This document shows positions 1 to 36,596 of a stretch of DNA of 36,596 nt, piece after piece; position 1 is the stretch's first letter, and each line of letters opens with the position of its first letter. The position numbers and the translations under genes were made by a program. Source of the DNA: Pontiellaceae bacterium B1224 (GTDB taxonomy: Bacteria > Verrucomicrobiota > Kiritimatiellia > Kiritimatiellales > Pontiellaceae); the NCBI GenBank assembly GCA_029432815.1, contig JAROBA010000047.1, forward strand, positions 1 to 36,596, read 5' to 3'. The notes under the pieces are model-generated. The model was given only the letters and a program-made list of their open reading frames with translations, did not search any database and was not told the origin of the DNA.

Positions 1-95
1 TCACGGCTCACGGCTCACGGCTCACGGCTCACGGCTCACGGCTCACGGCTCACGGCTCACGGCTCACGGCTCACGGCTCACGGCTCACGGCTCAC
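1..95. repeat. Heptamer tandem repeat (TCACGGC)n
   Basis: Thirteen uninterrupted copies of the 7-mer TCACGGC plus a partial copy run from the first base of the window, so the array may continue beyond its left edge. It ends about 60 bp before the rpoN start. No open frame or hairpin explains it. Confidence 0.95.
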
Positions 96-115
96 CTGCT
101 TATTCGTTTTAAACT

Positions 116-131
116 TGGCTTGAGATATGCG
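116..131 (+). promoter_or_regulatory. Possible sigma-54 (-24/-12) promoter of rpoN
   Basis: TTGGC is followed by ATGC with exactly ten bases between the conserved GG (117-118) and GC (129-130), the spacing required by sigma-54 holoenzyme. Several other consensus positions differ. If real, transcription would begin near 142, upstream of the ATG at 155, and rpoN would be autoregulated. This is a weak match found by eye. Confidence 0.25.
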
Positions 132-154
132 TGCTAAACTGTAGATTCCTTGGC

Positions 155-1573
155 ATGGCACATCAAGGACTAGCTTTAAGTCAGGAAATGAAGATGCAGC
201 AGGTACTTGCTCCGCATCTTTTCCAATCATTGGAAATCCTGCAAATGCCCCTTCTCGATCTTCAGCAGATGATCAAGCAGGAGCTTTCTGAAAACCCCAC
301 GCTTGAAGCGACTCAGGAGCAGGCCGATGCTCAGATTGAGATCGAGCAGGGGACCAAGGATGTGGACAGCGAACAGTTTGATAACGAACTCGAGAAGCTG
401 GCAGCTCTTGGGGAAGAATTTGACAGTTATCAGGATCGCGGGCAGGTCTCGGGCGGGTCCGATGCGGAAGAGAAATATCAGTATATGATGGATTCGCTTT
501 CCGAAGCCTCATCATTGCACGACCAGCTGTTGGATCAGCTTTCACTTTCCGGGCTGAATGATTATGAAAAGAAAATTGCAGAAATCGTAATCGGAAATAT
601 TGATGATGACGGGTATCTCCAGCTGGATGTTGAAGATCTGCTGGCGCTGCCTAATTTTCCGGCGGAAACACTGGATAAAATCCTGACCACGATTCACGAT
701 TTTGATCCGCCCGGTGTCGGTGCGCGAGATCTTCGCGAATGCTTACTCCTCCAGCTTAAGCGGCAGGGTCGTGAGGATTCGCAGGAATACCAGATGGTTG
801 ATCTGCACCTCGACTTAGTTGGGCGGCATAAATACGAAGAGATTGCCCGGGCAATGGGGCTTACGGTTGACCGGGTTAAAGAGCTGGCAAAATCGGTGGG
901 AAAGCTGGATCCGAAGCCGGGCCGTAACTTTTCTGAAGAACGCATTGAATATGTAACACCGGAAATCATCGTAGAGTTTAAAGACGGTGAATACGTCATC
1001 ACCCAGAACAAAAAGCCTTATCCGAGTCTATTTATCAGCCAGAAATATCTTCAGATGCTGAAAGATCCGAAAACGACCAAAGAGGTCAAAACGTATATCC
1101 GTGAAAAGATTGCCAAGTCGAAACAGTTTATTCAGAGCATTGACCAGCGCATGGATACGATCTATCGCATTGCCGTTGAAATTGTGCGCATTCAGCGTGA
1201 TTACTTTGATCATGGCGTTTCAAAGTTAAAGCCGTTGAATATGAAAACGGTTGCTGAATTATTAGAAGTGCACGAGACGACGATCAGTCGGGCAACGGCC
1301 GGGAAATATATGCAAACCCCCCGCGGGCTTCTGAGTATGAAGTATTTCTTTAAGCCGGGAGTTATGACCTCTAGCGGTGAAGCAATTTCTAATGAGAGTG
1401 TGAAAGCGGCTTTGGCCGATATTGTTCGGGGTGAGGATAAGAAAAAACCATTTTCCGATGCGAAACTAGTAAAGATTCTTGATGAGCAGGGGATTAAGAT
1501 TGCCCGCCGTACGGTGGCTAAATATCGAGATCAGCTCCGTATTCTTCCTTCGCACCTCCGCAAACAGCATTAG
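155..1573 (+). CDS. rpoN: RNA polymerase sigma-54 factor
   Basis: Alternative sigma factor that directs core RNA polymerase to -24/-12 promoters and needs an AAA+ enhancer-binding activator to melt DNA. The predicted 472-residue protein has the glutamine-rich activator-interacting region I at residues 1-45 (LSQEMKMQQVLAPHL, then LQMPLLDLQQMI), an acidic linker, the core-binding region, the helix-turn-helix region (TVAELLEVHETTISRATAGKY) and a C-terminal RpoN box, ARRTVAKYR, at about 450-458. Length is normal for the family. I chose ATG 155 over the in-frame GTG at 131 because region I normally begins within a few residues of the start; neither start has a strong ribosome-binding site. One copy of the window's 15-bp palindrome (221-235) lies in region I and encodes FQSLE. 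The gene stands alone between two heptamer arrays. Confidence 0.97.
   Translation: MAHQGLALSQEMKMQQVLAPHLFQSLEILQMPLLDLQQMIKQELSENPTLEATQEQADAQIEIEQGTKDVDSEQFDNELEKLAALGEEFDSYQDRGQVSGGSDAEEKYQYMMDSLSEASSLHDQLLDQLSLSGLNDYEKKIAEIVIGNIDDDGYLQLDVEDLLALPNFPAETLDKILTTIHDFDPPGVGARDLRECLLLQLKRQGREDSQEYQMVDLHLDLVGRHKYEEIARAMGLTVDRVKELAKSVGKLDPKPGRNFSEERIEYVTPEIIVEFKDGEYVITQNKKPYPSLFISQKYLQMLKDPKTTKEVKTYIREKIAKSKQFIQSIDQRMDTIYRIAVEIVRIQRDYFDHGVSKLKPLNMKTVAELLEVHETTISRATAGKYMQTPRGLLSMKYFFKPGVMTSSGEAISNESVKAALADIVRGEDKKKPFSDAKLVKILDEQGIKIARRTVAKYRDQLRILPSHLRKQH
221..235. repeat. 15-bp palindrome in rpoN
   Basis: Exact copy, spacer ATCAT, read as FQSLE. Confidence 0.85.
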
Positions 1574-1583
1574 CGGGTGACAG

Positions 1584-1611
1584 GTGACGATTAATCCGTG
1601 ATTTTGTTGAC
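1584..1611. repeat. Dispersed repeat head, copy A
   Basis: The block GTGACGATT-N4-CGTGATT-N2-GTTGAC here recurs almost unchanged at 4531-4559. Both copies are followed downstream by CTCACGC heptamers. It lies just after the rpoN stop codon and is not coding. Confidence 0.6.
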
Positions 1612-1635
1612 GAGCTTCCTGAGTTTGAAGAAATC

Positions 1636-1698
1636 CTCACGCCTCACGCCTCACGCCTCACGCCTCACGCCTCACGCCTCACGCCTCACGCCTCACGC
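1636..1698. repeat. Heptamer tandem repeat (CTCACGC)n
   Basis: Nine perfect copies of CTCACGC in the rpoN-yidC intergenic space. The unit differs by one base from the TCACGGC array at 1-95 when placed in the same phase (CTCACGG versus CTCACGC). A two-copy version is at 4561-4574. Confidence 0.95.
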
Positions 1699-1703
1699 TT
1701 GCA

Positions 1704-1737
1704 CAAAAAAACGCGAGCGCCATGGCTGACTCGCGTT
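1704..1737 (-). terminator. Rho-independent terminator of the rpmH-rnpA-yidD-yidC operon
   Basis: On the minus strand the arms AACGCGAG and CTCGCGTT form an 8-bp stem, the loop contains a GCCATGGC palindrome, and a run of seven T follows. It sits 23 bp after the yidC stop codon. Confidence 0.85.
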
Positions 1738-1760
1738 GAGCATTCTTCAGTGGCGTTGCT

Positions 1761-3530
1761 TTACGCCTCTTTTGCCTTTTTTTTCAGGTTGCGCAGTCCG
1801 GTCTGGGCAATCATAAGCAGGTTGCTGGTGGTCCAGTAGAGTACGAGACCGGAGGGCATGGTGTAGAAGAAGAACAGCATCATGATCGGCATCATGAACA
1901 TCATCATTTTCTGCTGCTGGGCCTGTTCGGGCGTTGCGGCAACGCCGGGCGAGCTGAGCTTCTGCTGCCAGATCATAGAGGCCGACATCAGTAGCGGCAG
2001 AATGTTGAGTGCATCCCAGCCAACAATCGGAATCTTGAAGGCTCCGGCAAACAGGTTTTCCGGCTGACTGAGGTCGGCAATCCAGAGGAATCCGGAATAA
2101 CGCAGTTCAATCGCATTCCGCAGAACGGTGAAGAGCGCAATGAAGACAGGAATCTGGACAAACATCGGCAGGCAGCCCCCCATCGGGTTTACCTTGTTTT
2201 CCTTGTAGAATTTCATTACTTCCTGTTGAGCACGCTGTGGGTCCTTTTTATATTTTTCCTGCAGAGCTTTAATCTGCGGCTGGACTTCCTGCATGCGCTT
2301 CATGCTTTCCGTGCTCTTATGGGTCAGCGGCCAGAAAAGAATTCGAATTAAGACGGTCAGCAGGATGATGGCAACGCCGTAGTTATGGAATACACTATAG
2401 AAGATGTTCAGCGTCCAGAGCAGTGCGCGGCGGGATGGTTCCATCAGCCAGTTCATCCAGGAGAAGAAGCCCGTGGTTTCAAATTCCATGACCTTTTCAA
2501 AGCTGTTTCCGGATTCCTTCAGGATGGAATAGTTTTTCGGCCCGATGAAGTAGGTGTATTCGACGTTCTTTGTTTCGCCCGCATTCAGAGCAACTGGTTT
2601 GAAATCCAGCACTGCGGTGATGGTTTCCGGCAGGACCGCTTTTTCATTTACGTCTCGGGTGGACAGCAGGGCCATAGTGGCCGAGTCATCTTTTGGGCTG
2701 ATGATCTGTACGAAGAATTTATTTTTTGCGGAAATCCAGTTGATCTGCTGGTTGGACATGCCTTCCGGAATCACATCGATTGAGGCCGCTTTGTCGGCCT
2801 CTTTATACAGTTTGCTGAGCTTTTTCCCCCAGTAGTTGAGCTCATTGCCCACGGTGTAGGAATCAACACCCAGGATGCTGATTCCCTTGGTTGCTTTCAT
2901 GTCGGCAGGATTTTCCATCGTGCCGGAAAGAAGTCGGACGGCGGGAAGATTCCAGGGATTGGATGAGTTGTTGACGAAGCGGTCGTTAATGGTCAGCAAA
3001 TAGTTGTCGCTAATGGTCAAGGTTCGTTCAAAAACAACGCCGGAGTTCCATGTCTTGGAAAATACGACGGATTTTCCGTCAGCGGATTTCTCAATGTTCA
3101 GCGATTCTCTGGCGCTGATGCCGGCCAGTCCCTGGTATGCGAGGGCGGCGGAATTGGAAAAATCGAGCACGACCGGTCCGCTGTCTTTTTCATTATATTC
3201 CGGATATTGGGAAAGAGTGGCCGATTTAATGCCGCCGCCCAGCGAGGTCAGCTCAATTTTAAGAAGATCATTTTCGAGCACCTTTACAATCTCATCGGCA
3301 GGAACTGCTGTGTCGATGACGGTAGGCACGGAAGTTTCTGCAGTCGGCTTTGCTTCTGAAAGGGCGGCATCTGCCACGCTGCCTGTTTCTGGAAATTCTT
3401 CGGCAGGCTGTTCCACTGCAACGGGGGATTGGGCCGGAAAAAACTTGGAAAGTACGGTACGGTCGAAGATCAACCACAGCGGAATGAGCAGGGCGAGAAT
3501 GATGACGGGTACTAGATCTTTTTTATTCAT
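1761..3530 (-). CDS. yidC: Membrane protein insertase YidC (Oxa1 family)
   Basis: Inner-membrane insertase and chaperone that acts alone or with SecYEG. The 589-residue protein has the Gram-negative layout. There is an N-terminal membrane anchor at about residues 7-26 (LVPVIILALLIPLWLIF), a long acidic and Pro/Glu-rich linker, and the periplasmic beta-sandwich domain to about residue 340. The C-terminal Oxa1 core follows, with the YGVAIILLTVLIRILFWPL transmembrane segment, the cytoplasmic hairpin (MKRMQEVQPQIKALQEKYK) and the NPMGGCLPMFVQIPVF segment. It ends in a basic tail. It is the last gene of rpmH-rnpA-yidD-yidC, 21 bp after yidD. A copy of the 15-bp palindrome (3046-3060) lies in the periplasmic domain and reads SKTWN. 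Its terminator is at 1704-1737. Confidence 0.98.
   Translation of the reverse strand: MNKKDLVPVIILALLIPLWLIFDRTVLSKFFPAQSPVAVEQPAEEFPETGSVADAALSEAKPTAETSVPTVIDTAVPADEIVKVLENDLLKIELTSLGGGIKSATLSQYPEYNEKDSGPVVLDFSNSAALAYQGLAGISARESLNIEKSADGKSVVFSKTWNSGVVFERTLTISDNYLLTINDRFVNNSSNPWNLPAVRLLSGTMENPADMKATKGISILGVDSYTVGNELNYWGKKLSKLYKEADKAASIDVIPEGMSNQQINWISAKNKFFVQIISPKDDSATMALLSTRDVNEKAVLPETITAVLDFKPVALNAGETKNVEYTYFIGPKNYSILKESGNSFEKVMEFETTGFFSWMNWLMEPSRRALLWTLNIFYSVFHNYGVAIILLTVLIRILFWPLTHKSTESMKRMQEVQPQIKALQEKYKKDPQRAQQEVMKFYKENKVNPMGGCLPMFVQIPVFIALFTVLRNAIELRYSGFLWIADLSQPENLFAGAFKIPIVGWDALNILPLLMSASMIWQQKLSSPGVAATPEQAQQQKMMMFMMPIMMLFFFYTMPSGLVLYWTTSNLLMIAQTGLRNLKKKAKEA
3046..3060. repeat. 15-bp palindrome in yidC
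   Basis: Exact copy, spacer TGTCT, read as SKTWN on the coding strand. Confidence 0.75.
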
Positions 3531-3551
3531 ATGAATATCTCTCTCTGAAAA

Positions 3552-3800
3552 TTATTTTTTCCGCTCAGGAACGGGATCAACTCCGCCCGGATGGAATGGA
3601 TGACATTTGCTAATTCTTTTCACCCCGAGCCAAAGACCGCAAACCATACCATGTTGCCGAAGGGCTTCAATGCAATAGTTCGAGCAGGTTGGGTGGAAAC
3701 GGCAGCGCTGGCCCAGGTAGGGACTGATGATTTTCTGATACCCTTTAATCAGAAAAATTCCGGCTTTTGCCGGAAGATCAATAATTCTGTTTCCAGTCAT
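3552..3800 (-). CDS. yidD: Membrane protein insertion efficiency factor YidD
   Basis: Small amphipathic inner-membrane protein thought to assist YidC-dependent insertion. The predicted 82 residues include the family hallmarks [26 protein letters not shown] and the HPFHPGG-DPVP ending. I place the start at ATG 3800, because the only longer frame begins at a TTG (3833) deep inside rnpA and this start gives the usual family length. The gene therefore overlaps the last 23 bases of rnpA. The chosen ATG lies inside a copy of the 15-bp palindrome (3791-3805). Confidence 0.93.
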
Positions 3801-4254
3801 TGGAAAGTCCGAATTCCTGTTTCGCTTTTTCAAGATTATCTTCGGTGATGATTCCTGCCTTGGTGGCCAGTTTCAGCAGCTCGCTCAGCACCTCTTTCCA
3901 ATCGCTGGAAAGAATGCTGCGCCGTCCCACTAGAATGACATCGAAGTCTCCGTGGAAGTAGGGGCGCAGATGCCGGTAGGCCTCGCGTAATCGGCGGCGC
4001 GCAAAATTCCGTTTATTGGCTCGGAGGTGAACTTTCTTGCTGGTAACGAGGCCGATGCGAAGCGCAGCACCTTCGCCTTCTCTCAGCCATAAAATCATAA
4101 AGCGCCCGACCCATTTCTTCTTCTGGGAAAAGGTTTCCGAGAAGAGGGAAGAACGGGTGAGGCGCTGTTGCTTGGATAAACAACGATCAAGCCCGCTGGT
4201 CGGCGGGCTTGAGTCGATCGAACAATCCGACTCCCTCTGTTGGGGCTTCGGCAT
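3778..4254 (-). CDS. rnpA: Ribonuclease P protein component
   Basis: Protein subunit that binds the 5' leader of precursor tRNA and assists the RNase P ribozyme. The 158-residue product has the conserved start of the fold at residues 26-44 ([19 protein letters not shown]) and the RNA-binding RNR motif at about 78-93 ([16 protein letters not shown]). A 25-residue, Ser/Pro-containing N-terminal extension precedes the usual start, but the ATG has a GGAAA site 8 bases upstream and sits 13 bp after rpmH, so I keep it. Two palindrome copies lie in the 3' end, read SSDWK (3896-3910) and SNDWK (3791-3805). This lengthens a C-terminal tail that is variable in the family. Confidence 0.95.
3791..3805. 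repeat. 15-bp palindrome in rnpA/yidD overlap
   Basis: Exact copy, spacer GTCAT. It encodes SNDWK in rnpA and contains the ATG of yidD. Confidence 0.85.
3896..3910. repeat. 15-bp palindrome in rnpA
   Basis: Exact copy, spacer ATCGC, read as SSDWK. Confidence 0.85.
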
Positions 4255-4267
4255 GGTATGTTTCCAA

Positions 4268-4405
4268 TTAAACTGCGGTGAGACGCTTGCGGCCTTTCTG
4301 GCGGCGGCGTTTCAGGATGGCACGTCCATCAGCAGTGGCCATACGTTTGCGGAATCCGCACTTGCGGGCACGCTTGATTTTCGAAGGGTTGTATGTGCGT
4401 TTCAT
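4268..4405 (-). CDS. rpmH: 50S ribosomal protein L34
   Basis: A 45-residue, highly basic protein beginning [19 protein letters not shown] and ending GRKRLTAV, a complete match to bacterial L34. It has AAGGAA upstream of the ATG. It is the first gene of the conserved rpmH-rnpA-yidD-yidC block. Confidence 0.98.
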
Positions 4406-4440
4406 CGTCTAAAGTTCCTTTGTGTTCTAAAAAGCAGGCT

Positions 4441-4468
4441 AAACTACCAATATATCGGCGGTTGTCAA
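4441..4468 (-). promoter_or_regulatory. Sigma-70-type promoter for rpmH operon
   Basis: On the minus strand a perfect -35 TTGACA (4463-4468) is followed after 16 bp by TAGTTT (4441-4446), which keeps the key T, A and final T of a -10 element. It lies 36 bp upstream of the rpmH start, the expected distance. No experiment supports it. Confidence 0.5.
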
Positions 4469-4530
4469 ATGCATTTGAGTGCGAAAAATGCGGATGAAAA
4501 GTGACGGATGAAACGTGAGTTTCGTGAAAA

Positions 4531-4574
4531 GTGACGATTGAGTCGTGATTCCTGTTGACTGCCTCACGCCTCAT
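4531..4574. repeat. Dispersed repeat head, copy B, with two CTCACGC units
   Basis: This copy matches the block at 1584-1611 (GTGACGATT, CGTGATT, GTTGAC in order) and is followed by GCCTCACGCCTCA, a two-unit version of the heptamer found nine times after copy A. It lies between the divergent rpmH and rph genes. Confidence 0.6.
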
Positions 4575-4618
4575 TTCCCCGTTGCAATGAAAGTTAATCT
4601 CCTTCATCCTGCGCGACT

Positions 4619-5401
4619 ATGAAAAAAGAAATCAATCTCAGCGGGGGCATCGATCTGGATGCTGTAGTCGAAACTTCCGGGAAGCGTATCGATGGCCGCA
4701 CGGCCGATGAGCTGCGTCCGGTTAAATTTACGAAGAATTATATTACTTCAGCCAAGGGCTCTGTTTTGATCGAAATGGGGAATACCCGGGTGATCTGTAC
4801 GGCCAGTGTGGACGAAAATGTGCCGGGCTGGATGCGTTTCCAGAAAGTGCCGGGCGGATGGGTGACTGCTGAATACAGCATGTTGCCCGGGGCCACGCAG
4901 GATCGTACCCAGCGCGAAGCCACTAAAGGAAAGATCGGCGGGCGCACGATGGAAATTCAACGCCTGATCGGCCGCTCTCTCCGTGCAGTGGTGAACCTGA
5001 AAAAACTAGGGCGGCGGCAGATTTATCTCGATTGCGATGTCATCCAGGCTGATGGCGGAACGCGAACGGCCTCCATCACGGGTGCGTATGTTGCGCTCAA
5101 GCTGGCCATCAAGCGGCTGATGGATGAGGGGCTGCTGAAGGAAGATCCTGTAATTGAAGGGCTCGCGGCGATCAGCTGCGGCATTAATAAGGAAGTCCCG
5201 ATTCTGGACCTTTGTTATCTGGAAGATTCCGCCGCCGAGGTGGATGCCAACTTCGTTATGACCGAATCCGGAAAAATTATTGAAGTGCAGGGCACCGCCG
5301 AGGGCGCGCCTTTCAGCAAGGATGAGTTGATGGAAATGATGACGTTGGCCGAAAAGGGAATCAGTGAATTGGTTAAGCTTCAGAAAGAAGTTATTGGCTG
5401 A
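4619..5401 (+). CDS. rph: Ribonuclease PH
   Basis: Phosphate-dependent 3' exoribonuclease that trims tRNA 3' ends and releases nucleoside diphosphates. The 260-residue product shows the family order: [13 protein letters not shown] near residue 23, [14 protein letters not shown], the [32 protein letters not shown] block that holds the phosphate-binding Arg residues, the [18 protein letters not shown] segment with catalytic acidic positions, and the C-terminal [14 protein letters not shown]. It carries about 20 residues ahead of the usual RxDGR start. No ATG lies nearer to that motif, so I keep 4619, although its ribosome-binding site is poor. A palindrome copy begins two bases after the stop. 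Confidence 0.96.
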
Positions 5402-5402
5402 T

Positions 5403-5417
5403 TTCCAAGGTCTGGAA
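5403..5417. repeat. 15-bp palindrome TTCCA-N5-TGGAA, rph-flavodoxin gap
   Basis: Exact copy with spacer AGGTC, lying immediately after the rph stop codon in intergenic DNA. Confidence 0.85.
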
Positions 5418-5476
5418 TTTACACGCGCATCATATTTAGATACGAAAGATACAGATTAACGAAATGAGGTTTTTTG

Positions 5477-5989
5477 ATGAAAGTTTTGATCGCTTATTCC
5501 AGTAGGACCGGCAATACAAAAAAACTGGCTCAAGCCATTCATCTGGCATTGCCGAATGCGGATCTGTGTCCAATGGGCAGTGTTCCGAATCCATCCAAAT
5601 ATGATCTGGTTTTTGCCGGGTTCTGGGTGGAAGCGGGGAATGCCTGTTCCGACGCCCGGAAATGTCTGAAACGTCTGGGCGGCCTGCCGGTGGCTCTCTT
5701 TGCAACGCTTGGCGCCTATCCGGACAGCCAGCATGCGGCCGACAGCCTGAAGGCAGCCGCCAACGAAATCCCAGACGGTAAGGTGGTGGATACCTTTATC
5801 TGTCAGGGTGCCATTGATCCGAATATGATCGAATGGATGGAGCAGCTTCCGCAGGAGGCGGATAATGCACCGACTGAATCGCGTCGTAAGCTTTGGGATG
5901 ATGGCGCATCGCATCCGGATGAAAATGATCTGGAAGCCGTGGCGGACTGGGCCCTGTCTGTGCTCGAAAAGCAATCGGCTTCGGCATAG
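5477..5989 (+). CDS. Flavodoxin family protein
   Basis: A 170-residue single-domain flavodoxin that likely binds FMN and carries electrons in the cytoplasm. The phosphate-binding loop YSSRTGNTKKLA is at residues 6-17. The YDLVFAGFWV strand and LFATLGAYPDSQHA segment match a group of short flavodoxins, some of which are annotated BilS because they accompany the bilirubin reductase BilR. No BilR is seen here, so I give no symbol. The C-terminal RRKLWDDGASHPDENDLEAV is also typical of that group. I use ATG 5477, preceded by ATGAGG, rather than the TTG one codon earlier. It is a single gene between rph and a bidirectional terminator. Confidence 0.85.
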   Translation: MKVLIAYSSRTGNTKKLAQAIHLALPNADLCPMGSVPNPSKYDLVFAGFWVEAGNACSDARKCLKRLGGLPVALFATLGAYPDSQHAADSLKAAANEIPDGKVVDTFICQGAIDPNMIEWMEQLPQEADNAPTESRRKLWDDGASHPDENDLEAVADWALSVLEKQSASA

Positions 5990-5991
5990 TT

Positions 5992-6006
5992 TTCCAGACA
6001 TTGGAA
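5992..6006. repeat. 15-bp palindrome, after flavodoxin gene
   Basis: Exact TTCCA-GACAT-TGGAA copy three bases after the flavodoxin stop codon and just before the terminator stem. Confidence 0.85.
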
Positions 6007-6010
6007 AAGA

Positions 6011-6048
6011 AAAAGGCGCGAACCTCATGGGTGCGCGCCTTTTTTTTC
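6011..6048. terminator. Bidirectional terminator between flavodoxin gene and icd
   Basis: GGCGCG (6015-6020) pairs with CGCGCC (6034-6039), and the stem continues with ACC/GGT after one mismatch. T runs follow on both strands (TTTTTTTT on plus, TTTTTCTTTT on minus), so it can serve both converging genes. Palindrome copies flank it on both sides. Confidence 0.9.
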
Positions 6049-6063
6049 TTCCAGTGCTTGGAA
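6049..6063. repeat. 15-bp palindrome, after icd
   Basis: Exact TTCCA-GTGCT-TGGAA copy two bases beyond the icd stop codon. Confidence 0.85.
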
Positions 6064-6065
6064 GT

Positions 6066-7328
6066 TTACATGTTTCCAACCACTGCGTCGGCAAACTCGG
6101 AGCAGGTCAGCAGGGTGGCATCTTCCATCATGTGAGCAAAATCGCCGGTGACGGTTTTGTTCTGGATGGTTTTATCCACGGCATTAATGACGAGATCAGC
6201 CGCTTCGGTCCAGGGCAGATAGCGCAGCAGCATTTCGCCCGAAAGAACCAGTGAGCAGGGGTTAACCTTATTCTGTCCGGCAATGTCGGGGGCGGTCCCG
6301 TGGGTGGCTTCAAACACCGCTTTCCCGTCTTTATAATTAATGTTGGCACCGGGGGAGATGCCAATGCCGCCCACGCAGGCCGCTAAGGCGTCCGAGGCGT
6401 AGTCTCCATTCAGATTGAGCGTGGCAATGACGTCATAATCTTCAGGCTTGAGCAGAATATTCTGCAGGAAGGCATCGCAGATGCAGTCTTTCACGATGAT
6501 GTCTTCGCCGGTATGGGGGTTCTTGAGTTTGTAAACCCGTTCCGTTCCGTGATAAATCGCGCCGAACTCTTCTTCCGCCAGTTCCAGCCCCCATTTAAGG
6601 AAGGCCCCTTCGGTGAATTTCATGATGTTGCCTTTGTGCACAATCGTGACCGATTTCCGGTGGTTGTGAATGGCGTATTCGATGGCGGCACGGATCAGGC
6701 GCTGAGAGCCGCTTTTGGAAACAGGTTTAATTCCAATTCCAGAATCTTCCGGGAAACGGATATTGGTGACGCCCATTTCGTTCTGCAGGAAATTAATGAC
6801 CTTGGAGACTTCGTCAGAGCCTTCCGCCCATTCGATTCCGGCATAGATGTCTTCCGAGTTTTCACGGAAAACGACCATATCGACCTGATCGGGATTCTTG
6901 ACCGGGGAGGGAACGCCGTGGAACCATTTTACGGGACGCTGGCAAACGTAGAGGTCGAGCTCCTGACGAAGGGTCACGTTCAGGCTACGGCGTCCGCCGC
7001 CTGTCGGGGTGGTGAGCGGCCCTTTGATTGCCACGCAATATTCTTCAATCGCGGTCAGCGTTTCCTGCGGAAGCCAGGTGTCTTCACCGTAAACGGCATT
7101 GGCTTTTTCGCCGGCGTACACTTCCATCCATTGGATCTTTTTAGTGTCGCCGTACGCTTTTTCAACCGCAGCATCCACAATTTTAATCATGGCGGCTGTA
7201 ATTTCCGGTCCAACGCCGTCGCCTTCAATAAAAGGAATAACGGGGTTGTCTGGAACGTTCAGGTGCCCGTATTCGAGCATCGTGATTTTTTCGCCGGTTG
7301 CAGGAGTTTCAATCTTGTCGTAGCTCAT
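6066..7328 (-). CDS. icd: Isocitrate dehydrogenase, probably NAD-dependent
   Basis: Oxidative decarboxylation of isocitrate to 2-oxoglutarate in the TCA cycle. The 420-residue protein aligns along its whole length with homodimeric E. coli-type IDH. It has [11 protein letters not shown], the substrate loop [13 protein letters not shown] with the phosphorylatable serine at residue 115, [21 protein letters not shown] and EATHGTAP. The coenzyme pocket is unlike the NADP enzyme: the E. coli residues Lys344, Tyr345, Tyr391 and Arg395 are here Asp348, Ile349, Gly395 and His399. Asp-Ile at the first pair is the known NAD-type combination, so NAD specificity is inferred. The start has GAGG 8 bases upstream. 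The gene is alone and ends at a bidirectional terminator. Confidence 0.95.
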
Positions 7329-7367
7329 GGAAAATTCCTCAAATTTGTGTGCTTTGAATTCGAATGG

Positions 7368-7396
7368 AATAAATATGATAATATTTTAAATGTAAA
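7368..7396 (-). promoter_or_regulatory. Possible icd promoter
   Basis: In an A/T-rich stretch upstream of icd the minus strand reads TTTACA, 17 bp, TTTATT. The -10 match is poor, and other registers in the same A/T-rich DNA are possible. Confidence 0.25.
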
Positions 7397-7451
7397 GCGG
7401 AGGAGGTGTAAATCTTTCACCGAGGATAAAAAATAAATCGGGTTGATGAGG

Positions 7452-8762
7452 TTAGATTTTAATGTTCAGACGGGGAAGATAGAGGCGTTGTCGAGTTGTT
7501 TCGCCGGGGAGCAGGTTCAGTTTTCGCCATGGGAGCTCGGCCCGGTCGGTCTTTGGAGTATCGGCGATCTTCAGCGCTGTTCCGGTGCAGACCTTGTGTT
7601 TACCAAAGCGGGCGTTTATTTCGTCGATAGTACGTGAAAGCGTCTCCAGTTTATCGATCCGCAACCGGTCATCAAAAAGGTCGAACTGTGTGCTTTCCGA
7701 AGTTTCGAGGCGGGTCAGCCAGATTTGGGTGGTGCGGTATTCATAGCCGGATCGGAAGATTTTACCGAAAAGCTTCTTAACGAGTGGAAGCACCTCCTGC
7801 GTGGAATCGGTGGCGCGGTTGAGCTGGGCTCCAAGGCCGAACTGCTCGTAGTTTTTAAGGCGCAGAGCAATGTAGACCTCTTTGGTGCGCTGTTTATGCC
7901 GCCGCAACCGGATGAAAGCCGATTCCACATTGCGGACGAGTTTGGCATACACAAAATCCCGATCGGTGGAGGGCGTGGTGAAGGTTTTGCCTTTGCCGAT
8001 ACTTACGTTGGCCGGTTTGGGGTTGGGGGTGACCGGTAGCAGGTTGACGCCGCGTAGCTCGTGCCAGATTTCCAGGCCCGGTTTGCCGAGGAGCTTTTGA
8101 GCCCACTTTTCCGGCCGCTGGACAAAGTCGTATGCGGTCTGGAGTCCGTGCTTTCGGAGCAGTTGAACGGTGTTGGGGCCGAAGCCCCATACTTCGTTCA
8201 GCGGAATGCGTTGAAGGAAGAGGTGAATATGTCGGCCGCGCACGCAGGTTATTCCATGCGGCTTCCGATAGTCGGAAGCAATTTTGCAGAGTCCTTTTGA
8301 AAGGCTGAGCCCGATCGAGACCGTGAGATCGAGTTCCTTATGGATGGTTTCCTGAATTTTTTTGGCAATGTCGAGGTAGGACATGTGGTGGAGGCGGCGC
8401 AGGCCGGTGATGTCGGCGAAGCCCTCGTCGATCGAGTATTCCTCTACGACCGGAGTGAAGCGCCGCATGATCTCGAACATGCGTTTGGAATAGATGCTGT
8501 AGCTCTCATAGTCGCTGGGCAACACGACGAGCTCGGGGCATTTCTTGCGAGCTTCCCAAAGGCCGACGCCGCGTTTGATGCCGAGGGCTTTGGCTTCGTA
8601 GCTGGCGCAGGCAATAATGCCGCGCTCTTTGCCGCTGACCACAGGCAGGCCTTGAAGGTGCGGGTGCATCGCCTGTTCCACGGAGGTGAAAAATGCATCG
8701 CCATCCACGTGCAGAATCGCCTGCGGGAAGGAGATGTTCAGAATGGGTTTTTCGTTGGTCAT
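7452..8762 (-). CDS. Y-family translesion DNA polymerase (UmuC-like)
   Basis: Error-prone polymerase for bypass of DNA lesions. The 436-residue protein has the catalytic carboxylates in HVDGDAFF (Asp20, Asp22) and in EEYSIDEGFADI (Asp112, Glu113), the IGLSLSKGLCKIASDYRKPHG palm motif, and a WGFGPNT helix-hairpin-helix. A beta-clamp-binding motif QFDLF lies at 359-363, followed by a roughly 70-residue tail. An internal clamp motif with such a tail resembles UmuC more than DinB, whose clamp motif is at the very C-terminus. A LexA/UmuD-like gene lies upstream on the same strand, with only a small ORF and a GxxExxY gene between. This suggests a umuDC-type SOS cassette. The start has no clear ribosome-binding site. 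Confidence 0.88.
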   Translation of the reverse strand: MTNEKPILNISFPQAILHVDGDAFFTSVEQAMHPHLQGLPVVSGKERGIIACASYEAKALGIKRGVGLWEARKKCPELVVLPSDYESYSIYSKRMFEIMRRFTPVVEEYSIDEGFADITGLRRLHHMSYLDIAKKIQETIHKELDLTVSIGLSLSKGLCKIASDYRKPHGITCVRGRHIHLFLQRIPLNEVWGFGPNTVQLLRKHGLQTAYDFVQRPEKWAQKLLGKPGLEIWHELRGVNLLPVTPNPKPANVSIGKGKTFTTPSTDRDFVYAKLVRNVESAFIRLRRHKQRTKEVYIALRLKNYEQFGLGAQLNRATDSTQEVLPLVKKLFGKIFRSGYEYRTTQIWLTRLETSESTQFDLFDDRLRIDKLETLSRTIDEINARFGKHKVCTGTALKIADTPKTDRAELPWRKLNLLPGETTRQRLYLPRLNIKI

Positions 8763-8817
8763 CGTCGGTTGTCCGCAGATGACTTCTTTATATTAGACCA
8801 TTGCTACGGTTTCTTTT

Positions 8818-8904
8818 GCCCGCAGATGACGCGGATTAACGCAGATCCATTCCGGCAGGAAATATTCATTTAATTATCTGCGTCCATCTGTGTGATCTGC
8901 GGGC
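8818..8904. repeat. Long inverted repeat (CGCAGAT hairpin), left copy
   Basis: A 29-base arm at 8818-8846 (GCCCGCAGAT...ACGCAGAT) is complementary, with six mismatches, to 8876-8904. The 29-base loop between them makes a large potential hairpin. A further partial unit, GTCCGCAGATGAC, is at 8771-8783. The right arm ends 7 bases before the stop codon of the GxxExxY gene. A closely similar hairpin lies on the other side of that gene. Confidence 0.85.
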
Positions 8905-8911
8905 CAATATT

Positions 8912-9310
8912 CTATTTCTGAGGTTTCTTTTTGCTGTTTGCGATGCGTTCGTATTCGAGTTTTGGGAAGTGCCCGAAGTTTATCAACATGCCAACCTCGA
9001 TGCCGGAGGCATTCAGGTAGTTGAGTAGCTGTGCCCGGTGATCGTTGCGGAGCTCTCTTGTTGCCTTAATTTCGACGACTACTTTTTCAAAGCAGATAAA
9101 GTCGGGCTCGTAGGTTTGTTTGAGGGGATGGTCCTTGTAGTCCAGTTTGAGTGGAAGCTTGGCTCGAAAGGGAATGCTTTGAAATCCAAGTTCGAGTTCA
9201 AGGCATTCCTGATAGACGGCTTCGAGAAAGCCGCAGCCCTTTTCATTGTAGACCTCAAAACAAGCCCCAAGGATTTGGTAGGTCTCATTCTTGTGTTTAA
9301 ACTCTTCCAT
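8912..9310 (-). CDS. GxxExxY family protein (PD-(D/E)XK nuclease-like)
   Basis: A 132-residue protein of unproven function, named for its conserved motif, seen here as GFLEAVY (Gly27, Glu30, Tyr33). Residues 68-82 contain EPDFICFEKVVVEIK, that is Asp70 and Glu80-x-Lys82 in the order of a PD-(D/E)XK nuclease active site, as in the Pfam PDDEXK_3 group. It then continues with the family's HRAQLLNYLNASGIEVGMLINFG. The start has a perfect AAGGAGG seven bases upstream. Inverted repeats of the CGCAGAT type hug both ends of the gene, leaving no room for a promoter of its own beyond them. The whole block looks like a gene carried within a repeat module between the LexA-like and polymerase genes. Confidence 0.9.
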   Translation of the reverse strand: MEEFKHKNETYQILGACFEVYNEKGCGFLEAVYQECLELELGFQSIPFRAKLPLKLDYKDHPLKQTYEPDFICFEKVVVEIKATRELRNDHRAQLLNYLNASGIEVGMLINFGHFPKLEYERIANSKKKPQK

Positions 9311-9328
9311 TTCATCCTCCTTAAGTTT

Positions 9329-9457
9329 GCCCGCAGATCACGCAGATAGACGCGGATCGGGAACAGGTGAAGTTTTAGATGAAAACAATCTGCGGGCAGT
9401 GATTTAGTTATTTTTGAGTAGAGAAAAAATCTGCGTCAATCTGTGTGATCTGCGGGC
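9329..9457. repeat. Long inverted repeat (CGCAGAT hairpin), right copy
   Basis: The arm at 9329-9357 (GCCCGCAGATCACGCAG...) pairs with the arm at 9429-9457 (ATCTGCGTCAATCTG...). An extra partial arm, ATCTGCGGGC, is at 9388-9397. Its arms match those of the hairpin at 8818-8904 base for base with few changes, so the two hairpins bracket the GxxExxY gene symmetrically. The right arm runs into the 3' end of the truncated small ORF. Confidence 0.85.
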
Positions 9458-9631
9458 TGACATATAGTCGAGCTGGAGGGGATAGCTGGACTGGAAGGGG
9501 ACGGTGCGGAGGCCTTGTTCGGCTTCGCGGTATTTCCAATCATTGGAGCTGCGCTGAGCGTTGCGGTCGCCGAAATGGGCTTCGAGACAGTGGTGGAGGG
9601 AATTATAGGCGGGGTGTTTGATGGCTCTCAT
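9404..9631 (-). pseudogene. Truncated small ORF with a GxxExxY-like remnant
   Basis: A 75-codon frame starting at ATG 9631 behind an excellent AAGGAG site, 19 bp after the LexA-like gene. The middle (EQGLRTVPFQSSYPLQLDY) matches the QSIPFRAKLPLKLDY region of the neighbouring GxxExxY protein. The next segment (SARRSHRLTQIF) is simply the translated CGCAGAT repeat, so the frame was cut by the repeat module. A near-copy of the window's palindrome (9534-9548) encodes SSNDWK in it. The N-terminal 25 residues (MRAIKHPAYNSLHHCLEAHF) are unassigned. Because of the strong ribosome-binding site it may still be translated. I read it as a chimeric relic. Confidence 0.6.
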
Positions 9632-9650
9632 GGTTTTCTCCTTATAAAAA

Positions 9651-10241
9651 TCAGGTGTTGTATTTGCGGACAACGGCTTTGACGATGCCGCCGATGGAAA
9701 GGGAGCGCTCGGGGCGCATGCGGGTGAATTTGGCATTGGCGGGATCGAGATAGACGCCGGTTGCATCTTTGCCGAAATATTTCAGGGTCCATTCGCCGTC
9801 GATCTGGGCCACGACAATATCGTTCTGTTTCGGGACGCCGCCTTTTTCCACCAGCACGAGATCGCCGGGCTGGATGCCGGCTTCGATCATCGATTCGCCA
9901 CTGACGGTCAGCAGGTAGGTGGCTTCCGGTCGGCGGACGAGGTATTGGTCCAGGTTAATGGTATCCACCAATTCTTCTTCGGCGGGTGAGGGGAAGCCGG
10001 CCTGTACGGAGCCGAGCAGTTTGGTGGAGCCGGTGATTTTGGTGGTGAACAGAATGCTGTTGTTGCTGCCGCGGTCGAGATAGCCCAGATCCAGCAGTTT
10101 GTTGACCGGGCCGTAGACCGCATTCTTGGATTTATAACCGAACAGGTCAGCCATTTCGGCATAGCTCGGGGCACGCCCCTCGGCTTCGTGGAAGGAGCGG
10201 AGCTGCTCGATTTTTTCAGCTAGATTAATTTTTCGCGGCAT
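9651..10241 (-). CDS. lexA: LexA-like SOS repressor with UmuD-like S24 peptidase half
   Basis: A 196-residue self-cleaving regulator. Residues 1-65 form a winged helix of LexA type (HEAEGRAPSYAEMADLFGYKSKNAVYGPVNKLLDLGYL). The linker holds an Ala81-Gly82 cleavage bond in SVQAGFPSPAEE. The catalytic pair is Ser117 (SGESM) and Lys154 (EWTLKYF), equivalent to E. coli LexA Ser119 and Lys156. The segment from QAGFPSPA through LDQYLVRRPEATYLLTVSGESMIEAGI is closer to UmuD than to classical LexA. I chose ATG 10241, because the longer frame upstream runs through intergenic DNA. It heads a minus-strand set that ends in a UmuC-like polymerase. A palindromic operator candidate overlaps its promoter. Whether it is the global LexA or a local regulator cannot be told from this window. 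Confidence 0.85.
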   Translation of the reverse strand: MPRKINLAEKIEQLRSFHEAEGRAPSYAEMADLFGYKSKNAVYGPVNKLLDLGYLDRGSNNSILFTTKITGSTKLLGSVQAGFPSPAEEELVDTINLDQYLVRRPEATYLLTVSGESMIEAGIQPGDLVLVEKGGVPKQNDIVVAQIDGEWTLKYFGKDATGVYLDPANAKFTRMRPERSLSIGGIVKAVVRKYNT

Positions 10242-10276
10242 AGTGGATAATTCGTAATGAGTAATGCGTAAGTCAT

Positions 10277-10291
10277 TTCCAATGTCTGGAA
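10277..10291. repeat. 15-bp palindrome, lexA-like upstream region
   Basis: Exact TTCCA-ATGTC-TGGAA copy. It covers the predicted transcription start of the LexA-like gene. A one-mismatch copy is at 10335-10349. Confidence 0.85.
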
Positions 10292-10294
10292 ACG

Positions 10295-10323
10295 GATATA
10301 ACTGAACGATCGTACATAAACAA
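10295..10323 (-). promoter_or_regulatory. Promoter and candidate SOS operator of the LexA-like gene
   Basis: On the minus strand TTGTTT (10318-10323), a 17-bp spacer and TATATC (10295-10300) form a plausible promoter. The spacer contains the 14-base near-palindrome TGAACGATCGTACA (10303-10316, plus strand). This resembles the Gram-positive type SOS box GAAC-N4-GTTC with one mismatch. An operator between -35 and -10 upstream of a LexA-like gene fits autorepression. Confidence 0.4.
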
Positions 10324-10449
10324 GGGTAAAAGTTTTTCAATGTGTGGAAAGTGCGGTTTTTATTGAGGTTTAGGCCGGAGAGGGGACTGTTTTTTACTTT
10401 TGTGGATGGTGCTATATGGTAGGGATTGTGCCAATGAGGGTAAATCGTA

Positions 10450-11274
10450 TCAGTAGAGTTGAATGGAGTGGGCTTTATGCCATTTGGCGGCGAGCTCGGT
10501 ACGGTGGTGCACTTCCAGGGTTTGGAAAATATTTTCCAGGTGTTTCTGCACCGTTCGTTTTGAGATATGCAGTTCGTCGGCAATCTGCTGGTTGTCCATG
10601 CCGTCGGCTACCCGTTCGATGACTTCCTGTTGGCGCGCGGGCAGGGCATCAAGCGCTTGTCTGAACGGGAAAATGGCGTCATCCTGATCAAGCTCCATGG
10701 ATTCTTTAAGCCTGGACAGTTCTTTGTTCAGCGAGCGGGTTTCCTGCCAATGCCGCCAGGCTAAATCAAGGTGGGGCTCGATCAGATGGAGCATCGCCCG
10801 TTCGTGCTCTGTATAGGCTTTGTCGCGACCGTAAAAACAGCTGAACAACTGGTTGTTGCTGCTTAAGCCGATCCACATGTGATGCTGGGCATCCAATTTT
10901 TCATAAAATTCATTATGGAGCGTGCTGTGTTTGAATATTTCGTATTTTTCTTCAGCCTCAAGAAGGCCGATATAGGCCCCTTTTTGTTGTGTGGCTTTTT
11001 CGGCATAGGGGTGTTCATGAAAGTGATTCATCTGGATGGGCAGGAGTTGGTCCGGAACCGCAAAGATTTCCTGTTCAAGGATGGCCACCGGATCCTGTTG
11101 GTAGAGTTCCGTGCCGAAGATGACATGCCCGAAGGCCTCTTTCAGGATGTCATAGCTGTGTTTCAGGAAAGAGGTTTCGGGAGAGTAATCATGCAACTGG
11201 GCGCAGATGTCGGCTATGCCGAGGAGTTCGACCCGCGACAGGTTGTGAAAAGCAGAGGTGGAGAGCTTGTCCAT
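10450..11274 (-). CDS. LuxR-type transcriptional regulator (paralogue 1)
   Basis: A 274-residue putative transcription factor. The last 65 residues are a LuxR/GerE helix-turn-helix (LPARQQEVIERVADGMDNQQIADELHISKRTVQKHLENIFQTLEV). The first 200 residues form an unassigned, probably GAF-like sensor region with no phosphorylation or quorum-sensing motif I can name. I chose ATG 11274, because it overlaps the upstream gene's stop as TAATG, which indicates translational coupling; the longer frame would start inside that gene. It matches the upstream gene along its whole length (HNLSRVELL against RNLSQAELG, FGTELYQQDPVAILEQ against FCMELHQMKPFVTLER, identical HTH core), so the pair is a tandem duplication. 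A palindrome copy (10513-10527) encodes FQTLE in the HTH domain. Confidence 0.85.
   Translation of the reverse strand: MDKLSTSAFHNLSRVELLGIADICAQLHDYSPETSFLKHSYDILKEAFGHVIFGTELYQQDPVAILEQEIFAVPDQLLPIQMNHFHEHPYAEKATQQKGAYIGLLEAEEKYEIFKHSTLHNEFYEKLDAQHHMWIGLSSNNQLFSCFYGRDKAYTEHERAMLHLIEPHLDLAWRHWQETRSLNKELSRLKESMELDQDDAIFPFRQALDALPARQQEVIERVADGMDNQQIADELHISKRTVQKHLENIFQTLEVHHRTELAAKWHKAHSIQLY
10513..10527. repeat. 15-bp palindrome in LuxR paralogue 1
   Basis: Exact copy, spacer GGGTT, read as FQTLE. Confidence 0.8.
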
Positions 11275-12077
11275 TAGCTGACTCCGGCCAGCTGCCATTG
11301 TTTAACGAGTTCGGTTCGTTTGTGGATTTCCAGGGTCCGGAAAATCAGCTGGAGGTGTTTTTGTACGGTGCGGATGGAGATGTTCAGCTGATCGGCAATC
11401 TGCTGGTTGTCGTGGCCGAGTGCAACGAGCTCCGCAATTTCCCATTGACGGCGGGGCAGGGCATCGAAGGTTTTTCTCAGCTTCTGATTTCCGTCCTGTT
11501 CCAGGGTTTGGAACTCTTGTTTTAACTGCCGGATATTCTTCCAGTGCTGCCAGGCGCTTTCAATATGAGGGCGGAGCAGGTGCAGCATGGCCAGTTCATT
11601 TTCTGAGTGTTCTTTTTCGCGGCAAAAAATGCAGTTGAGAAACTGATTGTTTTTTGAAATCGCGATCCAGATCTGATGCTGCGATTGAAGCGGTACCATG
11701 ATTTCGTTGTAGAGGGCGGTTTTCAGAAAGGTTGGGTAGCAGCTTTGCTGTTTTGTTTTTCCAACATCGGTGTGCGGATTGGTCAGCATGTGAAATAGAG
11801 GGTGTTCATGGATATGGGCATTAAAAAAAGCGGTGCCGTCATTCATGCTTTCAAGGATTCTGGAAATATTGATCCGTTCCAGAGTGACGAAAGGTTTCAT
11901 TTGGTGGAGTTCCATACAGAAATGGGTATGCCCGAGGAGAGGATGGAGAACGCTGTGTAAGTGCATTGTGAACGATTTTCCAGGGGGAATCCGTTGAATC
12001 TGCTCGCTGATTCTGAAAGCGCGTCCCAGTTCAGCCTGGCTTAAATTCCTGAAACACCCGTTCGGTAAACTCCTCAT
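11274..12077 (-). CDS. LuxR-type transcriptional regulator (paralogue 2)
   Basis: A 267-residue paralogue of the following gene with the same layout: an N-terminal region of unknown ligand (residues 1-200) and a C-terminal LuxR helix-turn-helix (LPRRQWEIAELVALGHDNQQIADQLNISIRTVQKHLQLIFRTLEI). GGGAGG precedes the start ATG by about six bases. Its TAA overlaps the next ATG, so both are probably made from one mRNA and may heterodimerise. Two palindrome-type sites encode FQTLE (11499-11513, exact) and FRTLE (11328-11342, one mismatch). The divergent neighbour is a secreted protein gene, a possible target, although nothing in the sequence proves it. Confidence 0.85.
   Translation of the reverse strand: MRSLPNGCFRNLSQAELGRAFRISEQIQRIPPGKSFTMHLHSVLHPLLGHTHFCMELHQMKPFVTLERINISRILESMNDGTAFFNAHIHEHPLFHMLTNPHTDVGKTKQQSCYPTFLKTALYNEIMVPLQSQHQIWIAISKNNQFLNCIFCREKEHSENELAMLHLLRPHIESAWQHWKNIRQLKQEFQTLEQDGNQKLRKTFDALPRRQWEIAELVALGHDNQQIADQLNISIRTVQKHLQLIFRTLEIHKRTELVKQWQLAGVS
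11499..11513. repeat. 15-bp palindrome in LuxR paralogue 2
   Basis: Exact copy, spacer GGGTT, read as FQTLE. Confidence 0.8.
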
Positions 12078-12123
12078 GTTCCACCTCCCAAAATGAAAAT
12101 ATTCAAGCGGACACTCTTATGTG

Positions 12124-12140
12124 CCCTTTTGGACAAAGGG
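12124..12140. promoter_or_regulatory. Inverted repeat in the divergent LuxR/secreted-protein region
   Basis: CCCTTT-TGGAC-AAAGGG has six-base perfect arms and lies 47 bp upstream of the LuxR pair and 154 bp upstream of the secreted-protein ATG. Its size and place suit a dimeric regulator site, possibly for the LuxR proteins themselves. The region 12078-12293 shows nothing else certain. Confidence 0.3.
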
Positions 12141-12293
12141 AAAATATACCCTTAAAATGAGGATTCAATGAAAATGTGATAAAAACGATAATAAAACTAC
12201 GCATTAATGCGTATGTACGAAACGGTAAAACGGGTATTAGCATTTCATGTAACTCGAGAGGGCATTGAGGGATTAAATGCCGGGAGGAGTGAA

Positions 12294-14036
12294 ATGAATA
12301 AAACTGTAATCAAAACACTGACGGTCTTAGCGGCTGCACTATCTACATCGCTGGCCAACTTTTCTGGCGGGGATGATTTCAACGATAATTCGATGGATAC
12401 AAATAAATGGGCAATCCTTGACGGAGATGCTGATCGCTACCTTGTTCAAGCTGGCGGAAGGCTGGAGGCTCGGGCGACACCCGGGGTGAATGATTCCGAT
12501 TCAGGAGTTTGGGAATGGATCGCCAATGACGGGAAATATACGGAAGATTGGAGTGTCACCTATGAAACCACCATCAACATGGATGAAACATCGATCAGTG
12601 ACTATGTTTGGGTTGGATTTGTGGTGCTGGACCCAACATTGAGTTCAGAGGTCTATCTGGAATATTTGATTGGTCCCGGTGGAGGGGGAGAGCGTTTTGC
12701 CGGGGCAGGGGTCAGCTCATTATCGCCGGATTATTACACGAGTTTTGATGTAACCAATCAGACGGTTTCGCTCAAGGCGACATATGATGCCGATTCAAAG
12801 AAGGTTTACACTTGGTACAGCGAAGGCGGTCCATTCATGCCCATCGGCAGTTCAACCGTAACCAACTGGGGTATGAGTGAGGGGGATCAATTCCGGCTTG
12901 TGGTTTTTGGTGGTGGCGAAGGAGAGGCGATTTCCAGTGGGCAGGTTTATGGCGATAACCTTAAGCTGGTTCCATACATTGGAACTGTCCCGCCCAATGA
13001 AGATGCGCGGATTCCCTGCTCCTCCATTGTCGGCAGTTGGGCGATAGGTGATCCGACGACCAAAGATACGGTGATCATTACATTTCTGGAGGATGGACAG
13101 TATTTTCTGGCGCACGAGGGAGAAGACCTTGCTAGTGGCCTTGGAATGGAAAGGGGAACTTATATGTGGAACGAGATAACCGGGATATTTCAGGCCAATA
13201 CTACTGTTGATACCAACGGAGAGGGTGGGCTTTCGCATCCTTCGGGAAGTCCCTCGATCATAATTTTAGGTAATACACTTAATTATATTACTGATCGGGG
13301 AAACTATCAATTTGAGCGAATATATCAACCCTCCACGCCGCCATCCATTGTCGGCGGCTGGGTTCATGTGGATACCGGATCACCTTCGCATGATAACGTG
13401 GTGTTTACTTTCCTGCCCAACGGCATTTACTTTTTTGCACAGGATGGTGACTCCACATTCGATCCATCGGGGCAGGATGGCATGGAGCGCGGCGTCTATT
13501 CCGCTGATCCGAATACGGGCGAACTCCTGTTTACGGCGATAACAGACACCTGTGGTGAATGGGGGCCGGATGATCCAGATCCATTCAGTTATGTCGTGAA
13601 TGGCAATACGCTGACATTGAATGGTGGCTTTGAGCTACACCGCATAGTTGATGCGGACTGTTCCGATATTGACGGCGACGGCCTGCCGGACAGTTTTGAA
13701 CAGTTGTACTACGGCAATCAAACCAATGGAATCCCGACCGCAAACAACGATGACGATAGTCTAACCGACCGCGAGGAATTTATTGCAGGAACGTTGCCGA
13801 ATGATGCCTCTTCACAATTCGTGGTTTCCAACGCACCGCCGTCACCATCCGGCATGGTCATCAACTGGAATGCCATCGAGGGCCGCACCTATTCCGTCAA
13901 ATGGACGGATTCGCTGACCAATGTTTTTCAGACATTGGAAACGGGTATTTTGTATCCGCAGAACAGCTATACCGATACCGTGCATTCCGCAGAGGGTGAC
14001 GGGTTCTATCAAGCGGATGTGCAGTTGGGGGATTAA
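12294..14036 (+). CDS. Secreted multidomain protein with duplicated beta domain and C-terminal Kiritimatiellota-type domain
   Basis: A 580-residue exported protein of unknown function. ATG 12294 is chosen over an upstream in-frame ATG because GGGAGGAG precedes it and it starts a signal peptide (MNKTVIKTLTVLAAALSTSLA). Residues 25-230 look like a jelly-roll, LamG-like domain (DDFNDNSMDTNKW, then SVTYETTINMD). Residues about 243-343 and 349-450 are two copies of one domain (SIVGSW...F-x5-Y-F-x-A...GMERG-x-Y...L-x4-F-x-R/H-I). Residues 457-485 are Asp-rich (DIDGDGLPDSFE, DDDSLTDREEF), like thrombospondin type 3 calcium repeats. The last 60 residues (MVINWNAIEGRTYSVKWTDSL) form a domain common at the C-termini of exported Kiritimatiellota and Verrucomicrobia proteins. 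It carries palindrome sites at 12970-12984 (exact) and 13926-13940 (one mismatch). Confidence 0.8.
   Translation: MNKTVIKTLTVLAAALSTSLANFSGGDDFNDNSMDTNKWAILDGDADRYLVQAGGRLEARATPGVNDSDSGVWEWIANDGKYTEDWSVTYETTINMDETSISDYVWVGFVVLDPTLSSEVYLEYLIGPGGGGERFAGAGVSSLSPDYYTSFDVTNQTVSLKATYDADSKKVYTWYSEGGPFMPIGSSTVTNWGMSEGDQFRLVVFGGGEGEAISSGQVYGDNLKLVPYIGTVPPNEDARIPCSSIVGSWAIGDPTTKDTVIITFLEDGQYFLAHEGEDLASGLGMERGTYMWNEITGIFQANTTVDTNGEGGLSHPSGSPSIIILGNTLNYITDRGNYQFERIYQPSTPPSIVGGWVHVDTGSPSHDNVVFTFLPNGIYFFAQDGDSTFDPSGQDGMERGVYSADPNTGELLFTAITDTCGEWGPDDPDPFSYVVNGNTLTLNGGFELHRIVDADCSDIDGDGLPDSFEQLYYGNQTNGIPTANNDDDSLTDREEFIAGTLPNDASSQFVVSNAPPSPSGMVINWNAIEGRTYSVKWTDSLTNVFQTLETGILYPQNSYTDTVHSAEGDGFYQADVQLGD
12970..12984. 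repeat. 15-bp palindrome in secreted protein gene
   Basis: Exact copy, spacer TACAT, read in the frame V-P-Y-I-G-T. Confidence 0.75.
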
Positions 14037-14213
14037 AGATAGGCTGTGTTCTCCGGACAGGCCGATGAGCAACAGAAGATGAAGACCGGTGCAAAGAAAA
14101 TGGGGCAGCGCTTACTGCTTGTCTGTACGCGCAAAGAGACGCGCAGGCACGGATGGGTAGGATGCCCCTGTTCTACGTTGAAAAAAGGCGCTGGTTAGTG
14201 TCAATTCAAAGGT

Positions 14214-15530
<1,317 letters not shown>

Positions 15531-15548
15531 GCGGGGAAGGTAGCGCGG

Positions 15549-15578
15549 AAACTTGAAACTTGAAACTTGAAACTTGAA
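15549..15578. repeat. Heptamer tandem repeat (AAACTTG)n
   Basis: Four perfect copies plus a partial copy of AAACTTG lie between the divergent helicase and yceD genes. The sequence is unrelated to the CTCACGC arrays but has the same seven-base period. Confidence 0.9.
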
Positions 15579-15629
15579 TCCATTCGGACCCACAATCCTT
15601 CCTTTGAACAATTCCCGGAGAGTGGAGCA

Positions 15630-16091
15630 ATGAAGATACTGGTGGCACGGATTCCTGAAGAGGGGTCGAATTATGAGGGAGATGATCCCGGCTCTATTAT
15701 AGAGGTGGAGCAGGAGCAGTTTATTAAGAATCCGAAGGATGTGCACTATGAGTTATATGCCCAGCGGGTTTCGGATGAGCTGATTGTGCGCGGAACGTTA
15801 GACGTTGATGTGGATCTGCAGTGTGCAAGATGTTCTGAATTTTTCTCGACAACCGTAAGCGTTTCCGATTTTCTACGCGCTTATCCCGCCCCAGATGGCA
15901 CCGACTCGGTGGATATTACGGAGGATTTTCGGGAGGAAATTCTGCTGCATGTGCCGGGATTTCCAATTTGTGGAGAAGACTGCAAAGGGGTTTGTTCCCA
16001 GTGCGGAGTCGACTTGAATAAGGGCTCTTGCGAGTGCAAGGCCGAGGATGGTCCAAGCGCCTGGTCGGCGTTGGACGGATTAGATTTATAG
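15630..16091 (+). CDS. YceD/DUF177 family protein
   Basis: A 153-residue protein of the YceD (DUF177) family, which accompanies rpmF in most bacteria and is linked to 23S rRNA accumulation in plants and E. coli. It has a CxxC pair (CARC, about residue 67) and a Cys-rich C-terminus (CGEDCKGVCSQCGVDLNKGSCEC) that probably binds zinc. I use ATG 15630, preceded by GGAGAGTGGAG, instead of the longer frame from 15567, which reads through the AAACTTG repeat region. It is the first gene of the fatty-acid cluster, 19 bp before rpmF. Confidence 0.9.
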   Translation: MKILVARIPEEGSNYEGDDPGSIIEVEQEQFIKNPKDVHYELYAQRVSDELIVRGTLDVDVDLQCARCSEFFSTTVSVSDFLRAYPAPDGTDSVDITEDFREEILLHVPGFPICGEDCKGVCSQCGVDLNKGSCECKAEDGPSAWSALDGLDL

Positions 16092-16110
16092 CATAGTAAG
16101 GAGGATTGCC

Positions 16111-16302
16111 ATGGCAGTTCCAAAGAGAAAAACTTCGAAGAGTAAAAGCGCAAGCCGTAAGGCTCAGAACACCAAGAAGCCGATTGCCCGCGCTTCTTCT
16201 TCATGCTCCCAGTGTGGAGCTCCGGTTCAGTCGCACCATGCGTGCGCGAGCTGTGGATACTATAACGGACGCCAGGTGCTCACGGTCGTTGCTGAAGACT
16301 AG
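16111..16302 (+). CDS. rpmF: 50S ribosomal protein L32
   Basis: A 63-residue protein with the L32 start MAVPKRKTSKSK and two CxxC zinc pairs (CSQCG and CASCG). AAGGAGG lies six bases upstream of the ATG. The order yceD-rpmF-plsX is the classic arrangement linking ribosome and phospholipid synthesis. Confidence 0.98.
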   Translation: MAVPKRKTSKSKSASRKAQNTKKPIARASSSCSQCGAPVQSHHACASCGYYNGRQVLTVVAED

Positions 16303-16308
16303 AGAACC

Positions 16309-17319
16309 ATGCGGATCTCAATAGATGCGATGGGGGGCGATTATGCGCCTCAGGAAATCGTTGCCGGAACACTCCAGGCCGCTGAAAAACTTCAGGGTCT
16401 GGAAAAACTTTTTCTGGTCGGCGATGAAACCGCGATCAAGGCCGAACTTGCCAAGCACAAGGGGGCGGTCCCTTCGTGCATTGAAATTGTTCATTGCACG
16501 GAAGTGGTTGGCATGGGTGAATCGCCTGCGACGGCCATACGTCGTAAGAAAGACTCGTCGATTGTCCGTTCAATAATGCTGGTCAAAGAAGGGTTGGCTG
16601 ATGCGGTTTTCTCCGCGGGGAATACCGGAGCGGCGGTGGCGGCGGCAACGCTCAAGCTGCGTACTCTTAAAGGGGTGGCCCGTCCGGCCATTGCCACGCT
16701 TCTTCCAACGCCTAAAAAGAAGTTTCTGTTGCTCGATGCCGGGGCCAATCCGGACAGTACACCCGAAATGATTCAGCAGTATGCCGTGATGGGCAGCATT
16801 TATTCCCGTGAAATTCTCGGGGAGAAGAATCCCAAGGTCGGGCTTCTCAGTATTGGAGAAGAGGCGGCCAAGGGGAACGAAACCACGAAGAAAACATTCG
16901 GGTTGCTGGAAAAGACGCCGGTGAATTTTATCGGGAACGTTGAAAGTCGCGACCTTTACGGCGGCAAAGTCAGCGTGGCGGTCTGTGATGGATTTGTCGG
17001 AAATGTCGTGCTCAAAACCAGTGAAGCGGTTGCCAGCATGATTTCAGGATGGCTGAAAACGATGTTCAAACAGAATGTGGTGCGCATCCTTGGTTACTTA
17101 TTATCGCGCGGTGTTTTTAATGAGATGCGGTCGCATGCCGATCCGGCCAGTACAGGCGGTGCACCGTTGCTCGGAGCAAACGGTATTGTGATTATCGGTC
17201 ATGGTTCCTCAAACGCTTTTGCAACGTTTAACGGAATCCGTGTGGCTTCTGAAGCGATTGATCATGACTTAAACCATTTGATTGAAGCTGAACTTCAGCG
17301 TATAAATCCCGAAACATAG
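16309..17319 (+). CDS. plsX: Phosphate acyltransferase PlsX
   Basis: Converts acyl-ACP and phosphate to acyl-phosphate for phosphatidic acid synthesis on the inner face of the membrane. The 336-residue product has the family's N-terminal IDAMGGDYAP, the SAGNTGAAVAAATLKLRTLKGVARPAIAT block, LLDAGANPD, LLSIGEEAAKGNE, CDGFVGNVVLKTSE and a C-terminal GSSNAFATFNGIR. It starts six bases after the rpmF stop. A near-copy of the palindrome (16390-16404) encodes LQGLE. Confidence 0.97.
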   Translation: MRISIDAMGGDYAPQEIVAGTLQAAEKLQGLEKLFLVGDETAIKAELAKHKGAVPSCIEIVHCTEVVGMGESPATAIRRKKDSSIVRSIMLVKEGLADAVFSAGNTGAAVAAATLKLRTLKGVARPAIATLLPTPKKKFLLLDAGANPDSTPEMIQQYAVMGSIYSREILGEKNPKVGLLSIGEEAAKGNETTKKTFGLLEKTPVNFIGNVESRDLYGGKVSVAVCDGFVGNVVLKTSEAVASMISGWLKTMFKQNVVRILGYLLSRGVFNEMRSHADPASTGGAPLLGANGIVIIGHGSSNAFATFNGIRVASEAIDHDLNHLIEAELQRINPET

Positions 17320-17339
17320 TATTTTCACGGAACGCTTGC

Positions 17340-18332
17340 ATGGAACCGATACGGACAGTTTCAATCATTGGAACAGGATCTTATGTGCCTGAAAAGGTGC
17401 TGACTAATAAAGATCTTGAAAGCATTGTCGATACAACCGACGAATGGATTTATTCACGTACCGGCATGCGTGAACGCCATATTGCCGCCGAGGATCAGGC
17501 GGCTTCGGATTTAGGTACGGAAGCAGCCAAAAAGGCCATCGCCGATGCCGGGATTTCGGCAGAGGAGCTGGATCTTATTATTGTAGCCACTCTTTCACCG
17601 GATATGTTTTTCCCCAGCACCGCCTGCTTTGTGCAGGAGAAAATCGGCGCAAAAAATGCCTATTGTTATGATTTAGGAGCGGCATGCTCTGGATTCCTTT
17701 ATGCCATGGATACCGCGCGGGCGCAGATTGCCTGTGGTGCGGTTAAAACAGTTTTGGTGATTGGAAGCGAAAAAATGAGCACGTTTCTCGATTGGGAAGA
17801 CCGCAGCACCTGCATTCTTTTCGGCGATGGAGCCGGGGCCGCTGTTTTGCAGGCCGGTGGCGAAGGCCGCGGCGTGATGCAGTCGGTGATGGGTTCTGAT
17901 GGATCGTTGGCGCATCTGCTTTCAACTCCGGGGGGCGGCAGTCGAAACCCGATCTCGCACGAGATAATTGATCAAAAGCAGCACTTTCTGAAAATGGAGG
18001 GGCGCGATGTGTTTAAGCATGCCGTGACGCGTATGACAGAATCCGTGGTCCAGACATTGGAAAGGAACGGTCTCTCGGCGGATGATGTGAATTGTTTCAT
18101 TCCGCATCAGGCTAATATCCGCATCATCGATGCGATTTCCAAGCGGCTCGGCGTGGCCGATCGCATGTTTTCTAATGTTGAGAAATATGCCAATACGTCC
18201 TCGGCGGCTCTTGCAATTGCGCTGGACGAGGCCGTGAAAAGTGGTGCTGTGAAGAAGGGCGATCTGGTTGTGCTGACTGTATTTGGTGGCGGCTTTACCT
18301 GGGGTGCCAATGTTTTAGAGTGGGGTAAGTGA
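17340..18332 (+). CDS. fabH: 3-oxoacyl-ACP synthase III
   Basis: Starts fatty-acid synthesis by condensing acetyl-CoA with malonyl-ACP. The 330-residue enzyme has the Cys116-His256-Asn286 triad in AACSGFLYAMD, CFIPHQANIRI and EKYANTSSAA. It lies 20 bp after plsX, and its TGA overlaps the ATG of fabD. A one-mismatch palindrome (18048-18062) encodes VQTLE. Confidence 0.98.
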   Translation: MEPIRTVSIIGTGSYVPEKVLTNKDLESIVDTTDEWIYSRTGMRERHIAAEDQAASDLGTEAAKKAIADAGISAEELDLIIVATLSPDMFFPSTACFVQEKIGAKNAYCYDLGAACSGFLYAMDTARAQIACGAVKTVLVIGSEKMSTFLDWEDRSTCILFGDGAGAAVLQAGGEGRGVMQSVMGSDGSLAHLLSTPGGGSRNPISHEIIDQKQHFLKMEGRDVFKHAVTRMTESVVQTLERNGLSADDVNCFIPHQANIRIIDAISKRLGVADRMFSNVEKYANTSSAALAIALDEAVKSGAVKKGDLVVLTVFGGGFTWGANVLEWGK

Positions 18333-19237
18333 TGAAAAGAGCAATCGTATTTCCCGGACAGGGATCGCAAGTGGTTGGAATGGGCAAAGATTTTGCGGAT
18401 GCGATTCCGGAATGCAAAGCCCTGTTTGATAAAGCCAACGAAATCCTCGGCTATGATCTGGCTTCGATCTGTTTTAACGGGCCGCAGGAAGAGCTGAATA
18501 AATCGAACCACGCCCAGCTCGGTATTTTTGTAGCCAGTGCCGCCGCGTTCCAGGCATTGGAACTGAAACAGCCCGACCTGGAGTTTGATCTGCTGGCCGG
18601 GCACAGCCTCGGTGAATGGACCGCGCTTTATGTGGCCGGCGTCGTCAGTTTTGAAGACACGATTAAAGTACTGAAAGCCCGTGGTGAATTCATGCAGGCC
18701 GCCTGCGAAGAAAATCCGGGCGCCATGCTGGCAGTGATGAATCTGGATGGCGATAAGCTGGTTGAGATCGCAGCGGAAGCCGATTGCTATGTCGCCAACT
18801 TTAATTCACTGGCTCAGACGGTTCTTTCCGGAACTGCAGATTCGATTGATAAAGCGGAAGCGCTTTGCAAAGGAGCCGGGGCCAAGCGTGCTATTCGTCT
18901 GCCGGTGGCCGGGGCGTTTCATTCGCCGCTGATGCAGCCTGCTGCGAATAAAATGGATGATTTCCTGTCCGGTGTTGAACTGGGGACTCCGAATAAACCG
19001 GTTCTCTCCAATGTGACGGCAGATGTCCATGTTGACGGATCTATTCAGGACAATATGGTTAAACAGATCACGTCTTCGGTTCAGTGGGTGGCTTCGGTTC
19101 AGAAGCTGGCCGTTGATGGAGTTGAGGAAGTTATCGAGTGTGGTCCTGGCAAGGTGCTGGCTGGCCTTATAAAGCGTATTGACAAGAATGTTGCAGTCCG
19201 TAACATCGGCCAACTTTCTGATTTAGAAAACGAATAG
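18332..19237 (+). CDS. fabD: Malonyl-CoA:ACP transacylase
   Basis: Loads malonyl groups on ACP for chain elongation. The product of about 301 residues begins [13 protein letters not shown] and has the GHSLGEW nucleophile elbow (Ser92) and the AGAFHSPLM histidine motif. I use ATG 18332, which overlaps the fabH stop as TGATG, rather than the GTG one codon earlier. A palindrome copy (18548-18562) encodes FQALE in a surface helix region. Confidence 0.97.
18548..18562. repeat. 15-bp palindrome in fabD
   Basis: Exact copy, spacer GGCAT, read as FQALE. Confidence 0.8.
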
Positions 19238-19247
19238 GGGGAACAAC

Positions 19248-19991
19248 ATGTTTGAATTGAACGATAAAGTCGCCATGGTTACCGGAGCCGCTCGCGGTCT
19301 CGGACAGGCTATTGCGGTGAAACTCGCAGAGGCCGGTGCCGACATCGCCCTGTGCGATCTGAATGCAGAGTGGCTCGAAGATACTGCCGGGAAAGTTAAG
19401 GCATTGGGTCGCAAGGTTGAATGTTACGGCGTAAATGTGGCCGACGGTGAAAGCGTGACGGCAGGCGTGAAAGCCATTACGAAAGATTTTGGAAAGATTG
19501 ACGTGCTTGTCAATAATGCCGGCATAACCAAAGACGGATTGCTTATGCGAATGAGCGAAGACGATTGGGATGCGGTTTTGAATGTGAATCTTAAAGGTGT
19601 TTTCCTCTGCACCAAAGCCGCGATGCGCGGCATGATGAAGCAGCGTTCCGGCACCATCGTGAACATTGCTTCGGTGATTGGTCTGATGGGCAATGCCGGC
19701 CAGGCTAACTATGCGGCCTCCAAAGGCGGCGTAATTTCCTTCAGCAAAACGGTTGCGAAGGAACTGGCTTCCCGTAATGTCCGTTGTAACGCAGTTGCGC
19801 CGGGCTTCATCAAGTCCGCAATGACTGATAAGCTGGATGAAGAGATCCAGAATAAAATGAAAGAACTGATTCCGCTGAGCCGCTTCGGCGAACCGGAAGA
19901 TGTGGCGAATGTAGTACTGTTTTTGGCAAGTGATGCCTCCGCGTATGTTACTGGACAAGTCCTCTCGACATGCGGCGGCATGGTAATGTAA
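19248..19991 (+). CDS. fabG: 3-oxoacyl-ACP reductase
   Basis: NADPH-dependent short-chain dehydrogenase that reduces 3-oxoacyl-ACP. The 247-residue sequence has the [12 protein letters not shown] nucleotide loop (residues 12-23), NNAG, the catalytic Ser in [10 protein letters not shown] and the YAASK motif, and ends in a typical [13 protein letters not shown] lies upstream of the start, and the gene follows fabD by 10 bp. Confidence 0.97.
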
Positions 19992-20030
19992 CGTTTGTAA
20001 GTGTAAACCTAGGAATAAGGAGAATTAGAT

Positions 20031-20267
20031 ATGGCATTGGCAGATAAAGTAAAAGATATCATTGTTGAACAGCTTGGTGTAAATGCAGACCAGGTTACGA
20101 CCGAAGCTTCCTTCATCGAAGATCTTGGCGCTGACTCCCTCGATACGGTTGAGTTGGTTATGGCTTTCGAAGAAGAATTCGGTGCGGAAATTCCGGATGA
20201 AGACGCTGAAAAACTGACTTCGGTTGGCGGCGTGATCAGCTACCTGTCGGAAAAAGGTTTCGAGTAA
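20031..20267 (+). CDS. acpP: Acyl carrier protein
   Basis: A 78-residue acidic protein with the phosphopantetheine attachment serine at residue 36 in [16 protein letters not shown] precedes the ATG. It lies between fabG and fabF as in most bacteria, and supplies the acyl carrier for the enzymes of this operon. Confidence 0.98.
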
Positions 20268-20285
20268 ACAGCTCGGTGATTTTCC

Positions 20286-20326
20286 AATGGCCGGAACTGC
20301 TCGAAAAATGGGTGGGGCCGGCCATT
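20286..20326 (+). other. acpP-fabF intercistronic hairpin
   Basis: AATGGCCGG (20286-20294) pairs perfectly with CCGGCCATT (20318-20326) across a 23-base loop, with no T run after it. It could stabilise the abundant acpP message or damp transcription into fabF. The left arm overlaps a one-mismatch palindrome copy (20282-20296). Confidence 0.5.
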
Positions 20327-20356
20327 TAGCATTAAATTAATATCGAGGTACGGGGT

Positions 20357-21601
20357 ATGAGTGGACGTAAAGTAGTGGTCACCGGTCTGGGTGTCGTTTC
20401 GCCTGTGGCCAGCGAGCTTAACGCTTTCTGGGAAGGTATCAAAAACGGGAAGTCCGGTATCGGTCTGGTCAAGCAGATGGATGATATCGAAAATTATCCT
20501 GTTCAAATTGGCGGCGAAGTCCGAGATCTCGATATTGAAAGGTTTGTAGATAAAAAAGATGCTCGGAAAATGGACCCGTTTTCCATCTACGGCGTTGCGG
20601 CAGCTGTATTGGCGATTGAAAATTCGGGAATGGACCTTTCGATGGTCGATCTCGAACGCGTCGGTGTCATTGCCAGTTCCGGTATAGGCGGTATGCAGGT
20701 GATGCAGAATGAATGCCTCAAGGCCTATGAAAAAGGTCCGCGTCGTGTTTCCCCGCAGCTCATTCCCCAGATGATCACCAATATTCTCTCCGGATATGTT
20801 TCAATCAAATACGGCTTTAAAGGCCCCAATTTCTGTGTCACCAGCGCCTGTGCGTCGGGAACACACTCCATCGGCGAAGCCATGCGCATTATTCAGTACG
20901 GCGATGCGGATGTCATGATTGCCGGTGGATCCGAAGCTTCGGTCGCGATGCTCGGTGTGGCCGGCTTTGCTGCGCTCCGTGCCACCAGTCGCCGGAACGA
21001 CGATCCTGAAGGCGCATCCCGTCCGTTCGATAAGGAGCGCGATGGATTTGTCATGTCGGAAGGAGCCGGTATTGTGGTGCTGGAATCCGAAGAGCATGCT
21101 CTGGCCCGTGGGGCCACGATTTATTGTGAAGCTGCAGGTTATGGCCGTACCGGCGATGCGTATCACGTTACCGCTCCGGCGGAAGAGGCTGATCAGGCGG
21201 CGCGTGGAATGAAGTTGGCAATCAAGGATGCGGGGCTGACGCCGGACGATATTGATTACATCAATGCCCACGGCACTTCGACTTATTTTAACGACAAGGG
21301 TGAAACCATTGCCATCAAGAAAGCGCTTGGCGAAGAAAAGGCCTATAAAACAGCTGTCAGCTCGACTAAATCGATGACTGGGCACATGCTGGGAGCAGCC
21401 GGTGGAATTGAAGCTGCCATTTGTGCGTTGGCAATTCGCGACAGCATTGCTCCTCCGACGATCAACTACACCACGCCGGATCCCGAATGCGATCTGGACT
21501 ATGTGCCGAATGTGGCGCGCGAAATGGAAATTAATGCGGCGCTGAGCAACTCGCTCGGTTTCGGCGGGCACAACGCCACACTCTGTTTTAAGAAAATCTA
21601 G
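20357..21601 (+). CDS. fabF: 3-oxoacyl-ACP synthase II
   Basis: Elongating beta-ketoacyl-ACP synthase. The 414-residue protein has the Cys-His-His triad of KAS II in SACASGTHSIGEA, INAHGTSTYFNDKGE and KSMTGHMLGAAGG, and the C-terminal NSLGFGGHNATL. It is the last gene of the yceD-rpmF-plsX-fab operon, directly followed by a terminator. Confidence 0.98.
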   Translation: MSGRKVVVTGLGVVSPVASELNAFWEGIKNGKSGIGLVKQMDDIENYPVQIGGEVRDLDIERFVDKKDARKMDPFSIYGVAAAVLAIENSGMDLSMVDLERVGVIASSGIGGMQVMQNECLKAYEKGPRRVSPQLIPQMITNILSGYVSIKYGFKGPNFCVTSACASGTHSIGEAMRIIQYGDADVMIAGGSEASVAMLGVAGFAALRATSRRNDDPEGASRPFDKERDGFVMSEGAGIVVLESEEHALARGATIYCEAAGYGRTGDAYHVTAPAEEADQAARGMKLAIKDAGLTPDDIDYINAHGTSTYFNDKGETIAIKKALGEEKAYKTAVSSTKSMTGHMLGAAGGIEAAICALAIRDSIAPPTINYTTPDPECDLDYVPNVAREMEINAALSNSLGFGGHNATLCFKKI

Positions 21602-21604
21602 ATT

Positions 21605-21619
21605 TTCCAACCATTGGAA
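21605..21619. repeat. 15-bp palindrome, fabF-hldE gap copy 1
   Basis: Exact TTCCA-ACCAT-TGGAA copy just after the fabF stop codon. Confidence 0.85.
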
Positions 21620-21625
21620 GTGAAC

Positions 21626-21660
21626 AAGGCGTTCCGCTCGGCGGAACGCCTTTTGTTTTT
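21626..21660 (+). terminator. Terminator of the fab operon
   Basis: AAGGCGTTCCGC and GCGGAACGCCTT form a perfect 12-bp stem with a three-base loop, followed by TTTTGTTTTTT. It lies 24 bp after fabF. Confidence 0.93.
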
Positions 21661-21666
21661 TACGGC

Positions 21667-21681
21667 TTCCAATGATTGGAA
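21667..21681. repeat. 15-bp palindrome, fabF-hldE gap copy 2
   Basis: Exact, perfectly self-complementary arms TTCCAAT and ATTGGAA around one central base (TTCCA-ATGAT-TGGAA). Confidence 0.85.
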
Positions 21682-21695
21682 GAAAACGCCATGTT

Positions 21696-21710
21696 TTCCA
21701 GACCTTGGAA
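21696..21710. repeat. 15-bp palindrome, fabF-hldE gap copy 3
   Basis: Exact TTCCA-GACCT-TGGAA copy. Confidence 0.85.
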
Positions 21711-21718
21711 ACAGTGCT

Positions 21719-21733
21719 TTCCAATGATTGGAA
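21719..21733. repeat. 15-bp palindrome, fabF-hldE gap copy 4
   Basis: Exact TTCCA-ATGAT-TGGAA copy, the same sequence as copy 2. Its right arm, GGAAG, also serves as the ribosome-binding site of the next gene. Confidence 0.85.
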
Positions 21734-21739
21734 GATATC

Positions 21740-22237
21740 ATGAGAAACTTTGAAGACAAAATTATGACCCGTGAGCAGATGATTGCTGAGCGGGCGCGAT
21801 TAAAAGAGCGGGGGGCGGTCGTTTCGTTTACCAATGGATGTTTCGATATTCTGCATCCCGGCCATGTGACCTATCTGCAGTTCGCCCGCGAGCAGGGCGA
21901 TGTGTTGGTGCTGGGGATGAATTCCGATGCATCGGTGAGGCGGAATAAGGGCGATGACCGGCCGATCGTTTGCGAAGAGGATCGCGCCAAAGTGATTGCT
22001 GCACTGGAGTGCATTGATTATGTGGTACTCTTCGACGAAGACGAGCCGCGTGAGCTGATTGCCGAGATTCTTCCCGATGTGTTGGTGAAAGGCGAGGACT
22101 GGGCGCACTATGTTTCGGGTCGCGAAGAAGTGGAAGCCGCCGGCGGCAAAGTGGTGCTCGCCAAAATGGTCGAAGGCCGTTCGACCACCAATGTCATCGG
22201 ACGAATTTTAGAAGTGTACGGAAAGACGGAGAAATAG
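21740..22237 (+). CDS. D-glycero-beta-D-manno-heptose 1-phosphate adenylyltransferase (HldE C-domain type)
   Basis: Nucleotidyltransferase that makes ADP-heptose for the LPS core. The 165-residue protein corresponds to the second domain of HldE (RfaE2). It has TNGCFDILHPGHVTYL with the HxGH motif at residues 39-42, LGMNSDASVRRNKG, and the late VEGRSTTNVIGRI segment. The kinase domain is absent, so another gene must supply it. I use ATG 21740 (MRNFEDKI), spaced six bases from GGAAG, in preference to an upstream TTG. The hldD-type gene begins one base after its stop. Confidence 0.93.
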   Translation: MRNFEDKIMTREQMIAERARLKERGAVVSFTNGCFDILHPGHVTYLQFAREQGDVLVLGMNSDASVRRNKGDDRPIVCEEDRAKVIAALECIDYVVLFDEDEPRELIAEILPDVLVKGEDWAHYVSGREEVEAAGGKVVLAKMVEGRSTTNVIGRILEVYGKTEK

Positions 22238-22238
22238 A

Positions 22239-23204
22239 ATGTCTATCAAATATATCGTAACCGGCGGGGCCGGGTTTATCGGCAGCAACATTGTGAAAGA
22301 ACTCAATGCGCGAGGCGAGGATGATATTCTGATCGTCGATTCGCTGGGCATGGGCGAAAAGTGGAAAAACCTCGTCGGTTTGCGTTATGAAGATTACCTG
22401 GATAAAAACGATCTGTTTACCGTGTTGGCTGATGGAATTCTGGCTGATGTGGAGGCAGTTTATCATCTGGGCGCCTGCAGCGCGACTACGGAAAAGGATG
22501 CCGACTATCTGGCCGAAAATAATTACGGCTACACCCGTGCGCTGTGCGAAGAGTGTCTGGCGCATGAGGTCCGGTTTGTTTATGCCTCCAGTGCTGCCAC
22601 CTATGGCGATGGAAATTTAGGCTATTCGGATGCCGATGAAGAAACCCCGAAATTCAAGCCGCTGAATATGTACGGCTATTCCAAGCACATGTTTGATCTT
22701 TGGGCGCTGAAAGCGGGTGTTGCGGATCTGATTGCCGGCATGAAATATTTTAATGTCTATGGTCCCGGCGAGGGACACAAAGACGATATGCGCTCGGTGA
22801 TTCATAAATCCTATTTCCAAATATTGGAAACCGGCGAAGTGAAGCTCTTTAAATCGCATCGCCCGGATTACAAAGACGGCGAGCAGGTTCGTGATTTCGT
22901 CTACGTGAAAGATGCGGTGAAAGAAACGCTTTGGTTTGGTGAAAACCGCCAGGTCGGTGGGGTCTTCAACTGCGGAACCGGCACGCCGCGCACCTGGGTG
23001 GATCTGGTCTCGTCTGTATTTAAAGCGATGGGTCGCGAGCCGAACATTACGTTCATTGATATGCCGGAGCATCTGCAGGGCAAGTATCAGTATCACACAC
23101 AGGCTGATCTCACGAAGCTGCGTTCGGTGGGCTATGATGCCGAGTTCACAGCCCTCGAAGATGGCGTGGCCGATTATGTTCAGAATTATCTGATGACCGA
23201 ATAA
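22239..23204 (+). CDS. hldD: ADP-L-glycero-D-manno-heptose 6-epimerase
   Basis: Converts ADP-D,D-heptose to ADP-L,D-heptose, the LPS inner-core sugar donor. The 321-residue extended short-chain dehydrogenase has the GGAGFIGSN nucleotide loop at residues 9-17, the heptose-epimerase signature SLGMGEKWKNLVGL, the ASSAATYGDG serine region, and the YGYSK catalytic pair. It adjoins the adenylyltransferase, the previous step of the same pathway. A palindrome copy (22815-22829) encodes FQILE. Its TAA overlaps the next ATG. Confidence 0.93.
   Translation: MSIKYIVTGGAGFIGSNIVKELNARGEDDILIVDSLGMGEKWKNLVGLRYEDYLDKNDLFTVLADGILADVEAVYHLGACSATTEKDADYLAENNYGYTRALCEECLAHEVRFVYASSAATYGDGNLGYSDADEETPKFKPLNMYGYSKHMFDLWALKAGVADLIAGMKYFNVYGPGEGHKDDMRSVIHKSYFQILETGEVKLFKSHRPDYKDGEQVRDFVYVKDAVKETLWFGENRQVGGVFNCGTGTPRTWVDLVSSVFKAMGREPNITFIDMPEHLQGKYQYHTQADLTKLRSVGYDAEFTALEDGVADYVQNYLMTE
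22815..22829. repeat. 15-bp palindrome in hldD
   Basis: Exact copy, spacer AATAT, read as FQILE. Confidence 0.8.
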
Positions 23205-24451
23205 TGGCGGTCAGTATTGCCGAGATGATCCTGCTGGGTTTGCTGGCAGATTGGATATTTCGCAAACTGCGGATGCCCGGATTGCTGGGCATGCTTCTGC
23301 TCGGCGTTCTGTTCGGCCCCTATGTTTGGAATTTGATGGATCCCGGCTTTCTGGCGGCCTCTTCCGATCTTCGGATGATTGCGCTGATTATTATCCTTCT
23401 CCGGGCCGGGTTTGAACTGAGTCGGGATGTGCTCAAGCGCGTCGGCGTACAGGCATTGTTGATGTCTTTTATTCCAGGGGTGCTTGAGGGCGGGACGATT
23501 GCGCTGCTCGGCCCGAAATTTCTGCCGCTGACTCATCTGGAGTCGGCCATGCTCGGTTTTATTATTGCGGCTGTTTCTCCTGCAGTGGTAGTGCCCATGA
23601 TGATCAGCTTTATTGAGCGGAAGATGGGAGCGAAGAAGGGTATTCCGACCCTGATTCTGGCCGCGGCATCGTTGGATGATGTGGTTGCCATTGTCATCTT
23701 TACGGTTTTTCTTGGATTTTATACCGGATCTGCCGAAAATATTCTGCTGAAAGTAGCTGGTATTCCGGTTTCAATTGTGGCCGGTATCGTTGTTGGATTG
23801 CTGATCGGACTTTTGCTGGTTAAACTCTTTGAGCGTTTTAATCCGCGGGCAACCAAACGGACGATGATTGTGATTGGTGTTTCCATACTGCTGGTCCGAT
23901 TTCAGGTTCTGCTGGAAGGGTGGGGGATTCCTTTTGCTGCTCTGTTGGCTGTGATGGCCACGGGCTACATCATCCTTCAAAAACGTGAACACATGGCGCA
24001 TGAGATTTCTTCCAAACTTGGGAAACTCTGGGTTTTTGCGTCGATCATGCTGTTTACGCTGGTGGGTGCTAAAGTGAACGTTTCTCTGGCCTGGCATACC
24101 GGGCTGGCGGGGCTTGGATTGATTGTGTGCGGACTTGTGGCACGCAGTGCCGGCGTTTTTCTATCTCTTACCGGCAGTGCCCTGAATCTGCAGGAGCGTC
24201 TGTTTACTGTGGTATCCTATTGGCCGAAAGCCACCGTGCAGGCGGCCATGGGAGCGGTTCCGTTGGGGGCCATGGTGTCGATGGGGATGGATACCGCTCC
24301 GGGTGAGGTTATTCTGGCGGTGGCCGTGACGAGTATTGTCTTTACTGCTCCGCTTGGAGCTGTGGCGATTAAACTGGTGGGTGAGCGCACGCTTCAGCCG
24401 GAAACGGATGGCACGTATGCGGCTGCAGATGCGGCTTTAGAGAGTCGCTAG
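23204..24451 (+). CDS. Cation/proton antiporter (CPA family)
   Basis: A 415-residue integral membrane protein with about 12 hydrophobic segments, probably exchanging Na+ or K+ for H+. The DD pair (Asp158-Asp159 in AAASLDDVVAI) marks the ion-binding site of electrogenic monovalent cation/proton antiporters. The first segment, LADWIFRKLRMPGLLGMLLLGVLFGP, is the family's conserved opening. The C-terminal regulatory domain found in KefB or NhaP2 is missing. It overlaps hldD by one base (TAATG), so it is cotranscribed with heptose genes. The substrate cannot be assigned. Confidence 0.88.
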   Translation: MAVSIAEMILLGLLADWIFRKLRMPGLLGMLLLGVLFGPYVWNLMDPGFLAASSDLRMIALIIILLRAGFELSRDVLKRVGVQALLMSFIPGVLEGGTIALLGPKFLPLTHLESAMLGFIIAAVSPAVVVPMMISFIERKMGAKKGIPTLILAAASLDDVVAIVIFTVFLGFYTGSAENILLKVAGIPVSIVAGIVVGLLIGLLLVKLFERFNPRATKRTMIVIGVSILLVRFQVLLEGWGIPFAALLAVMATGYIILQKREHMAHEISSKLGKLWVFASIMLFTLVGAKVNVSLAWHTGLAGLGLIVCGLVARSAGVFLSLTGSALNLQERLFTVVSYWPKATVQAAMGAVPLGAMVSMGMDTAPGEVILAVAVTSIVFTAPLGAVAIKLVGERTLQPETDGTYAAADAALESR

Positions 24452-24903
24452 AAGTCGGAGCATGGTTATTGGGGGCTAAATTCCGGTGTAAATTCCTTCT
24501 TTTTTTTCTGCCGCTCTATCTGAGCTTGATAATTTTTTACGTCGAGTTGTGTTTGTTTTTTGTTAATAGAGTTAGCAAATCGGAATGTTCCAGTCCTGTT
24601 TCGATCATGTTGGTCTACAAATAGATGTGATATCACGGCTTTAAAAACTCCAAAAATGTAAGGGAAAGAGTTTAGGAAACGGGGTTGTGAAGTTTAAACT
24701 TGGCGTTCCGGTTTTTGTCGAACACCCCGTCTTTCATGGGATTTTTTGCGGTTATTGGCTTGAATTATTTCCTAAGCATAATAGCTTGTTACGAATCGCA
24801 ATTATTATGGGCCGCGTCAATGTGGAAGCATATATCGGGCGATACTGGGATGGTAGGAAGGCCGTCCTGTTTTTTTTGTTACTATGTAACGAGGGGTAAG
24901 TAT
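24452..24903. other. 452-bp intergenic region without a supported gene
   Basis: A/T-rich DNA between the antiporter and the TPR operon. It holds perfect palindromes GTGATATCAC (24627-24636) and AAGTTTAAACTT (24690-24701). TTTAAACTTGGC (24693-24704) also occurs just upstream of rpoN (108-119). Open frames here look like chance and lack ribosome-binding sites. The promoter of the downstream operon must be here, but I cannot place it with confidence. Confidence 0.5.
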
Positions 24904-27726
24904 ATGAAGTTTCTCTGCCGTTCTTACGGACACGCTTTCAAGGCAACGCTGCTGGCGGTCGCGTTTTCTACGGGCATTGCTGTCGCTCAGGATTATTCTT
25001 CTTTGGGCATAACGGATCTGGTCAGCTCGGCTGACCGCATGTTGCAGCGTCGCGACTTTGACGGAGCTATTCCGGCACTGGTCGAAATTATTAATCGAAC
25101 AGGTTCATTAACCGACCCACAGGGAAGGGATACGGCACAGACCTGCCGTTTCCAACTTGCGCGGGCGTATTATCAGATAGGCAACACCGCCGCTGGTGTA
25201 GAGATCCTTGACGACTATCTTGCAAACGAGCCGCGTAAGAAAGAACGCATGGCATTGCGCATGATGGCGCAGGGTTTCTTTGATACACAGGAGTGGGAGA
25301 AAATTGAAGAAATCTCAACGAGATTGCTCACCTTTCCCGACCTGAGTAGAGAAGATATATATAATGCCAATCTATTGCTCGGTCAGGCCTGTTTCCGTTT
25401 GGAAAAGTGGGCCGAAGCGGTCGAACCGCTCGGTTATGCTGCAAGAAACACGAAAGACCCGCGGGTTGAAGGGCTTTGCCAGATAATGATTGTGCGGGCT
25501 CTGGTGGAAGCGGAAAGCTGGCGTGAACTGTTCGGCTGGATTCCGCAGATTTATCGCACGGATTCCAAGTATGATATCTCGCTCAACCTGACTCTAATGA
25601 AAGCGGGTAAGGCCCAGTTTGAAGCCGATGAATTTCTCAATGCACTCCTGTTGTATCGTATGGTACTTCCCCGGGAAGAGTTGCTGGCATTTGCTGACGA
25701 GCGTCTTAATGATCTGAATGTTAAACTGGATGCTGATTTAAAACGGGGAATCGCTGAAGCAGAGATTGAAGAACGACGGAGCGAAATTACAGATATTGAG
25801 GCATCCAAAACAACGCTGGAGGAACTTCCTCCTTACGAAGACGAAGTCACCTTTCGTATCGGCCAGATTTATGCAGAAGTTAAGCGTTACTGGGAAGGGT
25901 ATGTTCTTTTTGACAAGTTATATCAGACGGACCGCAACAGCGAAATCGGCGAAGCATCCATGTTGCAATCCGTGTTGGTTCTCTACGATATTGAGCAGAT
26001 AGACCGGGCGGAAGAACGTATTCTGCTTTATCTCGCTGAAAAACCGGATGGTCAGTATGCGCGTACTCTGCTCTCTATGATGATGCGTGACAATCTCGTG
26101 CGGCAGAATTTCAGCAGCGTTGTTGAGCTCCGTCCCCATGTAGAGATGCTTCCGGCCACTCAGGACGAGGATGAACTTTCTCTACAGGCTGACCTCCATT
26201 TCATGCTGGCTTTTGGTTACCTGCAGAGCAAAGATTACAAATCGGCCGGAGAACAATTCGGTGTGCTGATTAATAACTTTAAAACCAGCTCGCATCTGGC
26301 GGATGCCGTTTATTATCGCGGTATGTCCTTCATGCTGCAGGCCAAATACGCTGATGCCTTAGAAGATTTCCTGAAATATCAGGCAGAGAACGAATTTGGT
26401 GAGCATATTGCAGCATCCCTGTTCCGGGAAGGGGTATGTCAGTATGGACTTGAAGATATTGATGCAGCTCAAGCTGCTTTTACATCCTTTATTGAAAAAT
26501 ATCCGGACGATGCGTTGACTTCCGAGGCCTACAGTATGCGAGGCGATATCGAAGCTTCCAAGGAAGCAACAACCGAAGACCCGTATACGCTCGATCGTGC
26601 GCTGGCCGACTACCGGAAAGGTATCGACAAGGCAACCTCCCCGCTCCAATCGGCCTATGCGGCTTTCCAGGCTGCTAAAGTGTATAAGCTCGAATTCAAG
26701 TGGCAGGAAATAATCGATCTGATGAACTACTATATGGATCGATGGGAAGAAGAAGCCAATGTGGCTGAAGCGGTCTTCTGGATCGGCCAGGCGCAGATTG
26801 AGCTCGGCCAGGTTGGCGATGCAGTGACTGCATACCTCAATGCGATTGAGCGTTTCGGGAATGACCCGTTCCAGCAGGGTGTTGATAAAATTATTCTGGA
26901 GCTCGTTAAAGTCGCCAATACTCACCTTTCCACCGAAGATCGCGAAGGTTTGGTAATTAAGCTGAAACTGAAGCTCACGAATATTGATTTACGCTATGAG
27001 GTGTTGCGGTTGCGCTTGCAGGTTGCTGAGGCAATGTTGCAGGGCGATGATATTGCCGCGGCTTTCGGGGCAGAGCTGCTTGAAGCAGATACAGATCTGA
27101 AATTAACCACTCCCGCTTCACTGTCCCTGATGTGTGATGCTGCGGTGGATATCGGTAATCAGGAGGAAATGCAGCGTTTGTATAATTACTTCATCGAAAA
27201 TTATGAAGACTCAGACCTTCTCTGGCATGCATACCGCGCAATAACCTACTTCCACCTTGCGGAGAAAAACTACGATGGTGTGCTGGCAAGTATTGATGAA
27301 GCACAGGGCCTGTTCGGTGCAGAACCCTTTATGGGCTGGGCACAGATTTTCAAAGCCGACACCGAATATAAGATGAATAATTTCACGGAAGCTGAAGACT
27401 CTTACAATATGGTCATGGGTGTGGCGGAGTGGCGCGGACCGTTGTTTGCGGAGGCGATGTTCGGAATGGGCAATTGCCGTCTGGCTGTCGGTGATCTGGA
27501 AGCGGCCCACTCTTTCTATCAGCGAGTTTATCTGCTCTTTAAAAGCTATGCAGATGGCGATTGGGCTGCCAAAGGGTATCTTGCTGCCGCAGATGTGTTG
27601 ATTAAAATGGGTGACGATGAAGGCGCGATCAATACCCTTAAAGCCATGTTGGAAGATGAATACACGAACACAAACCCACTTGCTGAACAGGTTCGTATTC
27701 AGCTTAAGAAATACGGGGGCCAATAA
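24904..27726 (+). CDS. Large exported TPR-repeat protein
   Basis: A 940-residue protein of probable periplasmic location. ATG 24904 follows GAGGGG by seven bases and begins a signal peptide (MKFLCRSYGHAFKATLLAVAFSTGIAVAQ). The rest is a long array of degenerate tetratricopeptide helices, with units such as ADRMLQRRDFDGAIPALVEI, FGYLQSKDYKSAGEQFGVLI and VYYRGMSFMLQAKYADALEDFL, and no enzymatic motif. This suggests a scaffold. The next gene starts on its stop codon (TAATG). It opens an operon with a second TPR protein, ExbB and two ExbD proteins, so it likely docks to that energised complex. The cargo is unknown. Confidence 0.85.
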   Translation: MKFLCRSYGHAFKATLLAVAFSTGIAVAQDYSSLGITDLVSSADRMLQRRDFDGAIPALVEIINRTGSLTDPQGRDTAQTCRFQLARAYYQIGNTAAGVEILDDYLANEPRKKERMALRMMAQGFFDTQEWEKIEEISTRLLTFPDLSREDIYNANLLLGQACFRLEKWAEAVEPLGYAARNTKDPRVEGLCQIMIVRALVEAESWRELFGWIPQIYRTDSKYDISLNLTLMKAGKAQFEADEFLNALLLYRMVLPREELLAFADERLNDLNVKLDADLKRGIAEAEIEERRSEITDIEASKTTLEELPPYEDEVTFRIGQIYAEVKRYWEGYVLFDKLYQTDRNSEIGEASMLQSVLVLYDIEQIDRAEERILLYLAEKPDGQYARTLLSMMMRDNLVRQNFSSVVELRPHVEMLPATQDEDELSLQADLHFMLAFGYLQSKDYKSAGEQFGVLINNFKTSSHLADAVYYRGMSFMLQAKYADALEDFLKYQAENEFGEHIAASLFREGVCQYGLEDIDAAQAAFTSFIEKYPDDALTSEAYSMRGDIEASKEATTEDPYTLDRALADYRKGIDKATSPLQSAYAAFQAAKVYKLEFKWQEIIDLMNYYMDRWEEEANVAEAVFWIGQAQIELGQVGDAVTAYLNAIERFGNDPFQQGVDKIILELVKVANTHLSTEDREGLVIKLKLKLTNIDLRYEVLRLRLQVAEAMLQGDDIAAAFGAELLEADTDLKLTTPASLSLMCDAAVDIGNQEEMQRLYNYFIENYEDSDLLWHAYRAITYFHLAEKNYDGVLASIDEAQGLFGAEPFMGWAQIFKADTEYKMNNFTEAEDSYNMVMGVAEWRGPLFAEAMFGMGNCRLAVGDLEAAHSFYQRVYLLFKSYADGDWAAKGYLAAADVLIKMGDDEGAINTLKAMLEDEYTNTNPLAEQVRIQLKKYGGQ

Positions 27727-28601
27727 TGAAGAAATCAGTTTTTAGTTTTGCACTTGCCGGTGTTTTTATACTGGGTGTTGCATCAGAAGCCGCATCGCTG
27801 CAGGCCGAGTTGATCATGCCGGGCGGTCGCTCCTGGAAAGGACTGGTCGTTAGCCGGGATGGCGACTGGGTTGAATTCTCCACCGGTGCCACCAAGCCGA
27901 TTCGGGTGGGGGCCGACACGATTGAAGAGTTGGTGTTTGAGGTGAACATTGATCAGGAAAAGATCAATGAAATGAATCGAAATCGTGAATACGAACGCAT
28001 TATAGCGGCGTTGGACAGTGCGCTGGAACCGTATGCTGAATACAGCGACATTCCTTCAAATCTGGTCAAATACAATTCGATCCTCATGGAACTCCACTAC
28101 AAAACGAAGAATTATGATAAGGCACTGGAGATTGCTCAAAAGATTGCCATGGATGAGCGTGATCCTGAACTTCAGGATCAGAGTCGCGTCTATCAGGCCT
28201 TGTCGCTGATTGATGCCGGTCGTTCCGAGGCAGCGGAAGAACTGCTCGCTGAATTCGGATGGGATCAGGATCTCAGTGACGATTCCTCTCCGCAAAAATT
28301 ATATATTGCCGCAAAGTTGATGGTCTTGAAGGAGCGGTATGCTGATGCTATGGAACTGGTGGCAAAAGTTGTTGCTTTTAACAGTCAGGATCCCGAGTGG
28401 ATGCAGCCGGCGGAATTGCTTTGTGCAGAAGTTTATACGGAACTCGGAATGTACGATTCTGCTGAAGAGGTCATTCGTGAGATTTCACTGTTGTACAAAA
28501 ATACAAATGAAGACGATCTCGCACAGCAGCTGAAAATTCGTATTGAAGAACTGCGGGCGGAGAAGGAATTAATTGAATCTACAGAGTCTGAAGAAGTTTA
28601 A
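27726..28601 (+). CDS. Exported TPR-containing protein
   Basis: A 291-residue protein with a signal peptide (MKKSVFSFALAGVFILGVASEAA). A short beta-rich segment at about residues 27-75 (AELIMPGGRSWKGLVVSRDGDWVEFSTGATKPIRV) is followed by TPR-like helices (LMELHYKTKNYDKALEIAQKI, VYTELGMYDSAEEVIREI) and an acidic C-terminus. Its start overlaps the large TPR gene's stop, so the two are coupled and probably form one complex. ExbB follows 23 bp later. No known function. Confidence 0.82.
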   Translation: MKKSVFSFALAGVFILGVASEAASLQAELIMPGGRSWKGLVVSRDGDWVEFSTGATKPIRVGADTIEELVFEVNIDQEKINEMNRNREYERIIAALDSALEPYAEYSDIPSNLVKYNSILMELHYKTKNYDKALEIAQKIAMDERDPELQDQSRVYQALSLIDAGRSEAAEELLAEFGWDQDLSDDSSPQKLYIAAKLMVLKERYADAMELVAKVVAFNSQDPEWMQPAELLCAEVYTELGMYDSAEEVIREISLLYKNTNEDDLAQQLKIRIEELRAEKELIESTESEEV

Positions 28602-28624
28602 CTGATAGGAGAAGGAGTAAAAAA

Positions 28625-29392
28625 ATGACAAAAAAAATTATCAAACTGGCTTTCTGCCTGAGTCTGGTTATCGGCCCGGTTGCTTTTGCCCAGGAAGTCG
28701 TGGAAGTAGAAGAAGTTACCGTTGAAAATGTTCAGAAGACAACCCTTTGGCAGATGATCAAGCAGGGGGGCTGGGCGATGTGGCCGTTGGGACTAATGTC
28801 CATGGGCATGGTATATTTCATCGTACAGAACGGCCTTGGTTTGCGTGAAAAGGTGCTGCTGCGCCCGGATATGATTCCGGAATTCATTACCCTGATGAAA
28901 GACAAAAAAATCTTGGAAGCCCACAGCCTGTGCAAAGAAAATGAAACCTTGTTCACCTATGTTTTTCAGGCGGGTCTCGAACGTTGTTCGACTACTCGTG
29001 AAATCAACTTCAGCAAAGTGAAAGAAGCCATCGAAGAAGCTTCCACGGAAGAAATTACATCCTACATGAAACCGATCGATTATCTTTCCATTATCGGTGC
29101 AACCGCCCCGATGCTCGGACTGCTCGGTACCGTTTCCGGTATGATCAAAGCCTTCCAGACCATTGGTTCAAAAGGTATGGGTAAACCGGAAGAACTCGCC
29201 GGTAACATTGGTGAGGCACTGGTGACAACCGCGACCGGTCTCTTGATCGCGATTCCTTCGATGCTGGCATATTACTTTTTCCGTAATAGCTTTATCAAAT
29301 CTACTGCGACCCTCGGCCGTAACATCGGCGGACTGCTTGATACACTTGAAACCGGCGAACTTCCGCTCGGATTCGAAAATGCAGGTGAGTAA
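28625..29392 (+). CDS. MotA/TolQ/ExbB family proton channel protein
   Basis: A 255-residue inner-membrane protein that with ExbD forms a proton-driven motor. An N-terminal signal-peptide-like segment (MTKKIIKLAFCLSLVIGPVAFAQ) and an acidic stretch precede the first family helix (WAMWPLGLMSMGMVYFIVQNG). The cytoplasmic region is followed by the conserved core YLSIIGATAPMLGLLGTVSGMIKAFQTI and EALVTTATGLLIAIPSMLAYYFF. The cleavable leader is seen in some ExbB subgroups. GGAGAAGGAG precedes the start. It is third in the TPR-TPR-ExbB-ExbD-ExbD operon. Confidence 0.95.
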   Translation: MTKKIIKLAFCLSLVIGPVAFAQEVVEVEEVTVENVQKTTLWQMIKQGGWAMWPLGLMSMGMVYFIVQNGLGLREKVLLRPDMIPEFITLMKDKKILEAHSLCKENETLFTYVFQAGLERCSTTREINFSKVKEAIEEASTEEITSYMKPIDYLSIIGATAPMLGLLGTVSGMIKAFQTIGSKGMGKPEELAGNIGEALVTTATGLLIAIPSMLAYYFFRNSFIKSTATLGRNIGGLLDTLETGELPLGFENAGE

Positions 29393-29445
29393 GTCGGGGT
29401 CTTTTGATACCTGTGATTATCAATCCCTCCAAAGCGGGGTATTAA

Positions 29446-29850
29446 ATGAAAATTAAAACACCAGCCAGGGACGACGTAGCCATCGACATGGGACCCATGA
29501 TCGACTTGGTTTTCCTGTTGCTCATCTTCTTTATGGTGGCATCGGTCGTGACGGAACTGAAAAAGGTTCCGGTTGAGATTCCGGAATCTTCCCATGCCAA
29601 AGTTCCTGAAGACATGAAAAACCGAATGATGCTGTCTATTGATGCCAACAATCAGGTGTATGTCGGAACGACGCCCGTATCGATTGAAGAACTGAAGGTT
29701 CAAGTCGATGAGGAGCTGAACATCAGGCCCGATCTGCGCATTTTGATTCGTGCGGATAAGCGTGTAGAGTACAAAACGTGCAAAGATATTATGATTGCCT
29801 GTGGTGCGGTCGGTGCAACCGACCTTATCTACGCAACCTTTGAGGAATAA
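29446..29850 (+). CDS. ExbD/TolR family protein (first)
   Basis: A 134-residue protein with a short cytoplasmic N-terminus, one membrane helix containing the proton-carrying aspartate (MIDLVFLLLIFFMV), and a periplasmic domain ending in YATFEE. It follows exbB by 53 bp and precedes a second exbD by two bases. The two differ enough to suggest a hetero-oligomer with ExbB. Confidence 0.95.
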   Translation: MKIKTPARDDVAIDMGPMIDLVFLLLIFFMVASVVTELKKVPVEIPESSHAKVPEDMKNRMMLSIDANNQVYVGTTPVSIEELKVQVDEELNIRPDLRILIRADKRVEYKTCKDIMIACGAVGATDLIYATFEE

Positions 29851-29852
29851 CG

Positions 29853-30287
29853 ATGAAACTTATTGAAGAAATGATGAATAAGAGTGCGAAGCTGGAAATT
29901 GCTCCGCTGATTGACGTCGTTTTCCTGCTGCTCATCTACTTCATGGTTACGGCATCGCTGGTCAAAAAGGAAGCCGATCTCTCCTTCATGCTTCCTGCAA
30001 AAGTGGATGTTCCGGATTCCCTGGACCTGCCGATTGAAGTGCTGATCGAAGTATCAGAACTCGGTGATATTGTCATCAATGGCATGGTTTTTGGGAGTGG
30101 CGAAACCAATCTGGATGATCTGATCGGCCAGCTTCTTACACTGAAAGAAGCGGCAGATTCATCGGGAAGTGAGCTGATTGTGAATATCATGCCGGCCGAC
30201 AAAGCCATACACGGCCGAATTATACGCGTCATGGATGCATGTGCCGCAGCCAATGTGAAGAACATGTCATTCAGCATGTCGATGTAG
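29853..30287 (+). CDS. ExbD/TolR family protein (second)
   Basis: A 144-residue paralogue with the same layout: the aspartate-bearing helix LIDVVFLLLIYFMV, then a periplasmic domain with ADKAIHGRIIRVMDACAAANVKNMSF, the family's C-terminal helix. It is two bases downstream of the first exbD. A terminator follows 42 bp after its stop. Confidence 0.95.
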   Translation: MKLIEEMMNKSAKLEIAPLIDVVFLLLIYFMVTASLVKKEADLSFMLPAKVDVPDSLDLPIEVLIEVSELGDIVINGMVFGSGETNLDDLIGQLLTLKEAADSSGSELIVNIMPADKAIHGRIIRVMDACAAANVKNMSFSMSM

Positions 30288-30329
30288 CAACCAATGTGAG
30301 GTGGCGAAGTTTTTTGCTGCTCTCCTTTC

Positions 30330-30361
30330 AATGCCCGGTACTTTTACCGGGCATTTTTTTT
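30330..30361 (+). terminator. Terminator after the second exbD
   Basis: ATGCCCGGTA and TACCGGGCAT form a 10-bp stem with a four-base loop, then eight T. The same ATGCCCGG stem is used again at 31695-31723. Confidence 0.92.
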
Positions 30362-30452
30362 CAAAAACCTTAAAATAAAGGTGGGACCACAGGCGTATTA
30401 ACTTACATCGGTTTGTCAGATCAGGAAAGTATCCTCAGATAAGGGTGAAATA

Positions 30453-31691
30453 ATGAGTGAAAAAAAGAAAAAAGGTTTCTTCTCGAATCACGCCAAATCC
30501 AGCGCTGCAATGATCAGTCTGGGAATTCATGCCATCCTGATTGTGGCGGCGGTTTCCTTTGTTGCGGTTACCGTAATTCAAAAAGAAGATAAACAATTTG
30601 TGGCGAAGACGGTTTCCAGACCTTCAGTAAAGCTGAGAAAATTGCAGGTCCCGGTTAAAGTAAAAAAAGACAAACCCAAACCAAAACTGCGGAAGCGCGT
30701 TGTCGTAAAAGATGTCCGGCGAAAAACCCCCGATTTTAAAATGCCGGAAATTACCGGCGTCAAAGGCGGGATGGGAAACATCGGAGGCGAAGGTAGCGGA
30801 ATGGAAAGCATTGGTTTTTCCATGCCTGAAATGAATTTTCTGGGAGCCAAGGCCAAAGGCGATAAGGTGGTATTTGTGGTTCACTTTGGTCCGGCGCCAA
30901 TCAGTGGCGGTGGAGATGGGGGCAATGGGACCCCGTTTTCCCGGATGACCGGTTTAACGATTCGGAATCGTTTGGAAGATCTGGTTGATAGCCTGCCCGA
31001 GTATACCCTCTTTAATGTGATTGCCTATTGGTCCGTCGATGCCTGGGCAATGGAACCCACCATGCAACTGGCCACTGCAGCAAATAAGCAGAAGGTGAAA
31101 GACTGGATGGAACCAGTGAATCCGCTTATCGGTAAATATGCCCACTGTTTTGATAAAAAACCGAAAACCATCAGTAGTGCGCGCAACAATTATCCCAGGA
31201 AAGTTGAAAAGCTGCCCTTTTATGCCACGAAATGGGCCTATCCATATCAGGTGCCTTCTGAGCTTGAAAAGAAATATGCACCGGATGCTCCCGAGGGTAT
31301 CAAGCATTGGGGAAGAGGGGTGGCATGGGCCATTCTTGAGCAAAAGCCGGATACCATTTTTGTGCTGACCACAAACTATATCGATGGCTGGGGTACAGTT
31401 GGTTCGAATGAAAGGTCTTTTCAACCCAGAAAAATGGCGCAGTCGTTACAGCAAATGTGCCTGGATGTCTACGGCTCGGACAAGCGGAAATGGCCGACCA
31501 TCAACGTTGTTGTACTGGCCAAAGCGGGGAAAGATTCAACCGCTGCCAACAAGGTTCTGCGGGATCAGTTCGGACCGATCATTTCTTCGTTCAGAGCAGA
31601 TGGATCAGTGATAGATGATATTAAGAAATATATGAATGAATCTGAACAGGCTCTGTATCGTAAATATCAGGTTGAATACGGAAATAAATAG
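30453..31691 (+). CDS. TonB-positioned membrane protein with degenerate von Willebrand A-like domain
   Basis: A 412-residue protein with one membrane helix (about residues 18-42), then a Lys/Pro-rich periplasmic linker (VKVKKDKPKPKLRKR) as in TonB, a glycine-rich segment (105-117), and a C-terminal domain from about residue 136. That domain has a vWA-like frame: the first strand GDKVVFVV, the helix LEDLVDSLPEYTLFNVIAYWSVDAWAM, and the strand KPDTIFVLT. The metal site is gone: the usual DxSxS after strand one is HFGPA, and the usual LTDG is LTTN. No TonB C-terminal domain is seen. It lies in the place of tonB after exbB-exbD-exbD but beyond a terminator, so it may have its own promoter in 30362-30452. 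Its function is unknown. Confidence 0.7.
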   Translation: MSEKKKKGFFSNHAKSSAAMISLGIHAILIVAAVSFVAVTVIQKEDKQFVAKTVSRPSVKLRKLQVPVKVKKDKPKPKLRKRVVVKDVRRKTPDFKMPEITGVKGGMGNIGGEGSGMESIGFSMPEMNFLGAKAKGDKVVFVVHFGPAPISGGGDGGNGTPFSRMTGLTIRNRLEDLVDSLPEYTLFNVIAYWSVDAWAMEPTMQLATAANKQKVKDWMEPVNPLIGKYAHCFDKKPKTISSARNNYPRKVEKLPFYATKWAYPYQVPSELEKKYAPDAPEGIKHWGRGVAWAILEQKPDTIFVLTTNYIDGWGTVGSNERSFQPRKMAQSLQQMCLDVYGSDKRKWPTINVVVLAKAGKDSTAANKVLRDQFGPIISSFRADGSVIDDIKKYMNESEQALYRKYQVEYGNK

Positions 31692-31694
31692 AGC

Positions 31695-31723
31695 AAATGC
31701 CCGGTAATGCCGGGCATTTTTTA
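31695..31723 (+). terminator. Terminator after the vWA-like gene
   Basis: AAATGCCCGG and CCGGGCATTT form a 10-bp stem with a five-base loop, followed by a T-rich run. The core stem ATGCCCGG/CCGGGCAT is identical to that of the terminator at 30330-30361. Confidence 0.92.
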
Positions 31724-31766
31724 TTTTCCGTAGAGAGCCTGCGTCCTGTCGGGCTCCATCGCATCG

Positions 31767-34658
31767 TTATAGGACCCGGGTTTTAGTTTTCAATCCGGCC
31801 CGGTCTGCCGATTCGGGAGAGCATAAAACAGACACGTTTGAATCCTCGAATGCTTTATTCAGCGTTTCGCCGAAGGCATTGAAATGCGCCTGCGTGGTGG
31901 CCAGCACTTCGTCTCTCAGCTGCTGTCGCTCGGCATCAGTATAGTTGAGCAGATAGCGCATGCAGCTGGAATAGCCTTTTGCATCCGGCAACTGATAGGC
32001 GTCGAGGGTGCCGATGGTCCCAATAAGCGCGCGAGTCAGTTCATCCTCACTCAGCGTCAGGTTTTTCAGGTAGTCGCCGGTCTGTTTGTAAATATCCAGC
32101 GAGTTCTCCAGATTCGGGTCCCGGTAGGAGGCAAAGGTAAAGGCACCTGAGCGTTGGTCAAAAGCACACATGCCACCGTAGGCCCCGCCTTGAACCCGGA
32201 TTTTTTCCCAGAGCCAGGCCGTCTGCAGATAACGTGTAATCACCATCGCTGACCCGTGCATCGTATAACCGCTATCGTATAGATTCGCCGAGCATCCGAC
32301 ATAGTTCACCATTGTCGGTGCGGTCAAGGCTTCCGATTCCGGCAGCTGATCCCGTTTCCAATCCTTGGAACTCCAGTTTCCAGTGGTTGGAAGTTTATCG
32401 ATGAAAGCAGTCAGGTCTTCGAGTGCGGCGGGCATCAGCGAGGGATCCACCGTTACATTGATGACGATGTTATTTCGGTCGATCAGCGTGTGCCGGATTT
32501 TTTCCAGACGTTGGAAGACGCCGTCCCAGTCGATCTCGATTTCATCAGCCAGTTTACGGATAAAGAACAGGGCATCCACACCGCCCATCTTTTCATTCAC
32601 CCAGTGCGCCTCGTGATAATGTGCTTTCAGCCGCGTCATGACAGCGGAATGACCGCGTGGAACAACGCTGGTTTCGAGCTCGGATTTATGTTCGAGAACA
32701 ATCTGACGGAAACGCTCTTTATCGTTGAAGTCGGACTCCAGGAGCACGTCGTGCATAATACTCAACAGCTCTGCGGTCTGGCCGGCCATACATTTCCCTC
32801 TCAGGAAAAAGCGGGTAATTCCGGTGGCATCATCTTTCTGGGCCGAAAGGAAGGGGGCTCCATGAATACCGCCGGTTTCTTTTGAAATGCGTTGGGATAG
32901 CGCAACGTAGTCTTCTTTCTGCGTACCCATTTCCAGCAGAATACTGCCCAGCAGCGAAGCATACGGGAGATCCTCCTGCTCCAACCCATGCAGATCGAGT
33001 CCAATATCCAGATAAAGAATACCATTGGTGAACAGGTCGTGCTTGATCAGAGTGGTTCCCTGGATGTCTTCCGTGCTGTGTTCAATGATACGAACATTTT
33101 TATCCAGATCATCCCGCTGTAGCAGCGGAATGGTGGCGAGGGCTTCTTCTGAATCCGGTGTGGCCTGCAATTTCAGCAGTCGTTCGGTATCGGCCACAAT
33201 CTGTTTCAGCTGCTGTTCGCTCATGCCGGCCTTGATGGTGGCCAGACGATCTTTTTCTTTTGCTTCGGTACGGGCGGAAAGTGCTTTGTCCGGTGTGAGG
33301 ATGACTGTGGAGCGATGCTCGTTTTCAAGAAAGGCTTCGCGGATCATATTTTCAAAATAGTTCGGTTCGCGCGTCTGTTTTTTCAGTGTTTGCAACGGTT
33401 GTTCAAAGGCAATCAGCTCGAGGGGGTCGGCATCATAAATCCATGCATTGAGCGACTTCAGCCAAAGCGAAAGGCCGCGCGGGAATCCGCCGGAGTTATT
33501 TTCCCGCAATTCGAATTCAAAGGTATTCAGTGCGGCATCGATATCGTCCTTTGAAATGCCATCTTGAACCAGATCTTCCAGGGTTTGGAAAACCAGCGCT
33601 TCGGCCTTTCCAAGGTTGGGTGTTTCGATCCCTTTCAGCCCAATGGAATACATCATCTGAATCATATGCGTCTCGATGCCGCCCCCGGTAATGTCCTCAC
33701 CCAGTCCGGATTCGATCAGTGCTTTACGCAGGGGCGAGGCCGGGGTGCCGAGCAGAATATGGTCGAGCAGGTTAAAGGCGAACACGGTTTCGGCATTCGT
33801 CGGCGAAGGCAGCGACCAGTTGACGGTGAACATCGGTTTCGGATCTTCATCGTCGGCCGAGACGGCAAACGGTTTTTCAACTCGGACCGGTGCCGGCAGC
33901 GGAGGTTGCAAGGCGATGTCTGATTGCGGGTCAATCTTCTGGAAGGTGCTCAGATATTCCTCCAGCAACTCAAAACGCGCTTCGGCCGGGTCGTCTCCAT
34001 AGAAAAAGATGCGCGCGTTCGACGGATGATAGAACGCTTCGTGAAAGGCCTTGAACTGCTCGTAGGTCAGGTCCGGAATATTTTCAGGATTCCCGCCGGA
34101 GTCTTTTCCGTAGGTGATGTCCGGGTAGAGCGACTGCTGGGAAACTTCCATGAGCAGGGAATCCGGCGAGGAATAAACTCCTTTCATCTCGTTGTAGACC
34201 ACGCCTTTATATTCCAGGTCGTTATCGATTGATTCCAGGTGATAATGCCAGCCTTCCTGTTTAAAGAAATCGGGCGTGATGCGAGGCTGAAAAACGGCGT
34301 CCAGATAGACGCCAACCAGATTATGAAAATCCTTCAGATTCTGGCTGGCCACCGGATAACAGGTTTTGTCCGGATAAGTGAACGCATTCAGAAAGGTTTG
34401 CAGTGACCCTTTCAGCAGCTGAACAAAAGGATCTTTCACCGGATACTTTTCCGATCCGCACAACACCGTATGTTCTAAAATGTGTGCAATGCCGGTCGAG
34501 TCGGAGGGCGGCGTGCGGAACGCAATGCCGAAGCACTTGTTTTCATCGTCGTTCTCCATCGACATAATTTCCGCACCGGTCGGGATGTGACGGTAGATCT
34601 TTGCAAGGGTGTTCAGTTCTCGCACTTCTTCTGTGCGTACCAGTTCAAAATTGTTCAT
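31767..34658 (-). CDS. M16C family metalloprotease (presequence protease/PreP-like)
   Basis: A 963-residue zinc peptidase that degrades peptides inside a closed chamber of two halves. The inverted zinc motif HILEH is at residues 59-63. It is followed by the M16C signature LCGSEKYPVKDPFVQLLKGSLQTFLNAFTYPDKTCYPV and the distal zinc-ligand region YNEMKGVYSSPDSLL. The long C-terminal half contains the family's RVQGGAYGGMC motif. Length is normal for PreP. No signal peptide is seen, so it should be cytoplasmic. GGAG precedes the start. It holds four exact palindromes (32356, 32378, 32502, 33576), the most of any gene here. They are read as SKDWK, PTTGN, FQRLE and FQTLE. Confidence 0.95.
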   Translation of the reverse strand: MNNFELVRTEEVRELNTLAKIYRHIPTGAEIMSMENDDENKCFGIAFRTPPSDSTGIAHILEHTVLCGSEKYPVKDPFVQLLKGSLQTFLNAFTYPDKTCYPVASQNLKDFHNLVGVYLDAVFQPRITPDFFKQEGWHYHLESIDNDLEYKGVVYNEMKGVYSSPDSLLMEVSQQSLYPDITYGKDSGGNPENIPDLTYEQFKAFHEAFYHPSNARIFFYGDDPAEARFELLEEYLSTFQKIDPQSDIALQPPLPAPVRVEKPFAVSADDEDPKPMFTVNWSLPSPTNAETVFAFNLLDHILLGTPASPLRKALIESGLGEDITGGGIETHMIQMMYSIGLKGIETPNLGKAEALVFQTLEDLVQDGISKDDIDAALNTFEFELRENNSGGFPRGLSLWLKSLNAWIYDADPLELIAFEQPLQTLKKQTREPNYFENMIREAFLENEHRSTVILTPDKALSARTEAKEKDRLATIKAGMSEQQLKQIVADTERLLKLQATPDSEEALATIPLLQRDDLDKNVRIIEHSTEDIQGTTLIKHDLFTNGILYLDIGLDLHGLEQEDLPYASLLGSILLEMGTQKEDYVALSQRISKETGGIHGAPFLSAQKDDATGITRFFLRGKCMAGQTAELLSIMHDVLLESDFNDKERFRQIVLEHKSELETSVVPRGHSAVMTRLKAHYHEAHWVNEKMGGVDALFFIRKLADEIEIDWDGVFQRLEKIRHTLIDRNNIVINVTVDPSLMPAALEDLTAFIDKLPTTGNWSSKDWKRDQLPESEALTAPTMVNYVGCSANLYDSGYTMHGSAMVITRYLQTAWLWEKIRVQGGAYGGMCAFDQRSGAFTFASYRDPNLENSLDIYKQTGDYLKNLTLSEDELTRALIGTIGTLDAYQLPDAKGYSSCMRYLLNYTDAERQQLRDEVLATTQAHFNAFGETLNKAFEDSNVSVLCSPESADRAGLKTKTRVL
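32356..32392. repeat. Two 15-bp palindromes, seven bases apart, in M16C protease gene
   Basis: Exact copies at 32356-32370 and 32378-32392, read as SKDWK and as PTTGN in one coding frame. Confidence 0.85.
32502..32516. repeat. 15-bp palindrome in M16C protease gene
   Basis: Exact copy, spacer GACGT, read as FQRLE. Confidence 0.8.
33576..33590. repeat. 15-bp palindrome in M16C protease gene
   Basis: Exact copy, spacer GGGTT, read as FQTLE. Confidence 0.8.
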
Positions 34659-34727
34659 ACAGGGCTCCGTAAAATGAATCTGAAATATGTACCGGATTCG
34701 TACTTTTTAAGCGAATCCAATACGAAA

Positions 34728-35381
34728 TTATTCAGGAAGTTGAATGTCGGTCCAGAGCTCAGCATTCGGGTGGTCGGCTAGGGCGATTCCTGCGGGGATG
34801 GATTGAGGATCGGTGACCAGGGTATTGATGATGTCCCGCTTGGATTCGCCAGTGACGAGCAGGATAATTTTTTCCACTCGTTGGAAAAGGGCGGGGGTCA
34901 CACTGACGCCTTGCATGCCGTCGGGGCGGTCGGTATGCAGGGTGAGCCGGTCCTGAATCCGTGCCTGTTCCGGGGTGAAAAAACCGGCGGTATGCCCGTC
35001 ATCGCCCATACCGAGAAAACCGAGGTCCACACTTTGCATTCGTTCGAGACCTTCAGCGAAGTGTTCTGCCGCCGCCTGGGCGGAGAGTGTGGTGTCAACC
35101 TGAAGAAATTGACCATGGCAGTTGAGTCCCTGAAGCAGAGGCAATAGGTTGTGAGCATTATTTTTCGGCGAGCTGAAGGGCTGCATCCGTTCGTCGCTCA
35201 GAAACAGGTTGCGCTGTGGATGCACCAGGCAGGGGGCTGCGGCCAGACGGTTGTAAATAACATAGGGCGTGGACCCTCCGCTCAGCATCAGGTTTCCAGG
35301 CGTTGGAAGGGTGGTGCGCAAAAGTTCCAGAGTTTGGAGGATCAGTTTTTCAGTGGTTTCAAAGGTTCGTATTTTTATCAT
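34728..35381 (-). CDS. pgl: 6-phosphogluconolactonase (DevB type)
   Basis: Hydrolyses 6-phosphogluconolactone in the oxidative pentose phosphate pathway. The 217-residue protein has the sugar-isomerase-like motifs LSGGSTPYVIYNRL and FLSDERMQP, and the lactonase signature LGFLGMGDDGHTAGFFTP. It is slightly short, which is usual for this subgroup. It is upstream of the M16C protease on the same strand with a 69-bp gap. Palindromes at 34872 and 35294 encode FQRVE and PTPGN, and a one-mismatch copy at 35325 encodes LQTLE. Confidence 0.94.
   Translation of the reverse strand: MIKIRTFETTEKLILQTLELLRTTLPTPGNLMLSGGSTPYVIYNRLAAAPCLVHPQRNLFLSDERMQPFSSPKNNAHNLLPLLQGLNCHGQFLQVDTTLSAQAAAEHFAEGLERMQSVDLGFLGMGDDGHTAGFFTPEQARIQDRLTLHTDRPDGMQGVSVTPALFQRVEKIILLVTGESKRDIINTLVTDPQSIPAGIALADHPNAELWTDIQLPE
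34872..34886. repeat. 15-bp palindrome in pgl
   Basis: Exact copy, spacer CTCGT, read as FQRVE. Confidence 0.8.
35294..35308. repeat. 15-bp palindrome in pgl
   Basis: Exact copy, spacer GGCGT, read as PTPGN. A one-mismatch copy lies at 35325-35339. Confidence 0.8.
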
Positions 35382-35470
35382 GGGATGAGATTAATCGGTT
35401 CGGCATTGGGTGACCATCATTTTACGCAAACATCATTGCCCGTAAATGCGGATTAAGGCACATTTGAAGC

Positions 35471-36370
35471 ATGCTTAAATTGATTTTGAATACGTTCATT
35501 AAACTGATTTCCATCATGCCGCTGCCCATGGTTCGCGGGTTGGGATATGTGGTCGGTTTTGTTTTCGGTAATGTGATCCGGCATCACCGAACGGATGCCT
35601 TACTGGCGCTGGAGCGTTCCATTCCGGAGCTTACGCCGCGGGAATGCAAGCGCACCATCAATACGATGTATCATCTTCAGGGTGTCAACTTCATGGAATT
35701 GATCTGGTATTCAACAAAGGATCGTAGCCGGCTTTTTGATGCGGTTGAAGTGGAGAACGAACACTACATCACAGAGGCTCTTTCCCGGGGTAAAGGCGTT
35801 TTGGCGTTGACTGCGCACTTTGGTAATTTTGAGCTGTTGACCATGGCGACCGGTGCTTTGGGTTATAAAATGACTGTGATTGTGAAGCCGATTAAAACCC
35901 CCGCAGTCAATGAAGCCATGACCAAACTCAGGGACCATGAAGGGCTGACATTTCTGGATCGGGATAATGCGTATCGGGACTGCCTTAAGGCGCTTCGGAG
36001 AAATGAATTTGTCGGGATGATTATTGATCAGAACATGATTCGGGAATCGGGAATATTTGTCGATTTCTTTGGCCGGCCGGCCTGTACCTCCCCGGGGCTC
36101 GCCTATATGTCGGCTCAGTCGAAAGCCCCGGTGCTGCCGGTGTTCATTCACAAAAAGAGTGACGGACGATTTCTGCTGAAAGTTCAAAAACCGATCGACC
36201 CGCCGGTCGACCGCAGCCCGGAGGTGATCCAGGCGGCGACGCAGTTGTATACGAAGGTGATTGAGAGTGCTGTCCGGGAAGATCCTAAGCAGTGGATCTG
36301 GATGCATCGCCGTTGGAAAACGACACCGGTGGAAGGTGAGGCCGGTTTTGTGCGCGCTAAAAAATCCTGA
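35471..36370 (+). CDS. Lysophospholipid acyltransferase family protein (LpxL/HtrB type)
   Basis: A 299-residue inner-membrane enzyme probably adding a secondary acyl chain to lipid A. An N-terminal membrane anchor (residues 1-35) precedes the HtrB family region. The catalytic H-x4-E motif is at His116-Glu121 (HFGNFE), and the IDQNMIRESGIFVDFFGRPACTSPGLA block is typical. It ends in WIWMHRRWKT. It stands alone, divergent from pgl. The family role is established, but the exact acyl position cannot be told. Confidence 0.92.
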   Translation: MLKLILNTFIKLISIMPLPMVRGLGYVVGFVFGNVIRHHRTDALLALERSIPELTPRECKRTINTMYHLQGVNFMELIWYSTKDRSRLFDAVEVENEHYITEALSRGKGVLALTAHFGNFELLTMATGALGYKMTVIVKPIKTPAVNEAMTKLRDHEGLTFLDRDNAYRDCLKALRRNEFVGMIIDQNMIRESGIFVDFFGRPACTSPGLAYMSAQSKAPVLPVFIHKKSDGRFLLKVQKPIDPPVDRSPEVIQAATQLYTKVIESAVREDPKQWIWMHRRWKTTPVEGEAGFVRAKKS

Positions 36371-36412
36371 ATCCAGTGATATCAGGCCGCATTGGGCTTG
36401 CGGATGTTCCTG

Positions 36413-36440
36413 AAAAAAGCCGACCTGAGTCAGGCCGGCT
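36413..36440 (-). terminator. Terminator for a minus-strand transcript entering from the right
   Basis: AGCCGACCTGA and TCAGGCCGGCT form an 11-bp stem with one mismatch. On the minus strand it is followed by TTTTTT. It points to a minus-strand gene beyond the right edge. The 226 bases after 36370 contain no other supported feature. Confidence 0.65.
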
Positions 36441-36596
36441 CAATAAGCCTATAGTGTCTGGCAGTCTAGCAGTCTGTCGGAGTTAGCACCCAGACACAGG
36501 TCCAATTTTCTGCGGGCCTGCCAATTATCCGGCGGCAACCGGTTTGTGAAACGAAAAAGGCGCGAATCTGCTCCAATATGGTGTAAATAGGTTGAT

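Follow-up and report, generated by a model that had tools for sequence, protein, structure and literature searches.

A TPR–ExbB–ExbD–ExbD cluster with a TonB-like vWA protein in a Pontiellaceae bacterium, a probable force-transducer system with exchangeable heads

Force transducers with vWA heads have been described in PVC bacteria (PMC12204202, 2025). In the accessible part of that report, these proteins are built from a transmembrane (TM) segment with a docking histidine, a disordered linker and a vWA head, and the transducer gene lies downstream of a TPR gene, a tolQ-like gene and two tolR-like genes; the transducer TM helix is described as binding the edge of the motor, and a role in gliding is suggested.

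The locus described here lies in a 36,596-nucleotide stretch of DNA (hereafter the window; contig C146) from the 5.4 Mb draft genome of Pontiellaceae bacterium B1224. Among named bacteria, Pontiellaceae bacteria B12219 and B12227 and Pontiella sulfatireligans are the closest to it, which places it in class Kiritimatiellia; the genus Pontiella comprises marine degraders of polysaccharides. All six open reading frames of the original prediction are present and in the predicted order: two exported TPR proteins, an ExbB, two different ExbDs, and a TonB-like protein with a vWA fold (Table 1). The TPR1 start codon is the same in relatives, and the predicted overlap of the two TPR genes is a single base shared by the TPR1 stop and TPR2 start codons (TAATG). 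ExbB has a hydrophobic N-terminal leader ending in AFA-Q, as anticipated, and retains the motor motifs GTVSG and GEALVTTATGL in an alignment to the solved TolQ structure 8odt; ExbD1 aligns through its TM aspartate to the solved ExbD 7ajq. An SHD1 identity for the N-terminal domain of TPR2 was rejected, the resemblance being weak (hhalign 43%).

Table 1. Features of the motor cluster, in window coordinates.
Feature	Position	Strand	Description
TPR protein 1 (TPR1)	24904..27726	+	940 aa; exported, TM-free after signal peptide; Pfam TPR families
TPR protein 2 (TPR2)	27726..28601	+	291 aa; signal peptide, small N-terminal domain, TPRs (Pfam/NCBIfam)
ExbB/TolQ motor protein	28625..29392	+	255 aa; leader peptide; MotA_ExbB 5.7e-29
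ExbD 1	29446..29850	+	134 aa; ExbD 2.9e-27; TM aspartate within PMIDLVF
ExbD 2	29853..30287	+	144 aa; differs from ExbD1; ExbD 9.7e-18; TM aspartate within PLIDVVF
Intrinsic terminator, exbD2/vWA gene gap	30330..30355	+	MFE -18, z -6.4
TonB-like transducer with vWA head	30453..31691	+	412 aa
Transducer TM anchor	30510..30584	+	TM residues 24-42; docking motif [ST]xxxH = SLGIH, residues 22-26
Lys/Pro-rich disordered linker	30585..30815	+	residues 45-121; pLDDT <50 over 63-121
vWA-fold head	30816..31640	+	degenerate MIDAS: VVHFGPA replacing DxSxS
Terminator 3' of vWA gene	31695..31719	+	

As far as the accessible part of PMC12204202 goes, its vWA transducers share with the window protein an SHLS-type motif with a conserved histidine (SLGIH with H26 in the window), a proline-rich or disordered linker (Lys/Pro-rich in the window), a C-terminal vWA fold, and a place after TPR, tolQ-like and two tolR-like genes, although in the window a terminator intervenes. 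The window cluster belongs to this kind, and the original description of the machine as uncharacterised does not hold. In the same part of the paper we find mention neither of a terminator before the vWA gene nor of MIDAS loss, both seen in the window, nor of the PA14 heads, fission and fusion with SHD1, many unlinked transducers and motors without a linked transducer seen in the relatives and the source genome. A literature search of incomplete coverage returned no paper on a PA14 transducer with ExbB/ExbD, its sole match concerning GH3 enzymes.

The cluster shares its motor family and a TonB-like anchor and linker with the Ton system (ExbB-ExbD-TonB), but differs in having two ExbDs, no TonB_C domain and no receptor nearby. 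With Tol-Pal it shares the motor family and a TPR partner, whereas matches to TolB and Pal are absent at the cluster. As predicted, neither a TonB receptor gene nor a Tol-Pal gene was found among the neighbouring genes scanned with Pfam and NCBIfam (20.3-36.4 kb). TonB_C genes of the source genome lie on contigs C129, C193, C182 and C55, three of which also carry plug-domain receptors and ExbB, and a Tol-Pal-like set on C149 comprises a TolQR-type motor, a weak TolB_N match and an OmpA domain. Since Ton and Tol-Pal-like loci exist separately in the genome, the window system is a third one, neither Ton nor Tol-Pal. The Vibrio TonB2 system (TtpB/TtpC/TtpD) is likewise of ExbB/ExbD/TonB type, and its operon includes the gene of a TPR protein, TtpD2; it has TonB and TtpC, whereas the window has a single 255-aa ExbB and another gene order. 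On another reading the cluster would stabilise the outer membrane, as a duplicate of Tol-Pal or in its place, and TPR1 would be the analogue of CpoB; TPR1 does pass the YbgF/CpoB model (104.5 versus 90.1 bits). That score, however, is the sum of generic TPRs, for which reason TPR1 is not regarded as a true CpoB, and a TolQR-TolB-Pal-like locus already exists on C149; we consider a Tol-Pal substitute improbable.

The surroundings of the cluster (20357-24451 and 34728-36370) hold fatty-acid genes, heptose genes (HldE-type adenylyltransferase and epimerase), LpxL-type lipid A genes and a Na/H exchanger; the genes on the upstream side (20357-24451) are conserved within the genus.

The product of the last gene has the TM anchor, SLGIH motif and Lys/Pro linker that had been predicted for it, and its C-terminal domain has no Pfam match and no TonB_C match. 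An AlphaFold2 model (AF2, mean pLDDT 72) compared by VIA-align has a clear vWA fold, in keeping with the predicted vWA-like domain, with Z 14.8 to ITIH1 (168 residues, rmsd 2.6) and Z 13.5 to the bacterial structure 4fx5. The MIDAS is canonical in homologues from other families (DVSVSM, TTRLD, ISDG) and is lost in the Pontiellaceae orthologues at the window locus (VVHFGPA); because its residues are absent, a metal-binding role for the window vWA was rejected. In the anchor, S22 and H26 are conserved (alignment A2), H26 nearly invariantly so, and [ST]xxxH is present in 19 of 20 checked paralogues of the source genome and 24 of 32 wider members, while none of 56 background TM segments has it.

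The original prediction placed the vWA gene in the tonB position. It does follow exbD2, but a terminator stands between the two, so the vWA gene is probably a transcription unit of its own, separate from the motor operon. Equally strong hairpins with different stem sequences are present in four orthologous Pontiellaceae exbD2/vWA gaps; since the hairpin is kept while its sequence changes, termination at this point appears to be under selection. In G126, which among the genus members of this layout diverges most, the gap is 15 bases long and has no hairpin. A terminator at this place speaks against the motor and the vWA gene being strictly co-expressed.

Conservation of the gene order, proposed as a check on the original prediction, was found well beyond chance across class Kiritimatiellia. 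The whole block NHX-TPR-TPR-ExbB-ExbD-ExbD-vWA-M16 is kept in four close relatives, an orthologue of TPR1 is present in each of the 10 genus genomes, and 61 of the 146 class genomes contain a match to it. Matches to both TPR1 and the vWA transducer occur in 55 of these 146, to one alone in 5 and 6, and to neither in 80, the genomes being related and hence non-independent; outside Pontiellaceae, 29 of 37 genomes have the two genes no more than 10 kb apart on the same contig. There is good support for a conserved module of proton motor, TPR proteins and vWA protein that is separate from Ton and Tol-Pal. Five genus genomes (L109-L113), of which one is assembled as a single contig of 4.1 Mb, have the syntenic motor cluster with no adjacent vWA gene. 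A search with an anchor profile found anchors in 13 of 13 genus genomes, 2 to 30 in each, and those five carry several at other places. The missing neighbour in these five and the conserved terminator 5' of the vWA gene would both suit a reading in which that gene stands apart from the motor beside it, its product drawing energy from some other ExbB or from none, and in which its proximity in Pontiellaceae is a relic. We think this unlikely, given that exbD2 and the vWA gene are immediate neighbours in distant families (gaps of -20 to 23 bp) and that the vWA gene product retains the docking motif.

The head encoded in the tonB slot is exchanged among relatives. The slot holds a vWA protein in the window and its own relatives, a PA14 protein in L120, L121, L122, L188, L195 and L198, and a vWA followed by a PA14 protein in L185, making seven clusters with a PA14 protein (L185, L188, L195 and L198 come from a phylum-wide PA14-profile search, in a sample of 20 loci). 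In a sister family (G081, twice, and G052) the gene directly 3' of exbD2 encodes an anchored PA14 protein whose C-terminal half is a second gene; in Pontiellaceae the anchored part and the C-terminal half are fused in one gene. As either PA14 or vWA is found at one locus position, they replace one another as heads on a single motor family. SxxxH is missing in L198 and in L179, L180, L191 and L192 (four loci of one other family), so coupling cannot be assumed for every PA14 homologue. The proteins of these last four loci are single-TM PA14 proteins of one Verrucomicrobiota family (a genus with 2-3.5 Mb genomes) and are not encoded directly beside a motor.

Two further arrangements were observed. 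At L185:9229-12241 (G006), the tandem vWA and PA14 transducers have similar N-terminal regions that appear SAM-like by eye, which suggests that the two heads may pair in the cytoplasm through them. At L086:6842-9307 (G033), an 821-aa protein composed of a Ser/Thr protein kinase, a TM segment and a vWA head adjoins a TPR-TPR-ExbB-ExbD-ExbD cluster; cytoplasmic signals might possibly reach the motor, or leave it, through this protein.

Transducers of this type are numerous in the source genome, which has 22 anchor-profile matches and about 20 proteins sharing this anchor and linker versus two such motors. Regular occurrence of the vWA-like gene elsewhere with a known partner had been named in advance as refuting the original prediction; this applies in part, since vWA paralogues do occur elsewhere, though with no known partner. 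Two main kinds of head occur, vWA-like and PA14-like, the latter usually followed by an SHD1-like domain. The model of one PA14-type paralogue (AF2, mean pLDDT 77) resembles PA14 domains that bind sugars (Z 12.2, 162 residues, rmsd 3.3), and its SHD1 part gives Z 9.3 and rmsd 1.6; adhesin domains are among the structure matches to the PA14 head.

These adhesin matches, with adhesion-type vWA and PA14 heads, speak for a gliding or surface-adhesion machine like Myxococcus Agl-Glt, a role also suggested in the accessible part of PMC12204202. AglR/AglQ/AglS consist of one MotA_ExbB and two ExbD proteins, there are TPR Glt proteins, and the TonB-like GltG interacts with AglR (PMC3169522); one TolQ with two TolR proteins, a TonB-like transducer and TPR proteins are thus common to AglRQS-Glt and the window. 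The transducer domains differ, neither the FHA nor the TonB_C domain of GltG type being found in the window genes (Pfam/NCBIfam), and the heads, being membrane-tethered, are probably periplasmic and not on the surface. We know of no gliding phenotype, which also counts against this analogy, and on balance we doubt that the cluster is a gliding or adhesion device.

The reading of the observed genes, gene order, motor residues, docking motif, head folds and head swap that we consider probable is instead a pmf-driven system of the vWA-transducer kind, in which exchangeable periplasmic heads take hold of envelope or glycan partners, with TPR proteins as the scaffold. ExbB would probably form a pentamer around an ExbD1/ExbD2 pair (a 5:2 motor) turned by proton flow. 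The TonB-like protein is predicted to dock on ExbB through its SxxxH helix, with the Lys/Pro linker spanning the periplasm so that the motor could pull on the head; the two TPR proteins may serve as the periplasmic scaffold. The heads, vWA or PA14, would be exchangeable and probably grip an envelope or polysaccharide partner, and PA14 heads would point to glycans as the partner class.

The Pontiellaceae motor may also serve unlinked transducers. We put forward tentatively, with rather more doubt than confidence, that a whole array of unlinked vWA and PA14 transducers draws on one pmf motor in common, giving Verrucomicrobiota a force on polysaccharides or glycan-bearing envelope partners that does not pass through TonB receptors. 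It counts against this that the genome has several further ExbB loci by which the unlinked transducers could be driven. If motor sharing is right, the ExbBD-type motor would be a general power source for interchangeable tools, beyond its partnership with TonB or TolA, and a large unannotated gene set in polysaccharide-degrading marine bacteria would be accounted for. The five genomes without a linked transducer make motor sharing directly testable.

An association of transducers with sulfatase loci was considered and dropped: a sulfatase lies within 5 kb of 7 of 19 transducers in the source genome (p 0.005), but this did not replicate in a second genome (G148; 9 of 21 transducers versus 15 of 51 random genes, p 0.2), and no such link is claimed. 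Pfam tallies of transducer neighbours place glycoside hydrolases and LacI regulators somewhat above random regions, and PEP-CTERM proteins are in slight excess; both are suggestive only.

The second TPR-TPR-ExbB-ExbD cluster of the source genome is on C111, with a vWA/PA14 pair nearby. Four ExbD genes, forming two ExbD1/ExbD2 pairs, lie there behind one ExbB (L056:251-2267). At L126:3658-5516 (G148) a transducer is divided into two ORFs, a 156-aa vWA-type anchor and a 424-aa PA14/SHD1-like protein, possibly through head exchange or a frameshift. The source genome also encodes a fusion of zf-HC2, a TM segment, two copies of the same Lys/Pro linker and a YfbK-type vWA (L057:7170-9548; C127:217169-219547), which lacks SxxxH, has an intact MIDAS and adjoins a gene resembling a sigma factor.
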